This document shows, piece after piece, positions 1 through 64,000 of a DNA stretch of 64,000 nt. Within the stretch, counting starts at the first letter, position 1; the number at the start of each line of letters is the position of its first letter. A model generated the notes under the pieces. That model was not told where the DNA came from. It saw only the letters and a program-made list of their open reading frames with translations, and did no database searches. Origin of the DNA: Verrucomicrobiales bacterium (GTDB taxonomy: Bacteria; Verrucomicrobiota; Verrucomicrobiia; Verrucomicrobiales; SLCJ01); contig JAGXGH010000121.1 of assembly GCA_024636835.1 (NCBI GenBank), forward strand, positions 1-64,000, written 5' to 3'. The position numbers were made by a program, and so were the translations under genes.

Positions 1-696
1 GATCAGGACGCCGACGAACAAGGCACCGAGATCCGCCTTCAGTCCCACCGAATCGAAGCCCTTGGCACCCACGAAGAGCGCCAGGAAAAGCCCGCACAAG
101 GTGACGAGCTCTCCGTGCCCGGATCGTCCAATCAGCTGACCGATCTGTTTGCGACCGAGCAGCAGGGCGGCGAGAAGTGCGAGCGACCAGAGCGACGGGA
201 CTTTTCCCGTGGAAAACGTAAGAAACAGCACCGCGAGGATGTCCTGCATGATCAGCAGTCCGATGGCAATGCGTCCATGCATTGCGCCCATTTCGCCGCT
301 TTCGGTGAGGATTTTCACGGCGAACACGGTGCTGGAGAAGCTCATTGCAAAGGACAGGATCAACGCGGTGCGCCATTCCAGACCGAAGGCGTCGCCCGCC
401 AAGGTGCCCACCCACACCAGAACCGGGGTGAACACAATCAGCACGATCAAGGTGTGGATCGAGGTGCCGGCCCAGATCTCCGGTCGGGCGAGGGTGCGCA
501 GGCGCAGTTTGATGCCGATGGAAAACAACATCAGTGTCACGCCCAGGTTGGCGATGGTGTCGAGAGTTTCGCCGCCTTCCTGTCCAAAGGCCTTGAGCAC
601 GAAGCCGGAGATCAAAAATCCGACCAGTGGTGGAAGTTTCAATTGTTGGGCGATCAGTCCGAAGAAAAATGCTACCGCGATAAGTATGGCGTCCAT
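1..696 (-). CDS. Kef-type (CPA2) cation/proton antiporter, N-terminal part
   Basis: Reading the minus strand from the ATG at 694-696 gives 232 codons with no stop before the left edge, so the gene is cut and only its N-terminal part is visible. The product is a string of hydrophobic helices with the family's typical start (MDAILIAVAFFFGLIAQQL), then LPPLVGFLISGF and a helix with SFSSTVFAVKIL. These match the membrane domain of CPA2 antiporters of the Kef/YbaL type, which exchange K+ or Na+ for protons across the inner membrane. Whether a C-terminal RCK/TrkA-N domain follows cannot be seen. A copy of a dispersed repeat (773-820) lies about 80 bp upstream of the start. Confidence 0.85.
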   Translation of the reverse strand, partial: MDAILIAVAFFFGLIAQQLKLPPLVGFLISGFVLKAFGQEGGETLDTIANLGVTLMLFSIGIKLRLRTLARPEIWAGTSIHTLIVLIVFTPVLVWVGTLAGDAFGLEWRTALILSFAMSFSSTVFAVKILTESGEMGAMHGRIAIGLLIMQDILAVLFLTFSTGKVPSLWSLALLAALLLGRKQIGQLIGRSGHGELVTLCGLFLALFVGAKGFDSVGLKADLGALFVGVLI

Positions 697-772
697 GTGG
701 GCTATGGGGAAGCAGGATTGATACCATGGTGTCCATAGCGGTCCACAGAAATCATGGGAAAGGGCAGAGCTA

Positions 773-820
773 ACCGCGAATTGAGCGAATTTATCAAATG
801 ACAATATGAAAGGACTGAGC
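773..820. repeat. Dispersed repeat family A, copy 1
   Basis: This stretch is nearly the same as 4316-4360 and shares its core (AAATGACAATATGAAAGGAC) with 5419-5448. Copies 1 and 2 also share the 20 or so bases before the core. Both lie just upstream of a minus-strand gene (Kef-type antiporter; TspO-like), at 77 and 48 bp from the start codon. It could be a mobile repeat or a shared promoter or regulatory segment; the sequence does not decide. Confidence 0.7.
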
Positions 821-922
821 CCTTTGACATTGTAGGGCGTGTGTCCCCACACGCCATTGCCTCTCAATAACAAATTGCGAAGACCGACCACATGCAGCCC
901 CCAATCACAACGGGCAGCTCAT

Positions 923-1558
923 TTAGCCTTCCGCCGTCTCGGCAAACTCACAGAGGAACTCGACCGTTTCTTCGAATTTCTGTCGCGTGGCATCATCCGC
1001 GATCAATCCAAGTTTCGCGTAGGCAATCACACCATCGCCGATGTAGATCGATGCTTTTGAGCGCTTCAGGTTACCGGCCAGCCAAGCGCGCTTCTCGTCC
1101 GTCAATGCCGCCGCAAGGGTGCTGGGATCGTTTGTCCGGATATCCACCGCCTGGTCGAAAGTCTCGTCCCCGCTCTTCCAGCGAGTTCTACCTTGTTTGC
1201 CCGTATTGTGATCTCGTTGACTTAGCCCCCCGAGGAAACCCGCGGGCGCCAGCTGGGCAGTCAGGCGCCGGTTCCGGAGTTCCAGCTTGAGGACACTCTC
1301 GCTCTGTCGTGACCCTTTGATCCCTTTGCCCGGCGCGGAAAACGAGATTTCGCGTCCGCGGTATTGTCCATAAGCCGCGGGATCCTTCCGGACGAAGCCA
1401 CCAAACCTGGCGGGCGGCTGGTCCAGTTCGAGGTCGAAGCGTTCGGCCAGCAGGCGGTATTGGGCCGAGATCCGGCCGGACGAAAATTTAAGGATGATCC
1501 AGAATCCAGCAATACAGGCGATGAACAGAAGGATCAGAGTGTAGTGCTCATTGGTCAT
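923..1558 (-). CDS. Membrane-anchored protein of unknown function
   Basis: About 211 residues if started at the ATG at 1556-1558; an in-frame ATG nine codons upstream is possible but adds nothing recognisable. A hydrophobic segment (YTLILLFIACIAGFWIILKF) near the N-terminus anchors a soluble domain of about 180 residues. The C-terminal part (KRSKASIYIGDGVIAYAKLG and the stretch up to the stop) looks like a compact globular domain, but I do not recognise a family. The gene stands alone, with repeat-rich DNA upstream and a spacer to the Kef-type gene downstream. Confidence 0.65.
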   Translation of the reverse strand: MTNEHYTLILLFIACIAGFWIILKFSSGRISAQYRLLAERFDLELDQPPARFGGFVRKDPAAYGQYRGREISFSAPGKGIKGSRQSESVLKLELRNRRLTAQLAPAGFLGGLSQRDHNTGKQGRTRWKSGDETFDQAVDIRTNDPSTLAAALTDEKRAWLAGNLKRSKASIYIGDGVIAYAKLGLIADDATRQKFEETVEFLCEFAETAEG

Positions 1559-2283
1559 ACAGCGAGACAATAGCCCCAGCATCAAGAGCAGGGCAAACCG
1601 GAAGGTTGGGAAGTTTTTTTGAGTAGCAGTTAGGAAGTAACTTGGGAAGCCCCTCGGGACCGGAACGAAGTGGAGCTTGACGAAGCCAATTGCACGCAGT
1701 CAAAAAAAGCACGGGATTGAGGGAATATGACTGACAGGAATCAAGCGAATTGGACAAATGATGAGGAAGGCATTTTCACCATGAAGGACGTGAAGGAAAT
1801 GAAGCCAAGCATGAGTTCTTTAACCTCAACGGTAGTAGCGTTGAGGACATGGACGAGCTGATATCCACTAACAAATCGAGTCAAATTTCGCCGATGAACG
1901 CAGATTTGGATGAGGGCTGATACATAAGTAGGCTAGACGTGTCGGCTAACGGCATTACCCCGGGTATAGCCCGAACTTCAGCCTCCCCGTAGCCGAACTT
2001 GAAAAAGTTTGGATGGAGCACAGCGAATCTCACCCTTGATCCCCGATATTTTCTACTCACTACTTCTGTAGCCCGCTACCCGTGTCTCTGGGGCGAAAAT
2101 ATTTTCATCAGGGCGTTAAAATCTTCTCGTCAATCGACAGGGAAATGGCTATGAAATTGCTGCACTGGAAATGATTGGCGGGCCTGGATCTCCGCCCAGT
2201 GAATTTGTCTTCGTTGAGTCGTCGAATTTGACCCTTCCAATGGTTGGAAGGGTCGATGTTAACCAAGTTAGAACTCAAACCCC
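1559..2283. other. Gene-free, repeat-rich spacer
   Basis: I see no convincing gene here. The stretch holds a perfect 8-bp inverted repeat (CCTCAACG at 1824-1831, CGTTGAGG at 1839-1846), a segment around 1773-1800 rich in ATGAAGG/GTGAAGG motifs that partly recurs near 7683-7713, and a REP-like element at 1989-2036. Short reading frames here have no start signal, no family resemblance and no conserved-looking composition. Confidence 0.6.
1989..2036 (+). repeat. REP-like element, copy 1 with 3' extension
   Basis: A GTAG head is followed by arms CCGAACTT and AAGTTTGG around a GAAA loop; as RNA the arms pair fully, with one G-U pair. The following 24 bp (core TGGAGCACAGCGAATC) recur behind the copies at 2729 and 3929. 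This matches the general form of REP sequences spread by RAYT transposases: a conserved tetranucleotide next to an imperfect palindrome. Confidence 0.75.
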
Positions 2284-2421
2284 ATGGGTGACAAATCGCC
2301 AAAATCCAAACAGAAGGCAGACGCTCAGAAACAATCTAAGGTTGCTGCCTCGAATAAGAAAAAGCAGCAGGTTGCTGCGAGCAAGCAGGCTCCGGCCGCG
2401 GTTGCGAAGAAGAAAAAATAG
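2284..2421 (+). CDS. Small lysine-rich protein of the MGDKSPKSK type
   Basis: A 45-residue frame starts MGDKSPKSKQK and is almost entirely Lys, Gln, Ala and Ser, ending in four lysines. The MGDKSPKSK start is, to my knowledge, the hallmark of a widespread family of tiny basic proteins with no assigned function. The frame is flanked downstream, 12 bp after its stop, by a strong hairpin (2434-2463), which supports a real transcription unit. The charge suggests nucleic acid or ribosome binding, but that is only inference. Confidence 0.75.
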   Translation: MGDKSPKSKQKADAQKQSKVAASNKKKQQVAASKQAPAAVAKKKK

Positions 2422-2433
2422 CAGTGACTGTGG

Positions 2434-2475
2434 GGCATCATGCGCAAAGCTGCGCATGATGCCATTCTTCTGGCT
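2434..2475 (+). terminator. Hairpin terminator after the small basic protein gene
   Basis: A perfect 13-bp stem (GGCATCATGCGCA at 2434-2446 and its complement at 2451-2463) closes a four-base AAGC loop, followed by a modest T-rich run. It sits 12 bp behind the stop codon at 2421, as expected for an intrinsic terminator, although the U-tract is weak. Confidence 0.7.
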
Positions 2476-2912
2476 GCCTATATTGACCATGACGTTCATG
2501 AAGCAAGGGTTGATGTTTTTTTAGCCGCAAAAAGGGCAAAGCCTTGATCCATGTGCGGCGCTGCGGCTCGCAGCGACGTGTGATGAATTCGCTCCCCGTA
2601 GCCCCGACCTTATCGGGGTGAACTGGACTCGAAGGAGTTCAGGAATTCCTATCCACGGAATGCACGGAACAAGCAGTTTTTACTAGAAGGGCTGGAAGGG
2701 GTGAAGCACGGATGTCATCCTGCTCTCCGTAACTAAACTCGTCATAGTTTGGATGGAGCGCAGTGGATCTTATCCTTCCCACTAGCTCAGCCTAAATTAC
2801 GAAAGTAAATGAATCCAAACTGCCCCGAAAAAGAAAATTGACCACTCTGCTCGTTCAAATCATCTTTAATTCATACCCTCTACTAAATCCGCGATTACCC
2901 CACATTTCCAAA
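2476..2912. other. Gene-free spacer with hairpins and repeats
   Basis: No gene is supported. Visible items are a GTAG-headed hairpin at 2598-2618 (CCCCGA / TCGGGG), a second palindrome at 2623-2642 (CTGGACTC / GAGTTCAG), a segment at 2652-2701 whose end is the reverse complement of repeats near 59049 and 7762, and a REP-like copy at 2729. A TTG-started extension of the next gene reaches back to 2838 but is unlikely to be used. Confidence 0.55.
2729..2777 (+). repeat. REP-like element, copy 2 with 3' extension
   Basis: Same layout as 1989-2036: a GTAA head, arms CTAAACTC and TAGTTTGG around GTCA, then the TGGAGCGCAGTGGATC extension. This copy is the most degraded, with a changed head and a mismatch next to the loop. 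Confidence 0.65.
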
Positions 2913-3776
2913 ATGTCTCAACAGTTCCTAATCACATTCATCCTCTTTATCCTGTTCCACTGCACGATGGCGCATGCGCAGACAAACAGCGTTCTCATAC
3001 GTGGCGAGATCACCGAAAACTCCCCCAAATTCTACGATAATCTGACATTCACCCAGCAAATCCCCATGAAGGCCGGAGAAATGGTGGTTGTCTATACAAA
3101 GCCCTCGAGGGGCATGCGCGAAACCTACTACCGTTTTCTACCTACAGATCCGAAATCTGAGCAACCTTCCAAATGGGAAGATTCCCGTGGTTCTCGCTGG
3201 TTATTCCCTGATAACGAAAAGACAGTTAAGGTCGTAGCCAAACCTACGAAAGGTGGTCCAACTGAACCATTTGATCTGTATGTTGCGGACGACAGCACTC
3301 TCTACATCGCCGAGGAAGAGGGCACCCTTGAAGTACAAATGCGGTCTAAACATCCAGTTTCTCTGTTCTTCCTCATGGGCAAAGCAAAAATCGATCCGCC
3401 ACGTATTTCAATACCAGGCATCTTGAGCTCAACCGATCCGAAAACTGAAAAGCAGTATGCCTATCATCAACAGCCCTTAAAAACAAATTCGGGAAAAGGC
3501 CTTCTGGTGGATCTCGATTTTGACAGTAAAAAGTATGTGATTAGTCTTTCAGTTACCGATCCAGCGGGTGTGGAATGTGAGAACAACCCTGGAGTCTTGA
3601 ATAGTCCCCGAGTCCTTATCGCATCCACTTCAGATGGAGAATACATAATCAAGCCCGTATGCTTAGCTTCGCCGAAATACATGGAAAAAATGGGCGAAGT
3701 GCCTTACACGCTAAAAGTAACCGAACTCCCGGATATTCTTGAACTTTTGGGGATCGAACGTGTGCCCATCAAGTAA
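2913..3776 (+). CDS. Secreted protein of unknown function
   Basis: About 287 residues from the ATG at 2913. This start gives a clear signal peptide (MSQQFLITFILFILFHCTMA, cleavage likely after AHA), which a frame opened at the TTG at 2838 would bury. The mature part is polar and beta-rich with no cysteine-based or enzymatic motif that I recognise. It has several short strands and one central FFLMG segment, and would fit an export-related or surface beta-sandwich. It is monocistronic, with repeats on both sides. Confidence 0.7.
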   Translation: MSQQFLITFILFILFHCTMAHAQTNSVLIRGEITENSPKFYDNLTFTQQIPMKAGEMVVVYTKPSRGMRETYYRFLPTDPKSEQPSKWEDSRGSRWLFPDNEKTVKVVAKPTKGGPTEPFDLYVADDSTLYIAEEEGTLEVQMRSKHPVSLFFLMGKAKIDPPRISIPGILSSTDPKTEKQYAYHQQPLKTNSGKGLLVDLDFDSKKYVISLSVTDPAGVECENNPGVLNSPRVLIASTSDGEYIIKPVCLASPKYMEKMGEVPYTLKVTELPDILELLGIERVPIK

Positions 3777-3928
3777 AGACAGGATCGTCAGGTTTCTTGA
3801 CCACCAAGAGCGTCACTCGGTCTCCAGCACCTAAATGCTGATGCGCGACTCAGGCTCCCTGATACCTCTTAAAATTCTCCGCCTGCTCGAAGGTCTTTTT
3901 TGTAAACCTCGTCCTGGTTGATCGGCGG

Positions 3929-3981
3929 GTAGCCGAACTCGTGGGAGTTTAGTTGGAGCGCAGCGGATCTCCACCCTTCCT
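3929..3981 (+). repeat. REP-like element, copy 3 with 3' extension
   Basis: GTAG head, arms CCGAACTC and GAGTTTAG around GTGG, followed by TGGAGCGCAGCGGATCTC. The element lies in the spacer between two convergent genes, downstream of both, a usual location for REP sequences. Confidence 0.75.
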
Positions 3982-4037
3982 ACCTGCTACTCGCTACTAT
4001 GACTGCAACGTATTTGAGCCAGATAGAGTAGGGGAGT

Positions 4038-4268
4038 CTAGTTGAGATAGGCGTAACCAGCGTTGAGGTAGGTCGCGTAACTGACCCCGATGAGAATATA
4101 GAGAACGGACCAGACAGGACCGAAGACCCAGTTTGGCGGGGTGCCGACCGGTCGGTTGAGAGTGGCATACCAGGACGTGACAGAGCTAGAGGTGACAGAA
4201 CCGCCAAGCCCGCCAAGGATGAGCATCACGATGGCAGAGAGGATGATTTTTGCGGGTAGTGAACGCAT
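4038..4268 (-). CDS. TspO/MBR-like protein with internal deletion
   Basis: 76 residues. The first 60 read as the N-terminal third of TspO: a first helix, then SWYATLNRP, PPNWVFGPVWSVLYILIG. TspO proteins are about 150-160 residues with five helices; here the sequence jumps from helix 2 straight to what looks like the family's C-terminus (VSYATYLNAGYAYLN, stop). About 80 residues covering helices 3-4 and the conserved LNxxWSxxFF region are missing. TspO binds porphyrins and other hydrophobic ligands, and this form should lack most of the pocket. It is probably a deletion remnant, although the frame and both ends are intact. Confidence 0.6.
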   Translation of the reverse strand: MRSLPAKIILSAIVMLILGGLGGSVTSSSVTSWYATLNRPVGTPPNWVFGPVWSVLYILIGVSYATYLNAGYAYLN

Positions 4269-4315
4269 GGTGAATGGATTGGAAATGCTTGGCCTGTTTC
4301 GATGGACGGATGCTG

Positions 4316-4360
4316 ACCGCTAATTGGGCGAATTTATCGAATGACTATATGAAAGGACCT
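4316..4360. repeat. Dispersed repeat family A, copy 2
   Basis: Near-copy of 773-820 (shared ACCGC, AATTG, GCGAATTTATC and ATATGAAAGGAC). It lies 48 bp upstream of the TspO-like start. Confidence 0.7.
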
Positions 4361-4394
4361 CAATCAGGTCGATTGACGCACCATTTCAGTTCGC

Positions 4395-5033
4395 TCAGGG
4401 CTGAGGGGAAGTGATCCGCATTCCATGGATGACCGCACCTTTTGTATACTTGACCGCTCTCGGGCGCGAGGCCCCAGGTTCTTCATCGGGGTTATCTGGC
4501 GCTCCCCCATAGATACCCGCATAGTCTTCACCTTCTCCAGCCTTGAAAACAAATGTGATGAATTCAGGTTGTTTCGTGAAAAAACCCGCTTCCCCGAATC
4601 CCGTAAGCAAGAACATTTCCTTGAACTTTCCATAGGTTTGTTCCACCTCGGAAACCTTCATTCCGACATGCACGCCTTCCGTGGTTCGGTAACGTGATTC
4701 CCAAATATCGATCTCGGAGATCTTTTGGTTATCGTTGATCTGTATCGGGGGGAGTTCCTTTGCCTCGACATGTTGGGAATCCTTCCACATGCCGATTTCC
4801 ATAAGCAGCGTTTCCCCATCATAAACGCCGATGGATTTCCACCCCTCCTCTACGGGGGCGGGCCCCAGCTTGAGGCCCTTCGGCAAGATTTTGCGAACCT
4901 CACCTATCGTCATTCCGAATTTGATGAACCCCACCGATTTCTCTGTGATGAGATGCTCCACTTGCTCTTTCGGTTCCTCGCCGAGCGCAGGAAAGAGGCC
5001 ACATGTAACAAGAAGAAGGACGATCGCTTTCAT
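4395..5033 (-). CDS. Secreted protein with two GMxxxEV motifs
   Basis: 212 residues from the ATG at 5031-5033, which gives a clean signal peptide (MKAIVLLLVTCGLFPALG). A start six codons upstream is less likely. The mature protein has two similar stretches, FGMTIGEVRKILPKG (near residue 40) and VGMKVSEVEQTYGKF (near residue 125). This pattern of a small residue, Met and a helix ending in YG recurs in BLIP/SmpA-like folds. The relationship is only suggestive. The C-terminal part is rich in Pro and acidic residues. Function unknown. Confidence 0.65.
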   Translation of the reverse strand: MKAIVLLLVTCGLFPALGEEPKEQVEHLITEKSVGFIKFGMTIGEVRKILPKGLKLGPAPVEEGWKSIGVYDGETLLMEIGMWKDSQHVEAKELPPIQINDNQKISEIDIWESRYRTTEGVHVGMKVSEVEQTYGKFKEMFLLTGFGEAGFFTKQPEFITFVFKAGEGEDYAGIYGGAPDNPDEEPGASRPRAVKYTKGAVIHGMRITSPQP

Positions 5034-5235
5034 AATTTGCGACTGATGCACCCAAAGTCTGGCAGCACCAGCAAGGTGGTAAAAAGGGAGGGGTTTTTCA
5101 CCCTTGTGATTCCTCAGTCTGCCCAGAGTTTCCCAGTGAGGTCAAGCTGGTATTCTCCCTTCCTCCGCACCTTGGCTGTCTTGTGTCTCATTGGGAGATG
5201 TTGATTCACTCTTGGAGACAGGGGAGGGCTGGTGA

Positions 5236-5259
5236 CCAAACTCTTCCGAGTTCGGCTAC
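5236..5259 (-). repeat. REP-like element, copy 4
   Basis: On the minus strand: GTAG head, arms CCGAACTC and GAGTTTGG, GGAA loop (GNRA type). It differs from the copy at 1989 mainly in the loop and the loop-closing pair, which changed on both sides (T-A to C-G). Confidence 0.75.
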
Positions 5260-5418
5260 GTCGCTCTCAGGACTAGTCGACACCTCCGCAGCAGAGAGAA
5301 ACTCATCACGCTTGTGGCAGGGGAAGCTGTTTTTTGTCGATGTAGATTTCTTAAGAAACGGAGCGAAGAGAATGCCGAGACAGCCGGAGGGGTTGGAAGA
5401 TATGGGGAGTATGATTGT

Positions 5419-5448
5419 TTAAATGACAATATGAAAGGACTGACCCCG
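5419..5448. repeat. Dispersed repeat family A, copy 3 (core only)
   Basis: Contains the core AAATGACAATATGAAAGGAC followed by TGACCCC; copy 1 has TGAGCCC at the same place. The 5' half shared by copies 1 and 2 is absent. It ends 11 bp before the inverted-end element at 5459. Confidence 0.65.
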
Positions 5449-5458
5449 AGCACAGTTA

Positions 5459-5571
5459 TGGACACCCATCATTTCTTGAGAAGTTCATGATTCTTCGATG
5501 CAAACTCTTCAAGTTCATTTCCGGCTTACGGGGGTGGTCTTGTTGCGAAACTCCAAGAACCATGGGTGTCC
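5459..5571. mobile_element. Small element with inverted ends and TA flanks
   Basis: A perfect 10-bp inverted repeat (GGACACCCAT at 5459-5468, ATGGGTGTCC at 5562-5571) extends imperfectly for about 10 more bases (TTCTTG / CAAGAA). The element is about 113 bp with no coding capacity. TA dinucleotides lie at both borders, as expected for IS630/mariner-type insertion. This makes it a candidate non-autonomous element, but no related transposase is in view. Confidence 0.45.
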
Positions 5572-5628
5572 TAAATCGTTTTTTCACCCTTGACTCAATC
5601 TGATACTACTGGCCCCAAATCCGCATTT

Positions 5629-6567
5629 TCATTCCTCGATTCGGGTCACCGTGTAGCCCTTCTTCACCAGTAGCTCAAGCACTCCGCCCTTCCCGAAATG
5701 TCCGGCACCAGCAGCGAAAAAATGTACCTCGCCCGAGCTTTTTTCGAGCGTCGCGTCAATGTAGTTCGCCATAATCACATCGCGGTCTTTCAGAATCCGC
5801 TTCGTCAGCTTCGCCATGATGGATCCATCCTTGCCGTCGGTCAGTTCGGCCATCCAGTCGATCGACAACGTTGCCATCGTGTCGATATCGCCGGTCAGAT
5901 AAGTCGCGACCGCCTCCTTCATCGGATATCTGCCTTCCTGGCGGTTCCGCCGCATGTAGTCCAGCGCGGAGGTCAGGAAGCTCGTCTGCTCCTCATCGCT
6001 AAGTTCGTTGAACCCCGCGACCTGATCCTTCATCGCCTGCATTCCCGCCGTTTTCTTACCCTCCTTCTCCGCGCGCTCCCAGAGCACCTGATCAAGTGGT
6101 TTTAGACCCGCCATCTGTTCCTCTAGATATGGCAGCGAGTAGGCCATCATCCACGTCCGAAAGCTTTGGAACGGCTCCGCGTCCAACTCCGGGTTGATGG
6201 CCTTCAGTTCCGTGTCCAAACGCTTCGCCAGATCCTTGCCAATCGCTGCGTTCAGCGTCTTCCCGTCATCACGCATCACTGCCCGCATAGATGCCATCTG
6301 GCTTGCCAGATCCATTGCTATCTCTACATGCAGACCCGTTGCCGCCCCGAAAGCTTTTTCCGCCGCCGGATGCAGCGTCACCACCGACTTGTCGCCCAGA
6401 TGTATCGTCCCGAAAAGGTAAGAAGGTTCCGCCATCGCGGATCCCTCCACCTTCCATAGCAGTGGCTTTTCAGGATGCTCCAGCTCAACCGCTGCCCCCG
6501 TGAGCGGCAACCATCCCGCGACGGCGGTAACCACGGTTCGAGCCAGCAGCATCAGCAAATGTTTCAT
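5629..6567 (-). CDS. TraB/GumN family protein
   Basis: 312 residues from the ATG at 6565-6567, which opens a signal peptide (MKHLLMLLARTVVTAVAGWL). A longer frame to 6774 runs through structured non-coding DNA and is rejected. Landmarks are YLFGTIHLGDK near residue 50 and FFAAGAGHFGKGGVLELL near the end; these are the two conserved ends of the TraB/GumN fold (COG3735), related to Tiki metalloproteases. Expected role: secreted or periplasmic protein, enzymatic activity not established for most bacterial members. The upstream 240 bp contain the remains of a restriction locus. Confidence 0.85.
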   Translation of the reverse strand: MKHLLMLLARTVVTAVAGWLPLTGAAVELEHPEKPLLWKVEGSAMAEPSYLFGTIHLGDKSVVTLHPAAEKAFGAATGLHVEIAMDLASQMASMRAVMRDDGKTLNAAIGKDLAKRLDTELKAINPELDAEPFQSFRTWMMAYSLPYLEEQMAGLKPLDQVLWERAEKEGKKTAGMQAMKDQVAGFNELSDEEQTSFLTSALDYMRRNRQEGRYPMKEAVATYLTGDIDTMATLSIDWMAELTDGKDGSIMAKLTKRILKDRDVIMANYIDATLEKSSGEVHFFAAGAGHFGKGGVLELLVKKGYTVTRIEE

Positions 6568-6698
6568 ACGCAGTAAATTGCCAAATTCTACCCCAACTTG
6601 ACGAGCACTATTCCCACCGAACTTGCTCATCCCGCATTTTAGCATCGAGGGGCGGATCGGAATCCGCCTGTGCAGCCCGAGCAGCCGAACCACGAGCT

Positions 6699-6806
6699 TC
6701 AGCTCGCCCCGACCCTCAACGAACTGGAAGAAGATCGCTCTCGGATCGTGATATACCCGGTACGGTTCAACCATTCATCGACGATTTTTTCAGCCAGCAG
6801 TGCCAT
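6699..6806 (-). pseudogene. Fragment of a gene that follows hsdM in type I loci
   Basis: The first 22 codons read MALLAEKIVDEWLNRTGYIT and onward. I recognise this as the start of a nuclease-like protein often found inside type I restriction operons (EKIVxEWLNRxGYFTIR). After that the frame drifts into SSSSSLRVGAS and stops. It begins six bases after the stop of the hsd remnant, as in an intact operon. The DNA behind it contains two tight palindromes (CGAGCTTCAGCTCG near 6693; GGCGGAT/ATCCGCC near 6653). Family assignment is from memory of the motif. Confidence 0.45.
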
Positions 6807-6812
6807 AATCTC

Positions 6813-7128
6813 TTAGTTTATATCAGAAACCAACGCCTCCTCCACCGCGCTGAATTCCTCCAGTGCGACTTTCAGGCTTTCGACGATCTCTGCGGCGAGA
6901 ACCGCCGGAGAGTGTGGTGCCTTCTTTCTTGGCTTCGACGATGCCAAGGGCCTTGCTGTCGACGAAGAGCACGTAGTCGGCGGGCCCACCCTGGGACTGC
7001 ATTTCGCGGACAGCGACGCCGCTGGAGGCGGAGAGGTTGAGTGAGGAGACGTCCTGAACCGTCCAGCCAGCTGCGCCGAGGAGGGCGTCAATGGATTCGC
7101 GGGCTAGAGCTTCGGGCGTTGGAGACAT
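6813..7128 (-). pseudogene. Fossil of a type I restriction locus (hsdR start joined to hsdM-like end)
   Basis: The frame from the ATG at 7128 starts as HsdR subunits do: ARESIDALLGAAGW, then VAVREM, then ADYVLFVDSKALGIVEAKKEG. After about 75 residues the reading switches: a second frame continues with AAEIVESLKVALEEF and SAVEEAL to a TAA at 6813. This resembles the extreme C-terminus of type I methylase/specificity-linked subunits. The simplest reading is one deletion of several kilobases that joined the start of hsdR to the end of a downstream hsd gene out of frame. Methylase core, HsdS and helicase motifs are all gone. Confidence 0.65.
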
Positions 7129-7312
7129 GATTCAGGGTTACACTCACTATAAAGCACGGACTTGTTAAGTAAAATCGTCATAGTTATGAGAAAAGTGGGA
7201 ATTGTCGGGGAGGGCGTGGATTTATCCACGGAAGACGCGGAATCGGGAAAGGGTTGTCTTCATGAGGATTCGTATCATTCGATCAATTCGCGGTCAGCTA
7301 TCACAACGCTGT

Positions 7313-7336
7313 CCAAACTCTCACGAGTTCGGTGCA
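7313..7336 (-). repeat. REP-like element, copy 5
   Basis: Minus strand: arms CCGAACTC and GAGTTTGG around a GTGA loop (GNRA). The GTAG head is replaced by GTGCA. Confidence 0.65.
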
Positions 7337-7419
7337 CTCCGATAATTTTGGGGCTACGAAGAGTGGATTCAACATACGGCGCGGCGAGCCGCAGCGCCCT
7401 ACCTGGATGGCATCCACCC

Positions 7420-7480
7420 GTAGCTACGTTCGGAAGAACGTGGTAATACCCAACCCCCAAACTTTCATAAGTTCAGCTAC
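7420..7480. repeat. Pair of facing REP-like elements (BIME-like)
   Basis: A plus-strand copy (7420-7443; GTAG, arms CTACGTTC and GAACGTGG, GGAA loop) is followed 13 bp later by a minus-strand copy (7457-7480; GTAG, arms CTGAACTT and AAGTTTGG, ATGA loop). Facing pairs of REPs are the classical BIME arrangement. The two copies have different stems but the same geometry. Confidence 0.75.
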
Positions 7481-7795
7481 TTGAATCCGCTTCGCTCTTC
7501 TGGTAAAAGCTGCCTCCTGAATATTCGTGTCTATTGGTGGTTAAACCTGCTTCGAGTCTACGATAATGAATCCGCTGCGCTCCATGGGAGCCGACACGTC
7601 ACCCCTACAACAATTTGACTTCGTTCATCTTCGAGTCGCCCGGTTGTGTCCGTTCATGCTTAAATCCCTGTCATTCCCCCACCTTCATGCTCTTCATGAA
7701 CTTCATGGTTGAATTGCCTTCCTGTATCCTTGCTTCCATTGTGCAACCCAAGCTTCTAGCTCTTCTTGTCCTTCTGGTAAAAATCCGAATCAAAG

Positions 7796-7819
7796 CACCG
7801 CTTTTACAAGTGTAGCTAC
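7796..7819 (-). repeat. REP-like element, copy 8
   Basis: Minus strand: GTAG, arms CTACACTT and AAGCGGTG around GTAA. The outer pairs have decayed. It lies immediately behind the stop codon of hemW (7827). Confidence 0.6.
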
Positions 7820-7826
7820 GAGGTGG

Positions 7827-8954
7827 CTAGCCGATGAGGTAGCCGGCCACTTCGTCGGCGAGGAGTTTGCCGGAGCGGGTGAGGATGAGATGCGTGTCGG
7901 CAGCGGTGGCGTGGCCGGCATCGATGATGGCGGCGATGCGGGTGGTGGCGTTGGGGAGAATGGCGAGGCGCTCGAGGGGCAGGCCTTCGCTGGTGCGTAG
8001 TTCGAGGGTGACGCGTTCCATGAGGAATTGCTCGTCGGTGAGGTTTTCGATGTCGGTCTCGGCGGCGCGGCGGGACTTCATGGACTCGATGTAGCGCGCG
8101 GTGTCTTCAAGGTTTTTCCATCGCTTGCGCGCTATGGTGGACACGGCTCCCGGACCGATCCCGAGAAAATCGGCTCCGGACCAGTAGGCGGAGTTGTGTT
8201 TGGATCGATGTCCGGGTTTGGCGTGATTGGAGATCTCATAGTTCTCGAACCCGGCGGCGGACATGGTGTCGATCATGGTTTCGAAGTAGGCGGCGTCGAG
8301 ATCGGGGTCCTGATCGAACTCGCCGGTGACGAACTTTTTGAAGAACTCGGTGTCTTCTTCGAACGTGAGGTTGTAGGTGGAGACGTGATCGGGATGCAGT
8401 GCGATGGTGCGCGCGAGGTCGCTGCGCCATTTGTCGAGCGATTGACCCGGGTGGGCGAACATGAGGTCGATGTTGGCGGTGGGGATCTCCGATTCGCGTA
8501 GTAGCTGGAACGAGGCTTCGGCTTCTGCCGGTGTGTGGTCGCGGCCGAGCACATCGAGTTGTGCGGGATCCCACGACTGCACGCCAAGACTGACGCGGGT
8601 GACTCCGGCGTCCGCCATCAGTTGGAGCTTTTTCGCTTTGAACGTGCGCGGGTTGGCTTCCATCGTCCATTCCTCGAGAGCGGTGAGATCGATGAGCTCG
8701 CGCATTCCGGCGAACAAACGGTCGAGATGAGTGCGGGAGAGTAGGGTGGGTGTGCCGCCGCCGAAGTAAATGGTTTTCGGGCGCAGGGTGTGGGATCCCG
8801 AGCGGGTGCGGATCTCGGCGAGTAGGGCATCGACGAAACCATTCATGTCGGTATTACCCGGGGTGTGCTTGTAGAACGAGCAATACGGGCAAATCCGATG
8901 GCAGAAGGGGATGTGGATGTAGATGTGAGTGATTTCCGACACGGATTCCATCAT
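7827..8954 (-). CDS. hemW: HemW-type radical SAM protein
   Basis: 375 residues, the usual HemW length (E. coli about 378). The radical SAM CxxxCxxC triad is at C18-C22-C25 in HIPFCHRICPYCSFY. YFGGGTPTLLS follows, then VSLGVQSWD and GPGAVS, in the usual HemW/CPDH order, and a C-terminal winged domain. HemW is a heme chaperone that inserts heme into respiratory enzymes; older annotations call it oxygen-independent coproporphyrinogen oxidase. Motifs alone cannot fully exclude a paralogue. A second ATG follows the first directly. The gene is divergent from the squalene/phytoene synthase gene, with only 53 bp between starts. Confidence 0.88.
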   Translation of the reverse strand: MMESVSEITHIYIHIPFCHRICPYCSFYKHTPGNTDMNGFVDALLAEIRTRSGSHTLRPKTIYFGGGTPTLLSRTHLDRLFAGMRELIDLTALEEWTMEANPRTFKAKKLQLMADAGVTRVSLGVQSWDPAQLDVLGRDHTPAEAEASFQLLRESEIPTANIDLMFAHPGQSLDKWRSDLARTIALHPDHVSTYNLTFEEDTEFFKKFVTGEFDQDPDLDAAYFETMIDTMSAAGFENYEISNHAKPGHRSKHNSAYWSGADFLGIGPGAVSTIARKRWKNLEDTARYIESMKSRRAAETDIENLTDEQFLMERVTLELRTSEGLPLERLAILPNATTRIAAIIDAGHATAADTHLILTRSGKLLADEVAGYLIG

Positions 8955-9007
8955 GGAGTCTTGCGTTGGGGTTTGCTAGTTCTCAGTTTTCTGTTTTCAG
9001 TGTAGTG

Positions 9008-9985
9008 ATGTCGTCTCCTTCACTTCCCGACGAAATGCTTCCTCTGCTCAAAGAGGTGAGCCGGTCGTTCTATCTGAGTATCCGCTTTCTACCAAAGCCG
9101 ATGCGTGGCGGAGTGGCTGTGGGGTATTTACTGGCACGGGCGACGGATACGGTCGCCGATGCTTCCAAGGAAGATCCACTGGCTAGAGTTCGCTTGCTGG
9201 AGCGGATGAAGGACGTGGTTGATGGTAGCGAAGATGTCGGACTGGTTGCTTACCTGATGGATTCGGCGACCAAGGTGGATCACGCGGGTGAACGAAAATT
9301 GCTCGTTCATTGGGATCCGGTGATGCAATGGATGCGATCGTTACCAGACGATGAGCAAGCGTGTGTGCAGCGGGTCATTCGAACGATCGTTGTTGGCCAG
9401 ATTAGTGATGTGCAGCGTTTTGAAATTGACGCTAAGGAGGATTCGATTACCAGTCTGCCGGATCGCGAGGCCTTGAATGCCTACACGTATTCGGTGGCGG
9501 GATGTGTTGGGCGGTTCTGGACGGAGATCGCGGTGGCGTCGCTGGGAGAGCGGGCAATGGGTCCTCGGTACGATACGCAACGTGGTATTGGTGAGCGCTT
9601 TGGTCAGGGTTTGCAGATGATCAATATTCTCCGCGACCTACCGAAGGATCGGGCACTTGGGCGATGCTATTTACCACTGGAATGGCAGGAGGGTGTGGAT
9701 GTTTCGATCGTTGATTCCCCGGCGGAGTTATGGCGGAAAGCCGATGTCTGGAGAGAGTTATGCGGTGAATGGGTTGCTGCGGGGCGGGAATACGCTGCGG
9801 GGATGCGCGGTGTTCGGCTTCGCTTTACCGCGATGTTACCGGCTTTGTTAGCGGATGCGACATTGGCGAAGCTTCGGGATGCCACGTGGAGTGAGTTGGA
9901 GTCAGGGGTGAAAGTCACTCGTCGTGAAGTGAAAGCGATGGCTGGAAAGGCATTGTGGTTTGCCATTTTCGGACGTCGTGCCTAG
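9008..9985 (+). CDS. Squalene/phytoene synthase family protein
   Basis: 325 residues from the ATG at 9008; an upstream TTG at 8966 would add a low-complexity tail and is rejected. It carries both Asp-rich motifs of head-to-head prenyl synthases: DTVAD near residue 47 and DLPKD in NILRDLPKDRALGRCYLP. The conserved AYTYSVAGCVGRF lies between. Members condense two farnesyl- or geranylgeranyl-diphosphates to squalene, hydroxysqualene or phytoene. No carotenoid or hopanoid gene is nearby, so the product cannot be chosen. The plain RCYLP after the second motif leans to squalene synthase. A thioredoxin-like gene follows 9 bp after the stop. Confidence 0.88.
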   Translation: MSSPSLPDEMLPLLKEVSRSFYLSIRFLPKPMRGGVAVGYLLARATDTVADASKEDPLARVRLLERMKDVVDGSEDVGLVAYLMDSATKVDHAGERKLLVHWDPVMQWMRSLPDDEQACVQRVIRTIVVGQISDVQRFEIDAKEDSITSLPDREALNAYTYSVAGCVGRFWTEIAVASLGERAMGPRYDTQRGIGERFGQGLQMINILRDLPKDRALGRCYLPLEWQEGVDVSIVDSPAELWRKADVWRELCGEWVAAGREYAAGMRGVRLRFTAMLPALLADATLAKLRDATWSELESGVKVTRREVKAMAGKALWFAIFGRRA

Positions 9986-9994
9986 GCTCCAAAC

Positions 9995-10582
9995 ATGGCT
10001 GAAACACTCTCTACTCGGATACTGAAAATTGGCGATACTGTTCCTGGGTTTTCGCTTCGTGATGGCAATGGCGTAATGGCGGATTTCGAGGATCGTGACG
10101 ACCGCCCGGCGCTGGTGATGTTTGTCTGTAACCACTGTCCCTTTGTCGTACACTTGGCGGAGGGAATTCGCCAGTTGGCGGAGGATTATGGTGACGAGTT
10201 TGTCTTCTTTGCGATCAACTCCAACGATGTGGAAAACTACCCTGCGGACGCGCCCGACAAGATGGTCGAGTTTGCTGACGAACACGGCTGGGAGTTTCCG
10301 TATTTGTTCGATCACGATCAAGCAGTCGCGAAATCATGGGCGGCAGCGTGCACACCGGATTTCTTCCTTACGGATGAGGAGGGGAAGTTGGTGTATTGCG
10401 GGCAGTTTGATGACTCGCGTCCGGCTCGATGGGCGAAGAAAGAAGTGGACGTGACTGGTGATGATATTCGCCGTGCAATGGATGCGGTGCTTGATGGCGA
10501 TGATCCCCTGGCGAAGCAACTCCCTAGCTCGGGATGCAATATCAAATGGAAGCCAGGCAATGAGCCACAGTATTTCGGTTGA
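9995..10582 (+). CDS. Thioredoxin-like/AhpC-TSA family protein
   Basis: 195 residues with the redox motif C45-N-H-C48 in VMFVCNHCPFVVH. This motif is typical of a thioredoxin-fold subgroup annotated as redoxin or thioredoxin family. VPGFSLRDGNG near the start and CTPDFFLTDEEGKLVYCGQF in the second half match the AhpC/TSA layout. No signal peptide, so probably a cytoplasmic thiol oxidoreductase or peroxiredoxin-like protein. It begins 9 bp after the upstream stop and is probably co-transcribed with the prenyl synthase, with no obvious functional link. Confidence 0.82.
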   Translation: MAETLSTRILKIGDTVPGFSLRDGNGVMADFEDRDDRPALVMFVCNHCPFVVHLAEGIRQLAEDYGDEFVFFAINSNDVENYPADAPDKMVEFADEHGWEFPYLFDHDQAVAKSWAAACTPDFFLTDEEGKLVYCGQFDDSRPARWAKKEVDVTGDDIRRAMDAVLDGDDPLAKQLPSSGCNIKWKPGNEPQYFG

Positions 10583-10585
10583 TTG

Positions 10586-10918
10586 ATGACCGCGGCACGA
10601 AGGAAGAAGAACCCATGGAGCACCGTGGTGGCGTTTGCGGTGTTGATCGCGCTGGTCGCCTATCGCTACTATGGTGATCGTCGTGACCAGGGGGATGTCT
10701 CCCATCGTCGCCCGGCGGGAATTGCGGCGGCGGCGGCCGAGGCGGATGCCGGGATAGCGAAACAAGGTGGGTTCGATGTGATTTGCGGTTTTGCCGGGGA
10801 GATGATGTCGACCGGCACGTCCGACCTACAGTTCTGCGGCTGCGTTGGGGTGTTTCTTGGGAGGATCGACAGGAATGTCGGGTTCTCAGCAAGGAATCCT
10901 CGCCGGTGGCGCTCTTAA
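10586..10918 (+). CDS. Short membrane-anchored frame, doubtful
   Basis: About 110 residues starting three bases after the upstream stop. A basic N-terminus (MTAARRKKNPW) and one clear hydrophobic helix (STVVAFAVLIALVAYRYYG) look like a genuine membrane anchor. From about residue 60 the composition becomes erratic (CGFAGEMMSTG, then an Arg-rich end), as if the frame were broken. It may be the anchor of a larger exported protein that lost its domain, or not a gene at all. Confidence 0.3.
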   Translation: MTAARRKKNPWSTVVAFAVLIALVAYRYYGDRRDQGDVSHRRPAGIAAAAAEADAGIAKQGGFDVICGFAGEMMSTGTSDLQFCGCVGVFLGRIDRNVGFSARNPRRWRS

Positions 10919-10967
10919 AACACTGCCATTCGGGACTGGACTGGATGCTTGACCGGTGTGATCCTTC

Positions 10968-11807
10968 TCAGGAATCCTGCTTCTTTTCGATCTGGGATCT
11001 CAAGGATCTGAGATCCGCATCAATTTTCCCTAAAAGGTCCAGAATTTCAGGGTCGGATTCTGCAGTGAACTCAGGCGTCAGTGAGAGCTCCTGCATGGTC
11101 GAAACAATGATGCCGATGAAGAGGTTCAGAATGGTGAAGGTGGCGATGATGATGAATGGCACGAAGAACGCGAAGGCCCATGGATGCGTCTCCATGACCG
11201 GGCGGACGATGCCCATAGACCAACTCTCCAAGGTCATCACTTGGAACAGGGTGTAAAGACTGGCTCCCAGAGACCCGAACCATTCGGGATGGGTTTCTCC
11301 GAAGAGTTTGGTGGCAAGGACTCCGGTGGTGTAGAAGAAAATGGCCATCACAGCCACCACACCGGAAAGTCCTGGTATCGAATGAACAAAGGCGGCGATG
11401 ACTTTTTTCAGGCTGGGGATAGCCGTCAGCAAACGCAGCACCCGCAACACTCTGAGCGAGCGCAGAACCGCCCACACGCCGGCTCCGGGGACCAGTGCGA
11501 TGGCGACCACGACAAAGTCGAAAACATTCCACCCGCTGCGCCAGAAATACAGGCGGTAGCAGAACATCTTGATGAGCAGTTCCACCAGGAAAACTGCGAG
11601 GCAGAGTTTATCGATCACCACCAGCAGAGTGCCGATGGAATCCATCACCGCTGTGCTGGTTTCCAAGCCGAGGATGATCGCGTTGAGCACGATCACCGAG
11701 ATGACGATGGTTTGAATCCGTTTCGACTCCACCCATACCGCCAAACGGATCCTGCGATCGGAGACGTCTTTGCGTTCAAGAATTCGGAGTAGATCGGCTT
11801 CGCTCAT
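10968..11807 (-). CDS. Bacterial voltage-gated sodium channel (NaChBac type)
   Basis: 279 residues with six predicted helices. The S4 voltage sensor has arginines every third residue (R116, R119, R122, R125 in LRSLRVLRVLRLL). The pore holds TLESWSM (192-198), almost the TLESWAS filter of NaChBac, with the same FQV before it and RPV shortly after. The single glutamate of the filter favours Na+ over Ca2+ in characterised members. S6 is FFVPFIIIATFTILNLFIGIIV; the C-terminus forms a predicted coiled coil, as in tetrameric bacterial channels. The gene is monocistronic. A role in motility or pH homeostasis is possible but not shown. Confidence 0.92.
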   Translation of the reverse strand: MSEADLLRILERKDVSDRRIRLAVWVESKRIQTIVISVIVLNAIILGLETSTAVMDSIGTLLVVIDKLCLAVFLVELLIKMFCYRLYFWRSGWNVFDFVVVAIALVPGAGVWAVLRSLRVLRVLRLLTAIPSLKKVIAAFVHSIPGLSGVVAVMAIFFYTTGVLATKLFGETHPEWFGSLGASLYTLFQVMTLESWSMGIVRPVMETHPWAFAFFVPFIIIATFTILNLFIGIIVSTMQELSLTPEFTAESDPEILDLLGKIDADLRSLRSQIEKKQDS

Positions 11808-11930
11808 GGGTGCGATCTGATAAGCTCAGTTCGTTGTGATTTCAACTACGCCCAGCGCTGAAATTAGTAGCTTTTGCGTTCGATGCGGCGGCGATTGTAG
11901 TTCGTTTTTCCTGAAGTGATCTGATCAAGA

Positions 11931-12563
11931 TCAGCCCCACTGTGAACGAGCGTCGAGCGTCAGTTGCGACCAGGATTCGAGTGGGAAAGCATCGCTGCTT
12001 AGCTCTTCCACGCTGCGGAATTCCAGGTCGGTGATGGAGTCCTCGTTGGATCGAACATTTGGCTCGTCAGCCGTGAACTCGACAAGATGAACAATGCCGA
12101 GGTGGACTTTGCCAACGTCGTTGCTGTCGTCGTTGATGAGACCTATCACGCGGTGTTTGAAGTCGCCATCGAAGGCAAGTTCTTCGCGGATCTCGCGATC
12201 GACACCGGCATGGTAGGTGGATGCGCCCAGGTGGCCGTCTTTGGCGTCGGTGTCCGAGAGGTTGACGTGGCCGCCGATACCGATCGATCCCTTGGCGTGG
12301 AGTCGAGCTTCGCCACCTGATCCTCCGCGGGTGTAGTGTAGAATCCGTCCCTGATGAACGAACACGCAGTAGGGGATGATTTGCTTGTGTGAGGGGTCGT
12401 CCTCGGCGAGTTCGCGGTCGAGAAAGAAATTGTTCTCCGCGGCGAGCAGGGTGTCGAAGTAGGTGCCGGAATCGGGTTGGAAGCCATTGAAGGCACCGAG
12501 TTGATCGAAGAGTGAGCGTTTGACGACGAGGACTTTTTCGCCTCCATAGCGGGATTCGGACAT
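11931..12563 (-). CDS. NUDIX-related predicted phosphoesterase (COG4112-like)
   Basis: 210 residues from the ATG at 12561-12563 (MSESRYGGEKVLVV); a 14-codon longer form is possible. The core GIGGHVNLSD and DREIREELAFDGD resembles a Nudix box, but the first conserved glutamate (eight before REIREEL) is a serine. This is the pattern I know from the group once named predicted phosphoesterase, MutT family. Other landmarks are PYCVFVHQGRIL and KVHLGIVHLVEF. Hydrolysis of a nucleotide or similar pyrophosphate is plausible; the altered box makes activity uncertain. The sigma factor gene lies 54 bp upstream on the same strand. Confidence 0.75.
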   Translation of the reverse strand: MSESRYGGEKVLVVKRSLFDQLGAFNGFQPDSGTYFDTLLAAENNFFLDRELAEDDPSHKQIIPYCVFVHQGRILHYTRGGSGGEARLHAKGSIGIGGHVNLSDTDAKDGHLGASTYHAGVDREIREELAFDGDFKHRVIGLINDDSNDVGKVHLGIVHLVEFTADEPNVRSNEDSITDLEFRSVEELSSDAFPLESWSQLTLDARSQWG

Positions 12564-12617
12564 GCTTTCACCGTTACTGGTGGTGTGCCGATGGTCAACT
12601 GTCAAAACACACCGCCA

Positions 12618-13340
12618 TCAAGATTCGAGGTAAGCGCCGAGGGTCGACTTGAGTTGGGTGCGTGCGCGGAAAAGCAAACTCTTGGTGGCGGAGACCGAGG
12701 TTTCGAGCACCTCGGCAATCTCTTCGTAGCTTAAGTTTTCGCGCCATCGGAGGACAACCGCCAAGCGTTGATTGTCTGGAAGGTCAGCAAGTGCCTTGTC
12801 GACTTCCGTCTCGAGTTCGTTGACCAGTGTTTCATCGACTGGCGATTGCTGGGTGTTGTCGCGAAAATCCGGGTCGCTACCATCATCCCCGACAAAGCTC
12901 ATCTCATTGCGTCGCCACGCACGCCGAGCTTCGTTGAAAACCAGATTGCGAACAATGGTATACAACCATGTGGTGAATTTTGCGCTCGGCTTATAGCGCT
13001 TGGCAGACTTCCAGACGCGAAGAAAAACCTGCTGGGCAAGATCTTCAGCCAGCGTTGGGTCGCCGTTCATCTTGGCAATGGTTCCAACGACCGCTCGTTG
13101 ATGGCGGCCTACGAGTTCAGCAAAGGCCAAATGATCACCCGTCGCCACCTTCGCCATTAATCCGAGATCAATGGTATTCTCGTCAAGTGACTGGTCACTC
13201 GCCTCACCAGTGGTTGATGTGGAAGGGGAATCTGAAGACACGGGGTAAAGGCGAGTATGCGAAGGTTCCTCCCGCTTGTGGCATTGCGGTGCAGGCGAGA
13301 GGGAAATGATCGATGAGGCTAATCCAGAAGTTATCATCAT
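12618..13340 (-). CDS. Sigma-70 family (ECF-type) RNA polymerase sigma factor
   Basis: Up to 240 residues. Region 2 is clear (AFAELVGRHQRAVVG, then AEDLAQQVFLRVW, FTTWLYTIVRNLVFNEARR), and region 4 is a helix-turn-helix (LSYEEIAEVLETSVSATKSLLFRARTQLK) near the end. That is the ECF layout. The first 60 residues have no family counterpart; true translation may begin closer to DLGLMAKVATGDH, but no better start codon with a ribosome site stands out. No anti-sigma factor is adjacent, which is unusual for ECF factors. Confidence 0.88.
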   Translation of the reverse strand: MMITSGLASSIISLSPAPQCHKREEPSHTRLYPVSSDSPSTSTTGEASDQSLDENTIDLGLMAKVATGDHLAFAELVGRHQRAVVGTIAKMNGDPTLAEDLAQQVFLRVWKSAKRYKPSAKFTTWLYTIVRNLVFNEARRAWRRNEMSFVGDDGSDPDFRDNTQQSPVDETLVNELETEVDKALADLPDNQRLAVVLRWRENLSYEEIAEVLETSVSATKSLLFRARTQLKSTLGAYLES

Positions 13341-13541
13341 TAGGTAGATGAACCCATGTGGCGATCAAGAGTTGCTGCTAAGCTGGTGTTTTTTTTGTGG
13401 AATGTGCAAGTCAGAACGAGACACTCTCGAAGAAAGCTTATATTTAGTAGCGAAGATTTTCGTGGAATGAATGGGTTTTCGCTTGCGAAGAGCCGTCTTG
13501 CGGAGGATCAATGGTCGGGTTAAATTCGTCCCTTTATCACC

Positions 13542-13748
13542 ATGATTTATTCATCTCGCTTCGCTTTTCTCGTTTTTGCAGCAACTTTAGTTTTGTTTGG
13601 TGCCTCGTGTGAGAAACACTCCTGGGAGGAGACCAAGAAGTTGCACCATCACGGTGACGGTCACGCAGAAGAGGGGCACGGCGGCGAGCACGATGCGGAG
13701 GGGCACAAGAAGGCTGATGAACACGGCCAAGGTGGCGAGACCCACTAA
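13542..13748 (+). CDS. Small His-rich lipoprotein
   Basis: 68 residues: a hydrophobic signal followed by a lipobox (LFGASC, Cys at 23), then KHSWEETKKLHHHG and a tail with about 14 His and many Glu/Asp/Gly (GHAEEGHGGEHDAEGH). After lipidation the mature protein would be a membrane-tethered polar tail of about 45 residues. The tail composition suggests binding of Zn, Ni or Cu ions; that is inference. It stands alone, with no metal transporter near. Confidence 0.7.
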   Translation: MIYSSRFAFLVFAATLVLFGASCEKHSWEETKKLHHHGDGHAEEGHGGEHDAEGHKKADEHGQGGETH

Positions 13749-13880
13749 TGCTTTTGGCGACAATGCATGCTCTGATTAGGGCATGTGTAGATCAAAAAAT
13801 ACCCCGTAAACCGAACCATCGGCTTACAGTGTAATTGGTTTAATAGAGGTGAGGAATCATATCGTTTCCAAGTGAAGTAT

Positions 13881-13962
13881 GCCTATTCGCCGCGCACAAG
13901 AGGCTCACAATCAACCAGATCCGTGTTCTCTCGCGTCAGATCATTACCAAGATTTGGTATCA
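13881..13962 (-). repeat. Repeat family D, copy 1 (overlaps a stop codon)
   Basis: Read on the minus strand: GTGATACCAAATCTTGG, TAATGATCTGACGCGA, about 40 variable bases, then GTGCGCGGCGAATAG. The first bases form a hairpin (ATACCAA / TTGGTA). The TGA in its GTGATACC start is the stop codon of the gene at 13960-14499, so the hairpin follows that stop directly. Three further copies: 46480, 58735, 62585. Confidence 0.8.
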
Positions 13963-14499
13963 CTCATCCTTGACCTTGAGATTGCGTCCACGACCAGTGG
14001 TCCATGACTCGAACACATTCTTGTAGATTTGATTTAACTCTTGGACAGAGGCGACTTTAAACTCAATAGTTTTCGCGTGGGTGGTGTTCGGTGGCCCATA
14101 GTTTTTCACCACCAAACGATCGACTTCCATGTCAGTTTCGGAAACTCGTTGACGTGTGCTGTCAGCCAGGTCACGTGCACGGTTGGCTGCGTTTTCGGTG
14201 ATTCCCAGTTTGGACTTCGGGAGGTATGGCTCGCCGTAATAGAAGCGGGCGGTGGTTTGTCCCATGGTGTCGATGGTGAGTTCGGTGACCATGATGCCTC
14301 CTTCGATGAGATATTCCGCCATCGATAATGATGTGATGCGGTCGAGGCGCACGTGAAAGCTTCCGGTGGGCAAACTTACACCCCAAATTTTCGATGAAGG
14401 GCGAGGAGGTTCTTCGTCCTGCTGAGCTTGTGCGGCAATGGGTGCAAATGCAAGGGCAAGCGCGATAGCAAGTGTAAGGGGTGCGTGAGGTTGTTTCAT
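13960..14499 (-). CDS. Secreted protein of unknown function
   Basis: 179 residues with a strong signal peptide (LTLAIALALAFAPIAAQAQQ). The mature part starts with a proline-rich linker, then about 90 residues of alternating strands (GSFHVRLDRITSLSMAEYLI, then VTELTIDTMGQTTARFYYGE). A charged helical C-terminus ends in RGRNLKVKDE. No enzymatic motif is visible. Its stop codon is contributed by, or overlaps, a family D repeat, so the original C-terminus may have been longer. The next gene is divergent. Confidence 0.65.
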   Translation of the reverse strand: MKQPHAPLTLAIALALAFAPIAAQAQQDEEPPRPSSKIWGVSLPTGSFHVRLDRITSLSMAEYLIEGGIMVTELTIDTMGQTTARFYYGEPYLPKSKLGITENAANRARDLADSTRQRVSETDMEVDRLVVKNYGPPNTTHAKTIEFKVASVQELNQIYKNVFESWTTGRGRNLKVKDE

Positions 14500-14669
14500 G
14501 ATGGTTAGAGGAAAAGGGTTGAGTCTGGAATTTGCAAGATCGGATCGCCGACTGTCGAGTGTGTCTGCAAGAATATGAACTCATCAACAAGCGGAATGTT
14601 TTCAATATTCCTAGAGAATACTGTGAAAATCCCTTCTCAACAACGCGCGAAGACGTTTTATGTTTAGTC

Positions 14670-15449
14670 GTGAGTATCTTGTTTTTTATCCTTACTGCCT
14701 TGGTGATGAATGTTGTGGTCGCGAGACGAGGTCTCGGCGTCATGACGTGGATCTGCGTGGTCCTGACCTTGGTCGCAGCTATTACAGTGGTATTTCAGCT
14801 GCAGATGATGGTTCCTGAATCGTGGTCGCTTGGGCTATGGATCATTGGAGTAACGGCACTGATGGTGCTGGTCATGCCGCTGCCCGCCTTGGGAAGATTC
14901 AGCACGGTGCTGAAGACCGGGCTCGCGTTGAGCGTAATTGCCTATCCTTTATGGATCAGTGCGCAGATGACGATGGTGTATTTTGCCATTCAATCGGAGG
15001 ACCGTGAGACGGTGAACCAACGAGTCGATTTTGATGCGATGAGAGATGGGGTGGAACGGCAATTGTCGATGCACTTTGCTGCGGTGGACGCATCACGAGA
15101 GATTCAAGAACCTGATGAAGAGGGCATGGTCGCTGGAGTGAAGTCGATGTTTTCTTCAGGTGCGCGGGTTTCTCGTCGATGGTTGGTAAGGAGGTTGGCG
15201 CAAAACATTCTGACGCCTGAGGGATTGAAAAAAGTGCTCAATCAACAGCCGAGGCAGGAGAGTGAAGCGGGGCCTTCTTGGAACGTGCGTCTACGGATCG
15301 AGAATTTTAACCGTTGGAAATTGTGGACAAAAACGGGGTGGATAGGGTTTGAACCCAGTAGTCAAAGCCAGCAAATTCAACTTCGGTCGATTGAGTTTTC
15401 TCAAGAGGTTCTCGCCCAAATTGAGGAAATCGAGGACGGTGTAAACTAA
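14670..15449 (+). CDS. DUF2939-like membrane protein
   Basis: 259 residues if started at the GTG at 14670; an ATG at 14706 is the next option, and the frame is open upstream to 14532 without a plausible signal. Four hydrophobic helices come first. A soluble part follows with IQSEDRETVNQRVDFDAMR, LSMHFAAVD and LAQNILTPEGLKKVLNQ, the pattern of DUF2939 (VDF..LR then TPEGL..LL). A C-terminal beta-rich end carries NFNRWKLWTKTG and GFEP. DUF2939 has no known function. The extra helices before the domain are unusual. Confidence 0.6.
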   Translation: MSILFFILTALVMNVVVARRGLGVMTWICVVLTLVAAITVVFQLQMMVPESWSLGLWIIGVTALMVLVMPLPALGRFSTVLKTGLALSVIAYPLWISAQMTMVYFAIQSEDRETVNQRVDFDAMRDGVERQLSMHFAAVDASREIQEPDEEGMVAGVKSMFSSGARVSRRWLVRRLAQNILTPEGLKKVLNQQPRQESEAGPSWNVRLRIENFNRWKLWTKTGWIGFEPSSQSQQIQLRSIEFSQEVLAQIEEIEDGVN

Positions 15450-15524
15450 GCCGCAATAATTTCGCCACAGTGTGCTGAACGAAGATTGCACTGGCCGGCG
15501 CTGATGCTCATAATAAGGACAGAG

Positions 15525-16301
15525 ATGATGAAACTTAATCCGACAGTCAGAATATTTGTTGCCGTGATGTTGGCGGGATGGTTACCAGTGTCCTCTATCT
15601 GCGCGCAGCAGGATGAAGAGAACGAGGCACCTGTCGATGAAAAGGCTGCCGACGATCTCACCGAAGAGGAAAATGTGGAAGCAACGTTGCCGAAGCCGGT
15701 GGGGGCACTGTTCGATCAGCTAGGAGCGGATACTGCCCGTGAGCGTATTGAAGCTGAGCAGGCTTTGATTCAACAACTTGCCGATGGAAAGATACGCGAT
15801 CGGATTCGCGATCGCGCCGTGGAGCTTTATTCAAGCTCCAATGATCCAGAGGTTTGGTTGCGAGTTCGCGAAATATTAAAGAACTATGTCAGTGAGCATA
15901 GTGATTTTGGCCCACGGCGTGGATTTCTTGGAGTGCTGCATAGCTTGACGGAATATCCGGACGAAAAGGGCGTCATTCACCGTGCGGTTAGAGTGGAGAT
16001 GGTAGTGCCTGATACCCCGGCGGCGAAAGCCAAACTGCTTAGTGGCGATTTAATCTTAAAGATCGATGACGTGAACCTCGATACACCTCACGGTGATTTG
16101 AGTTTTTTCCGTCACATTTTCCTGCAACAAGGAGGGAAGACAGTGAAGTTGAAAGTTCTCCGCGACTGGAAAGTGATCGAACTTGATGCAGTGTTGGCAA
16201 ACCGACCAGTTGAGCTTTTCGGTCAGCAACAACGGGAAGAAAAGTCACCCGATGAGTTACTGCGCGCTTGGCTCGATGAACGCGAGATTGAACTACGTTA
16301 G
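15525..16301 (+). CDS. Secreted PDZ-domain protein
   Basis: About 258 residues. Two ATGs in a row (15525, 15528) follow AAGGA at 15515-15519; the second is spaced better. A signal peptide (IFVAVMLAGWLPVSSICAQQ) leads an acidic linker, then helical repeat-like sequence (RERIEAEQALIQQL, RDRIRDRAVELY) that may be a degenerate HEAT-type unit. A PDZ domain (FLGVLHSL, AVRVEMVVPDTPAAKAKLLSGDLILKIDDVNL, VKLKVLRDWKVIEL) follows. There is no protease domain, so it is likely a scaffold or substrate-binding protein outside the cytoplasm. Upstream DUF2939 gene is close on the same strand. Confidence 0.75.
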   Translation: MMKLNPTVRIFVAVMLAGWLPVSSICAQQDEENEAPVDEKAADDLTEEENVEATLPKPVGALFDQLGADTARERIEAEQALIQQLADGKIRDRIRDRAVELYSSSNDPEVWLRVREILKNYVSEHSDFGPRRGFLGVLHSLTEYPDEKGVIHRAVRVEMVVPDTPAAKAKLLSGDLILKIDDVNLDTPHGDLSFFRHIFLQQGGKTVKLKVLRDWKVIELDAVLANRPVELFGQQQREEKSPDELLRAWLDEREIELR

Positions 16302-16447
16302 TAGCGGTAGATTTTGTATCCTCACAATTTACAGCCAGAGAATTTACAGAATTTCGCCTTGCGGGTGGACACTCACGGGCTTGCTGGGCTAATGTGGTTT
16401 GTCGCCTTGCCTCGGCGGAATATTTTCCATCGTTCCTCTCTATAGTC

Positions 16448-16930
16448 TTGAAGAAATATCGCAAAAATGTCGCAGCCCTGTTGGTCAACGCCGACGATCA
16501 TTTGTTGATCGCCGAGCGCATCCGCCATGCGAATTCATGGCAATTTCCACAAGGTGGCATCGATCGTGGCGAATCACCGGATCAGGCGCTTTTCCGCGAG
16601 CTACGCGAAGAGATCGGCACCCCGCCACATATGATTCACGTGCTTGATCGCCGTGAAGGTTATCGATACGAATTTCCGGCAAAGATGCAGCGCTTCGGCA
16701 GCAATGTCGGTCAGGAACAAACGTATTTTCTCTGTCGTTTCCTCGGTGAGGATGGCGACATTAACCTGCGCACCCGGCACCCGGAATTTCGTTCGTTCCG
16801 CTGGATCGATCCACAAGACTTTTCTCTGGATTGGTTGCCGAAGTTCAAGCACGGCGTTTATCGCGCGGTGCTCAAAGATTTTTTCGGAGTGCGCTTTCCA
16901 GAGGTCAGTGAGACAGATTCACTAGATTAG
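16448..16930 (+). CDS. rppH: RNA pyrophosphohydrolase-like NUDIX hydrolase
   Basis: 160 residues from a TTG at 16448, directly before KKYRKNVAALLVN, where RppH proteins begin. The open frame reaches a GTG at 16394 but the extra residues look non-coding. The Nudix box is complete: GGIDRGESPDQALFRELREE followed by IG. SWQFPQGGI before it and GQEQTYFLCRF, PEFRSFRWID after it match RppH. The enzyme removes pyrophosphate from 5' ends of mRNA and starts decay. The related Ap4A hydrolases share most motifs, so the substrate is not certain. Confidence 0.82.
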   Translation: MKKYRKNVAALLVNADDHLLIAERIRHANSWQFPQGGIDRGESPDQALFRELREEIGTPPHMIHVLDRREGYRYEFPAKMQRFGSNVGQEQTYFLCRFLGEDGDINLRTRHPEFRSFRWIDPQDFSLDWLPKFKHGVYRAVLKDFFGVRFPEVSETDSLD

Positions 16931-16959
16931 CGAGATCAGAGATCGCTATTATCATCACC

Positions 16960-17028
16960 GTGCCAGAGCCATCGGTCGCGCTCGTTGGCCTAGCCGGGCT
17001 TGCTTTTCTGACATGTCGCCGCCGCTAA
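16960..17028 (+). pseudogene. Orphan PEP-CTERM sorting tail
   Basis: The frame reads VPEPSVALVGLAGLAFLTCR and two more Arg, then stop: the PEP motif, a hydrophobic helix and a basic end, exactly as at the C-terminus of exosortase-sorted proteins. There is no start codon and no body: upstream in frame is the end of rppH. The gene that carried this tail has been deleted, or rppH moved in front of it. Confidence 0.75.
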
Positions 17029-17062
17029 TCATCCTGTGACCTCGTTTTTTTGCTGAGTGTTT

Positions 17063-19042
17063 TCAGTGTGAATCCGTGATTCCCGGCCATTCGTCGCTTC
17101 GGAAGGGCACGGCAGGTAGTCCGGCGCCGTTGTAGAGACTGGCTTCTGGGTTGCTATCCCAGGCGTAGCGCACTGCCACGGGATGAGGCACGGCAGGGGC
17201 GGAAACCAGCATTGATTCTCCATCGATCTCGGCGCTTGCCCAGACGAACTTTCGGTCAGCTCCAGCGATGGCGAAACTCTTCGTGCTTGGCTCTTTCAGC
17301 TTTAGTCCGCCATCGGTGTAGTTGAAATGGATACGGATGCGTTGGTCCTCGATGTCGATGGCGCGGAACCATGGTCCTGAGCCAACGACTTCTTTTTCAT
17401 AGGTCTTGGCGAGTGCGCTGAGTGCGAGCCGTCGCCCGACTTCACGTTTGTTTTTCGGGTGGATGTCAGCGGCATCACCGATATCGATGGTCACTGCTAA
17501 TCCACAATTAGGCACCGATTTCGCGGTCATCGCCTGAGCATCACGCAGCTCGGCCCACTCGTCGTCGCGCGGGTGATCAGCGGCTTCTTTGTAATTGGCG
17601 AGCGAGACAATATGGAAGGCCAGATCCTCGCGTTTGAATTGCTTGCGCCAATCACGGATCAACGCGGGAAGCAGACTGCGGTATTGATGGGCACGGGAGG
17701 CATTGGCTTCACCCTGATACCAGATCGCTCCTGTTAGTGCACAAGGGGTTAGGGGAGCGATCATGCCGTTGTAAAGGACGCTTGGTACATTCGGGTTGCC
17801 CACCAACGGCCGACCTGTTTCGGCGAGTTTTGCGGTTTCCTGCACGCGCCATGGACCGGAGAGTGGAATCGCTGCTTCCTCAGCGCTTTGTGGATGAATG
17901 AACATTGGTGCTCCGTTGGTTTGGAACCCGCCGCCACCGGCATTGGTGATGCGTAGGGTGATCACGTTGCGACCGCTCCGCACGATGCCTGTTGGAATGT
18001 CGTAGCGAGTCGTGATCTCAAACGAATCCGTCCGCCCGATTTCCTGGCCGTTGATCCAAGTGGTATCGGTATCGCTGATGGTGCCGAGTTGGACGACCAA
18101 TGGCTTGTCTGTCCAGTCAGCGGGTAAATCGATCTCGCGTTGGACCCAGACCACGCCTTCGTGACCATCCGGAATGCCGCAGTTGGTCCAGTTGTTGGGT
18201 AGGGTAGCTTTCCGCCAAGCGGAGGTGTCCGTCGTTTCCCTCTCCCAGTGTTTGACTGTGCCCGGATCGTGTTTGAGAAACCATTCGTTTGTCGCGTCGA
18301 TCAGTGGGCTAACTGAAGTTGAGTTGGCGATGTCGTGGACTTCTTTGAGCTGTGTATGAAATTCTGGGAATGGCTTCAGCGCTGAACCGCTGGTCCATGC
18401 CTCAATGACCGTGCCACCCCATGAGGAATGAATCAGACCGATCGGGATGCCAAGTTCCTGCTGCAATTCTTTGCCGAAGAAATAGGCGGCGGCAGAAAAT
18501 CCACCCCATCCACCTTCGCTGATGGTTTCAGGCGAGCACGGCTGCCAGCTTCCAGTGAACGTTTCCTGCGGTGTGTAGGCGATGTGATGGGGGATCGTGA
18601 GTAGGCGTAGATTGGGATGATCCGCCTTGGCGATTTCTTCATCCTCGCGGCACAGGGTGATGCCCATTTCCATATTGGACTGCCCAGAACACAGCCAGAC
18701 GTCACCGACCACTAAATCGCGAACTTCGGCCCGAATGCTTGGTGGGGTGGTTTCCACTGTTAGCACGCGGCTCTCAAACGAGGCATCGAGCGGGTCCAGA
18801 GAGCATGTCCATTTACCGTCGGCAGCCGCAATCGCATGCTTTGATTGACCGGCGAAACTGATGGTTAGTTTGGTTCCAGGATCCGTCCAACCCCAAATAG
18901 GCACGGCGCAGCCACGTTGTAGCACGGCATGATCCGAAAACAAGGGGTGCAGCAAGGGTTTATCATTGGCTGGCGCGATTTGCAGGCTGGCGAAGCACAG
19001 GAGCGCGAAAATCAAAGCGGACGGGAACAATCGATTCATCAT
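17063..19042 (-). CDS. Sialate O-acetylesterase-like protein with inserted jelly roll
   Basis: 659 residues with signal peptide (MMNRLFPSALIFALLCFASL). The SGNH/SASA hydrolase core has the nucleophile motif GQSNME at 120-125, GGTVIEAW near 210, IWYQGEANA and the late DIGDAADIHPKNK with the catalytic Asp/His region. Between about 265 and 390 a domain like the sugar-binding jelly roll of GH2 enzymes is inserted (VWVQREIDLPADW, then TWINGQEIG and NVITLRITN). Such enzymes remove O-acetyl groups from sialic acids or plant and algal polysaccharides, outside the cytoplasm. The paralogue at 34691-36127 lacks the insert. Confidence 0.88.
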   Translation of the reverse strand: MMNRLFPSALIFALLCFASLQIAPANDKPLLHPLFSDHAVLQRGCAVPIWGWTDPGTKLTISFAGQSKHAIAAADGKWTCSLDPLDASFESRVLTVETTPPSIRAEVRDLVVGDVWLCSGQSNMEMGITLCREDEEIAKADHPNLRLLTIPHHIAYTPQETFTGSWQPCSPETISEGGWGGFSAAAYFFGKELQQELGIPIGLIHSSWGGTVIEAWTSGSALKPFPEFHTQLKEVHDIANSTSVSPLIDATNEWFLKHDPGTVKHWERETTDTSAWRKATLPNNWTNCGIPDGHEGVVWVQREIDLPADWTDKPLVVQLGTISDTDTTWINGQEIGRTDSFEITTRYDIPTGIVRSGRNVITLRITNAGGGGFQTNGAPMFIHPQSAEEAAIPLSGPWRVQETAKLAETGRPLVGNPNVPSVLYNGMIAPLTPCALTGAIWYQGEANASRAHQYRSLLPALIRDWRKQFKREDLAFHIVSLANYKEAADHPRDDEWAELRDAQAMTAKSVPNCGLAVTIDIGDAADIHPKNKREVGRRLALSALAKTYEKEVVGSGPWFRAIDIEDQRIRIHFNYTDGGLKLKEPSTKSFAIAGADRKFVWASAEIDGESMLVSAPAVPHPVAVRYAWDSNPEASLYNGAGLPAVPFRSDEWPGITDSH

Positions 19043-19127
19043 GACAGTGCCCGATCATTATCATCATTTGCCCGAGGATAAAGTAAATGTGGCGGATTTT
19101 CATGCTAGTGCGATTTAATAGTTGCAT

Positions 19128-19147
19128 ATTTCGCGAAATAGCGAAAT
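19128..19147 (+). promoter_or_regulatory. Likely ArsR operator
   Basis: Inverted repeats ATTTCGC (19128-19134) and GCGAAAT (19141-19147) with 6 bp between, ending 8 bp before the arsR-type start. The position overlaps the expected promoter, as for self-repressed ArsR operons. Confidence 0.7.
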
Positions 19148-19155
19148 GATGAATC

Positions 19156-19479
19156 ATGGCAATGGCTCGTAAGACGAATAAGGATATCGCGGATATTTTC
19201 AAAGCGCTGGGTCATCCGGCACGGGTGAGGATGTTACGTAAGCTGAGCGAAAGTGAACAGTGCGTTCGTGATTTGGTCGAGGTGTCGGGGCTGGGGTGGT
19301 CCACGGTATCGCGTCACTTGTCGGTCATGAAAGCGGCTGGTCTGTTGTCTGACGAGAAACGAGGTCAGCAGGTGATCTACCGTTTGGCATTGCCCTGTGC
19401 AGGTCGCTTCCTGGCCTGCTTGGAACAACCGAAAGAGTATCCGGAAATGCATGCCGTGTGTGGCTGTCGTGAGGGCTGA
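19156..19479 (+). CDS. ArsR/SmtB family transcriptional repressor
   Basis: 107 residues with the winged helix-turn-helix of ArsR: IFKALGHPARVRML, LVEVSGLGWSTVSRHLSVMKAAGLL, GQQVIYRL. Candidate metal(loid) ligands are C36, C81, C88, C102 and C104; the two last form CGC near the C-terminus, a possible arsenite site together with upstream cysteines. ArsR proteins bind operators without metal and release when As(III) or a similar ion binds. First gene of a five-gene operon; the next gene begins 14 bp after its stop, and a palindrome sits just upstream. Confidence 0.9.
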   Translation: MAMARKTNKDIADIFKALGHPARVRMLRKLSESEQCVRDLVEVSGLGWSTVSRHLSVMKAAGLLSDEKRGQQVIYRLALPCAGRFLACLEQPKEYPEMHAVCGCREG

Positions 19480-19493
19480 ATTTTTTTTGACTG

Positions 19494-20783
19494 ATGCAGA
19501 AAGAACTGAAAATATTCGGATGGCTCGCTGCGGTGTTTGCCGGAGTCTATTTTCTGCCAGTTGGCACACCCCGTTTTGACAAGGCGGTATTTGAGGCGCT
19601 GGAGCTCACCAAGTGGTATGCGCGTGAGCATGTAATTCTGTGTTTGTTACCGGCTTTCTGGATTGCCGGGGCTATTGCGGCGTTTTTCTCGAAACAATCG
19701 GTCATGAAATACCTTGGGCCGGGTGCGCCGAAGGTCGCCTCCTATGGGGTAGCTTCGGTTTCCGGCACGGTTCTGGCGGTGTGTTCGTGCACCGTGCTGC
19801 CTTTGTTTTCCGGTATCTATCGAATGGGTGCGGGTTTGGGGCCGGCCTGCGCATTTCTTTATGCGGGTCCTGCCATCAATGCCTTGGCTATCATTTTGAC
19901 CGCCAAAATCCTCGGCTGGGAAATCGGTCTGGCGCGCGCGGTTGGGGCAGTGAGCTTTGCGGTAGTGATCGGAGTATTGATGGCGTGGCTATTCCGCAAT
20001 GACGCACAGGAAAAGACCCGTAAGGCAGCCGTGATGCCGCCGCCGGAAGAGACACGTCCATTATGGCAGACAGCCTCGTTTTTTGCGGTGCTGGTCGGTA
20101 TACTGGTCATCGCCAACTGGGGGAGCGATAAAGGTAGTGGATTTTTCGCCGCCGTGCACGCGGTCAAGTGGCCAATCACTGCCGGACTAGCTGTGGTGCT
20201 CGCCGTGATGCTACGTGTATGGAATGGCCTGCCGCTGGGGCGCCTCTTGGTGGTGGCCACACTCACTGCTGGGACGGGCATCGTTTTCCCCGCTCACCCG
20301 TCTGCGGCCGTGTTGGTGGCTGCCTTAGGTCTCGCGTGGCTCACCGCTGGCCGCACGGATGCGTCTGGTGAGTGGTTTTCAGAGAGCTGGAGCAACGCGA
20401 AGCAGATCATGCCGTTACTTTTGGGCGGGGTGTTTGTGGCGGGGTTCCTGCTTGGTCGGCCCGGTAACGAGGGCGTGATTCCCTCTGAATGGATCGCCAA
20501 CCTGGTAGGTGGAAATTCACTAGGAGCCAACTTTTTCGCCTCCATTTCGGGTGCCTTCATGTATTTCGCCACTCTCACCGAAGTGCCGATTATCCAGGGC
20601 TTGTTAGGCAGTGGCATGGGCAACGGCCCTGCGCTCGCCCTACTGCTTGCCGGACCTGCACTGAGTCTTCCGAGCATGCTGGTGATTTCATCGATCATCG
20701 GTGCGCGCAAGACGCTCGCCTATGTAGTGCTGGTGGTCGTGATGGCGACCTTCACTGGCTGGATGTACGGCATGATCGCCTGA
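19494..20783 (+). CDS. ArsP-type permease (DUF318/UPF0718)
   Basis: 429 residues, about ten membrane helices. The key motif is VCSCTVLPLFSGIYRMGAGL followed by CAFLYAGPAINALA; a related set recurs in the second half (MYFATLTEVPIIQGLLGSGM, ALALLLAGPALSLPSM). This is the pfam03773 permease fold with two inverted halves. Family members export trivalent organoarsenicals (ArsP) or work beside other arsenic genes. The CSC motif may act in substrate binding. Second gene of the operon behind the ArsR-type repressor. Confidence 0.88.
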   Translation: MQKELKIFGWLAAVFAGVYFLPVGTPRFDKAVFEALELTKWYAREHVILCLLPAFWIAGAIAAFFSKQSVMKYLGPGAPKVASYGVASVSGTVLAVCSCTVLPLFSGIYRMGAGLGPACAFLYAGPAINALAIILTAKILGWEIGLARAVGAVSFAVVIGVLMAWLFRNDAQEKTRKAAVMPPPEETRPLWQTASFFAVLVGILVIANWGSDKGSGFFAAVHAVKWPITAGLAVVLAVMLRVWNGLPLGRLLVVATLTAGTGIVFPAHPSAAVLVAALGLAWLTAGRTDASGEWFSESWSNAKQIMPLLLGGVFVAGFLLGRPGNEGVIPSEWIANLVGGNSLGANFFASISGAFMYFATLTEVPIIQGLLGSGMGNGPALALLLAGPALSLPSMLVISSIIGARKTLAYVVLVVVMATFTGWMYGMIA

Positions 20784-20816
20784 TTTTTATCTACTAAACC
20801 CAAACCCAAAAACGAT

Positions 20817-21050
20817 ATGAAAATACTGCAAATCCTAGGAACCGGCTGTGCCAAATGTAAGCAACTCGCCGAAGCTACCCGTGCCGCTGCTGACGCATCG
20901 GGCATCGATTATGAAATGGAGAAGATCACCGACTTTATGCGCTTCGCGGATTTTGGCGTGATGATCACTCCTGCGCTTGTTGTTGACGGTGAAGTGAAGG
21001 TGGCTGGAAAGGTGCCATCCATCGAAGAACTCAAAAAACTTCTATCCTGA
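20817..21050 (+). CDS. Small thioredoxin-fold protein (CxxC), ArsE-like position
   Basis: 77 residues: ILGTGCAKCKQL with C11 and C14, then GVMITPALVVDGEVKVAGKVPS, the fold of redox-active disulfide protein 2/MTH895-type thioredoxins. Located between the permease and an ArsF-like gene; its stop shares the A of the next start (TGATG). In arsEFG clusters the small first protein has this form, so it may pass electrons to ArsF. The assignment as ArsE rests on gene order. Confidence 0.8.
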   Translation: MKILQILGTGCAKCKQLAEATRAAADASGIDYEMEKITDFMRFADFGVMITPALVVDGEVKVAGKVPSIEELKKLLS

Positions 21051-21538
21051 TGCAAGCCATGAATTCAAAACAGATTGCACGAATTGTTCTGCTATCGGTG
21101 GTTGCCGTTGCGGTGGGAGCATGGGCGATGAGAGAATTTCGATCCTCTACGGTTGAGGGCACGGATGGCGACTTGAACTCGTCTGCTGCATTCACTCGGC
21201 CTGATGGCGTGACGGTGATTAATTTTCACGGCGACAAGCGTTGCCGCACCTGCATTGGCATCGGTAAGCTCGCCAAGCAGACGGTTGACGAGGAATTTGC
21301 CGATGAAGAGAAAGACGACAAGGTCCGCTGGCTGCAGATCAACTACGAGGAGCCTAGTAACGCGCATTTCGTCAAGGAATACGGTCTCGTGAGTTCGACG
21401 GTGGTGGTCACACTGTGGAAAGATGGCAAGGAGGTGAAGTGGAACCGTCTCGATGGGGTGTGGGATCATTTCGGCGACGAACCTATCTTCCGTGCCTATG
21501 TCGCCCAAGGCGTGCGCGAACTGCTCAATCAACCGTGA
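21050..21538 (+). CDS. arsF: ArsF-like nitroreductase subunit family protein
   Basis: 162 residues. An N-terminal helix (IARIVLLSVVAVAVGAWAM) anchors the protein with the rest probably outside the cytoplasm. A thioredoxin-like domain has C65-R-T-C68 in FHGDKRCRTCIGIGKLAKQT and VSSTVVVTLWKDGKEVKW. I recognise this as the family annotated nitrophenyl compound nitroreductase subunit ArsF. In characterised clusters ArsE and ArsF together reduce nitroaromatic arsenicals and ArsG exports the product. Overlaps the preceding gene and is followed one base later by arsG. Confidence 0.78.
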   Translation: MQAMNSKQIARIVLLSVVAVAVGAWAMREFRSSTVEGTDGDLNSSAAFTRPDGVTVINFHGDKRCRTCIGIGKLAKQTVDEEFADEEKDDKVRWLQINYEEPSNAHFVKEYGLVSSTVVVTLWKDGKEVKWNRLDGVWDHFGDEPIFRAYVAQGVRELLNQP

Positions 21539-21539
21539 A

Positions 21540-22229
21540 ATGGCAGCAGAACATTCCATGCTTTTGGCCATCGGTGGCGCGTTTTGGCTGGGGGTGCTGA
21601 CATCGGTGAGTCCCTGCCCAATGGCGACCAACGTGGCCGCGATCGGCTATCTCGCCCGCCACAGTCAGTCTCGCGCGCTTCAGTTGCTGGCCGGCTTGCT
21701 TTACGCGATCGGCCGGGCGGTTGCCTACACATTGGTGGGGGCACTGATCGCATGGGGTCTGTTGACTGCACCGGTGGTGTCGACCTTTTTACAAAAGCAC
21801 CTCAGTCAGTTGATGGGGCCGTTGTTGGTCGTGGTGGGGATGATTCTTTCAGGGCTGTTGCCTGGTTTGCCGTCGTTCGGGGGATCGGGCAAATGGGGGA
21901 TGAAAATCGCGGAACTTGGAGTGCTTGGTTCTGGATTGTTAGGATTTGTGTTCGCCCTCGCATTTTGTCCGGTGTCGGCGGCCTTGTTCTTCGGTAGCTT
22001 GCTACCACTTGCGTTGGAGCAGCAATCCACTTTGTTGTTGCCGGCTGCATTCGGTGTTGGTTCGGCCGTGCCAGTGCTTTGTTTTGGCATTCTGTTGACC
22101 TGTGCCCGCAATTCCGCCACCAGGTTTTTTGGTCACCTGCAACGGTGCGACCGTTGGTTACTACCTGCCAGTGGATGGTTACTCATTGGTGTGGGCCTGT
22201 TCCTCATTGTTCGCCAGTGGTGGGGGTGA
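21540..22229 (+). CDS. arsG: ArsG-like efflux permease (DsbD/CcdA-related)
   Basis: 229 residues from the ATG at 21540 (MAAEHSMLLAIGG), one base after the arsF-type stop. Six helices. SVSPCPMATNVAAIGYLAR in the first helix and FALAFCPVSAALFFGSLLP in the fourth carry the paired CP motifs of the DsbD/CcdA superfamily, in the variant found in aromatic aminobenzylarsenical efflux permeases. The CP pair could also carry electrons across the membrane to the dithiol protein ArsF, a point open for this family. Last gene of the operon; the next gene is convergent. Confidence 0.8.
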   Translation: MAAEHSMLLAIGGAFWLGVLTSVSPCPMATNVAAIGYLARHSQSRALQLLAGLLYAIGRAVAYTLVGALIAWGLLTAPVVSTFLQKHLSQLMGPLLVVVGMILSGLLPGLPSFGGSGKWGMKIAELGVLGSGLLGFVFALAFCPVSAALFFGSLLPLALEQQSTLLLPAAFGVGSAVPVLCFGILLTCARNSATRFFGHLQRCDRWLLPASGWLLIGVGLFLIVRQWWG

Positions 22230-22307
22230 GAAAAAACGCCGCCGACAAAGATCCTGTTTTCGTATATTGGGTGGTGCGACGACACGAGTGGTCGGAAAGT
22301 GTTCCGG

Positions 22308-23792
22308 TTATGCGGTGGCGCGGCGTGCTTTGCGTGTGCTGATTGGACGTGAGCCTGCGATAGCCTTTCCCATATTGCGAAACACGAAGGCATGGAAGGG
22401 GAGGACGGCGAGCCAGTAGAGCCGTCCGAGGAGGCCGTTCGGTCGAAATGTTGCGTTTTGCATGAGTGTTGGCGGATCTGCTGTGTGGTCGATTTTCCAC
22501 TCGAGCCAAGCCTCTCCTGGAAGTTTCATTTCAGCGTAGAGAAGGAGGCGCCCCGAGTTTTGGTCAGCGACAAGGACGCGCCAGAAGTCGAGAGCGTCAC
22601 CGGCATGAAGTTCGCTTGGATGACGGCGCCCACGGCGCAGTCCCGTGCCACCAAAAATACGATCCAGCCACCCACGGACAGACCACGCCCAATCCATCGT
22701 ATACCACCCACGGCGCCCACCGATTGACCACATTCGCTTTTGGCACTTTTCGGTGGAGTCGATGATTTCGAAAGTTCGTTTATCGGTTTGCACACCATGT
22801 TCAGGTGGTTTGATTTGATCGATGAAGCGTTTATCGAATCGTCCGGAGGCTACGGCATCATACCAAGTGGACGGCACACGGTTTTGGGCGATACGAGCAA
22901 AGGCTTTACTGACTGCCTCGCGATAGGCGAGTAATTCCTGCGGGACGATATCGAGAATATCGTTGTTATTGCAGATCACGTCATGCTTCATGCTGTCCAC
23001 CAGTGCGATGGCAAGTGGGTAGCTCGTTGAGGTGACAAAGAAGAGCCAGTAGGATGAGAGCCGTGGCGTCATGGCGGGGATACTAATAATCCACCGCTTC
23101 AAGTCGCGCTCCGCGGCGTAGCCTAGAAGCATTTCACGGTAGGTGAGAACCTCCGGTCCACCGATCTCGAATGTCTTATTGCGAGCGTCAGCGTTACCGA
23201 TGACACCGGTTAAATAGCCGATCACATTGCGGATGGCGATGGGCTGGCACTTTGTGTTCAACCAGCGGGGAGCGATCATGAACGGAAGTTTTTCGACAAG
23301 GTCGCGGATGATCTCAAACGACGCCGAACCAGAGCCGACAATAATCGGTGCACGCAGGACGGTTGTTGGGGTTTTTCCGCTTGAGAGCACGCGCTCCACC
23401 GTGAGGCGCGAACGTAAATGAAGTGAGAGTTTGCTTTCGTCCTCAGTGGGAACGATTCCGCTCAAGTAGACAAGCTGACTCGCTGCTGATTTTCCGAGAG
23501 CGTTGCGGAAATTCTGTGCAGCACGTTGTTCCATATCGACGAAATCCTCACCACCGGTTCCCATTGAATGAATGAGGTAGTAGGCAACATCGATATCAGC
23601 GGGAATTTTTTCATCGAGGGAGTCGAGAAGATCGGCTTCAATCAGGGAGAAATTCTCGCTGCTGAACTCCGACATAGGGAACCGCCGCTTGTCTCGCACG
23701 AGGCCGATGACTTCGTGACCGGCTTCGAGAAGTGCGGGAAGCAAACGAAGCCCGACGTAGCCATTCGCTCCAGTCAGAAGGATTTTCATCAC
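22308..23792 (-). CDS. SDR family oxidoreductase with DUF2867 domain
   Basis: 494 residues. The N-terminal half is an atypical extended SDR: nucleotide motif TGANGYVGLRLLPAL near residue 8, then YYLIHSMGTGG, VYLSGIVPTE, and VLRAPIIVGSGSASFE, with no classical YxxxK. The C-terminal part (MWSIGGRRGWYTMDWAWSVR, then RFIDQIK before it, DALDFWRVL and PGEAWLEWKI) is the DUF2867 domain. The two-domain form matches a known family of unproven substrate. It is cytoplasmic, NAD(P)-binding by motif, and monocistronic. Confidence 0.85.
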   Translation of the reverse strand: MMKILLTGANGYVGLRLLPALLEAGHEVIGLVRDKRRFPMSEFSSENFSLIEADLLDSLDEKIPADIDVAYYLIHSMGTGGEDFVDMEQRAAQNFRNALGKSAASQLVYLSGIVPTEDESKLSLHLRSRLTVERVLSSGKTPTTVLRAPIIVGSGSASFEIIRDLVEKLPFMIAPRWLNTKCQPIAIRNVIGYLTGVIGNADARNKTFEIGGPEVLTYREMLLGYAAERDLKRWIISIPAMTPRLSSYWLFFVTSTSYPLAIALVDSMKHDVICNNNDILDIVPQELLAYREAVSKAFARIAQNRVPSTWYDAVASGRFDKRFIDQIKPPEHGVQTDKRTFEIIDSTEKCQKRMWSIGGRRGWYTMDWAWSVRGWLDRIFGGTGLRRGRRHPSELHAGDALDFWRVLVADQNSGRLLLYAEMKLPGEAWLEWKIDHTADPPTLMQNATFRPNGLLGRLYWLAVLPFHAFVFRNMGKAIAGSRPISTRKARRATA

Positions 23793-23970
23793 AAAGGGCT
23801 ACGTTTCGCGTCGATGATGAAGTTATCTGAAATATGAGCGTGAGTTTTATACGGCGAGAACCAATACGATGCTGAGGTCGAATTCCCTTGCTTAATTGTA
23901 GTAAATATGGTGTCTGGTAAGTGCGTGTGTAGCAGTGGAAGAAAGTTCCATTGTAAATGAGTAATCGTCA

Positions 23971-24564
23971 TTACGGTCCTTTCGGGGCAGGTGTTGGCGG
24001 GTTCAGGACACGCTCAAGGTTCTGATTTCGATAGATGAATGAGAACTTTGATTCACCAGTTTTTCGCAAATCATCAAAAACCTCAGAATAAACACCTATT
24101 ATTAGAATGCCCGGAGAGGGCTCTGCGTGGTAAGATTCAGAAGTGCTACGCAGGGAATTTTCGGTCGACCGATCGATACGGTTCGTTTCGAAGGTTCCGT
24201 AGTCTCTCCCCAGTTGACGCTTTAGTTCGAGAAAACGACCTTTCACAACAGGAACTGCCAAATCATCCCCCGAGTAATGCAGCACAATTTCAAACAGACG
24301 CCCAGCGCGGTAGCGCGTGGTCAATTCCCGCACCTTGTGGCCAGGAAGGTTTCCTTTGGCAGGGCGAACATGAATGATTCTCAGTTGAGGGTCGCTTCCA
24401 GGCAGTTCGATCACGGCGTCGAGCTTCTCCTTTTGAGCCCAGTCGAGAACCTTGGACGGGCGGTCGCCCCAGCGGAGACCAAAGGGCAAATTAATCACGT
24501 CGGCATACAAACTCGACGGAGCGGCGGCGAAGGTAATGGCGACCAGAAGGAGACAAATCTGCAT
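23971..24564 (-). CDS. Secreted protein of unknown function
   Basis: 197 residues with a signal peptide (CLLLVAITFAAAPSSLYA). The mature part begins INLPFGLRWGDRPSKVLDWA, similar in style to LPFGLRWGMSPDEV starts in other secreted Verrucomicrobia proteins, and ends in a proline-rich tail. It is divergent from the prepilin-like operon with 30 bp between starts, so the two units share one promoter region. No enzyme motif is visible. Confidence 0.65.
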   Translation of the reverse strand: MQICLLLVAITFAAAPSSLYADVINLPFGLRWGDRPSKVLDWAQKEKLDAVIELPGSDPQLRIIHVRPAKGNLPGHKVRELTTRYRAGRLFEIVLHYSGDDLAVPVVKGRFLELKRQLGRDYGTFETNRIDRSTENSLRSTSESYHAEPSPGILIIGVYSEVFDDLRKTGESKFSFIYRNQNLERVLNPPTPAPKGP

Positions 24565-24594
24565 GGATTAGAGCAAACCCGACTGCGAGGCAGA

Positions 24595-25074
24595 ATGCAA
24601 GCGGGAGAACATCGATTGCGCAAAACAGGTTCGATGCTGGTTGAGATCACGGTAGCGATTTCGCTACTCGTTTTCCTCGCGATGTTTTTGTTGAAGGGGA
24701 ATTTGACCACCTTGGAAGCGGGTAACTGGACGATTGCCCAGAACATGACAGACTCGTATGTGACCTATGAGAAAGCTTATGCTGAGCAGGTGCCGTTTGA
24801 AGATTTTCTAGATGCCTCCAGTGATTGGCCGCTCTACCCCTCGAAGGCTGAGCAGGTGGTTGAGATCGGGAAGTTTCCGGGCGGTAATGCATTTTCTGGC
24901 ACCGTCATTCGCACACGAATTCCCGATTCGAAGAATTTGGTCGCTGATGGCGGTAGCGGGGATGACCTGACTAACCCTTCAGGCATGGAAATCTGGCGAC
25001 TTAAAAGCGTTTTGATCTACCAAGTAAACGGCAATGATTATCAAAAAGTGCGGACTGTGGTTCGTGCTCGATAG
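24595..25074 (+). CDS. Prepilin-like protein, first of three
   Basis: 159 residues from the ATG at 24595. A short basic leader ends in RKTGSMLVEITVAISLLVFL: cleavage after G leaves S-M-L-V-E, with the glutamate at position 5 that prepilin peptidase substrates carry. After the helix comes a variable domain of about 110 residues (NMTDSYVTYEKAYAEQVPF, then FSGTVIRTRIPD). Minor pilin or pseudopilin. It is followed 9 bp later by the second prepilin-like gene. This trio recalls the Verru_Chthon cassette genes, which need an HMM test. Confidence 0.72.
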   Translation: MQAGEHRLRKTGSMLVEITVAISLLVFLAMFLLKGNLTTLEAGNWTIAQNMTDSYVTYEKAYAEQVPFEDFLDASSDWPLYPSKAEQVVEIGKFPGGNAFSGTVIRTRIPDSKNLVADGGSGDDLTNPSGMEIWRLKSVLIYQVNGNDYQKVRTVVRAR

Positions 25075-25083
25075 CAACAAGAG

Positions 25084-25656
25084 ATGATGACACCAAACTC
25101 AAATCACCGATCAAAACAAACCGCTTCCAAAGTGGTCAAATCACTGCGGCGCACACGTGCGGGCATGACTTTGATTGAACTTGCGGTAGGCATTGGTGTG
25201 TCGTTGATGGTGGCGGGTGCCGTGCTTGGACTTTTAAACAATCAGATGTATTTCGCACGATACGTGCAGCAGCAAAACTTCCTGTTGATCGAGGCACCTC
25301 AGATCAATAATATTCTATCAAGGATGCTTTTCAGCGCGGATACTGCGCGACTTTACGAAGACATCAGCAGCGGCAAAGGTGGAGGATCTGGAGTGACAGC
25401 AGATGCAGAGGCGCTGGTTTTAGCATTTCGTCAGCCGGATGGGACATTCAATTATGGTATGATCGGGTTTGACCCGATTACGAGTCGCCTCGGCTACTAT
25501 CGGCGTGGTGATTCCGGTTGGCCGGATGAACCTTCATGGATTATTACGGGGGCCGCAGATACGGTAAGCTTTCGTGTGGAGAATGGCGTCGTGCGATGCA
25601 CTGTCACGGGGCCTAATCAGGAAGAATTGACGTTTTCAGGGGCAGGGCAAAGCTAA
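25084..25656 (+). CDS. Prepilin-type cleavage/methylation domain protein
   Basis: 190 residues. Basic leader then RAGMTLIELAVGIGVSLMVAG, a textbook prepilin motif (G, then MTLIE). The helix continues to LLNNQMYF; the C-terminal part of about 130 residues has a Gly-rich loop (GKGGGSGVTADAEALVLAFR) and a two-strand end (VSFRVENGVVRCTVTG). This is a pilin or type II secretion pseudopilin of the minor type. Second of three genes; no assembly ATPase, prepilin peptidase or secretin is in the window, so these must be elsewhere. Confidence 0.82.
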   Translation: MMTPNSNHRSKQTASKVVKSLRRTRAGMTLIELAVGIGVSLMVAGAVLGLLNNQMYFARYVQQQNFLLIEAPQINNILSRMLFSADTARLYEDISSGKGGGSGVTADAEALVLAFRQPDGTFNYGMIGFDPITSRLGYYRRGDSGWPDEPSWIITGAADTVSFRVENGVVRCTVTGPNQEELTFSGAGQS

Positions 25657-25680
25657 ATCGGTAATGATTCCAATTCTATT

Positions 25681-27654
25681 ATGAAAGCACTTTATCATCT
25701 TTCATCTGTCGCGACACAAAAGCGTGGCTACGTCAGCACTTTGGTGGTGATCGTCACCGGATTGATCTGTATTTCTATTCTCGGCGCAGCTTATCAGTTG
25801 CGAATCAATAGCCAAGACGGGCAAAAAACGGCTCAGGTGAAGGCAGACTATTCACAGCGGGAGGACGCTATCCTTAGAGCCTTGGTCGGTATCGTGCCCA
25901 ATAAGGCCATGCAGGCAATGCAAGATGGCTCAAGTGCCTCGGCAACAAGCTATTCTTGGAAGACGATCTTTGAAGAAGCGATTGCCACCGCTGATGCGGA
26001 GTCGGCGCTTTCAGCGGCAGAAATGACCGCTTTGGGTGTGCCTAGTGGCGCGAGGAATGGTAACTCGGGAGATAGTCAGATTGCCAATGTTTCGACAATG
26101 ATCAGCGCGGTGTCCGGTAGTGGTTTGGTGACACCAGGTATTAGCGGATATGATCTCGGTATAGATTACCCGCCGACGTTGAGTTACAGCGGCTCGGCTG
26201 ACGATGCGACTTATCCGATCATTAGCACAAACAAGGAGTGGGCGTCAAATTCTGCCGGATACACGGCGTTGTCGACCTCATCCTATTCGGATTTCAATTT
26301 GATTCCCTATCCACAGATTCGTTTCGGCTACGTAGCGCCAGGCGACTATTTCGTGGCGAAGCGGAACTGGTGGGCATTCAATGTGACCTATGGAGCTGCT
26401 GATTCGGCGATAACGGGGATTCCTCAGGAAACTCGCACTTATGTCTTATCGATTTACGAGGTGCCGTCACAGTTGCCTATTTCTGCTGACGCCTTTGCCG
26501 AGTTTGGGAATTATGCAGACGGTCAGGCATGGAGCACAGACGTGAATATAGACGGCGGCGTGTATGCTGAAACGGTTCGCGCCGATAGCGGTATGGCGTT
26601 TGATCGTTTGGCATCGCGATACGGGTTTGATGCGACGAGCGATATGACAGTGGGTGGGGATTCGGTTTCCGCTGACTTCCAAACCGACGGCAGTCAAGAC
26701 ACCAAGCTGGCTGCGTCGGGAGAATATTTTGCCGCATCTGTTTCTGCGAACGCGGGACGGGTTGCTTTTATACCAATCAATCCCGGTTTCGACTTCTATC
26801 AGTATCTCGATGTGAGTCGCGATCAAAACACGATTTCCGATACGCGTTGGTCTGACTATGCCCTTGGGGGGTATCAGGCGAGGATGAGATTGATCGTCAA
26901 TGACGTCAGCGCCTCCAATAATCAATTGCCGACATCGATCACTTTCACCTACCGCAAAAGTGGTCTACAATCTGTGACTTGGACGCGTGGAGATGTTGAT
27001 AATCCGTGGCCTACGAAAAGTCAGGAAGAGCAGTCAGGAGGCGCTACGATTCCTTTCCAGACTGAAGTTACTGGGGACGGCACGGCTTGCCTGACGGTAG
27101 ATATGGCGCTGCTTGAAGCTTATCTCGATGGCTTAGATGCAAGTTTGGGGAACAATCGTTCCATCGTAATTAATCCAGATAACACGAATAATCTCGATAT
27201 TATTGAACCGACCTTTCCATCAACGGACGGTCAAATGGGAGTAGTCCTTCGTGGCACTGAAGATCTTACCGGTTGGCCGAAAGGGTTCTCGATCGTGACT
27301 AATCTTCGCATCTACATTGCGGAGGACTTTAACATTGTCGAAGGCACGGCTCCCAGTGATTCAGGGCTAGACGGCTCAGAGCCATTCTATCCGCCGGTGT
27401 CCCTGTTTTCCCCGGAAAAGCGTTGGGGTGCCGATGTGTATGCGAGAGAGATTGATTTCGCGGGCACGGTGCAAAGTTTGAGTAAGTCAGGCACTGATGC
27501 GGCACCGGTAAACCCGTTGGACTTTAAGACCGGCACTGGACAGTCCTTGTCAGCAGGCGATTTAAGCGCAGACCTTAACCTTATTCGGTCGCCGGCAGAA
27601 CTACCACCGATTCATATGATGAACTGGTTGGTTACTGTCGAGCGCGTTCAGTAG
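25681..27654 (+). CDS. Large PilX-like surface protein
   Basis: 657 residues. The N-terminus, KRGYVSTLVVIVTGLICISI, has the Gly-helix form of pilin-like proteins but without Glu at position 5, like PilX/GspK-type components. A large, Thr/Ser/Asp-rich passenger follows, with long repeats of beta-type sequence and only one cysteine (near residue 470). GspK-like proteins cap pseudopili and are bigger than other subunits. The size and place (last in operon) fit such a cap or adhesin. Its stop overlaps by 7 bp the end of the convergent rhodanese gene. Confidence 0.65.
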   Translation: MKALYHLSSVATQKRGYVSTLVVIVTGLICISILGAAYQLRINSQDGQKTAQVKADYSQREDAILRALVGIVPNKAMQAMQDGSSASATSYSWKTIFEEAIATADAESALSAAEMTALGVPSGARNGNSGDSQIANVSTMISAVSGSGLVTPGISGYDLGIDYPPTLSYSGSADDATYPIISTNKEWASNSAGYTALSTSSYSDFNLIPYPQIRFGYVAPGDYFVAKRNWWAFNVTYGAADSAITGIPQETRTYVLSIYEVPSQLPISADAFAEFGNYADGQAWSTDVNIDGGVYAETVRADSGMAFDRLASRYGFDATSDMTVGGDSVSADFQTDGSQDTKLAASGEYFAASVSANAGRVAFIPINPGFDFYQYLDVSRDQNTISDTRWSDYALGGYQARMRLIVNDVSASNNQLPTSITFTYRKSGLQSVTWTRGDVDNPWPTKSQEEQSGGATIPFQTEVTGDGTACLTVDMALLEAYLDGLDASLGNNRSIVINPDNTNNLDIIEPTFPSTDGQMGVVLRGTEDLTGWPKGFSIVTNLRIYIAEDFNIVEGTAPSDSGLDGSEPFYPPVSLFSPEKRWGADVYAREIDFAGTVQSLSKSGTDAAPVNPLDFKTGTGQSLSAGDLSADLNLIRSPAELPPIHMMNWLVTVERVQ

Positions 27655-27974
27655 CGTGCCATCGAGGGGTCGATTTTCTGCGCCCATACGTCGACACCTC
27701 CCGCAATGGAGTAGGTTTCTGGGTATCCTCTTTCACGCAGAAAAACCGTGGCTTTCAGCGAGCGCATCCCATGATGACAAATAATCACGATCTCTTCGTT
27801 CTTGTCGGGAAACCATTGTTGCCATTGTCCGCCCCACTGTGAGAGCGCACAATGGTCTGCACCCTCGATATGGCAAATTCTGAGTTCATCAGATTCTCGA
27901 CAGTCCACGACGCGCGGTTTTTTTTGCGACGGATTGTGGAGGCGTTCGGCAAGTTGTTGGCAGGTGATTTCCAT
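27648..27974 (-). CDS. Single-domain rhodanese
   Basis: 108 residues. The domain begins ITCQQLAERL, has VVDCRESDELRICHIEGADH, and the active loop C66-HHGMRS with the nucleophilic cysteine, followed by LRERGYPETYSIAGGVDVWA. It is a cytoplasmic sulfurtransferase-like protein (thiosulfate or persulfide). It ends tail-to-tail with the large pilin-like gene, overlapping 7 bp. C66 is intact, so activity is expected. Confidence 0.9.
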   Translation of the reverse strand: MEITCQQLAERLHNPSQKKPRVVDCRESDELRICHIEGADHCALSQWGGQWQQWFPDKNEEIVIICHHGMRSLKATVFLRERGYPETYSIAGGVDVWAQKIDPSMARY

Positions 27975-28023
27975 GAGAATAATCAGTTTATAGCATCTTC
28001 AAAGTTATGCGAATTCATTGCGG

Positions 28024-28635
28024 TTACTCGACAATCACAGGCGTGCCGTTGGAAACATTGCGGTAAAAGTTTTGCGCCATGTGACCCGGCATTCGAACAC
28101 AACCGTGAGAGGCCGGATAACCTGGTACATAACCTGAGTGCATTCCCACACCGCCTGTAAATCGCATGAAATAGGGCATTGATGCGCCGACGAATCGGCC
28201 TCCCGGCGGCGGTTGATGCTCGCGGGAATCCGCGTCCGGGATGACTACGTTTCCGTAGCTATCGACTATTTGTCCGTAGAGGTTCGACCGATGGGTTGGG
28301 CTTTTCTGGGAGATGGAAAAACTGCCTCTGGGAGTGGCATAGCCGTCTTTTCCTGTCGAGATAGTGGAAACACCAACCAGCTTGTCGCCCTTGTAGAAAT
28401 AGGCTTTTTGTTCGGCGAGTTTGATTCGGATTTTGGATCTGCCAGAAACTCCATCACCATTCCAGTAGGAAACCGTATCACTAGCCGTCGCATAATTTGC
28501 ATCAGAGTAGATGCCACCATGTGCATTGAGGTAGAGTATTTCGCCAGTCATCCGTGGTGAACTGTCGCAGGATATCAACAGCGTCGTGGATCCGACAAGT
28601 ACCGCGAGTTTGGTGAATTTTGAGGCTAGGTTCAT
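28024..28635 (-). CDS. L,D-transpeptidase (YkuD) lipoprotein
   Basis: 203 residues. Lipobox LLISC near residue 23, then a linker and a YkuD domain: IRIKLAEQKAYFYKGDKLV, STGKDGYATPRGSF, and the catalytic GVGMHSGYVPGYPASHGC with VRMP, where the Cys is the nucleophile and the His pairs with it. Such enzymes make 3-3 crosslinks in peptidoglycan or attach proteins to it. The lipoprotein form would hold it at a membrane facing the cell wall. Its gene is monocistronic. Confidence 0.9.
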   Translation of the reverse strand: MNLASKFTKLAVLVGSTTLLISCDSSPRMTGEILYLNAHGGIYSDANYATASDTVSYWNGDGVSGRSKIRIKLAEQKAYFYKGDKLVGVSTISTGKDGYATPRGSFSISQKSPTHRSNLYGQIVDSYGNVVIPDADSREHQPPPGGRFVGASMPYFMRFTGGVGMHSGYVPGYPASHGCVRMPGHMAQNFYRNVSNGTPVIVE

Positions 28636-28804
28636 GTGTGGGCTGATGGCTTGATATAGATGGACTGTTAGCCGCAGATGAACCGAATTCTAACGGAATA
28701 CAACGGACCAAGCAATAAATGAACGCCCTTGATTTTTTGCAGCTTGCGGATATATGGCATGTGCGCCGTTGTGTGCACTGTTCGTTTTTTATTATCCAAA
28801 GCTT

Positions 28805-29071
28805 ATGCCAACCTACGACTACGTCTGCGAATCTTGCGGTCATCAATTTGAAGCCTTTCATTCCATGTCCGCTCCACGCCTTACGGATTGTCCCTTGGAT
28901 GCTTGTGATGGGGCGGTAAAGCGAAAGATCGGAACCGGTGCAGGTATCGTCTTCAAGGGCTCAGGTTTCTATCAAACGGACTATCGCAGCGAATCCTACA
29001 AGCAGGGAGCCAGCAAGGCCGAGGCGGCATCCAAGCCAGCTCCGAAACCAACTACGAAGAAGGGGGAGTAA
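28805..29071 (+). CDS. FmdB-type zinc ribbon protein
   Basis: 88 residues from the ATG at 28805 (MPTYDYVCESCGHQFEAFH). CxxC and a second pair C-P-L-D-A-C make the zinc ribbon, and the VKRKIGTGAGIVFKGSGFYQ section matches the family. The Ala/Lys/Pro-rich tail is disordered. FmdB proteins are called putative regulatory proteins; actual function is not established. The gene is followed on the same strand by further short units. Confidence 0.9.
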   Translation: MPTYDYVCESCGHQFEAFHSMSAPRLTDCPLDACDGAVKRKIGTGAGIVFKGSGFYQTDYRSESYKQGASKAEAASKPAPKPTTKKGE

Positions 29072-29153
29072 ACCATCTCCTTGAACTTCTGTGAGAATTT
29101 TCCTCGCTGTTCTGTTACTCGTGTGAAATCTTCTTCACAGTCTCGAAAAGTTT

Positions 29154-29783
29154 ATGTCTTCGCTCAATTCTCTCTCCAATAAACGCACCACGGTAAAAAA
29201 ACCACCGTTGGTCAGCTTCGTTACCCTTGCATCACTCATCCTTGTTGGGATGTTTGGAGTGCTGGTCTATTTGATGTTTCAACCCGAGGACCTCTCCGAG
29301 GTCGGTGGCTATCACGATGGAGTGCCCGAGAAAGAGGAGGTGTCCAACCTTTTGAACCGTCTTGCCCGCAATGTTTCGGCAGACCGTGAGATCGTATTCA
29401 CCGAGGAGGAGATTAATCACTATGTCGAGCGCTTGGTGAAGATTGAGCAGACTGGCGCATTGGCTGATGCGGCGACATTTGATGGCGTGGCAATCCGCCT
29501 TGAAGCCGATCAGGCATCGATCATTTTCGATCGCACCGTATGGGGGGAGAAGCACACGATTTCCATTCAAGTTCGTGCTTACTTTGATGGAAAATGGAAG
29601 ACTGAATTTATCGGTGGTAAAGTCGGCCAGCTCCATGTTCCCGCCGGAGTAGTGGGCTTGTCAAAACCGTCGATTGACGCTTTGGCGAAGGTGTTTTCGC
29701 GCGAGCTCGAGATTATCAAAAATTCCGGCGATTTATCGTTCTTGCCGGGTAAATTGATCGTCGTCCGCAACGCCGATAATTAG
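29154..29783 (+). CDS. Membrane-anchored protein with a YpmS-like outer domain
   Basis: 209 residues: a helix at 20-44 (VSFVTLASLILVGMFGVLVYL) anchors an extracytoplasmic domain with FTEEEINHYVERL, ASIIFDRTVWGEKHTISIQV and GKVGQLHVP. The pattern of a conserved E-x-N near the start and paired strands resembles DUF2140/YpmS-type proteins, but similarity is weak. No catalytic residue is visible. Upstream is the FmdB-type gene, downstream a secreted unknown. Confidence 0.6.
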   Translation: MSSLNSLSNKRTTVKKPPLVSFVTLASLILVGMFGVLVYLMFQPEDLSEVGGYHDGVPEKEEVSNLLNRLARNVSADREIVFTEEEINHYVERLVKIEQTGALADAATFDGVAIRLEADQASIIFDRTVWGEKHTISIQVRAYFDGKWKTEFIGGKVGQLHVPAGVVGLSKPSIDALAKVFSRELEIIKNSGDLSFLPGKLIVVRNADN

Positions 29784-29864
29784 GCTGGCGTGTTAAATGT
29801 GTGGCAGGGCAGCCACATGAGAAATGAGCGATGCTCCGAGGGGGCGGCGCTTTCTTGATGCAAA

Positions 29865-31229
29865 ATGGCTGAATTCAGGCATATGGGAAGAGTTCGTCGC
29901 AGTGCCGTCGGTATTACGCTGGCGGTGCTCGCGTTTGCCTTGGTGTCAAGCGAGTTCGCCTGTGCTCAAGATCAAGTGGAAGGACGCCGCGGGGCCACAA
30001 CGTCAAGCACGGGACAATTCATCGTTTTCGGCACGATTCCAGGTGCACGTGTGGAAATGGCGACTCTTGCAGAGGAAGTGCGAACTGATCTACTGCGTTT
30101 GTTGCAGGAGCCGAAGATGCGTTGGGCAATCCCGATCGGCATCGAGATGTTGCCTGGTGATGATTCGGATGGCGGGGTGCGAACGACGATTGAGGCGGTG
30201 GAGGGTAGCGGTTATCGGATTCGGGTGTTTACAAAACCGGGAAAGGCGATGACCGATAGGGCGCTGCGGGAAGCGACGACAAAAGCACTGCTCGTCGAGG
30301 TGGCTCTGCGTCGTTTGGATGTAGATGAGCTAAAGGAAGGTGAGTTGCTGCCTGAATGGCTATGGCGAGGAACTTATGAGGCGATGGAGCTGAGGCGTAA
30401 TCCCGAGAAGGTTGAGCTGTTTCGCGTGATGATCGCAGATGGTGAATTTTTGTCAGTGGGTGATCTGATTTCAAAACCCTATGCCGAAAGAACACCGGTG
30501 GGGCGGAGGCTTTACGAGGCGTCATCTGGAGCATTGATACTTACCTTGTTGAATCAAATTAACGGCCCAATGCGCTTCCTTCAGATGATTCGAGAGGCTC
30601 CGCTCTTTCACGCAGATCCAGAACAAATGATTAAGCGAAGTTTCCAAAACATTGAGATCAATGCCAAGGGGCTTGAAAAGTGGTGGGCATTGCAGGTGGT
30701 TGAACTCGCTAAACCGGAAGTTCGTGATTTCTGGACACCTGAAGAGTCGTCCGAACGCATCCGGTCCGCGATGCGTTTAATCTTTGAGATCCCGGAAAGT
30801 GGTGAAGATCCCGCGAAGATACGCGACATTTCCGTCGAGAATTTTTCGGATATTCCCGATGAAAAAATACGTCGGAAGGCGATCGCTGGAGCACGTAAGC
30901 GACTCGGTGATTTGATCTCCAAGGTTCATCCGGCTTACCGTGACATCGTTGAAGATTTGGTTGGTGGCTATTCCGGCTTATTGAATGAGGAGGAGACAGC
31001 CTTGGAGAGGATCCGATCTATCGGAAGTGATATGGATTCGATGAGTGCTCGTTTGGCGGATATTGGTGACTACTTGAACTGGACGGAAGTTCTCAACGCA
31101 TCAGATGGCGACAATCTACGTATGTTCGATTCGTTTTTCAACGTGCTCCGGGACTCGCAGAAGGAGCGCACTCAGCGAAGCGATGAAATTTCTGTCTACC
31201 TAGACGGGCTGCAGAAGGAGTTTGAATAA
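29865..31229 (+). CDS. Secreted protein of unknown function
   Basis: Up to 454 residues; the ATG at 29883 (MGRVRRSAVG) may be the true start because it gives a shorter, basic n-region. Signal peptide: GITLAVLAFALVSSEFACAQ. The body is mostly alpha-helical (RTDLLRLLQEPKMRWAIPIG, ALREATTKALLVEVALRRLD, then PEWLWRGTYEAMELRRNPE). These blocks resemble those of secreted peptidase-MA-like proteins of Verrucomicrobia, but no HExxH is present. The second half holds a long helical bundle. It is likely in the periplasm; the role is unknown. Confidence 0.65.
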   Translation: MAEFRHMGRVRRSAVGITLAVLAFALVSSEFACAQDQVEGRRGATTSSTGQFIVFGTIPGARVEMATLAEEVRTDLLRLLQEPKMRWAIPIGIEMLPGDDSDGGVRTTIEAVEGSGYRIRVFTKPGKAMTDRALREATTKALLVEVALRRLDVDELKEGELLPEWLWRGTYEAMELRRNPEKVELFRVMIADGEFLSVGDLISKPYAERTPVGRRLYEASSGALILTLLNQINGPMRFLQMIREAPLFHADPEQMIKRSFQNIEINAKGLEKWWALQVVELAKPEVRDFWTPEESSERIRSAMRLIFEIPESGEDPAKIRDISVENFSDIPDEKIRRKAIAGARKRLGDLISKVHPAYRDIVEDLVGGYSGLLNEEETALERIRSIGSDMDSMSARLADIGDYLNWTEVLNASDGDNLRMFDSFFNVLRDSQKERTQRSDEISVYLDGLQKEFE

Positions 31230-31308
31230 CTTGGTGCTGTCTTGATCTTTGTCATAGCTTGCACAATCTTGTGTCGCTCTTATGGTCATAAGGTAAACTA
31301 GGAAAACT

Positions 31309-31767
31309 ATGCAGCGTCGTGGATTTGAGGAAGCAGTTGAACTCGTGGTTGAGAAAGATCCAACCTACGACAAGGGAGCCTATGTGTTTCTCCGTGAGTC
31401 ATTGGACTATACCGTTAAGAACTCGAGTTCACGCAGCGGCAGCGATGATCGCCATGTCTCGGGTGTGGAACTGCTGAATGGGTTCCGTGATTTTGCGCTA
31501 CAAGAGTTCGGGCCGATGTCGAGCACGGTGTTGAATGAGTGGGGGCTCCACCAATCGAGCGACATTGGTGCGATGGTTTTCAACTTGGTCGAGGTGGGGG
31601 CATTCGGGAGAACGGAAAATGATTCTCCTAAGGACTTTGAAAACGTCTTTGATTTCCAAGAGACTTTTGAAGCTCCATTTTTGCCAACCAGCAAATCAGA
31701 GGCTGACGATAAAAACGACAGCAAGGAAAGCTCTGAATCTTCGAAAGAGAAGCCGACTGGGGAGTAG
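31309..31767 (+). CDS. Minf_1886 family protein
   Basis: 152 residues. EEAVELVVEKDPTYDKGAYVFLRESLDYT, then HVSGVELLNGFRDFALQEFG and VLNEWGLHQSSDIGAMVFNL with VEVGAFGRTENDS, is the conserved block of the family named after Methylacidiphilum Minf_1886 (TIGR04138), which to my knowledge occurs in Planctomycetes and Verrucomicrobia. A disordered acidic tail (Lys/Glu/Ser-rich) follows. Function unknown. It is a useful lineage marker for this window. Confidence 0.85.
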   Translation: MQRRGFEEAVELVVEKDPTYDKGAYVFLRESLDYTVKNSSSRSGSDDRHVSGVELLNGFRDFALQEFGPMSSTVLNEWGLHQSSDIGAMVFNLVEVGAFGRTENDSPKDFENVFDFQETFEAPFLPTSKSEADDKNDSKESSESSKEKPTGE

Positions 31768-31851
31768 CTAGTCGCGCCGACTAGGCGCAAATTCTCGGAT
31801 CAATGACGATGGTGGCTTGACGGACAGGGCGGATCGGCTCTTGTTCATTAC

Positions 31852-34398
31852 ATGAGTAATTCTTCAGAGCGGTTCCAGTTTTCCAAACGCACCTCCCATC
31901 TCCGTTTCGAGAATGGCCTGGAGGTTTTGGTGTTGCGCGATGACTTCGCTCCCGTGGTTTCTGTGCAGGGGTGGGTGCGCGTCGGAAGCATGCACGAAGA
32001 GGAATTTCTCGGCGGTGGAATCAGTCATCTGATCGAGCATTTGGTCTTCAAAAAAACCAAGCACTTCGACGGCCAGGAGATCGCCAAAGCAGTGCAAGAA
32101 ATTGGCGGACAGTTGAATGCCTACACTTCGTTCGATCGGACGGTCTATTACGTCGACGGCCCCGCGGAGGGATGGGAGACGGCGATCCGAGTGGTGAGTG
32201 ATCTGATATTTTTTCCACAGTTTCCCGATGACGAGTTCGAGCGGGAGAAGGAGGTGATCCGCCGCGAGATCGCGATGGGGAAGGATGACCCCGAGCGTGT
32301 ATTGGGCGAGGCCTTGTTCAAGCTCTGCTTTGCCGGGCATCCGTGTCGTCACCCGGTCATTGGGTATTTAGAGGCGTTTAATCAAATCACCCTCGAAGAT
32401 GTGAAGTGCTTTCACGCCCGCCACTACGCGCCGAACAATGTGTTCCTTGTGATCACAGGAGATATTACTGACAATCAAGTGCGTGAGTGGGTGGAGACCA
32501 ATTTGTCGTCGGTGGAGCGTAAAATGAGAGCGCCGGTGGTTTTGCCGACCGAGCCACGACAAGTAGGCGTACGGCGCGATGTGATTTCTTTCGATACTGA
32601 AGTTTCTCGTGTTGATCTGGCGTGGCGGATTCCATCGCTGACCCATCCGGATATGCCGGTGTTGGATGTGATGGCGCGCGTGCTTGGTTCTGGCCGCAGT
32701 TCGCGATTGTATCGGAAGATTCGCGAAGAACTGCAGCTCGCGCATTCGGTATCGGCTTCAAGCTATACGCCAGGGCATGATGGACTGTTTGTTCTCAATG
32801 CGGATACCGAACCTGAGAAGGTGGAGGTGCTGGTTGAGGCGCTACGTGATGAGGTGAAAAAATTGGTTCAAGACGGCGTGACCGATGCCGAATTGGAGAA
32901 GGCGAAGCGCGGTGTCTTATCCGCGATGTATGGTGGACTATCGACGACTACGGGACTTGCCGGACAACTTGGTGGCGCGTGGTTATTGACTGGTGGTCTC
33001 GACCTTGCACAGAGCTATCTTGGAGGAATCGAGCGGGTGACGAACGACGCGATTCGTCGCGTTGCTGGTGAGTGGCTAACGGATGATGGGGAGTGCCTTG
33101 TTGTGGTGAACCCGCGCAATGCCGAGAGCGAAGAGGTGTCCGATGATTCTCAAAAAAGTGTCAGCCGATTGATGCCTGATGTGCTGCCTGCGGTGCACAG
33201 CTCGGGCTTGCAAATCCTCGTGGGTCCAATCCATCGTGTGCCCTTGGTCAGTCTGCAGTTGGCATTTTTGGCGGGTAGCCAAGCCGATCCTGAAGGGAAG
33301 GCTGGCTTAGCGCAACTGACAGCGAAAACACTCCTCAAAGGAACGAAAACGCGCAGTGCAGATGCGCTGATGGACGCTTTGGAGTCCCGTGGAGGTCGGA
33401 TCGGAGCAAGCTCCGGCAACAACACATTGAGCCTTGGTGTTTCAGTGATGAAGGACGACCTCGCCTTGGCAATGGAGATTCTCTCCGAAGTGCTTACCTC
33501 GCCCTTGCTTCCTCAGCAGGGATTCGAGCTGGAGCGTGCCGCACAGTTACAGTCGATCAAAGAGTCGGAAGACCATCTTGTTTCGCTGGCGATGCGTGAG
33601 GCTCGCGCGATTCTCTACCAAGGAACAGTTCTGGAGAATGGCGCGCTTGGCTCTAAAGAATCCGTTGGAACGATTGAGCATAGTGACGTTGAGGGTTTTG
33701 TGAACTCGCGCATCGTCGGCAGCGGCGGTGTGGTGTCAGTGTTCGGTGATGTCGAACGGCAAGAGGTGCTCGACCTTCTGAATGGTATGCCACTGAATGC
33801 TGGTGATGTGGACCGGGTGAAAAGCGTGAACCGTTTGGTGACTCCCGTGACGACGATGGAATCGCGCGTGCTTCATCGGGATAAACAGCAAGGTGTGGTG
33901 GTGATTGCTTTTCCAGCGCCAGGAGTAGGTCATCCCGATAGCAACGCCTTGCAGTTGTTGAACGAGGCAAGCTCCGACATGGCATCGCGATTGTTCCAGC
34001 GCATCCGGGAAGAACAAGGACTGGCCTACTATGTGAGCACTACGATGTTCCAAGGGATAGGTGGCGGGATGTTTAGTTTCTATCTCGGAACTGATCCTGA
34101 AAAGCTCGATCACGCCGAAGCTGAAATGCGCGCCGAGATACTTCGACTCGTCACCGAGGGGCTCGACGACGAAGAACTATTCCGCGCCAAGCAAAGCATG
34201 CGAGGCTCACTTATCATGCAGTCCCAGAGCCATTCAGCCATGGGCACCAAGGCGATGATCGATCATTTACTTGGCATGGGGTGGAACGCCGTGGAGAACG
34301 ACCTCAAAGAGATTGAAAAGCTCACTCGCGAGGATGTTGCCGCAGCCGCAGCCAGATGGCTGGTCGATAGCGGTGTGACCGTGCGGGTGCAGCCGTAG
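31852..34398 (+). CDS. Two-domain M16 family zinc peptidase
   Basis: 848 residues. The inverted zinc motif HxxEH is at 59-63 (GISHLIEHLVFKKTKHFDG), with EREKEVIRREIAMGKDDP about 75 residues on supplying the third ligand. A second homologous half (LAGSQADPEGKAGLAQLTAKTLLKG onwards) lacks HxxEH, as expected for the regulatory half of insulinase-type enzymes. The final third again has M16_C domains (AFPAPGVGHPDSN, IREEQGLAYYVS). No signal peptide. Probable peptide-degrading enzyme of the cytoplasm or periplasm. Confidence 0.92.
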   Translation: MSNSSERFQFSKRTSHLRFENGLEVLVLRDDFAPVVSVQGWVRVGSMHEEEFLGGGISHLIEHLVFKKTKHFDGQEIAKAVQEIGGQLNAYTSFDRTVYYVDGPAEGWETAIRVVSDLIFFPQFPDDEFEREKEVIRREIAMGKDDPERVLGEALFKLCFAGHPCRHPVIGYLEAFNQITLEDVKCFHARHYAPNNVFLVITGDITDNQVREWVETNLSSVERKMRAPVVLPTEPRQVGVRRDVISFDTEVSRVDLAWRIPSLTHPDMPVLDVMARVLGSGRSSRLYRKIREELQLAHSVSASSYTPGHDGLFVLNADTEPEKVEVLVEALRDEVKKLVQDGVTDAELEKAKRGVLSAMYGGLSTTTGLAGQLGGAWLLTGGLDLAQSYLGGIERVTNDAIRRVAGEWLTDDGECLVVVNPRNAESEEVSDDSQKSVSRLMPDVLPAVHSSGLQILVGPIHRVPLVSLQLAFLAGSQADPEGKAGLAQLTAKTLLKGTKTRSADALMDALESRGGRIGASSGNNTLSLGVSVMKDDLALAMEILSEVLTSPLLPQQGFELERAAQLQSIKESEDHLVSLAMREARAILYQGTVLENGALGSKESVGTIEHSDVEGFVNSRIVGSGGVVSVFGDVERQEVLDLLNGMPLNAGDVDRVKSVNRLVTPVTTMESRVLHRDKQQGVVVIAFPAPGVGHPDSNALQLLNEASSDMASRLFQRIREEQGLAYYVSTTMFQGIGGGMFSFYLGTDPEKLDHAEAEMRAEILRLVTEGLDDEELFRAKQSMRGSLIMQSQSHSAMGTKAMIDHLLGMGWNAVENDLKEIEKLTREDVAAAAARWLVDSGVTVRVQP

Positions 34399-34690
34399 GT
34401 CTATGACCAAGCTTCCGCCTACCTAGCTATACTTCGTAGCTACACTTGTGAAAGTTTGGCCGAGCGATCCCCGAACCACCAAAAAAAGCCACCAAATTCG
34501 CCAAAAACTCTCGCCTCATCCAAGCGCCTTACTGGGGAATAGATTGCAAGAATATTCTCCTGGACGTTTTTTCTCCTTGGGCCATGAGCGACAGAATGGC
34601 ATAGGGGGGGTGGTTGGGTGTTTGGCTTGACGGCTGGAAGCCACCGCCACGTTTCCTCTCATCCTGCCTCTATCTTGTGAAGTTTCTGTG
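34399..34690. other. Gene-free spacer with a REP-like copy
   Basis: A REP-like element (34436-34459) lies between the convergent M16 and esterase genes. The remainder, including a G-run near 34604, shows no gene or clear terminator. Confidence 0.5.
34436..34459 (+). repeat. REP-like element, copy 9
   Basis: GTAG, arms CTACACTT and AAGTTTGG around GTGA (GNRA). The stem has one mismatch; the geometry is the same as in the 2-8 kb copies. Confidence 0.65.
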
Positions 34691-36127
34691 TTACTTCGCC
34701 GGTTCGACGTCGATTAGGAAGGGGGAGGCCGGTAAGCCTGCTTTATTCTCTAAATTGGTGATCCATTCTTGGTTCCAGAGATAGCGGACGTATTTAGGAT
34801 TATCGATTCCTTTGGTATCTAGTATTACTGAGAATGGTGAGGAGGGCTCGAGGGTAGCATTCACTGATTGAAATTTCTTATTCGGCCCAGCAACTTCAAA
34901 GTGATTCAGTGAGACGCCTTTCGTCAGTTTAAGTGGCGACTGATCGTAAAAGCCAACAGATACAATGTTCTCAAAAATTGTATGGGCTTTCCGCGGCCAT
35001 GGCCCTTCTGCCACTTCTGGGCCTTCAATCCCGTAGTCGAGATAAGCGTATTTGAGCGCCAGTAAGCTCAGGCGTCGCCCGACTTCACTCTTGTTTCTAG
35101 GGTGGATATTCTTTAAATCGCCAATATCCGTGGTCACAGCCATGCGGCATTTGGGGATTGTCTCGGCGGCGAGGCGTTGGGCGTTCTGGATCGCCGGTAG
35201 ATTGGTGGGGTCGTCTTTACCGTAGATGTAGGGTGCGAGCTGGACGAAGTAAAACGGCGCGTTTTCGTTCTTAAACGCAGTCCGCCATCCGGTGATCAAG
35301 GCCTCCATGTAGTCCCGATACATCGCGTGCTCGCGACGGTTGGCTTCGCCTTGATACCAGATGAACCCACGGACGGAAAGCGGGGCTAGCGGTGCGATCA
35401 TTCCGTTGTAGAGCGCGGTGTGTTGTCGTTGGTGGACCTTGCCTTTTTCCGTAGGCAGCTTCAGCAACTGTTCGACGGAGGGGAGAGCTTTCCAGCCTTC
35501 AGTGGGAATCCACGACTGGATGGGTGTGCCGCCCCATGAACTGTTAATGATGCCGATGGGCACGTCGAGTTTCTCGCGTAGTTGACGGGCAAAGAAATAT
35601 CCGACCGCAGAAAATTTATCGGCTCTCTCCACCGTGCAAAGCGTCCATTTGGCTGGCTGATCGTTCTGTGGCTCGCCTTGAGAAATCTTAGGAACTTGGA
35701 GTAAGCGTATGCCGTCCACAGGTCCGGAGTGGATGACTTTTTGATCGGCTGGCTGCACTCCACGCTTCGCGTTCCACTCCATGTTGGACTGCCCCGAGGC
35801 GATCCACACTTCGCCGATGAGCACGTCGTCGATGGTGAGTTCATTGGAGCCTGCTTTCACGACCAAAGCCTGCGGTTTGAAGGAGGCGACCTTGCGTGGT
35901 AGTTCAAGCTTCCATCGACCATTCTTATCGGCTTTGGCGGTAACTGAGTCGCCTGCGAAGGTCACGGTTACTTCATCTTCTGCATCCGCCCATCCCCAAA
36001 CACGGATCTCGGCATCGCGCTGGAGAACCATGTGATCGCTGAATACGGAGGGAAGGCGAAGCTCGGCATGCGCACATTGCAGTGCCACCGCCGCCAAAAG
36101 TGCGATCAGAGTAAAGAATCGAAGCAT
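34691..36127 (-). CDS. Sialate O-acetylesterase-like protein (short form)
   Basis: 478 residues with signal peptide (LIALLAAVALQCAHAEL). SGNH/SASA core: LPSVFSDHMVLQRDAEIRVWGWA, IASGQSNMEW (nucleophile Ser in GQSNME at 112-117), IINSSWGGTPIQSW, GFIWYQGEANRREH and DIGDLKNIHPRNKSEVGRRL with the late catalytic residues. The jelly roll seen in the other copy (17063-19042) is absent. It likely acts on O-acetylated glycans outside the cytoplasm. The second copy, 16 kb away, suggests two substrates or compartments. Confidence 0.88.
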   Translation of the reverse strand: MLRFFTLIALLAAVALQCAHAELRLPSVFSDHMVLQRDAEIRVWGWADAEDEVTVTFAGDSVTAKADKNGRWKLELPRKVASFKPQALVVKAGSNELTIDDVLIGEVWIASGQSNMEWNAKRGVQPADQKVIHSGPVDGIRLLQVPKISQGEPQNDQPAKWTLCTVERADKFSAVGYFFARQLREKLDVPIGIINSSWGGTPIQSWIPTEGWKALPSVEQLLKLPTEKGKVHQRQHTALYNGMIAPLAPLSVRGFIWYQGEANRREHAMYRDYMEALITGWRTAFKNENAPFYFVQLAPYIYGKDDPTNLPAIQNAQRLAAETIPKCRMAVTTDIGDLKNIHPRNKSEVGRRLSLLALKYAYLDYGIEGPEVAEGPWPRKAHTIFENIVSVGFYDQSPLKLTKGVSLNHFEVAGPNKKFQSVNATLEPSSPFSVILDTKGIDNPKYVRYLWNQEWITNLENKAGLPASPFLIDVEPAK

Positions 36128-36292
36128 AGTAATAACACGCAGTTAGCGCAGTGTGCTTGTCACGCACTAAAGTGGTTTTTTCGGGGAGGAGTGAAGAGAA
36201 CCATGAACGTCTTTCAAACCGGAGGCGACTTTTTGGCGTTGATAGGCTACCCGCATTGATGCGATGGCGCTTGGGATGATGGATGCCGCACA

Positions 36293-36408
36293 GCGATGGA
36301 GTGGGGACGCCTCGTCCCCACTGGGTGATGTTGGAGCACGAGATATTACGATTTGTTGGTCTTGCCTCTTGCGGCATCGCACAGGGGTGCGGGGCGCAGC
36401 CCCCTCCG
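36293..36408 (+). repeat. Direct repeat E, copy 1
   Basis: Begins GCGATGGAGTGGGGACGCC and ends near CAGCCCCCTCCG. It contains the perfect palindrome GTGGGGACG / CGTCCCCAC. About 75-80 per cent identical to 36629-36745 by eye. Confidence 0.8.
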
Positions 36409-36425
36409 GCTCTTGGGGTGGAGAT

Positions 36426-36541
36426 GGGAGGGATGCTTTTCAAGCGTCCGTGATTTTGTGCGGTGATTGTGATGGCTTCGGGTCGGGAATGGCGTGTGGC
36501 GGTGAAGGGAAGTTAGGGATGACGTGGAAGTCATCCCTCCC
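36426..36541 (+). mobile_element. MITE-like element, copy 1
   Basis: 116 bp. Starts GGGAGGGATGCTTTTC and ends GTCATCCCTCCC: inverted ends of 10 bp (GGGAGGGATG / CATCCCTCCC), continuing to CTT / AAG with one gap. Both ends and the sub-terminal blocks (GTCCGTGATTTTGTGCG; GACGTGGAAG) match 48229-48365, but the middle differs. No coding capacity, no obvious target duplication. Confidence 0.75.
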
Positions 36542-36628
36542 GGGTGAGGCGATCATGGCGCGAGCATATGTCATTTTCATGGGAGGGATGTTTTTGTTCG
36601 GTGCTCAGAATATGCCGTTGCTGATGAA

Positions 36629-36745
36629 GCGATGGAGTGGGGACGCCTCGTCTCCACTGGGTGATGTTGCGGCACGAGTATTTCACACTCCGGTGATCTT
36701 GCCTGTTGCGGCATCGCACAGGGGCGCGAGGCGCAGCCCCCTCCG
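36629..36745 (+). repeat. Direct repeat E, copy 2
   Basis: Second copy of the unit at 36293, same orientation. One base of the palindrome has changed (CGTCTCCAC), otherwise the same block order up to CAGCCCCCTCCG. Confidence 0.8.
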
Positions 36746-36804
36746 TCGATTTAGGCTGATGTCGATCCTGTGTTCTTGCTAATGCTGGGAGCTTCTTCGC
36801 GCTA

Positions 36805-39800
36805 TCAGCCATCGAGTGTTTTCGCTGCTTTCTGAGCGGCATTGAGATCTCTCTTTTCCTCGCCGTCTTTGCCCTTTGTCTCATCGTCGTTCGCGGTGAG
36901 GCGCATACCGACCGGTTTCGAGACTCCGAACTCTTCCATGGTGACGCCATACATGACGTCCGCACGGTTCATGGTGCGTTTGGAGTGGGTGACGATGATA
37001 AACTGCGACTGCGAGATGAAGCGATCGAGCACTTTGACGAAGCGGCCGATGTTTGTTTCATCGAGCGGTGCGTCCAACTCATCGAGAACACAGAATGGGC
37101 TCGGCTTGACCATGTAGATCGAGAAGAGTAGGGCGACCGCGGTCATTGAGCGTTCACCACCTGAGAGCAAGGTGATCGATTGCAGTTTTTTACCCGGAGG
37201 TTTGGCGATGACTTCAATACCTGACTCGAGTGGATCCTCGTCGTCGAGGAGCAGCAAGTTGGCTTCACCCTTTTCTCCGAAGAGCTCACGGAACATATCC
37301 TGGAAGTTGTTGCGCACCGTGTTGAAGGTTTCCAGGAATCGGATACGCGTCTCCTTGTTGATGTGCTCGATGATATCCTGCAGCTCGTTCTTACCGTTGA
37401 CCAAATCGGTCTGTTGTTTATCGAGGAAATTGTAACGCTCCTCGGCTTCTTCAAACTCATTGATCGCATCGAGATTGACGGGACCCATCGATTCCAACCT
37501 GCGGCGCAGGTCGGAAACGACGGACTCGACAAACTTCCAATCGATCTCGTGGTCTGCATCGACAGAATGATCAATTTCTTGATCCTCAGCGGCTGCCGCG
37601 GCCTCGGTTTCCGTCTCTTCGTTCTCCGAATCGGGGCGTACATCACCGCCACGAGCTACGCGCTTTTTCTGGTGCTCGATGGATGTTTTGAGTGCGTGAA
37701 CGTCTTGCTCAAATGTGGAGAGATCCACTCCGTGGCGTTCCTGGCAGGTGTTGGTGATGTTCTCCAGCCGCAGCTCGATTTGCGTGGATTTCACCTCTTC
37801 GCGACCGCGCTGGTCGTTGATGGCTGAGATGTGGTGGCGGGTCTTTTGCAGGGTGGATTCGAACTCGCGCACTTGGTTTTGTTGGCGCTGGCGCTCTTCG
37901 GCATCCTGTTCCAGCGATTCTTCGAGCTGACCAATTCCTGCCGTGGCGTCTTCGATGACATTCTCGAGCTCGGCGCTCTGAGCTTCCGCTTCGTTGATAC
38001 GAATGCGGTAGGCTTCCGATTCCTGACTACGCCGTGAAGTGATCTCATTGAGTTCGCTGAGGCGGTTTGCCATGGGCTCGCGCTGCTCTTCCAAGGCAAG
38101 CAGTGAGCGCTCTTCCACAGCGAGCGAGGTGCGGCGTTCGCTGAGCACATCGCTCGATTCGCTTTCGCGTGTGGCGATCTCATCGAGTTGCTGTTCAAAA
38201 CCAGAGACGAGAGAGAAGGCCTCTTCAGCGAGCTCACGCGCTGTGGCGAGCTCTTCGATGAACGATTCGATTTCGTTCGAGGCATCGTCGTCGCGTTGTC
38301 CGAGTTCTTTGGCTTCCCATGTGAGATTCTCGATGCGACTGCGGATCTGATCGACCTCACGTCCGATCAAGGAACGTTGGCCTTCGAGTGTCGAACGCTC
38401 CACTTTTGTCGTTTGCGCGGCTTCGCGGGCTTGCTCAAGTTGATCGCCCAGCGATTGGATGAGCTCCGTGAGTTCTTTCTCTCTGGCGGCGACTCTGTCG
38501 TGTTTCACGGAGAGTTGAGCAGTTTGAGTTTCGAGGGTGCGGACTTCGTTCTGGCGCGAGAGCACGGAAGATTCTCTATCGCCTTTGGATGCGCCGCCTT
38601 GAATGATGCCTTCGGGGAAAACGACTTCGCCATCGATGGTGGCAAAGGTAACATCGGGAAAATCTTTACGCAGCCTGGTTGCCGTATCGAGGTCATGGAC
38701 CAAAAGCACCTGGCGAAGAAGCGCTTCGAAAACCGCGCGACTCTTACCCTTCGTCTTTACACGGTCGAGCGCCCAAGCAATCGCGCCCTGTGGGACGGTC
38801 ATCATTTGCCCCGCGTCGTCGCTTAGAATAGATGCTTCGGAAAGCACCGCTGCAGTGCCGAGTTCCTTTTCCTTGAGCACTTCGATCACGCGGTGAGCGA
38901 AGGCGTCGTCGGCGACGAGCACGGTCTGCAAACGCGATCCGAGCACGGCTTCAATCGCGCGGACGTAATCGTCTTCCACTTCAAGGAATGATCCAAGCAC
39001 GCCCTTCACGCCGATACTGAAAAATTCCGGGTCATCAAGTCCGCTGAGCACCGCTTGGGTGCCGCGCTCCAGACCCTCTCCGCTTTCGAGCAGTTTGCGC
39101 AGCACATTGAGGCGACTTTCCATACCGGTGAGTTCGCGATGCACATTGGATGCTTGCTCGCGCGCACTTTGCAGATCGGCTTGCGACTTGCGGTGTTGGC
39201 GATCGGTCTCAGCGAGTTCTTCGTCTTGACGCTCGCCGGTTTCTTCAAGTTCACGAAGTCGAACGTCGAGCTGTTCTGCTTCCGACGAGCGCTCGCTCTC
39301 GCTGGTGCGGAGTGTATGGATCTCACCCTGCAGAGATTCAGCACGAGAACGATCGCTCTCGGACTGTGTGCGCATGCTTTCAATCTGCGCCTGAAGAGTC
39401 ACTGTGCGGGATTCCGCGCTGTTGCCGCGGTTACGATGGTTGGAAAGTTGTTGTGCAAGTTCGTCGCGTTGCGAGCGGAACGAGGATACATGCTGCTCTG
39501 CTTCGGTGACCAACTGACGTTGCTCTTCGATGCGATTCTGAATCGAGACCACTGCCTCTTCGGCTTGCGCGAGATCTTCCTTCTGTTGGTTGATTTTATG
39601 AGCGGTCGCACTGACATCGGCCTCGTTGCGGGCGATCAGATCTTCCAACTCACGACTGCGTTCACTGTTGTAAGCGATCCTGGAACGTGCAGACTCGATG
39701 CGGTTTTTACGTTCGTTGAGCTGTGAGCGGTTTTCGCCAATCCGGGCATCCACATCGATGATCTGCTCGCGCATTTGTTCGAGCGCCTCTTCCTTTTCGG

Positions 39801-40587
39801 TCAGAGCGGTTTCCAACTCGGAGAACTCATTCTGGAGTGAGCCGACGGAGGTTTCGAGCTCTGCCTTCTGCGCGGAGAGCTCGGTGAAGTGCTTGAACGA
39901 AAGATGGGTGTCAAGAACGCGCACATCTTCGAGTAGCGAACGGTAGCGCTTTGCCTTGGCTGCCTGGCGCTGGAGCGAGTTCATCTGGCGACGCACCTCG
40001 GCGATGATGTCGTTGATGCGAAGTAGGTTCGCCTCGGTGTATTCGAGTTTACGAATGGTCTCCTTCTTCTGCTTTTTGAACTTGGTGATTCCCGCAGCTT
40101 CTTCGAACACAGCGCGGCGCTCCTCCGGCTTGGATGACAAAATCTGATCGATCTGCCCCTGCGCCATGATGGAATAGGCTGTGCGACCGATTCCGGTGTC
40201 CATTAAGAGATCGGTGATATCACGAAGGCGGCATTTTACACCGTTGTGGAGGTATTCAGAGCGTCCGTCGCGGTAGACTCGGCGACCTATCGCCAACTCG
40301 TTGTAATCGACACCGAGCGCCTCTTCGCAGTCCGCCATGGTGAGAGTGACCTCTGCCATTCCCAGAGGTTTGCGCTTCTCTGTTCCGGAGAAAATGACAT
40401 CTGCCATCTCACCGCCGCGCAGGGCTTTGGCCGAGGTTTCACCGAGCACCCAGCGAATCGCATCGACCACGTTGGATTTTCCGCATCCGTTGGGACCAAC
40501 AATCCCTGTGACGCCAGGGTGAAACTCAATTTTTGTCTTGTCCGCGAATGACTTGAAACCGTGGATGTCGAGTGACTTAAGATACAT
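36805..40587 (-). CDS. smc: Chromosome segregation protein SMC
   Basis: 1260 residues. N-terminal ATPase head with Walker A GPNGCGKSN (about 31-39), then DAIRWVLGETSAK. Long coiled coil, hinge around 530-650 (GVKGVLGSFLEVEDDYVRAI, GSRLQTVLVADDAF, DGEVVFPEGIIQGGA), second coiled coil, and the C-terminal head with signature LLSGGERSM and Walker B FCVLDELDAPLDETN. An acidic low-complexity insert (SENEETETEAAAAAEDQEID) interrupts the C-terminal coil just before the head. SMC with ScpAB organises and segregates chromosomes; scpA/scpB are not in view. Downstream of folA and thyA on the same strand. Confidence 0.96.
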   Translation of the reverse strand: MYLKSLDIHGFKSFADKTKIEFHPGVTGIVGPNGCGKSNVVDAIRWVLGETSAKALRGGEMADVIFSGTEKRKPLGMAEVTLTMADCEEALGVDYNELAIGRRVYRDGRSEYLHNGVKCRLRDITDLLMDTGIGRTAYSIMAQGQIDQILSSKPEERRAVFEEAAGITKFKKQKKETIRKLEYTEANLLRINDIIAEVRRQMNSLQRQAAKAKRYRSLLEDVRVLDTHLSFKHFTELSAQKAELETSVGSLQNEFSELETALTEKEEALEQMREQIIDVDARIGENRSQLNERKNRIESARSRIAYNSERSRELEDLIARNEADVSATAHKINQQKEDLAQAEEAVVSIQNRIEEQRQLVTEAEQHVSSFRSQRDELAQQLSNHRNRGNSAESRTVTLQAQIESMRTQSESDRSRAESLQGEIHTLRTSESERSSEAEQLDVRLRELEETGERQDEELAETDRQHRKSQADLQSAREQASNVHRELTGMESRLNVLRKLLESGEGLERGTQAVLSGLDDPEFFSIGVKGVLGSFLEVEDDYVRAIEAVLGSRLQTVLVADDAFAHRVIEVLKEKELGTAAVLSEASILSDDAGQMMTVPQGAIAWALDRVKTKGKSRAVFEALLRQVLLVHDLDTATRLRKDFPDVTFATIDGEVVFPEGIIQGGASKGDRESSVLSRQNEVRTLETQTAQLSVKHDRVAAREKELTELIQSLGDQLEQAREAAQTTKVERSTLEGQRSLIGREVDQIRSRIENLTWEAKELGQRDDDASNEIESFIEELATARELAEEAFSLVSGFEQQLDEIATRESESSDVLSERRTSLAVEERSLLALEEQREPMANRLSELNEITSRRSQESEAYRIRINEAEAQSAELENVIEDATAGIGQLEESLEQDAEERQRQQNQVREFESTLQKTRHHISAINDQRGREEVKSTQIELRLENITNTCQERHGVDLSTFEQDVHALKTSIEHQKKRVARGGDVRPDSENEETETEAAAAAEDQEIDHSVDADHEIDWKFVESVVSDLRRRLESMGPVNLDAINEFEEAEERYNFLDKQQTDLVNGKNELQDIIEHINKETRIRFLETFNTVRNNFQDMFRELFGEKGEANLLLLDDEDPLESGIEVIAKPPGKKLQSITLLSGGERSMTAVALLFSIYMVKPSPFCVLDELDAPLDETNIGRFVKVLDRFISQSQFIIVTHSKRTMNRADVMYGVTMEEFGVSKPVGMRLTANDDETKGKDGEEKRDLNAAQKAAKTLDG

Positions 40588-40689
40588 AATTGTAGAAATG
40601 GAGGCTGATTCCTAGGGGGATTTGGCGATTTCATACCCGCCAAACAGGTGCCTAAATTGCGACGATTATGGGGGTCGGTCAAGTGTAAA

Positions 40690-40738
40690 GCACAAGATAT
40701 TGTGGTTTCCGCTAAATTGAGAACACAATATATTGAGG
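40690..40738 (-). promoter_or_regulatory. Paired palindromic boxes upstream of smc, NrdR-like
   Basis: Two 16-bp boxes, 40690-40705 (core CACAAGATATTGTG) and 40723-40738 (core ACACAATATATTGAG), start 33 bp apart, and each is followed by GGTTTCCG. They resemble the NrdR consensus (ACACAATATATTGTGT: 2-3 mismatches each), and NrdR also binds paired boxes about three helical turns apart. They lie 100-150 bp before the smc start. Regulator identity is inference. Confidence 0.5.
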
Positions 40739-40783
40739 TTTCCGTAATATTAAGATGTCTTAAGTAAATCCGGATTTTGGGAT

Positions 40784-41251
40784 CTATTTAAGCTTCCTCT
40801 GGTAGCGAACGAGGTCGAATGTCTCGTAGCTCTCAACGGTTTCCACGCGATAGAACAAATGGGCAAATTCCGGAAAATACGTGTCGCCCTCATAGCTCTT
40901 GTTGACGTGGCTGACGTAAAGTCCGTCGCATTTTTCTAACATTGCCGCGTAGAGTTGAGTGCCGCCAATGACGTAGGCGGTAGGTGCATCGGCGACCAGT
41001 TTTAAGGCATCGTCGACGGATATTGCGTGCTCGACACCTTCTGGCGCCTCGTCCCATGATCTGCTGACCACGATATTGCGCCGACCTGGCAGTGGGCGGC
41101 CGATGGATTCATAGGTCGTGCGCCCCATGATAATCGGGCTGCCCATGGTGATTTTCTTGAACACCTTGAGATCTTCAGGCAAGTGCCAGGGAAGGGTTCC
41201 GTTGGCTCCAATCAATCGATTGGGATCCATGGCAACGACGGCGTAGAGCAT
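40784..41251 (-). CDS. folA: Dihydrofolate reductase
   Basis: 155 residues, the usual size. Begins LYAVVAMDPNRLIGANGTLPWHLPEDLK, the folate- and NADPH-site start, and has IIMGRTTYESIGRPLPGRRNIVVSR and AYVIGGTQLYAAML. It reduces dihydrofolate made by ThyA. It sits 27 bp downstream of thyA on the same strand, the normal pair. Between folA and smc is a 196-bp spacer with palindromic boxes. Confidence 0.95.
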   Translation of the reverse strand: MLYAVVAMDPNRLIGANGTLPWHLPEDLKVFKKITMGSPIIMGRTTYESIGRPLPGRRNIVVSRSWDEAPEGVEHAISVDDALKLVADAPTAYVIGGTQLYAAMLEKCDGLYVSHVNKSYEGDTYFPEFAHLFYRVETVESYETFDLVRYQRKLK

Positions 41252-41278
41252 TTCAGACAGGGGATATTGGTTGGAGAG

Positions 41279-42073
41279 TTACACCGCCACCGCGCCTTTG
41301 ATGTGCGGATGAGGGTCGTAGCCAGTGATCTCGATATCCTCGATGGTGAAATTCTCTAGTTTGGTCACATCTGGATTGAGTTTGAGAATCGGCAAGGAAC
41401 GCAGATCGCGAGTCAGTTGTAATTTCGCCTGATCAATGTGGTTGGTGTAAAGGTGCAAATCACCGAAGGTGTGGACGAAATCGCCAGGCTCTAGTCCACA
41501 GACTTGAGCAATCATCTGAGTGAGTAGGGCGTAGGATGCGATGTTGAAAGGTACTCCGAGGAAAAGATCGGCGCTGCGTTGGTAGAGTTGGCAGGAGAGT
41601 TTGCCGTCGGCGACGTAGAATTGAAAAAGCAGGTGGCAGGGGGGCAGAGCCATCTTTGGCACATCGGCAACGTTCCACGCGCTGACAATATGACGGCGCG
41701 AGTCAGGGTTGTTGCGGATGCTATCCAGCACTTGAGCGATCTGATCGATGACAGCGCCGTCAGTGCCTTCCCACGACCGCCACTGCTTTCCATAGACAGG
41801 GCCGAGGTTGCCGTTTTCGTCCGCCCATTCGTCCCAAATCCGCACCTTGTTCTCCTTGAGGTAAGCGATGTTGGTTTCGCCTTTGAGGAACCACAGGAGT
41901 TCGTGGATGATCGAGCGCGTGTGGAGCTTTTTTGTGGTGATCAGCGGAAATCCATCGGCGAGTCGGTAGCGCGCCTGAGCACCGAAAACGGAATACGTGC
42001 CGGTTCCTGTTCGGTCTTCTTTAAACGTGCCCTGGTCGAGAACGAGGCGGAGGAGATCGTGATATTGTTTCAT
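41279..42073 (-). CDS. thyA: Thymidylate synthase
   Basis: 264 residues from the ATG at 42071-42073 ([15 protein letters not shown]), exactly the E. coli length; an ATG five codons earlier is less likely. ThyA marks: [28 protein letters not shown], active cysteine in [32 protein letters not shown] and the C-terminal IKGAVAV. It methylates dUMP to dTMP using methylene-tetrahydrofolate, giving dihydrofolate for FolA next door. Confidence 0.96.
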
Positions 42074-42174
42074 GTATGAGCGCGGCAACGAGGGTGTTGA
42101 TAACGAAGCAAAGATCGAGTTTGCATCGTATCTCGATGCCAGATGAAGTCAATCCCGCACGGCAAAACCGAGGG

Positions 42175-42624
42175 CTATTGCGGGCCGGGCGTCTCGCCTC
42201 GATCGATAAGGATTTGGCGCACAATGGAGCTGTCGACGTCATCGTCATCGCCGAAGCTACCATTCTTGCCAGGTGATTGAACCGTTAGGGCAGGGGTAGC
42301 CGTTGGATCGATCGTGATTTTAAAAGGATTGCCCCATTCGTCGACGAACTGATTCCCTTCGATCTTGAAGCCGTTCTCAGAGGTGACGAAGCGTTTATTC
42401 AGGCTGTTATCACCGCGCAACTGATGGAGAATGTCACTATTGTCGCCGGTTGGGAAATTTCCGGTCTCCGTTTTGAAGACGTGAATTTTATCCTCGATCG
42501 CGTAGGCGAGGTTTGAGGTAGATACGGATCGGAGCTTTGGTAGGTAGTGAAAGAACCACAATCCAGAAGTGGACAACAGGCCGACACTGATGATAATGAG
42601 AACGGTGAGCGTCTTGTTGGACAT
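42175..42624 (-). CDS. GspG-like anchored protein without a prepilin site
   Basis: 149 residues: N-terminal helix (LTVLIIISVGLLSTSGLWFF), then FPTGDNSDILHQLRGDN, VDEWGNPFKITID and SPGKNGSFGDDDDVDSSIV. The last two motifs are typical for the C-terminal domain of type II secretion major pseudopilin GspG, where acidic residues bind calcium. The prepilin cleavage motif is missing, so the domain seems to have been placed on a plain membrane anchor. It starts only 16 bp before the gene at 42641 ends. Confidence 0.6.
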   Translation of the reverse strand: MSNKTLTVLIIISVGLLSTSGLWFFHYLPKLRSVSTSNLAYAIEDKIHVFKTETGNFPTGDNSDILHQLRGDNSLNKRFVTSENGFKIEGNQFVDEWGNPFKITIDPTATPALTVQSPGKNGSFGDDDDVDSSIVRQILIDRGETPGPQ

Positions 42625-42640
42625 AGTGCGCGGTGGGGAA

Positions 42641-43510
42641 TTATCGGAAGTCGGCGAGACGGTAGTTCAATCGAATTGACTCCATTAACGAACGGGTGCG
42701 CCGAATGAGTGGTGAAAATTTCTTGGAAACTTCAGAGAGTTCCTCCAGCTTGCCGCACTCGCGGCACAAGAATTTCCCAATATCCTTCTGCAGAGCGCGT
42801 TTCTTTTTTTCCAACTGCTCGATACGTGCGGAATACTCGACGATGACTTTGCTTGTCTCGGCAATGTTCCTCGTTCGTTTGCGGTGGTGCTGAGTGATTT
42901 TGTCGCGCGCCTGGTCAGCTTCCTCCTGTAAGGCGGTTCCGCGCATTTCGAGCTGCCGAGTGCGCTGCTTGTCGTTGGCTATAACGCGGGCGAGTCGTGA
43001 ATACTCATCACGCGTTGCCCGGAGTTGGTCGCGTATCTCTGCCAATTTGGCTTCGTCCACGCCCTCGGTCTTAAGAACATTCAGTTTAAGCTTTTGGCCA
43101 TTGAACCGTTTGTAGAGTTTGTTGGACTGATTGATGAGTTTCTGCACTTCGGCAAGGCTGTCGAGATAGTCGCTGCGGTTGTCGCTGACCTGTTGCTCAA
43201 TGCTGGCCACACGGTCGAGGAGATCGGTCGGTGCCTCATTGGACTCCGCCATCAGTTTTTCCTGGTCGGCCTTGCCCACGGTGAGTTTTTCGTGAGCTAT
43301 ATCCTGTTCTCGCTGAAGTTCCCGGAGGTTCCAATACTCTGTAGAGACTTCGTCGACATGCTCGATATCTTGCCATGCAAGCTTTCCGAGCAGAACTTCC
43401 GCCTCGGCGAGAAGAATTGCCTCTTCAGTAGCGTTCCTTAAATAAGAACGCGTTGGGACGATGCCAGTGCGTGCAGCAAATTGATGGAACAGATAAGCGA
43501 ACGAATTCAT
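42641..43510 (-). CDS. Coiled-coil protein of unknown function
   Basis: 289 residues, almost wholly alpha-helical; long heptad segments (LRELQREQDIAHEKL, LAEIRDQLRATRDEYSRLA, VIVEYSARIEQLEKKKRAL). Near the C-terminus a CRECGKLEELSE pair of cysteines could bind metal in a dimer. The N-terminal 40 residues (FAARTGIVPTRSYLRNATEE) look like a small folded cap. No signal peptide. It is co-directional with the GspG-like gene and thyA-folA-smc. Function is not recognisable. Confidence 0.65.
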   Translation of the reverse strand: MNSFAYLFHQFAARTGIVPTRSYLRNATEEAILLAEAEVLLGKLAWQDIEHVDEVSTEYWNLRELQREQDIAHEKLTVGKADQEKLMAESNEAPTDLLDRVASIEQQVSDNRSDYLDSLAEVQKLINQSNKLYKRFNGQKLKLNVLKTEGVDEAKLAEIRDQLRATRDEYSRLARVIANDKQRTRQLEMRGTALQEEADQARDKITQHHRKRTRNIAETSKVIVEYSARIEQLEKKKRALQKDIGKFLCRECGKLEELSEVSKKFSPLIRRTRSLMESIRLNYRLADFR

Positions 43511-43599
43511 CAGTTGGTGGTGACCATATTTATCGTCGCTTCAGAAGAAGTGATTTTCTAAGCGATGTCATGAGTATCGCTATCTTCACCCAAAACGGT

Positions 43600-43629
43600 G
43601 CCCCCGCAAGTATCCAAACTTACGGGGGC
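43600..43629 (-). terminator. Hairpin downstream of acs
   Basis: Arms GCCCCCG and CGGGGGC with an inner AAGT/ACTT pair around a 6-base loop, in the 150-bp space after the acs stop (43660). The run of T after it on the minus strand is weak (CCGTTTTGG), so a factor-independent stop is likely but not textbook. Confidence 0.6.
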
Positions 43630-43659
43630 GTAATGTTCATAGAGTGTCAGTACGACGAA

Positions 43660-45603
43660 TCAAGAGCCTTGTTGAAGAGCAGCTATTGCACCAAAATCCT
43701 CCAGGGTAGTAGTATCTCCTGAAATTTTACCGGTTGCGCAAATTTCTTTGAGCAGTCGGCGCATGATTTTTCCGGAGCGTGTTTTTGGTAAGGTTGCTGC
43801 AAAGCGAATGTCGTCCGGCTTGGCAATCGCCCCGATCGCCTTACCGACGTGGTTGCGAAGCTCCACCGACAGCTCGTCGCTGGACTGGATGCCCGTCTTC
43901 AGGGTCACGAATGCGACGACTGCCTGGCCCTTCAGATCGTCTGGACGACCAACCACCGCCGCTTCAGCGACGGATGGGTGAGAGACCAAGGCGCTCTCCA
44001 CTTCAGCCGTGCCAAGGCGGTGACCGGATACGTTCAACACATCGTCCAAGCGCCCGGTGATCCAGAAATTACCTTCATAGTCCACGCGGGCACCGTCTCC
44101 GGCGAGATAGACGCCTTCGTATTCGCTCCAGTAAGTGTCTTTGTAGCGCTGGTCGTCATTGTATATCGTGCGCAACATGGAAGGCCACGACTTTCTGATC
44201 ACGAGCTTGCCGCCTTCGTTGGGGCCGCATTCATTGCCACTCTCGTCAAAGATTGCCGCATCGATACCAAAGAACGGACGAGTCGCTGTTCCCGGTGTCG
44301 TTGGAGTTGCGCCCGGTGTTGGCGAAATCATAATCGCGCCAGTTTCGGTTTGCCACCATGTGTCGACGATAGGGCACTTGCCGCCGCCAATCTTGTTGTG
44401 ATACCACATCCATGCTTCCGGGTTGATGGGTTCACCCACGGTTCCCAGGAGTCGCAGTGACGAGAGATCGTGTCCGTCGACGAATTGATCGCCGGCCTTA
44501 ATGAAGGCACGGATCGCCGTAGGCGCGGTGTAGAAAATCGAGACCTTGTATTCCTCGACGATCTGCCAGAATCGGCTGAAGTCGGGGTGGTTCGGTGCAC
44601 CTTCGTAGATCACCTGGGACACACCGTTGAGAAGCGGACCGTAAACGATATACGAGTGACCAGTGATCCAACCAACGTCTGCCGTGCACCAGTAAACATC
44701 ATCGTCATTCATGTCGAAGACGTATTTACACGTGGCGTATGTGCCAACCATGTAGCCGCCAGTGGTGTGAAGAATTCCCTTCGGCTTGCCGGTGGATCCT
44801 GAGGTGTAGAGGATGAAAAGCGGGTGCTCGGCATCGAGAGGCACCGGTGGGCAGTCCGCATCCACTTTGGCGGTTTCTTCATGCCACCAGAGGTCGCGTC
44901 CCTCGACGAATGTAACATCATTACTGCAGCGCTTGAGAACAAAAACCGACTTTACATCGTCGCGACCTTCGAGCGCTTCGTCGACGTTGGCTTTTAGCGG
45001 CACGATCTTTCCGCGTCGCCATCCGCCATCGGCAGTGATCACTGCGGTGGCTTTGGAGTCGTCGAGCCTGTCCTTGATCGAGTCGGCGGAGAAGCCACCG
45101 AAGATCACCGAGTGCACTGCGCCGATACGTGCGCATGCCAACATGGCGATTGTCGCTTCTGGAATCATCGGCATGTAAACCAGAACGCGGTCTCCCTGCT
45201 CGATGCCTTTTGCCTTCAGAACATTGGCGAACTGACACACTGCGCGGTGAAGTTCACTGAAAGTGATTTGCACTTTATCACCGGGTTCGCCCTCCCAGTA
45301 GATGGCGACTTTATCGCCTTTACCGGCATCAATATGGCGGTCGAGGCAGTTCTCGGTGATGTTCACCTTAGCGCCGGCGAACCATTCGGCATGCGGAGGA
45401 TTCCAATTGCACACACTATTCCACGGTTGCTGCCACGTCAGTTCGCTGGCTTCGCGTGCCCAGAAGGTATCGGGATCGTCGATGGATTCACGGTGCAATG
45501 CTTCGTATTGCTCCATGGATTTCACTCGTGCTTTGGCGGAGAATTCGGCGGGTGGATTGAAGACGCGGTCTTCCTTTTGGTGGGTTTCGATGTTGTCGCT
45601 CAT
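43660..45603 (-). CDS. acs: Acetyl-CoA synthetase
   Basis: 647 residues, as in E. coli Acs (652). [17 protein letters not shown], the AMP-binding loop [42 protein letters not shown]-like region ([18 protein letters not shown]) and the C-terminal [15 protein letters not shown] carrying the acetylatable lysine (K in SGK). It converts acetate, ATP and CoA to acetyl-CoA via acetyl-AMP. Cytoplasmic and monocistronic. Confidence 0.95.
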
Positions 45604-45883
45604 GAAATGGGTGTGTTACAGGGGCTGGATACCGGGAGGAGTTTACACTTTAACCACCTATCACGGAGTGCCTGTGGTTGAAAGGTGAGACTCGTTTGGG
45701 CTAGAAGTTTTGCCGTTAGTCTATGGAGTGATGCAAGCCTAAAGGCAGAGTTTTCTCCATGGAATGAATTAATAGGGTTTTTCAAGCGTCGCGAGTTTGG
45801 TGACTCCGGATATAAAGTTGAACGACATTGCGAACCGTTCAAATTTAAAATGTAGGACTGAGCATGTTAGAAGCACTCAAAAG

Positions 45884-46438
45884 CTATTTCTCAGTGCTTG
45901 CTTTACGGGCGTTGATGAGGCCGATGAACAGTCCGATTAACGCTCCTAGATAACTTCCGTTATGAATATAGGCGACACGGATGAAAGCGTATTTATCCTC
46001 GATCCTTAAGGGATCGACAGTAGCTGACCAGAACGAGTAGTCGGCGCTGGGTCCGCGAATTAGTCCATAGAAATATCCACAAACCATACCGAGTGATGCC
46101 AAGATGAGGGTCAAGGCGATCCCAACTCGAATTCGTCGTTTGGCGACTGCTGGTTGATGGCGGGGCAGGGCGACTCGAGAGAGGAACCATCCACCGAAGA
46201 GACCCACGACGCCTGCGGCAATCGCGCCAACAGTTGCAGCGAATACAACAGGAGCTTGGCCAATGTTTGCCCACCCGAATTGGTCGAATTTGAATTTTGT
46301 GAAATACTCAGGTCCAATCGCGAAGGTAAAAAGATCATGGACGACTCCGTAAACAGCGGCAACGAGAAAGCCTGTCAGCGCACTTTTCCACAGAGGCTGC
46401 CACTGGGATTTTGAAATTCGTGGATAGAGGATGTTCAT
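45884..46438 (-). CDS. Four-helix membrane protein of unknown function
   Basis: 184 residues from the ATG at 46436-46438; the frame runs further back into a repeat and is not used. Helices near residues 20-37, 66-89, 103-125 and 150-170 (AAVYGVVHDLFTFAIGPEYF; VGAIAAGVVGLFGGWFLSRV; VGIALTLILASLGMVCGYFYG; NGSYLGALIGLFIGLIN). YGxxHDxxTxxxxxEYFT is a pattern I have seen in Verrucomicrobia and Planctomycetes membrane proteins of unknown role. The next gene is divergent; a family D repeat fills the gap. Confidence 0.65.
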   Translation of the reverse strand: MNILYPRISKSQWQPLWKSALTGFLVAAVYGVVHDLFTFAIGPEYFTKFKFDQFGWANIGQAPVVFAATVGAIAAGVVGLFGGWFLSRVALPRHQPAVAKRRIRVGIALTLILASLGMVCGYFYGLIRGPSADYSFWSATVDPLRIEDKYAFIRVAYIHNGSYLGALIGLFIGLINARKASTEK

Positions 46439-46479
46439 CGAGCACTCGAATAAAACGGCTAGCGGATAAAAAACATGAT

Positions 46480-46556
46480 GTTCCGCCGCGCACAAGCAGA
46501 CCGCAAGCAAGCAATTTCCTGTCCGGTCGCGTCAGACCAATACCAGGATTTGGTAT
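46480..46556 (-). repeat. Repeat family D, copy 2
   Basis: On the minus strand: ATACCAAATCCTGGTATTGG, TCTGACGCGACC, variable middle, CTTGTGCGCGGCGGAA. Hairpin ATACCA/TGGTAT. It sits between divergent genes; a frame of the plus-strand gene runs into it, but a start inside it is unlikely. Confidence 0.75.
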
Positions 46557-46665
46557 GAAGCGACTTTTATCGATCACGGGCAATGCGAAATATGGGAACA
46601 TTGAAGACACTATTTGCCATCGGGTGCTGCTTGCGGTGGGCTGCGTTTTGTATGACGCTTGTGCC

Positions 46666-47349
46666 ATGTTGTTCATCTGTGTGGTTGCGATTTTGGTATA
46701 TGCCGTGTTGACGGTTGGACTTGGCGGGTGGGCACGGCGTCTATTGTTGAGAGGCGAAGCCGAGCGTCCATCATCGGCTCCCGCCAGATTAGTGGCTTCA
46801 GGGATGTTGAAGGAGGCCGGAATGCCGAAAATTCAGGTGACCGAAGGGTGGTTCAAGGAATGGTCGACTTACGATGATGGGATAGGGAAAGTGATACTCG
46901 CACCGGAAATTTTCGAACAACGCACGCCGGAAGCTTGCGCGGTGGCGGCGATGCAGGCATCGAGAGCGGTCGTGGCGAGGGAGTCACCGGCAGCATGGCG
47001 GCGCCGAAGGATAGCCCTTCGATGGTCGTCCGCGCTGCCAGGCCTGGCGCTCTTCTTCGCGATCTTTCTTATGCTTCTGAAGCGGGTTAACCCTGCAGGT
47101 GCACTGATACTATTCGCCCTTGCCTGTGTGGTGAGCTTGGTGATGTATTTGATGACGCTGCGAATTGATCTGCGGGCAGCGATGATCGCCAAGAAAACAC
47201 TCCAAGGTCAGAATGTATTGGTTAGTGAGACAGATATGGCAAGAGCGATCAAGTTACTCGACGTTGCGCCGATGATGGATTTACGCGGGCCAATAGCGTC
47301 GATGAAGTGGGTGTTATGGCACATGGCTCCGTTTGCGCGTCGGTCTTGA
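46666..47349 (+). CDS. YugP-like metallopeptidase homologue without zinc motif
   Basis: 227 residues from the ATG at 46666, where the first helix begins (MLFICVVAILVYAVLTV). The order follows YugP (DUF1751-like, zinc-dependent membrane protease): ARLVASGMLKEAGMPKIQV, TYDDGIGKVILAPEIFEQ, CAVAAMQASRAVVARESP, two helices, then LRIDLRAAMIAKKTL and ARAIKLLDVAP. In YugP the middle stretch holds HExGHA; here the aligned residues are MQASRAV. The two zinc histidines and the glutamate are gone while the rest is recognisable. The protein is therefore probably inactive as a protease. Confidence 0.65.
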   Translation: MLFICVVAILVYAVLTVGLGGWARRLLLRGEAERPSSAPARLVASGMLKEAGMPKIQVTEGWFKEWSTYDDGIGKVILAPEIFEQRTPEACAVAAMQASRAVVARESPAAWRRRRIALRWSSALPGLALFFAIFLMLLKRVNPAGALILFALACVVSLVMYLMTLRIDLRAAMIAKKTLQGQNVLVSETDMARAIKLLDVAPMMDLRGPIASMKWVLWHMAPFARRS

Positions 47350-47449
47350 TTGGGGCGTAGTCTGATATTGGCTGCGGCTTCCCAGCACCAACTACAGATA
47401 TCGTGCACCCCTCATGAATTTTGTCGCGTTATTGCGCGTCGGACGTAAA

Positions 47450-48193
47450 ATGAGAATCATGAATTTTAAAACCAATCTCTGTACAAGTGTTTTTGCCTTA
47501 GTGATGGCCTTACCAGTGATTGCCGAGCAAGAGCCGACAGCGGAACAAATGCTGCGATGGGTGCGGATCAATGGGGCGGTACAAGAGGGGAGTATGGATG
47601 GGAATCTTCGCCGCTCCGATGGTAAGAAAGTACCGTTCAACCTAACGATGGAGAAAGGCGGAATGTCATTCGCGTTCGAGAATCCGAAGCAAGTGGTGGC
47701 ACTCGATTTGAGTGGTGAGGATTTGGCGATCAGTGAGAGCATCAATGGTGGCGAGATGAAGTCTGTGCCAGCCGAGCGTTTTGGCGAGTCGATTCGTGGA
47801 ACAGATGCAAACTTTGAAGATATTGCGTTGCGCTTTCTTTTCTGGCCGAACCCGACATTTGAAAAGGAATCGGATGGAAGTAAAAAAGTCGAGCGTGTGG
47901 CAACGCGCGATAGCTACAAAATCCGTGCAAACAATCCGAATAAGTCAGGGCCATACGCGGTGGTTTTTGCCTGGGTGGATAAGGAGAGCGGCGCGCTGAT
48001 GAGGGTGCAGGGCTACGATTGGAACGGTAAGTGCATCAAGCAGTTTGAAGTGATCAGTGCGCGCAAAGTCGACAAAGCCTGGATGCTGAAACAACTCCGT
48101 GTCGATCAGGTTGACCCCGAGTCGCAAAAAGTTCTGTCACGGACGTGGCTAAATTTCGAGGAGCCTAAAACACCGACACGGAAGGTGTTTTAG
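47450..48193 (+). CDS. LolA-like outer membrane lipoprotein-sorting family protein
   Basis: About 247 residues from the ATG at 47450 (an alternative is 47459). Signal peptide (TSVFALVMALPVIAEQE). A single beta-sheet domain like that of LolA/LolB and their relatives (TAEQMLRWVRINGAV, VPFNLTMEKGGMSFAF, VKSVPAERFGESI-like segment, YAVVFAWVDKESGALMRVQGYDWNGKCIK). These proteins bind lipid tails in a hollow half-barrel. Members with this length are usually annotated outer membrane lipoprotein-sorting protein; this one may carry another lipid. Confidence 0.75.
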   Translation: MRIMNFKTNLCTSVFALVMALPVIAEQEPTAEQMLRWVRINGAVQEGSMDGNLRRSDGKKVPFNLTMEKGGMSFAFENPKQVVALDLSGEDLAISESINGGEMKSVPAERFGESIRGTDANFEDIALRFLFWPNPTFEKESDGSKKVERVATRDSYKIRANNPNKSGPYAVVFAWVDKESGALMRVQGYDWNGKCIKQFEVISARKVDKAWMLKQLRVDQVDPESQKVLSRTWLNFEEPKTPTRKVF

Positions 48194-48228
48194 GCGAGCT
48201 GGATACCGTGCAAGCTGCTGGTTTACGA

Positions 48229-48365
48229 GGGAGGGATGCTTTTCAGATGTCCGTGATTTTGTGCGATCGCGTATAACGGCTTTGCCCTCGCGATAGAGGG
48301 GGCGGGGCGGTAATGTCTTGTGACGGTGAAGGAAAGTTACGGACGACGTGGAAGTCATCCCTCCC
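48229..48365 (+). mobile_element. MITE-like element, copy 2
   Basis: 137 bp with ends GGGAGGGATGCTTTTC and GTCATCCCTCCC. Outer about 35 bp at the left and about 45 bp at the right match 36426-36541; the middle (around CGTATAACGGC to GGTAATGTC) is different and 20 bp longer. It lies between two convergent genes and starts 36 bp after the LolA-like stop. Confidence 0.75.
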
Positions 48366-48375
48366 AGTTTATTGC

Positions 48376-49173
48376 CTACTTGCCGAAGAGTCGGGAGAAA
48401 TTCATACGTAACTGATCGTCGAGTTCGTCAGTGTCCATACCTCGAAGTTTGGCCAAGGCGTCGCGCACGACGACGAGGTTTCCTGGATGGTTTACCGGAA
48501 TCTCGTCCTCTTCCGGGGGGAGGGGGAATCGATTGTGTTCCTCAGGCAAGGGCATTGATGGGGCGTCGGTTTCGATCAACAATCGCTCGATTGGGAGTTG
48601 GCTGTAGGTCTCGCAAATGGTGCCTTTTCTCTCGTGTAGAAAGTAGCCGGAGAAGGAGAAATACGCGCCGAGTGATTCGAGTTGGTGCGCTGTTTCGATC
48701 GATCCTGAGAAGGCGTGGACGAGAAATCCACGGGGAAGTTTCGTGGCGCTTTGAAGAGTATCGACCAGCGCTCCCCATGCTTTCAGGCAATGAATGGTGA
48801 TGGGGCGGTCGTGCTTTACTGCTAGAGCAAGGTGTTCCCGGAAGACCTTTTGTTGATCATCGATGTCGTGATCATGAATCCAGCGGTCGAGCCCACACTC
48901 GCCAATGGATGCCTTGGGATATGCGACGAGCTGCTGCTCGATGACGTCGCGCCAATGTGTGGTGCGTTGGTTGAGATACCACGGATGGAGACCAAATGCC
49001 GGACGGATGATCGATGGATGGGCTGCGGCGAGTTCCGCTACGTGGTGCCAGTCGCTCTCCTTGGTCCCATTGACGACCATGCGGGCTATGCCCAGCGGCG
49101 GTGCCCACGACATCAGCGAACTAGCGATTGATGTGAGCTGAGGGGATTGTAGATGGTTGTGGGCGTCATCCAT
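48376..49173 (-). CDS. TatD family metal-dependent hydrolase
   Basis: 265 residues. Metal-site motifs in order: DAHNHLQ at the start, GECGLDRW with the bridging Glu, RPITIHCLKAWG, VHAFSGS, and LLIETDAPSM with the final Asp. These are the usual TatD landmarks, of a 3'-5' exonuclease or related phosphodiesterase. Active-site residues look intact. It ends 11 bp after the MITE-like copy. It is divergent from the basic-protein gene at 49262. Confidence 0.9.
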   Translation of the reverse strand: MDDAHNHLQSPQLTSIASSLMSWAPPLGIARMVVNGTKESDWHHVAELAAAHPSIIRPAFGLHPWYLNQRTTHWRDVIEQQLVAYPKASIGECGLDRWIHDHDIDDQQKVFREHLALAVKHDRPITIHCLKAWGALVDTLQSATKLPRGFLVHAFSGSIETAHQLESLGAYFSFSGYFLHERKGTICETYSQLPIERLLIETDAPSMPLPEEHNRFPLPPEEDEIPVNHPGNLVVVRDALAKLRGMDTDELDDQLRMNFSRLFGK

Positions 49174-49261
49174 GGGAAAAGTCGCGATAAAATAGCAGTT
49201 TCCTTGCTAGCGAATTGAAAGGATTAGACGATGATCAAGACAGAATTACTCTAAACTTACC

Positions 49262-49990
49262 ATGGCAAAACCCTCTGAAAAAAAACAAGAAACTGGCGCA
49301 GATAGTCCTGAGCCTGCGAAGAAAAAAGTCGCTCGCAAGCGTGTGGCGAAGAAAGCAGTGAAAGCAGTTGCCGACGCTCCAGCTGTAGAGCCTGCGGCGC
49401 AGCAAGACCCAGCACCGAAGAAAAAAGTGGCACGTAAGCGTGTCGCTAGAAAACCGGTGCCCGCTGATGACCAGCGCGACGTAGCGCCTTCTTCTGATGA
49501 GCCTAAGGCGGATTTAAGACATAAATCGCCAGACGACGCTCCGTCGACGAGGCCTGAGAAGGGTGAGGTTCGTCGTGAAAGCGGATCGCACAATTCAGAT
49601 CGCCATGAAGATGGGGACAAGAAGCGCCGCCGCCGCCGTCGCCGTCGCGGAGGAGATAGTCGGGACGATGATAACCGTAGCGAGCAAAGTGGAGATCCGC
49701 GTTCGCATAACGAGCCATCTGATGATCGCGATGAAGAGAATGACGGGCGTCCGGCGAGTCAGCGGGTGAAAGTTCGTCAGCCGGAGAGTCAGCGTCAGCA
49801 CGATCGCCGTCCATCGCGATACACAGAGAATTCAGAGCTGCTTTCGAAGTATGCCTGGCAGCTTTACAAGGGTGAGATTCGCGAAGAGGGGGGGACCTTG
49901 ATCGACGACCGCGATGCGAAGAAAATTGCCGAGCGTGCGTTCCGCATGGCGGAGATTTTCCTGATGGAACAAGCGCGGATGGGCAAATAA
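49262..49990 (+). CDS. Very basic, repeat-containing DNA/RNA-binding-like protein
   Basis: 242 residues. Two H1-like repeats (KKKVARKRVAKKAV near 20 and KKKVARKRVARKPV near 54) are spaced by Ala/Pro linkers. A disordered region follows, with an RRRRRRRRGG run near 127 flanked by many Asp/Glu/Ser. The last 55 residues look folded (ENSELLSKYAWQLYKGEIRE, DDRDAKKIAERAFRMAEIFL). The basic repeats recall histone H1-like and AAKK proteins; the Arg run recalls RNA-binding linkers of Rho/RNase E. I infer nucleic acid compaction or RNA binding. A strong terminator follows at 50011. Confidence 0.75.
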   Translation: MAKPSEKKQETGADSPEPAKKKVARKRVAKKAVKAVADAPAVEPAAQQDPAPKKKVARKRVARKPVPADDQRDVAPSSDEPKADLRHKSPDDAPSTRPEKGEVRRESGSHNSDRHEDGDKKRRRRRRRRGGDSRDDDNRSEQSGDPRSHNEPSDDRDEENDGRPASQRVKVRQPESQRQHDRRPSRYTENSELLSKYAWQLYKGEIREEGGTLIDDRDAKKIAERAFRMAEIFLMEQARMGK

Positions 49991-50010
49991 AAGAGAAGTT
50001 TTTTTTGAAA

Positions 50011-50040
50011 GGGTCGGCACGAGGGTGTCGGCCCTTTTTT
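50011..50040 (+). terminator. Intrinsic terminator after the basic protein gene
   Basis: GGGTCGGCAC, loop GAGG, GTGTCGGCCC and then TTTTTT. A 10-bp stem with two G-U pairs and a full U-run, 21 bp after the stop at 49990. Confidence 0.9.
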
Positions 50041-50062
50041 AGTGGGGCATGGTATGGACGTC

Positions 50063-50153
50063 GTAGCTACTTTTGTGAAAAAGTGGCAGGGTGGGGTGGA
50101 TGAATTTTCGTCGTTCAGAACCACTCTCGCCACGCTTTTACTAGCGTAGCTAC
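50063..50153. repeat. Pair of facing REP-like elements (copies 10 and 11)
   Basis: Plus copy 50063-50086: GTAG, arms CTACTTTT and AAAAGTGG, GTGA loop. Minus copy 50130-50153: GTAG, arms CTACGCTA and AAGCGTGG, GTAA loop with an A-A mismatch next to it. Head-to-head orientation, 43 bp apart: a BIME-like unit with two different stems. The spacer around it, 50041-50307, holds nothing else that I recognise. Confidence 0.75.
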
Positions 50154-50307
50154 ATCCTGCCAGACGGTCAGCAACTCCGAAGGCTTTGTGGCGGGAATGT
50201 CTTCCCACTATGGGAATGGGTAGATAAAATGGGAAATGCGCTAATTTTTCAAAGTGACGGAAACTCTGCATTGCACCAGCTCGCCCTCTGGACAATGATT
50301 TTGAATC

Positions 50308-51231
50308 ATGACAAGCGACGTTAAACCAACACTTTTGATTCTAGCCGCAGGAATGGGCAGCCGATATGGCGGTCTGAAACAACTCGATGCCATGGGGCCG
50401 AATGGCGAAACCGTGCTGGACTACTCCGTTTACGACGCCATTCGCGCGGGTTTTGGGAAAGTGGTGTTTGTGATTCGTCGCGATTTCGAATCTCAGTTCC
50501 GGGATTCTGTGGCTGCAAAGTTCGACGATAAGATCGAAGTGGATTTCGCGTTTCAGGATTTGAACGACCTTCCCGAGGGTTTTGAAGTTCCTGCTGGCCG
50601 CGAGAAACCATGGGGCACCGCGCATGCCGTGCGTGCCGCGCGCGATGTGGTGAGCGGATCCTATGGAATGATTAATGCCGACGACTTCTACGGCGCGGAT
50701 GCTTACGAGAAACTTGCTGGATTTCTTCGCTCTGCCAAGGATACCGAGGAGAAGGCAACCTTCTGTATGGTTGGTTTTCAGTTGAAGAACACACTTTCAG
50801 ATTTCGGCAGCGTGGCGCGTGGCGTGTGTAAACCTGATGACAACGGCAAGCTCGTCTCGGTGACAGAGATGACCAAGATCGTGCGCACACCTACGGGTGC
50901 AGAGAATTTGGAAGATGAGTCCGCGCCGGTGAAACTCAGTGGCGATGAGTTGGTCTCGATGAACATGTGGGGATTTACTCCATCGTTTAATCAGCGGATT
51001 GAAGAGCAGTTCGTCGAGTTTCTAAAAGCGCAGGGGAGCGAAATGAAGAGCGAATGCTACGTGCCATTGATTGTCGACGACTTGATCAAGAAGGATGTCG
51101 CTGAAGTGGAAGTTCTAGAAACCAAAAGCACCTGGTTCGGCGTGACCTATCAAGAAGACAAGCCGCATGTCATGGCATCCATTCAGCAGCTCATCGCCGC
51201 AGGACGCTATCCGGAAAACCTTTGGGAATAA
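50308..51231 (+). CDS. Sugar-phosphate nucleotidyltransferase
   Basis: 307 residues. The NTP-transferase start LLILAAGMGSRYGGLKQLDA is the nucleotide-binding loop (G-x-G-x-R-x-G-G-x-K-Q form), and YGMINADDFYGADAYEKL near residue 130 has the metal-binding Asp pair. The fold is that of glucose-1-phosphate/UDP-sugar nucleotidyltransferases, with a C-terminal half unlike the hexapeptide-repeat types. The exact nucleotide and sugar are not readable. It begins an operon with a NahK-like kinase (21 bp later) and an epimerase. Confidence 0.85.
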   Translation: MTSDVKPTLLILAAGMGSRYGGLKQLDAMGPNGETVLDYSVYDAIRAGFGKVVFVIRRDFESQFRDSVAAKFDDKIEVDFAFQDLNDLPEGFEVPAGREKPWGTAHAVRAARDVVSGSYGMINADDFYGADAYEKLAGFLRSAKDTEEKATFCMVGFQLKNTLSDFGSVARGVCKPDDNGKLVSVTEMTKIVRTPTGAENLEDESAPVKLSGDELVSMNMWGFTPSFNQRIEEQFVEFLKAQGSEMKSECYVPLIVDDLIKKDVAEVEVLETKSTWFGVTYQEDKPHVMASIQQLIAAGRYPENLWE

Positions 51232-51252
51232 CCCTCAGCCGACTTTACTATC

Positions 51253-52356
51253 ATGAGCAACTTTGATCTCGGCGCGATATCCAAGCAGTTCGCTCTACTT
51301 GGCGATTTTCTGAAGGCTGAGCCATACGGCGGTGGTCACATCAACGATACGTTCTGCGTCTACTTCCGACAAGCCGGCACTCCCGTTCGATATATCTTCC
51401 AACGGGTGAACCACAATATTTTCAAAGATGTTCCCGCATTAATGAATAATATTGAGCGAGTCACCAAGCACTCTCAGCAGAAGCTTGCTGCCGCCAATGA
51501 GCCCAACGCGACGCGGAAGTCGCTAACGGTGTTGCAGAGCATTGATGGCAAACCTTATGTGAACGATGCCGAAGGTAATTTTTGGCGGGCATATCTCTTT
51601 ATCGAAGGCGCGCAAACCTACGACCTTATCGAGAAGACGGAATGGGCGTATGAAGCGGCGAAGTCCTTCGGTGAGTTTCAGAAACTTTTGGTCGATCTGC
51701 CCGGCGGACGGCTTGTGGAAACGATTCCGAACTTTCACAACACTCGCATTCGTTTCGGCACACTGATGGCGGCGATCGAAGCCGATAGCCAAAACCGAGC
51801 TATTGAAGTGAAAGCGGAGATCGACTTTGTGATGAAGCGTGAGTCAATGGTCGACGTGCTACTCGATTTACAAGCCTGCGGCGCGATCCCGGAGCGAGTC
51901 ACCCATAACGATACAAAGCTCAACAACGTCATGCTCGACGACAAGACCGGTAAGGGCGTGTGTGTGCTCGATCTCGATACGACCATGCCAGGTCTCGTGC
52001 TGTATGATATTGGCGACATGATTCGCGCAGCAACGAACGCGGCTGCAGAAGATGAGCAGGACTTGAGTAAGGTTTACAGCCGTCGTGAGATGTTTGAAAC
52101 ACTGGTGACTGGCTATCTCAGTTCAGCAGGCGATTTCCTTAATCAGATCGAAAAAGACCACCTCGCGCATTCTGGAAAGTTACTTTCCTTTGAGTGCGGG
52201 ATGCGTTTTTTGACCGATTACCTTCAGGGTGATGTGTATTTCAAAACCAAGCGAGATGGACACAACCTCGACCGATGTCGCACCCAGTTGCGCCTCGTGG
52301 AGTCCATTGAGGAACAAGAAGACGACTGGCAGAGATTCGTCGCAACACAGTATTAA
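51253..52356 (+). CDS. NahK-like sugar 1-kinase (APH fold)
   Basis: 367 residues with the aminoglycoside phosphotransferase fold: GGGHINDTFCVYF (ATP loop), YIFQRVNHNIFKDVPALM, RVTHNDTKLNNVMLDD with catalytic HND, and VCVLDLDTTMPGLVLYDIGD with the DxD metal site. This combination and length match N-acetylhexosamine 1-kinase of the bifidobacterial LNB/GNB pathway (about 360 residues). Expected reaction: GlcNAc or GalNAc plus ATP to the 1-phosphate, no 6-phosphate needed. In the operon after a nucleotidyltransferase and before an epimerase, which supports the role; the sugar remains inference. Confidence 0.8.
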   Translation: MSNFDLGAISKQFALLGDFLKAEPYGGGHINDTFCVYFRQAGTPVRYIFQRVNHNIFKDVPALMNNIERVTKHSQQKLAAANEPNATRKSLTVLQSIDGKPYVNDAEGNFWRAYLFIEGAQTYDLIEKTEWAYEAAKSFGEFQKLLVDLPGGRLVETIPNFHNTRIRFGTLMAAIEADSQNRAIEVKAEIDFVMKRESMVDVLLDLQACGAIPERVTHNDTKLNNVMLDDKTGKGVCVLDLDTTMPGLVLYDIGDMIRAATNAAAEDEQDLSKVYSRREMFETLVTGYLSSAGDFLNQIEKDHLAHSGKLLSFECGMRFLTDYLQGDVYFKTKRDGHNLDRCRTQLRLVESIEEQEDDWQRFVATQY

Positions 52357-52376
52357 ACTAACAATAATAAAAAAAT

Positions 52377-53294
52377 ATGCGCGTTCTCGTTACCGGTGGT
52401 GCCGGATTCATTGGAAGTCACGTCGTCGAGCACTTTCAGGGCAAGGCTGAGGTGGTGGTTCTCGATAACCTTCGTAGCGGATACCGCGAGAATCTCGATG
52501 GTTTCGACTGCGAGTTTATCGAAGGTTCGATCACTGACCGCGAGGTGGTGAAAAAGGCTGTGCAAGGAGTGGATTATGTCTTCCACCTTGCGGCGATGAT
52601 TTCCGTGCCAGAGAGCATGAGCAAGCCGCAGGAATGCGTGGAGTTGAATGTGATGGGACTACTCAATGTCCTCGATGAAGCCTCAGCCGCTGGTGTGAAA
52701 AAAATCGTTCTCGCCAGTTCCGCAGCCAATTACGGTGACAACCCGACGGTTCCTAAACTCGAGACCATGTTGCCGGAGCCAAAGAGCCCATACGCAATCA
52801 CCAAGCTCGACGGTGAGTTCTATTTGGACATGTATCGCCAAGAAGGAAAGATCGACGCTACTGCGCTGCGTTTCTTCAATGTGTTCGGTCCTCGCCAAGA
52901 CCCGGGCAGCGCCTATGCGGCAGCCGTGCCGATCTTCATGGCGAAAGCGTTCGCTAACGAGCCGATTACGATATTTGGAGATGGCGAGCAGACCCGCGAC
53001 TTCATTTTCGTGAAGGACATCGTTGCCGCACTTGTGTTCGCAGCGACGACTCCCGAACTTCCCGGTGTATTCAACGTTGGCTATGGGGGAAGCATCACAG
53101 TGAATCAACTCGCCGAAGAGATCGTAAAATCGGCAGGGTCCTCTTCGGAGATTCAGCACCTTCCTGAGCGCTCGGGCGATGTGAAACATTCTCGAGCCTC
53201 AGTCGATAAACTACTCGGCGTCGGGTTTAAACACGTCAGTGCCTTCGAGGACGGCATCCGCCAAACGCTGGAGTTTTTTCGCGGTAAAGCGTAG
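52377..53294 (+). CDS. NAD-dependent sugar-nucleotide epimerase/dehydratase
   Basis: 305 residues. Rossmann start VTGGAGFIGSHVVEHF, then FHLAAMISVPESM, catalytic Ser/Tyr/Lys in SSAANYGDNP and SPYAITK (YxxxK), FFNVFGPRQDPGSAYAAAVP and FGDGEQTRDFIFV. This pattern is closest to UDP-glucose/GlcNAc 4-epimerase (GalE/WbpP group). Third gene of the operon, starting 20 bp after the kinase. With the two upstream genes it could give UDP-GlcNAc or UDP-GalNAc from a free hexosamine; this is inferred from order. Confidence 0.88.
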   Translation: MRVLVTGGAGFIGSHVVEHFQGKAEVVVLDNLRSGYRENLDGFDCEFIEGSITDREVVKKAVQGVDYVFHLAAMISVPESMSKPQECVELNVMGLLNVLDEASAAGVKKIVLASSAANYGDNPTVPKLETMLPEPKSPYAITKLDGEFYLDMYRQEGKIDATALRFFNVFGPRQDPGSAYAAAVPIFMAKAFANEPITIFGDGEQTRDFIFVKDIVAALVFAATTPELPGVFNVGYGGSITVNQLAEEIVKSAGSSSEIQHLPERSGDVKHSRASVDKLLGVGFKHVSAFEDGIRQTLEFFRGKA

Positions 53295-53316
53295 TCTTTT
53301 TAAAGTAGAGAGTAGC

Positions 53317-55416
53317 TTACCACGTGGCGGTGACACCGACGATGGCGTTGAAGCCTGATTCGTTTTGTCCCGATCCATGGAAGCGGTAGTCGTCATTCGA
53401 TAGGTTTTCTAGACCGAGGGTGATCTCAAGGTTATCGTTGATTTGATAACCCGAGTAAATCGAATAGACGATGTAGCCTGGTGTGCCATTGATAGGAATG
53501 CGTTGGGTATCATCTGCAGCTTCTGCGTAAAGGTTGTCGCCCTTCATGGCGGCGCGAATACGGGGCTCGATGTAGAATTTGGAATCAGGGCTTGTCCAAC
53601 GGATAGAGAACGCGCCCATCAGTGGGTGCATACGGGTTGCTGTATCCCAACTTTCCGCCCCTCCGAGGACAGACGGAGCTTTAATTTTTCCATCTTGCCA
53701 GGCACCAAAGAGCCTTGCTGTCCAGTTCTCTGCAAAGCGCCACTGGATATCCCCCTCGAAACCATAGACGTAACCTTCACCGGCATTGATTGAGGTGCGT
53801 CCGCCCTTACCGTCGTCGACACCTGTGATGGGGTTGTCGATGTCGTTATAGTATCCGGCTAGTGATGCGGTGATCTCGTCGTTGAAGAAGCGTATGCCGA
53901 GTTCGTAGTTGATATACTCCTCGGGGTCGACACCCACCGAGCCGGAGCTGTCGATTCCATTAAGGGCGAAGGTCTGGCCGGTGAGATCGTCCAGGTTCGG
54001 AGCACGGAATGCTTGTGACGCACCGCCGAACAATGACCAGTTGTCGTCAATATCGAACATCCCGCGAAGACTCAGTGAGATATCGTCCCAGGAATTGCTG
54101 CCAGAGCTGTCGGTAGTCGCGCCTTCCACACGGTATTTCTCCCACTCGGCACGTGCGTAGGAATAACGCATGCCACCAGTGATTTGTAGGTTTTCCAGTG
54201 CCTGCCATTCATATTGGGTAAACGCCCCAAAGATGTCGTAGCTGGAATCGTCGGCAACCGGGCGTTGAGTCGGATCAAAATTACCATTTGTTGTGGCGTA
54301 GGAATCAACGCTGTCGTGATAGTAGTCAGCTCCGTAGACCAAGGTGCCCGGACCAACGGCGGACTGGAATTGAATGTCGGCCCCGTAGGTGTCGAGATCG
54401 ATGGATTGATCCGTCACATCGCGTCCGCTGTTGGAGCGGTCGCGAAACGTTGAATCTTGCGAGCGCTGATAGGAAAGTGTCGCCGAGTAAGTTTCGATGA
54501 AATGATCCGTCAGCGCCCCGTCGAGACGCAGATAGGTGAGCGACCGCTCCTGGTCGTAGGTACGGGCGGCATCGCTGCCGGGAGTGGCGAATGAGTCGCC
54601 GTGTCTCCAGCCCGGATTGTAGACGGTATTGTGCCACCGCCAGACATCGTCTTGATTGAAGTATTGGTGGGCGAGGGTGATGGTTGTTTCCTCGTTGACC
54701 GCTGCTTCAAATTTGAAATCAAAGGCTTGTTCTGGGTAGCCGGTGTGGCGCATGCGTCCTACGGCGCTGTCTTCGATATCGCCGAACTCTTTCCATGAAG
54801 CGCCGAGGCTAGCTCCCCATTTTCCACCCACACCGAATTCGGTTTCGAGTCGCCCTACATGGCTTTGACTGTTGCTGTCAAAGCGGTAATGGCTGCGACC
54901 GTGGAAAAAACTACCAGACTCGTCGCGGAAATCACTGCCGCGTGTCACTAGGTTCACAGTGCCGCCGATCGAGTCCGATCCATAGAGCACCGAACCTTGT
55001 CCTTTGATGATTTCTAAGTGATCGAGATTCTCTTGATCGAAGGTGTTCCAATACTGGACCGGACCAGAGCGCCATGTGGAGTTGTTGATTCTCACGCCAT
55101 CAATGAGGAGTAGGTTTTGACGGCCAGTGAACCCGCGGATGTAAGGAGAGCCGTGTCCGTGGGCAGTTTTCTGAACGAGCACGCCGGGCACATCACGGAA
55201 GGCGTCTGGGATGGATCGGTTCTGGGACTGCTCCAAGAGCACGCGGTCCAAAATGTAAGCGGTATATGGCGTTTCCTCGATTGTCTGATTGGAGCGAGTG
55301 GCGGTGACGGTGATAGGATCCAGGATATTGTCTGGAGCCGGTTCCTGTGCATTCAGAGGTAGCGCGCACGCCAGGGTGCCTACCGTGTAGACGAAAGAGA
55401 GTTTGATTTTGTGCAT
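53317..55416 (-). CDS. TonB-dependent outer membrane receptor
   Basis: 699 residues with signal peptide (MHKIKLSFVYTVGTLACALPLNA). TonB box-like DPITVTATRSNQ, plug domain (IPDAFRDVPGVLVQKTAHGH, SPYIRGFTGRQNLLLIDGVR, LEIIKGQGSVLYGSDSIGGT), a beta-barrel of about 500 residues and a terminal aromatic residue (VTATW). RAPNLDDL and YELGIRFF lie in the region used by heme and colicin-type receptors. Substrate uncertain: heme, siderophore, cobalamin or sugar are all possible. It is divergent from the two-component genes (119 bp between starts) and convergent with the epimerase. Confidence 0.92.
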   Translation of the reverse strand: MHKIKLSFVYTVGTLACALPLNAQEPAPDNILDPITVTATRSNQTIEETPYTAYILDRVLLEQSQNRSIPDAFRDVPGVLVQKTAHGHGSPYIRGFTGRQNLLLIDGVRINNSTWRSGPVQYWNTFDQENLDHLEIIKGQGSVLYGSDSIGGTVNLVTRGSDFRDESGSFFHGRSHYRFDSNSQSHVGRLETEFGVGGKWGASLGASWKEFGDIEDSAVGRMRHTGYPEQAFDFKFEAAVNEETTITLAHQYFNQDDVWRWHNTVYNPGWRHGDSFATPGSDAARTYDQERSLTYLRLDGALTDHFIETYSATLSYQRSQDSTFRDRSNSGRDVTDQSIDLDTYGADIQFQSAVGPGTLVYGADYYHDSVDSYATTNGNFDPTQRPVADDSSYDIFGAFTQYEWQALENLQITGGMRYSYARAEWEKYRVEGATTDSSGSNSWDDISLSLRGMFDIDDNWSLFGGASQAFRAPNLDDLTGQTFALNGIDSSGSVGVDPEEYINYELGIRFFNDEITASLAGYYNDIDNPITGVDDGKGGRTSINAGEGYVYGFEGDIQWRFAENWTARLFGAWQDGKIKAPSVLGGAESWDTATRMHPLMGAFSIRWTSPDSKFYIEPRIRAAMKGDNLYAEAADDTQRIPINGTPGYIVYSIYSGYQINDNLEITLGLENLSNDDYRFHGSGQNESGFNAIVGVTATW

Positions 55417-55496
55417 GAACGGAAGCTAGCGACCTCGATCAGAACGGGCAAATTTGATTATCTTTGAATTGATGATGGGGATGAATAATGGATAAA

Positions 55497-55517
55497 AATT
55501 GTCCATTGTCGAAGATC
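55497..55517. promoter_or_regulatory. Inverted repeat between receptor and kinase genes
   Basis: AATGGA (55497-55502) and TCCATT (55512-55517) separated by 9 bases of AT-rich DNA, lying 19 bp before the kinase start and 80 bp before the receptor start. A possible operator for one or both units; no consensus known to me. Confidence 0.4.
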
Positions 55518-55535
55518 GGCTAAAGTGACTCCTGT

Positions 55536-56873
55536 ATGACCGATGTAGTTAGCAGAGTGAAAAGACGACATGAAAATGGCGGTCTGTTTCGTCGCTTGCT
55601 TGTGCCGATGCTTGTTTTGGTGATAGCTGCGGGCGCTGTTGGCGCGATTTGGAATGGACGCTCAAGAGCTCTCGAATTTCGCGAACGCACGATGACGACG
55701 ATGCGTGGAAATGCAGAGTTGATCGTGCGCTTAAAGTTGCCCTTATCCGAGCGCTTGATGGAGAATTTTTCCACGGCGATGGGGCGACCTTTGGGTGTGG
55801 TTGGGCCGGGAAGGAAGTCGGCATTTAGTGGCAATTGGACGACTGATGAACGTTCGTGGGCATTGGATATCGAGCGTGAGGGCGACGGCTGGGATAGGCG
55901 GAAGAATACGGAATTGTTAGTGGTGCCTATTGTAGGGACTAGCCAGTATCTTGTGGCACTCAATCGTGGAGTGTCGTGGTTTTCGTGGCGAGAAGCTTCC
56001 TCTTGGTGGTTTTTTGGCATTATCTGTATACTAGGTGCCGTCTTTGCATTCGTCTTGTCCCGGCATCTTGTTGGACCGCTTCGTGAGTTGGCGCAGCGTG
56101 CACCGGCGATGGATTATTCGGAATTGCCGGATGCGTTAACCGAGCGCGGTGATGAGCTCGGGACATTGGCTCGAGCATTGCGCGATGCGCGGTCTCGAAT
56201 GTTGCTGGAGCGTGATAGGCGGAAGCAATCCGAGCGGCTGGCGATGTTGGGGCAGATAGCTACAGGCTTGGCTCATGAGATCCGAAATCCGGCAGCCGCA
56301 ATTTTAGCGCAGGCTGAGGTTCTTAAAGCTAGTGGGACGCATGAGGCCGAACTGATTCATGACGAAGCCGAAGAAGTGCTGGCGCTCGTTAATCAGTGGA
56401 TGTTCATCGCGAGACCTGAGCCACCTCAGGTTCGACCAATGAGTTTGACAGGATGCGTGCGTGATTTATGTGACCGGATGAAGGCTCAGGCGGAGTTTCA
56501 CCAAGTGAAAATTGAGCTGGATTTGACTGATCCGCTGGAAGTCCGCGGTGATGCTCGACGCATTCAGCAAGTGATCCGAAACCTGATCAATAATGGAATA
56601 GCCGCGATGCCCGGCGGTGGGAGTTTGTCGATCCACGGGTGCGAGAAAAATGGCCATGTAGTGCTTTCTGTCGTCGATGAAGGTCCTGGGTTTTCGACGT
56701 CTGCTTTGGAGCATTTCGGTGAGCCTTTTTATACGGAAAAGGAGGGTGGAATGGGGCTCGGTTTGGCGCTTGTGAAGGGTGTCATCGAAGCACATGACGG
56801 AACCGTGCAGGTAGAGAATCTTCGAGAGGGTGGAGCGGGAGTAGAGATTATTTTAAAAAGTGAACAGAGATGA
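55536..56873 (+). CDS. Membrane sensor histidine kinase
   Basis: 445 residues. TM1 at about 21-38 (LLVPMLVLVIAAGAVGAI) and TM2 at 157-175 (FFGIICILGAVFAFVLSRH) enclose a 115-residue sensor domain outside the cytoplasm. HAMP-like sequence (VGPLRELAQRAPAMDYSELP) leads to the H-box LAHEIRNPAAAI with H247, N-box (QQVIRNLINNGIAAM), G1 (VVDEGPGFS) and G2 (GGMGLGLALVKGVI). Intact by motif. Its stop overlaps the start of the response regulator (ATGA at 56870-56873). Confidence 0.93.
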   Translation: MTDVVSRVKRRHENGGLFRRLLVPMLVLVIAAGAVGAIWNGRSRALEFRERTMTTMRGNAELIVRLKLPLSERLMENFSTAMGRPLGVVGPGRKSAFSGNWTTDERSWALDIEREGDGWDRRKNTELLVVPIVGTSQYLVALNRGVSWFSWREASSWWFFGIICILGAVFAFVLSRHLVGPLRELAQRAPAMDYSELPDALTERGDELGTLARALRDARSRMLLERDRRKQSERLAMLGQIATGLAHEIRNPAAAILAQAEVLKASGTHEAELIHDEAEEVLALVNQWMFIARPEPPQVRPMSLTGCVRDLCDRMKAQAEFHQVKIELDLTDPLEVRGDARRIQQVIRNLINNGIAAMPGGGSLSIHGCEKNGHVVLSVVDEGPGFSTSALEHFGEPFYTEKEGGMGLGLALVKGVIEAHDGTVQVENLREGGAGVEIILKSEQR

Positions 56874-58132
56874 AACCGAGAATCTTAATTGTGGAGGATA
56901 ACCGCGCATTAGCGATGGCATTGGCGGCGAAGGCGGCGCATTGGGGATTTGCGACTGAGCTTGCGCCGACTCTTGCGCTAGCCAGGAAGGCACTTGTGAA
57001 CATGCGACCTGACGTGGTGTTGTTCGACCTTGGATTACCCGATGGCAGTGGGATGGAATTGCTTAAGGAAGATCTGCCCTACGCCGCGATTATCACTGCT
57101 CATGGTGAGTTGGACCATGCGATCGCTGCGAAGAAAGCGGGGGTGAACGAGTTCTTTGTGAAGCCTGTGGATTTCGAGGCGCTTGATCAATTTCTACGGA
57201 CGGTAGTTCCGCGCGATCGCGAAGTGCTTGAAAATCGTGATATTGCAGGAGATTTTATCGGAGAGTCCGCGTCGATGCGTCCGGTTTTTCAAAAGATTGC
57301 CCAGGCATGCGTTTCGAATCGCCCCGTTCTGGTAAGTGGTTCACCGGGAACCGGACGAAGCCATGTTGCCAATTTGATTTACCGGAAATCGGAGAAGCCG
57401 GGAAAACTTGTCGTGATCGATGGTCGTTACATGGAGTCGCTTCCAGACTTGGACGCTAGCGACTCAGCTTTGACGGTCGTGTTGGATCATGTCGAGGCCT
57501 TGGCGCTCGATCAGCAGGTAGCCTTGGCCAAAGCATTTGAAGAAGCAGGCACAGGGGTGAGAGTGATCGCAATATGTAATAGCCGCGGTCTGCTGCCAGC
57601 TGTCAAAGACCATCGATTTCATCCCGATCTGTATTACTATCTTCAAGGGATTGAGGTGCAGTTGCCCGCTTTGGAGGAACGTCAGCAAGATTTTCCTGCG
57701 CTCTGTGAAGGGTTTCTAGATAAATACGAGAGCAATCAAAAGCTCGATGTTTCCCAAGAGGCGCTCAAGCTACTTCGTGAAAATACATGGCCCGGTAACT
57801 TACGTGAGTTGCGTGATGTGTTGCATCTTGCTGCCGAGTCTGCCACCAATCGAACGATTGAGGTAAAAGACTTGCCTGAGACAGTGATAGCGCAGGTGAG
57901 AAGGGATCAAATTAGCGATCCCTTGGCATTGGAGATTCGGAATTGGGTGGATGAAGCCTTAGCCTCTACGGATGAGATTCCAGAATATCGCGAACTGATC
58001 GCGGGCCTTGAATCTAAACTCTTGACCGACCTTTTAACGAGGTTCGATGGCAAGCCCTCAGTGATGGCTCACGAACTCAAACTCAACCGCTCAACTCTCC
58101 GTAAACGGTTGCGAGAGTTGGGACTGGGGTGA
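56870..58132 (+). CDS. NtrC-like response regulator with eroded ATPase motifs and no GAFTGA
   Basis: 420 residues. Receiver domain with phospho-Asp D53 in VVLFDLGLPDGSG and K97 in FVKPVDF. The AAA+ part (DFIGESASMRPVFQKIAQAC) follows, but Walker A is GSPGTGRS (Arg for the usual Lys), Walker B is TVVLDHVEAL (DH for DE), and the segment that should contain GAFTGA is shortened. FHPDLYYYLQ and WPGNLRELRDVLH remain. A Fis-type HTH closes (MAHELKLNRSTLRKRLRELG). Normal sigma-54 activation is therefore unlikely; direct DNA binding control is inferred. Operon partner: kinase. Confidence 0.85.
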   Translation: MKPRILIVEDNRALAMALAAKAAHWGFATELAPTLALARKALVNMRPDVVLFDLGLPDGSGMELLKEDLPYAAIITAHGELDHAIAAKKAGVNEFFVKPVDFEALDQFLRTVVPRDREVLENRDIAGDFIGESASMRPVFQKIAQACVSNRPVLVSGSPGTGRSHVANLIYRKSEKPGKLVVIDGRYMESLPDLDASDSALTVVLDHVEALALDQQVALAKAFEEAGTGVRVIAICNSRGLLPAVKDHRFHPDLYYYLQGIEVQLPALEERQQDFPALCEGFLDKYESNQKLDVSQEALKLLRENTWPGNLRELRDVLHLAAESATNRTIEVKDLPETVIAQVRRDQISDPLALEIRNWVDEALASTDEIPEYRELIAGLESKLLTDLLTRFDGKPSVMAHELKLNRSTLRKRLRELGLG

Positions 58133-58246
58133 TGCGAAGTGCAGGTGGGTTCGGATGCTCGTTTCGCAGCCATTCAGTAAGCGTGGACATCGATATAGTT
58201 GCTGAACCACTCGCAAGGCAACATAAATGCGATTAAACAAGAAGGT

Positions 58247-58266
58247 TTGCTATACATGTATAGCAA
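58247..58266. promoter_or_regulatory. Perfect 20-bp palindrome before the toxin-antitoxin genes
   Basis: TTGCTATACATGTATAGCAA is fully self-complementary and lies 15 bp before the antitoxin start. Antitoxins with an RHH or AbrB-like fold bind such sites to repress their own operon. Confidence 0.85.
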
Positions 58267-58281
58267 TCGTATACTACGTGC

Positions 58282-58488
58282 ATGCTTGCGATACGTCTTA
58301 GCCCCGATCTTGAAGATCGGCTTACCGCACTTGCCAAGAAGACCGGCAGGACCAAAACCTTTTACGCCCGTGAGGCTATTGAGCAACATCTCGAAGACCT
58401 CGAGGACTATTACCTTGCCGCTGACAGATTGAAGAACCCTGGACGAATCTATACCTCTGAAGAAGTTGAGCGCGAACTGGGACTATAG
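58282..58488 (+). CDS. RelB/DinJ-like antitoxin
   Basis: 68 residues. LAIRLSPDLEDRLTALAKKTGRTKTFYAREAIEQHLEDLE has the ribbon-helix-helix pattern: an alternating beta start and two helices; the C-terminal IYTSEEVERELGL would wrap the toxin. It overlaps the toxin gene by 23 bp and lies behind a perfect palindromic operator, so the module is autoregulated in all likelihood. Confidence 0.88.
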   Translation: MLAIRLSPDLEDRLTALAKKTGRTKTFYAREAIEQHLEDLEDYYLAADRLKNPGRIYTSEEVERELGL

Positions 58489-58738
58489 CTTCACCACAAA
58501 GGCCCTTAAGGAGCTGCGTAAGCTCGGTCACGACCCAGCAAGGCGTATCGTTTCTTTCCTCAAGACGCGCATCAAAGGGAACGAAGATCCTCGACGCTTC
58601 GGTAAGGGCTTGAAGGGTGATCTTGGCGAATTCTGGCGCTATTGCGTCGATGATTACCGCATCCTCTGCAAGATCGAGGATGATGTCGTTACCGTTCTCG
58701 TGATCAAGGTCGGCCACCGAGGCGATGTTTACGAGTGA
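58466..58738 (+). CDS. RelE/ParE-type toxin
   Basis: 90 residues starting with a TTG at 58466 inside the antitoxin gene (MSANWDYSFTTKALKELRKLG). Middle part IVSFLKTRIKGNEDPRRFGKGLKGDLGEFWRYCVDDYRILCKIED and end VTVLVIKVGHRGDVYE are the RelE/YafQ fold. Expected action: ribosome-dependent mRNA cleavage. Its TGA stop (58736-58738) lies inside the start of a family D repeat, exactly like the gene at 13960-14499. Confidence 0.88.
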   Translation: MSANWDYSFTTKALKELRKLGHDPARRIVSFLKTRIKGNEDPRRFGKGLKGDLGEFWRYCVDDYRILCKIEDDVVTVLVIKVGHRGDVYE

Positions 58739-58819
58739 TACAATGTCTTGGTATTGATCTGACGCGAACGTATATATTTAACTGCTTGATCGTACGTTGT
58801 TTGTGCGCGGCGAATAGTC
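58735..58819 (+). repeat. Repeat family D, copy 3 (overlaps a stop codon)
   Basis: GTGATACAATGTCTTGG, TATTGATCTGACGCGAAC, variable middle, TTGTGCGCGGCGAATAGTC. The TGA of its GTGATAC start is the toxin's stop codon. One arm of the terminal hairpin has a mismatch. Confidence 0.8.
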
Positions 58820-59152
58820 AGTTTTTTATTTGGAAGCGGTATTATGTCTACTGGAAGCCGCACATGGTCAGAATATCCATGGTTCCACAGGACCGTAAAT
58901 GATGAGTGTTCTGTATCACTGTGAAAAATGGGATCAGGGTTTCCTGTAGCGGACGCTTTGCAAGCGCCGATTGAAGGTCTCTCTGCTTCCCTCACCACCC
59001 TACGACGTTTGCAAAACGCCGCTATAAAACTTGTCCCCCATTTTACGTCTTCTTGTCCTTCCAGCCCTTCTGGTAAAAGAATCATCATCCTCCGCGTACC
59101 TACGCAGCTGTGTAAAGACTTAGATATAATCTTCGATGATGGGGAAGTTGAC
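58739..59152. other. Spacer with repeats before the CopG-type gene
   Basis: Beyond the family D copy this stretch holds a polypyrimidine repeat at 59049-59079 (shared with 7762-7783 and, reversed, 2674-2701) and, from about 59111, the in-frame N-terminal extension of the CopG-type gene without a usable start. No other gene is supported. Confidence 0.5.
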
Positions 59153-59419
59153 ATGAACGACTACCTCGATCTCTCGAAGGCGTTCTGCCCTGGCCAAGAA
59201 CATAAGCGGGTCAATGTGGATTTTCCCATCTGGATGATTGATCGCCTCGACCGTGAAGCTGGCCGACTTGGCGTGCCCCGACAATCCCTCATCAAGGTCT
59301 GGATTGGAGAGCATCTAGGGCAGCGCAAGACAAACAAACCAAAAAGAAGGCCAATAAAGCGGGGTAGTCGCGTCGGCAAGATGCCAACGCCACGGGCTAC
59401 AGTTGTGCGGCGTTGCTAG
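59153..59419 (+). CDS. CopG-type antitoxin, apparently orphaned and shortened
   Basis: 88 residues from the ATG at 59153 (MNDYLDLSKAFCPGQEHKRV). The core VNVDFPIWMIDRLDREAGRLGVPRQSLIKVWIGEHL is the CopG/BrnA-like ribbon-helix-helix. Related proteins carry about 15 more residues (KxLDxxFDDGE) before this; here KDLDIIFDDGEVD is present upstream in frame but without a start codon nearby, because a repeat (59049-59079) lies just before. The C-terminal 30 residues are basic and atypical. No toxin gene is adjacent. Confidence 0.6.
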   Translation: MNDYLDLSKAFCPGQEHKRVNVDFPIWMIDRLDREAGRLGVPRQSLIKVWIGEHLGQRKTNKPKRRPIKRGSRVGKMPTPRATVVRRC

Positions 59420-59440
59420 GTGACGAAGTATCAAAACGGC

Positions 59441-60937
59441 TTAACGCTGGGCGGTTTGTGCAGCGGGAGCTGGTTCTTCGAGGGCCTTGAAGAGCGGCGT
59501 TGGGTAGATGCCGAAGAAGAAGATGCCTGCTGTGTAGGCGATGATCAGTGCTTTGGTGGTGATGCCGATGGGTTGGGAATCGAGGTCGATGCCTTCGTCG
59601 GGTTCGTTCCAGAAGACGTTCTTAAGGACTTTGAGATAGTAGTAGAAACCAGCTGCTGCGCCAATGATGGCGATGGTGAGGAGGATGTAGTGTCCTGCGT
59701 CCACAGCTGCGGCGATGACGAGGAATTTCCCCCAAAATCCTGCGGTGAGCGGGACCCCGGCCAGGCTCGACATGGAGACGACCAAGGCGAAGGCGAGGAA
59801 GGGTGAGCGTTTCGCCAGTCCGTCGAAAGCGACGAGTTCGTCGCTGCCGGTGCGCGAACGAATCACGGTGAGGACCGCGAAGGCGATGATGGTCATCAAG
59901 AGGTAGGCTCCGAGATAGAATCCGATGGTGGAGAATGGCGCGTCGGATACGATGCCGAGTAGCAGGAACCCTGCGTGGGCGATCGATGAGTAGGCTAGCA
60001 GACGTTTGAAGTTGCTTTGGCCGATGGCGGCCAGGTTGCCGATGATCAGGGTGGCACCGGTAATGAATGCGAGGATTAGAATGATCTTTGGAGCCATCGC
60101 TTCGGAGGCGAGGAAGGGAGTGAGGAAACGCCACAAGACGATGAAGCCAGCGGCTTTTGATCCCACGGAGAGGAACGCGGTGATCGGTGTGGGTGCTCCT
60201 TGATAGACGTCGGGGATCCACAATTGCATGGGGGCGGCACCGACTTTGAATCCAAGCGCAATCAGCACCAACACGACGCCAAACATGAGAGTTGGAGTGG
60301 CGGCCCAGGTGGACCATTGCTCGGGTGATGCGGCGGAGAGGGCTTCGAGTGAGAGTGTGCCGGTGGCACCGAATACCCAGGCGATGCCGTACACGAGGAA
60401 GCCGGTGGAGAGTGCGCCGAGGATAAGATATTTCACGCCTGCCTCGAGCGAGCCCACGTTGCGGCGCATGGAGGCGACGAGCACGTAGAAGCTGATGGTG
60501 ACGGTTTCCAGAGCGACGAGCATGGTGACCAGATCCTTGGCGGATGCCATCCACATGAGGCCTGCACAGGTGAAGAGAGGGAGCGAGAAGAATTCGCCGA
60601 TACCACCTTGGCTGCCCTTGTCTGCTTCTTCAGGGCCGTTGATGCCTCTTCGAAGCACTGGAAGGAAGTCGAGCGAGAGGAGGACGACGGAAAGTGTGGT
60701 TAGCAAGGCAATGCCTTTGAAGAAGATCGCTGCGCTATCGGTATGGTAGTAGTCCCTGAAGGTGTCGCCAAGATCAGCGGAGGAATCGACGGCGAAGAGC
60801 AGTCCAAAAACAATCAGCAGGGCTGCGGCGGAGAGCTTGCCGAGCACGGCTTTGTTTTTGAGGGTGGTGAAGGATTCGATCATCAAGAGGATGAGACCGA
60901 AGCCAACGAGGAGAAATTCTAGGATGTAAGCAGGCAT
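59441..60937 (-). CDS. nuoN: NADH-quinone oxidoreductase subunit N
   Basis: 498 residues with about 14 helices. Landmarks: LEFLLVGFGLILLMIESF start, DLVTMLVALETVTISFYVLVA with the conserved Glu of helix 5, and LGFKVGAAPMQLWIPDVYQGAPTPITAFLSV in which the lysine is the proton-channel residue. Antiporter-like membrane subunit of complex I, inner membrane. Last of the nuoL-M-N order; starts 45 bp after nuoM. Confidence 0.95.
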   Translation of the reverse strand: MPAYILEFLLVGFGLILLMIESFTTLKNKAVLGKLSAAALLIVFGLLFAVDSSADLGDTFRDYYHTDSAAIFFKGIALLTTLSVVLLSLDFLPVLRRGINGPEEADKGSQGGIGEFFSLPLFTCAGLMWMASAKDLVTMLVALETVTISFYVLVASMRRNVGSLEAGVKYLILGALSTGFLVYGIAWVFGATGTLSLEALSAASPEQWSTWAATPTLMFGVVLVLIALGFKVGAAPMQLWIPDVYQGAPTPITAFLSVGSKAAGFIVLWRFLTPFLASEAMAPKIILILAFITGATLIIGNLAAIGQSNFKRLLAYSSIAHAGFLLLGIVSDAPFSTIGFYLGAYLLMTIIAFAVLTVIRSRTGSDELVAFDGLAKRSPFLAFALVVSMSSLAGVPLTAGFWGKFLVIAAAVDAGHYILLTIAIIGAAAGFYYYLKVLKNVFWNEPDEGIDLDSQPIGITTKALIIAYTAGIFFFGIYPTPLFKALEEPAPAAQTAQR

Positions 60938-60982
60938 TTTCTGGGGAAAAGTAGAGAGTAGAAAGTAGAGAGAGGAAGAAGC

Positions 60983-62461
60983 TTACCCGAGATACTGGAG
61001 GAGGATTCTTGGGAAGAATCCGACGACAACGAGTGCGACGGCGAGGATGATAAAGGGGAGCTTCTCTTCGAAATCGAGTGGTTTACCGGCGGTGATGCCG
61101 CCGCGCGGTTCGTCGCCCATGAAGATAGAGCGGTAGGCACGGAGCATATAGACTGCGGATATCACCACGCCCCAGAAAGCAGCGATGGCTGCCCATTGGA
61201 GGTTGCCGAGTTCTGCGAGTGGGGTATCGCCGACGGCGATGCCTTTGAAGGCGGAGAGGAAGATCATCAATTCACCGGCGAAATTGGCGAATCCGGGAAG
61301 TCCGATTGAGGCAAAGGCTCCAAGACCGAAGAGAAGGCCAAGGGCAGGCAGTTTTTTGGCGAGGCCGCCGAGGTTTTCAAATTCGAGACGTCCGGTGCGT
61401 TCTTCGATCTTGCCGGCAAGTGCGAACTGTAGCGCGATGGAAACACCATGTGCGAACATCAGGAGCAATGCGCCGTTGAGGGCGAGTGAGTTGTTGCCAC
61501 CTGAGGCGATCAGTGCGGCGATTCCGAGGAAGATGTAACCCATGTGCATCACCGATGAGTTGCCGAGCATGAGGTCGAGTCGACGTTGTGCGACGGTGAC
61601 TAAACCGACAAAGAGAATGTTCCCTAAGAGCAGAACGAGTAGCCAGTCAGCCCAGATTGCCATGCCTTCTCCGAGGAGTGGAACGGCGAGACGAATGAGA
61701 CCGTAGAGTCCAAACTTCTTCAACACACCAGCGTGAAGCATCGAGACGGGTGTGGGTGCTGCCGCGTAGGCAGGTGCTGCCCAGCTGTGGAAGGGGAATA
61801 GAGAAACCAATGTGCCGAAGCCGACGATCAACAGAGCGGCAATCCATTTCTGAGCACCGCTATCCACTACGGAGCCGAGTAGTGTGGTCATGTCGAAGGA
61901 CTGTGCCGGTGTGTGGTACACGAGGGCAACCAGTCCAGCCAGTAGGATGAGTGATCCGAGTCCGAGATAGATGGTGATGGTCCATGCGACCTTTCGCGGA
62001 TTCTCACCGCGACCGAACATACCAATCATCAGGAAGGTAGGGATCAGTGCGAGTTCGTGGAAAGCGTAGAAGAAGAAAACGTCGGTGGAGAGGAAAGCTC
62101 CGAGGGCGCCGGCGGAGATTAATAGTGCAGAGACGAAGTGGAGACGCGGGCTTTTTACTTTGTCGCTGATTGTCCAGAGCGAGGCGAGTGTGACGATCAC
62201 GGTGAGTAACAACATGATGAGGCTCATGCCATCGACGCCGAACGCGAGGGAGATACTTGGTTGATCGAGAACAGCGAGCGATGAAGCGAACTGGAACACA
62301 CCGGCCGGAGCGGTGTGGTCGAACTTCAGACAGAGCAGGGATGCGAGCATCACGTTGGCGATTGCCGCAAGCATTGCTGTGGTGCGGGCCGGTGCTTTGA
62401 AGCCGATGAGAATCGCGGCCAGAATGGGTATCGCGACGATGAGGATGGGAATGGATTCCAT
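60983..62461 (-). CDS. nuoM: NADH-quinone oxidoreductase subunit M
   Basis: 492 residues, about 14 helices. DGMSLIMLLLTVIVTLASLW, FFFYAFHELALIPTFLMIGM with the conserved Glu (in HELALIP), and FPFHSWAAPAYAAAPTPVSMLHAGVLKKFGLYGLIR with the channel lysine. Proton-pumping antiporter-like subunit of complex I. A spacer of 288 bp with a family D repeat separates it from nuoL. Confidence 0.95.
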   Translation of the reverse strand: MESIPILIVAIPILAAILIGFKAPARTTAMLAAIANVMLASLLCLKFDHTAPAGVFQFASSLAVLDQPSISLAFGVDGMSLIMLLLTVIVTLASLWTISDKVKSPRLHFVSALLISAGALGAFLSTDVFFFYAFHELALIPTFLMIGMFGRGENPRKVAWTITIYLGLGSLILLAGLVALVYHTPAQSFDMTTLLGSVVDSGAQKWIAALLIVGFGTLVSLFPFHSWAAPAYAAAPTPVSMLHAGVLKKFGLYGLIRLAVPLLGEGMAIWADWLLVLLLGNILFVGLVTVAQRRLDLMLGNSSVMHMGYIFLGIAALIASGGNNSLALNGALLLMFAHGVSIALQFALAGKIEERTGRLEFENLGGLAKKLPALGLLFGLGAFASIGLPGFANFAGELMIFLSAFKGIAVGDTPLAELGNLQWAAIAAFWGVVISAVYMLRAYRSIFMGDEPRGGITAGKPLDFEEKLPFIILAVALVVVGFFPRILLQYLG

Positions 62462-62584
62462 GGGAAAGGTTATAAGTTATCGGTTATTCGTTATTGGTGT
62501 TCTACTGCGGGACTGTTGGCGATAGAATGAAGATGAATGGGCGATAACGGTTTTAGGGTGTGAGAGAATGGACGGATGAATTTC

Positions 62585-62666
62585 TGATACCAAATCTTGG
62601 TATTGATCTGACGCGAACAGTCGTTTAAATGTTTGATTGAGAGTGACTTGTGCGCGGGGAATAGTC
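62585..62666 (+). repeat. Repeat family D, copy 4 (inside the nuo operon)
   Basis: TGATACCAAATCTTGGTATTG, ATCTGACGCGAAC, variable middle, TTGTGCGCGGGGAATAGTC. A perfect 7-bp hairpin (ATACCAA / TTGGTAT). It lies in the nuoL-nuoM spacer in the orientation opposite to nuo transcription. Confidence 0.85.
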
Positions 62667-62749
62667 ATTTTTTTTCGAAAGCGGTATGAGTGGTATGCGA
62701 TGTATTCCGAATAACAAATAACTGATAACGAGTATCAGCGGCTAAGCCG

Positions 62750-64000
62750 CTACGAGAGTGCGATATAGATGAGTGCGATCACGCCGATGCCAAAGAGAAT
62801 GGTGTAGTATTGAAGGTTGCCGGATTGGACACGGCGGAAGAGATATCCAGCACCGGAGCAGAGCCCTGCGCCACCACGGACGAGGAGCCCGCCAATAAGG
62901 AACTTGTCGAGAGCTGCAGCGATGAATGCCACGAGGTCTTGGCCTATTTTGACGACCCATTCGTAGATATCGTCGATGTAGAGACGGTTTTTGAAGAACC
63001 CGATGGAGATGGGATCTTTGTCTTTTCCACGATAGAGAACGATGGCAGCAACGATGCCGAGAACAAGAGAGGCGAGTGACGCGATGAGTGCTTTACTTCC
63101 TTCGTGTGACACTGGGTGGTTGGCATCCCATCCGAGATGGGCGTGGAAGGAATCGGGCAGGAAGTTCCCGGCAAAGAATCCATATCCAGCGATCACGGCC
63201 AGCACGCTGAGGATGATCAACGGGACTGACATGGTGAGCCCGACTTCGTGTGCCTCTTCAGCTCCGTGTGCACGAGGTTTTCCGAAGAAGGTCACCAGGA
63301 CGAGTCGCAGCATGTAGAAGGTGGTGAGGAAGGCGACGAATACGGCGATCCAGAAGAGAGACGGGTTGGTGTGCTCGGCGGCGAAGAGGATGGATTCCTT
63401 CGACCAGAATCCGGAGCTTACGTAAGGAACCGCAATCAGCGCTGCGGTTCCAATCATGAAGGTGATCGCGGTGATCGGTGTTTTCTTGATCAGTCCACCC
63501 ATTTTCCAGATGTCCTGCTCGTGGTGGCAGGCATAGATGACCGCACCGGATCCGAGGAAGAGGAGTGCTTTGAAGAAGGCGTGGGTGAAGAGGTGGAACA
63601 TTCCGGCGTAGCCAGCGAGAAGACCAACCGCCATCACCATGTAACCAAGCTGCGAGAGTGTGGAGTAGGCGAGGATGCGTTTGATGTCGTTCTGCTGCGT
63701 TGCCATCAGAGCGGCGGCGAGGGCGGTGAGTCCACCGACCCATGAAATCGTGGTGGAGGAGAATAGGTCGGCTGCGATGAGGAAATCAACGCGGACGAGC
63801 ATGTAAACACCGGCAGCAACCATGGTGGCTGCGTGGATCAGTGCGGAAACTGGTGTTGGGCCTTCCATCGCGCCTGGAAGCCAGATGTGAAGCGGCAGCT
63901 GGGCGGATTTTCCAACAGCTCCACAAAAGATGCCGAGAACACCGAGGGTGAGAAGGGTGCCGGTTAGAGGCAAGGTTTCCGCAGAGAATGCTTCTTCGAG
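62750..64000 (-). CDS. nuoL: NADH-quinone oxidoreductase subunit L, C-terminal part
   Basis: Open to the right edge: the minus-strand frame from 64000 is in phase (LEEAFSAETLPLTGTLL), so the N-terminal third is outside the window. About 416 codons remain. Landmarks: FCGAVGKSAQLPLHIWLPGAMEGPTPVSALIHAATMVAAG with the helix 7-8 lysine/histidine set, then HLFTHAFFKALLFLGSGAVI and the long lateral helix region near the end. Membrane proton-pumping subunit of complex I, followed by nuoM and nuoN. Confidence 0.94.
   Translation of the reverse strand, partial: LEEAFSAETLPLTGTLLTLGVLGIFCGAVGKSAQLPLHIWLPGAMEGPTPVSALIHAATMVAAGVYMLVRVDFLIAADLFSSTTISWVGGLTALAAALMATQQNDIKRILAYSTLSQLGYMVMAVGLLAGYAGMFHLFTHAFFKALLFLGSGAVIYACHHEQDIWKMGGLIKKTPITAITFMIGTAALIAVPYVSSGFWSKESILFAAEHTNPSLFWIAVFVAFLTTFYMLRLVLVTFFGKPRAHGAEEAHEVGLTMSVPLIILSVLAVIAGYGFFAGNFLPDSFHAHLGWDANHPVSHEGSKALIASLASLVLGIVAAIVLYRGKDKDPISIGFFKNRLYIDDIYEWVVKIGQDLVAFIAAALDKFLIGGLLVRGGAGLCSGAGYLFRRVQSGNLQYYTILFGIGVIALIYIALS

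Follow-up and report, generated by a model that had tools for sequence, protein, structure and literature searches.

The window analysed here, a stretch of 64,000 nts from a Verrucomicrobiales bacterium, contains on its forward strand an open reading frame of 227 codons and a stop, which begins with an ATG at 46666 and ends at 47349. The frame stays open upstream of this ATG, giving 312 aa from a TTG at 46411, yet similarity to the copy of a genus mate starts at the 46666 ATG. Residues 37-203 of the encoded protein match the Pfam family PF04298 (YugP, Zn_peptidase_2) with an E-value of 3.7e-11. At 43.4 bits against a curated cut-off of 27, the likeness to YugP is well above chance and places the protein in the PF04298 homology family; an NCBIfam search with the same protein gave no match over its cut-offs. 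The GC content of the gene by codon position (0.58, 0.48, 0.61) is close to that of the intact YugP gene of the same genome (0.56, 0.43, 0.65). The Bacillus subtilis YugP is described in PMC13393411 as a putative metalloprotease located in the inner membrane of the spore, where the deletion of yugP together with htrC delays germination; the family is termed uncharacterised in PMC3650047. The features of the locus are as follows:

46666-47349, forward strand: inactive YugP (PF04298) homologue, 227 aa plus stop (Pfam, alignment, trees)
46669-46749, forward strand: predicted transmembrane helix 1, residues 2-28 (AlphaFold2 model, hydropathy)
46834-46899, forward strand: three-strand part of the former zincin core, residues 57-78 (alignment, AlphaFold2 model)
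46951-46971, forward strand: lost active site MQASRAV, residues 96-102 (alignment to intact YugP)
46987-47076, forward strand: conserved PAAWRRRRIALRWSSALPG block and second membrane helix, residues 108-137 (AlphaFold2 model, genus-mate identity)
47092-47211, forward strand: third membrane segment continuing into a long helix, residues 143-182 (AlphaFold2 model, hydropathy)
47167-47169, forward strand: third zinc-ligand position, Glu to Asp168 (alignment to intact YugP)
47248-47310, forward strand: conserved C-terminal segment with LDVAPxxDLRGPxAS, residues 195-215 (alignment with the genus mate)
47414-48193, forward strand: downstream neighbour, LolA_like (PF17131), with no shown membership in the system (Pfam)

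On the minus strand beside the gene, 45884-46510 encodes a membrane-like protein, which had no Pfam match at E 0.01.

The lost zinc site and the predicted fold

The genome from which the window derives also encodes an intact YugP (L001) reading HECGHA. In the alignment of the two proteins, AAHECGHAVQ of the intact enzyme faces AAMQASRAVV of the window protein, so that the first His is replaced by M96, the Glu by Q97 and the second His by R100. The original prediction had placed MQASRAV at the HExGHA position, and this alignment confirms it. The third ligand, whose place we take from the conserved VEFDA motif and the general logic of zincins, lies in VEFDAS of the intact enzyme, which aligns to IDLRAA, with the Glu changed to D168. 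Hence every catalytic and zinc position is changed in the window protein: a functional YugP has both His and the Glu of HExxH, where this protein reads MQASR, and a Glu as third ligand, where it has Asp168. The motif EGWFKxWSxYDD within residues 57-78, conserved with the genus mate, occupies the place of the canonical DHYDP. The window protein is thus very probably a pseudoprotease, that is, a protease homologue which has lost its catalytic residues.

An AlphaFold2 model of the window protein reached a pLDDT of 83.3 and a pTM of 0.78, and that of a relative reading QAGK at the former site 91.6 and 0.87, respectively. Both models have the same order of elements: an anchor helix, a helix, three strands, the active-site helix, a two-helix membrane hairpin and C-terminal helices. 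The window protein is therefore predicted to retain the YugP order of membrane anchor, strands, active helix and two-helix hairpin and, in addition to scoring over the Pfam cut-off, it can be aligned with canonical YugP over nearly its full length. No solved YugP structure was found, either by a sequence search of solved structures, which returned nothing meaningful, or by Foldseek, for which the best E-value with the window model was 0.4. Structural alignment by VIA-align returned mostly ABC transporters; the zincins ERAP1 (Z 5.6, 112 aligned residues, rmsd 3.1), IrrE (Z 5.4), PprI and abylysin (Z 4.5) were among the rows at Z no higher than unrelated helical proteins. Together with the Pfam match and with the tree and profile comparison described below, the predicted structure upholds the claim of a YugP-type membrane protein devoid of HExxH.

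Relatives, number of losses and selection

The same loss is present in the orthologue of the only same-genus genome returned (L004, 48% identical), which reads LQAARAE in place of the H-E-H site. Identity between the two proteins is clustered, with 17/20 residues at 107-126, 13/22 at 57-78 and 13/21 at 195-215 but 0/11 at 127-137. The only other genome returned from the same family (f1), G002, has a copy reading HAAVQAL. A profile search of genome contigs with the window and genus-mate pair as query found no relative. Among 57 genomes of the order, other second copies have either kept or lost HEAGHA. A profile search across the order, which covered 386 genomes and was followed by a motif read-out of the homologues, showed that in one genus of another family (g4, family f3) nearly all second copies read [L/Q]QAGKA, the first His being replaced by Leu or Gln, the Glu by Gln and the second His by Lys, while the third-ligand Glu is kept. 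Aligned QAGK proteins of this genus (22) are 54-71% identical to the first of them, with H82, E106 and H108 invariant, but HEAGH is still present in L060 and L096, both of them second copies from g4. A profile search with the QAGK alignment retrieved 25 loci, all from Verrucomicrobiales, Akkermansiaceae, Verrucomicrobiaceae or broader Verrucomicrobiota/Verrucomicrobiia MAGs. Two further second copies stand out: one (L105, G046) reads HVAGHA, with both His kept and the catalytic Glu replaced, and might still bind zinc; the other, inactive (L088:3287-3982, G038), reads YLAGKAL at the old site followed about nine residues on by HEPGH, either by chance or as a shifted motif.

The inactive form is widespread in a second family, f2, where a copy was found at E<=1e-25 in 173/260 genomes (hand count) with a profile, A7, that was built partly from f2 members and therefore flatters the E-values of those genomes. 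The first 15 f2 genomes examined, selected for having two matches in the order-wide search, all carry a second, lower-scoring copy without HExxH. The motif is absent from 31/31 f2 copies read for it and from 2/2 read later; an HExxH reported for L163 falls in noise upstream of the gene, inside the open frame. In profile comparisons, the f2 copies matched canonical YugP with a probability of 99.05 (E 1.7e-17) and the window pair with one of 98.3; the window pair itself matched canonical YugP at 99.1. Most of the strand region of the zincin core is gone from 6 of the 13 f2 copies aligned. These copies retain the anchor, the hairpin in the membrane and the C-terminal segment, which suggests that the hairpin and the C-terminal segment, rather than the cleft, carry the function. 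As a control, outside the order, HExxH was kept in all 18 loci read (17 genomes), chosen among the better A7 scores in a 387-genome phylum sample, and no inactive copy occurs among them.

It is very improbable that these proteins are still metalloenzymes with a moved or unusual site, in which other residues bind the metal. Relocated catalytic residues are known in some pseudoenzymes (PMC10211241); the QAGK genus retains the third-ligand Glu along with the invariant H82, E106 and H108, and one inactive copy (L006) contains HEPGH shortly past the lost site. However, H82 is common and EGH is present in active second copies as well, hence these residues are not replacement ligands. Furthermore, the window protein has a single His (residue 219) and no HExxH, and the strand region is absent altogether from several f2 copies. 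An acidic residue persists at the third-ligand place in all rows read with Lys or Arg at the second His (the window protein and L004 of f1, L006 and g4): the window lineage combines Arg with Asp, and a second, apparently separate lineage Lys with Glu. This pairing suggests a salt bridge at the former zinc place, which, as a sequence-based hypothesis, would hold the fold together without metal.

The site appears to have been lost repeatedly. In a tree of 74 rows, from which near-identical copies had been removed, the lost rows need four changes, of which at least three are forced by starred branches. The g4 copies group in a single clade (26 lost rows, support 100/99) nested among active second copies, and this genus apparently lost the site separately, to QAGK. 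The inactive copies of f1 and f2 also form one clade (94/85, node not starred), in a tree of 38 hand-picked rows in which two f2 rows (L170 and L182) were cut at a late Met. Two rows, L027 and L006, are long branches; a further tree of 59 rows was made by dropping 15, L027 among them. A single loss common to f1, L006 and g4 was rejected by the AU test (p 0.0017), while a single loss common to f1 and g4 with L006 left free was not (p 0.093). Two or more losses are thus preferred over one and are the better reading, short of proof.

Selection was estimated as dN/dS by NG86. Among f2 inactive pairs more than 80% identical, not all independent, as L138/L151 and L155/L169 are the same gene fetched twice, the ratio is mostly 0.05-0.10, near the 0.04-0.07 or so of canonical YugP in genus g3 of f2. 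The outlier, L133/L130 (0.36), shows almost no change between its copies; less similar pairs reach 0.21, and L170/L182 0.39. Ten QAGK pairs gave 0.04-0.14. Inactive copies are therefore under purifying selection in these relatives, f2 and the QAGK genus. For the window gene, the sole pair, with the genus mate, gave dN 0.49 and dS 1.63, near saturation, and a ratio of 0.30 that is only suggestive of the same.

These values bear on the possibility, also raised in the original prediction, that the gene is decaying; its frame would then still be open by chance. Consistent with decay, the window protein lies on a long branch with 48% identity to its genus mate, nearly half of the aligned f2 copies have shed most of the strand region, and in 56/76 g3 genomes the only match scores as canonical YugP does, the inactive copy having apparently been lost there. 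Nevertheless, frames are open in nearly all orthologues, no internal stop was reported in the window copy, and conserved blocks such as residues 107-126 are shared with the genus mate. With the low dN/dS of close f2 pairs, the genus-mate orthologue bearing the same loss and the inactive copies of 173 f2 genomes, they contradict decay and leave it highly unlikely.

Retention without the active enzyme and candidate partners

Canonical YugP (PF04298, E<1e-35) was detected in 184/260 f2 genomes. When cross-tabulated by hand at author-chosen thresholds (E<=1e-25 for the inactive and E<1e-35 for the canonical form), both forms are present in 113 of these genomes, the inactive form only in 60, the canonical form only in 71 and neither in 16. 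All 12 genomes of g39 belong to the inactive-only set, which also counts 19 genomes with a completeness of 95% or more. In g4, similarly, an inactive second copy occurs with no canonical YugP found in 8/33 genomes, one of them 53% complete. The inactive protein hence does not seem to need YugP. In G131:C31 (locus L140), a single contig carries the canonical and the inactive gene, separated by about 8 kb.

Paralogous pseudoenzymes are often regulators of their active relative, and the window genome, like the 113 f2 genomes above, contains both forms. The inactive protein could accordingly serve solely to regulate the active YugP of its own cell or to act as a decoy for it, pairing with the protease or binding its substrates and thereby tuning cleavage. 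However, a dedicated regulator is expected to vanish with its enzyme, and the inactive-only genomes of f2 and g4 make this role distinctly unlikely. The regulatory role first proposed for the gene can thus be kept in a general sense, but not as that of a dedicated regulator of YugP.

Gene order was also considered as a source of partners. The genus mate does not share the neighbours that the gene has in the window, hence gene order suggests no partner for it. The LolA_like gene was dropped, as no relative shares this neighbour by ORF clustering, and the sodium/calcium exchanger was dropped because exchangers are on other contigs in the window genome. Near many g4 second YugP genes (L061-L085), ORFs resemble, by eye, a phosphate ABC transporter and an NYN-domain gene. 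In 9/31 f2 loci and in G002 of f1, the inactive gene immediately follows the helicase gene hrpB on the same strand (HrpB_C by Pfam), which agrees in part with the clade that joins f1 and f2, the loci concerned being L087, L142, L144, L146, L167, L173, L174, L175, L179 and L182, with tatA further on in some of them. A sodium/calcium exchanger-like gene is directly downstream of the second YugP in L086 and L088, from two families, Pfam-checked for L086 only.

Such linkages would fit a membrane protein of unrelated biochemistry, such as a subunit of a transporter or a partner of HrpB with a link to RNA, for which protease ancestry is mere history. The position behind hrpB, the exchanger adjoining the second YugP in G001 and, by ORF resemblance, in G038, and the reduced core of some f2 copies all speak in its favour. 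Against it, neither the window nor 22/31 f2 loci showed hrpB immediately upstream, the exchanger does not adjoin the gene in the window genome, and shared gene order may reflect inheritance only. This reading is considered unlikely.

Taken as a whole, the best explanation, and a reasonably probable one, is that of an old pseudoprotease which now acts as a membrane adaptor or scaffold; considered on its own, the adaptor or scaffold role of the window protein is a tentative assignment. A second-copy YugP would have lost its zinc site long ago and been retained for a non-catalytic membrane job. The one-helix anchor and the two-helix hairpin would keep the protein in the membrane, where a partner may be bound by the conserved loop that precedes helix 2, together with the C-terminal segment. 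Candidates are a membrane protein that is its client, a different protease of the membrane (FtsH or HtpX, for instance) or a transporter, which the protein may deliver or shield in the manner of inactive rhomboids.

The window protein resembles the rhomboid-type pseudoproteases and adaptors (iRhom, Derlin/Dfm1, and YqgP as an FtsH adaptor) in having a membrane protease fold, and such folds bind or pass on clients (PMC6451368, PMC8641752, PMC7231995). Rhomboids have a serine-protease fold, whereas the window protein is of zincin descent. The bacterial CspC and MamO, which derive from serine proteases and differ in architecture, are alike in a general way, as inactivated proteases that were kept. 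Their retention for signalling or metal binding is reported in PMC6636752 and PMC4794232. From YugP itself the window protein differs by the disappearance of HExxH and the third-ligand Glu, and by the persistence of the inactive form without the active enzyme in many relatives. Pseudoproteases are a known kind, and such a form is apparently undescribed in the YugP family: no inactive YugP family was found in the literature, subscription papers and preprints being outside the scope of the search.

On a broader scale, it is conceivable, though far from assured, that the YugP fold became a stand-alone membrane binding protein at least twice in one order, with a Lys/Arg-Asp/Glu salt bridge at the zinc place, and that in one family it later gave up part of the zincin core and persisted beyond the parent enzyme, having a separate function in the membrane. 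Rhomboids are the main source of the membrane pseudoproteases known, and the present one comes from a zinc membrane protease. The inactive YugP family is conserved across many bacteria, was inactivated apparently more than once and outlasts the active enzyme, hence it offers natural material on the roles that a protease fold can have other than cutting. Since there are genomes with both forms, one or neither, such a role is testable by deletion.
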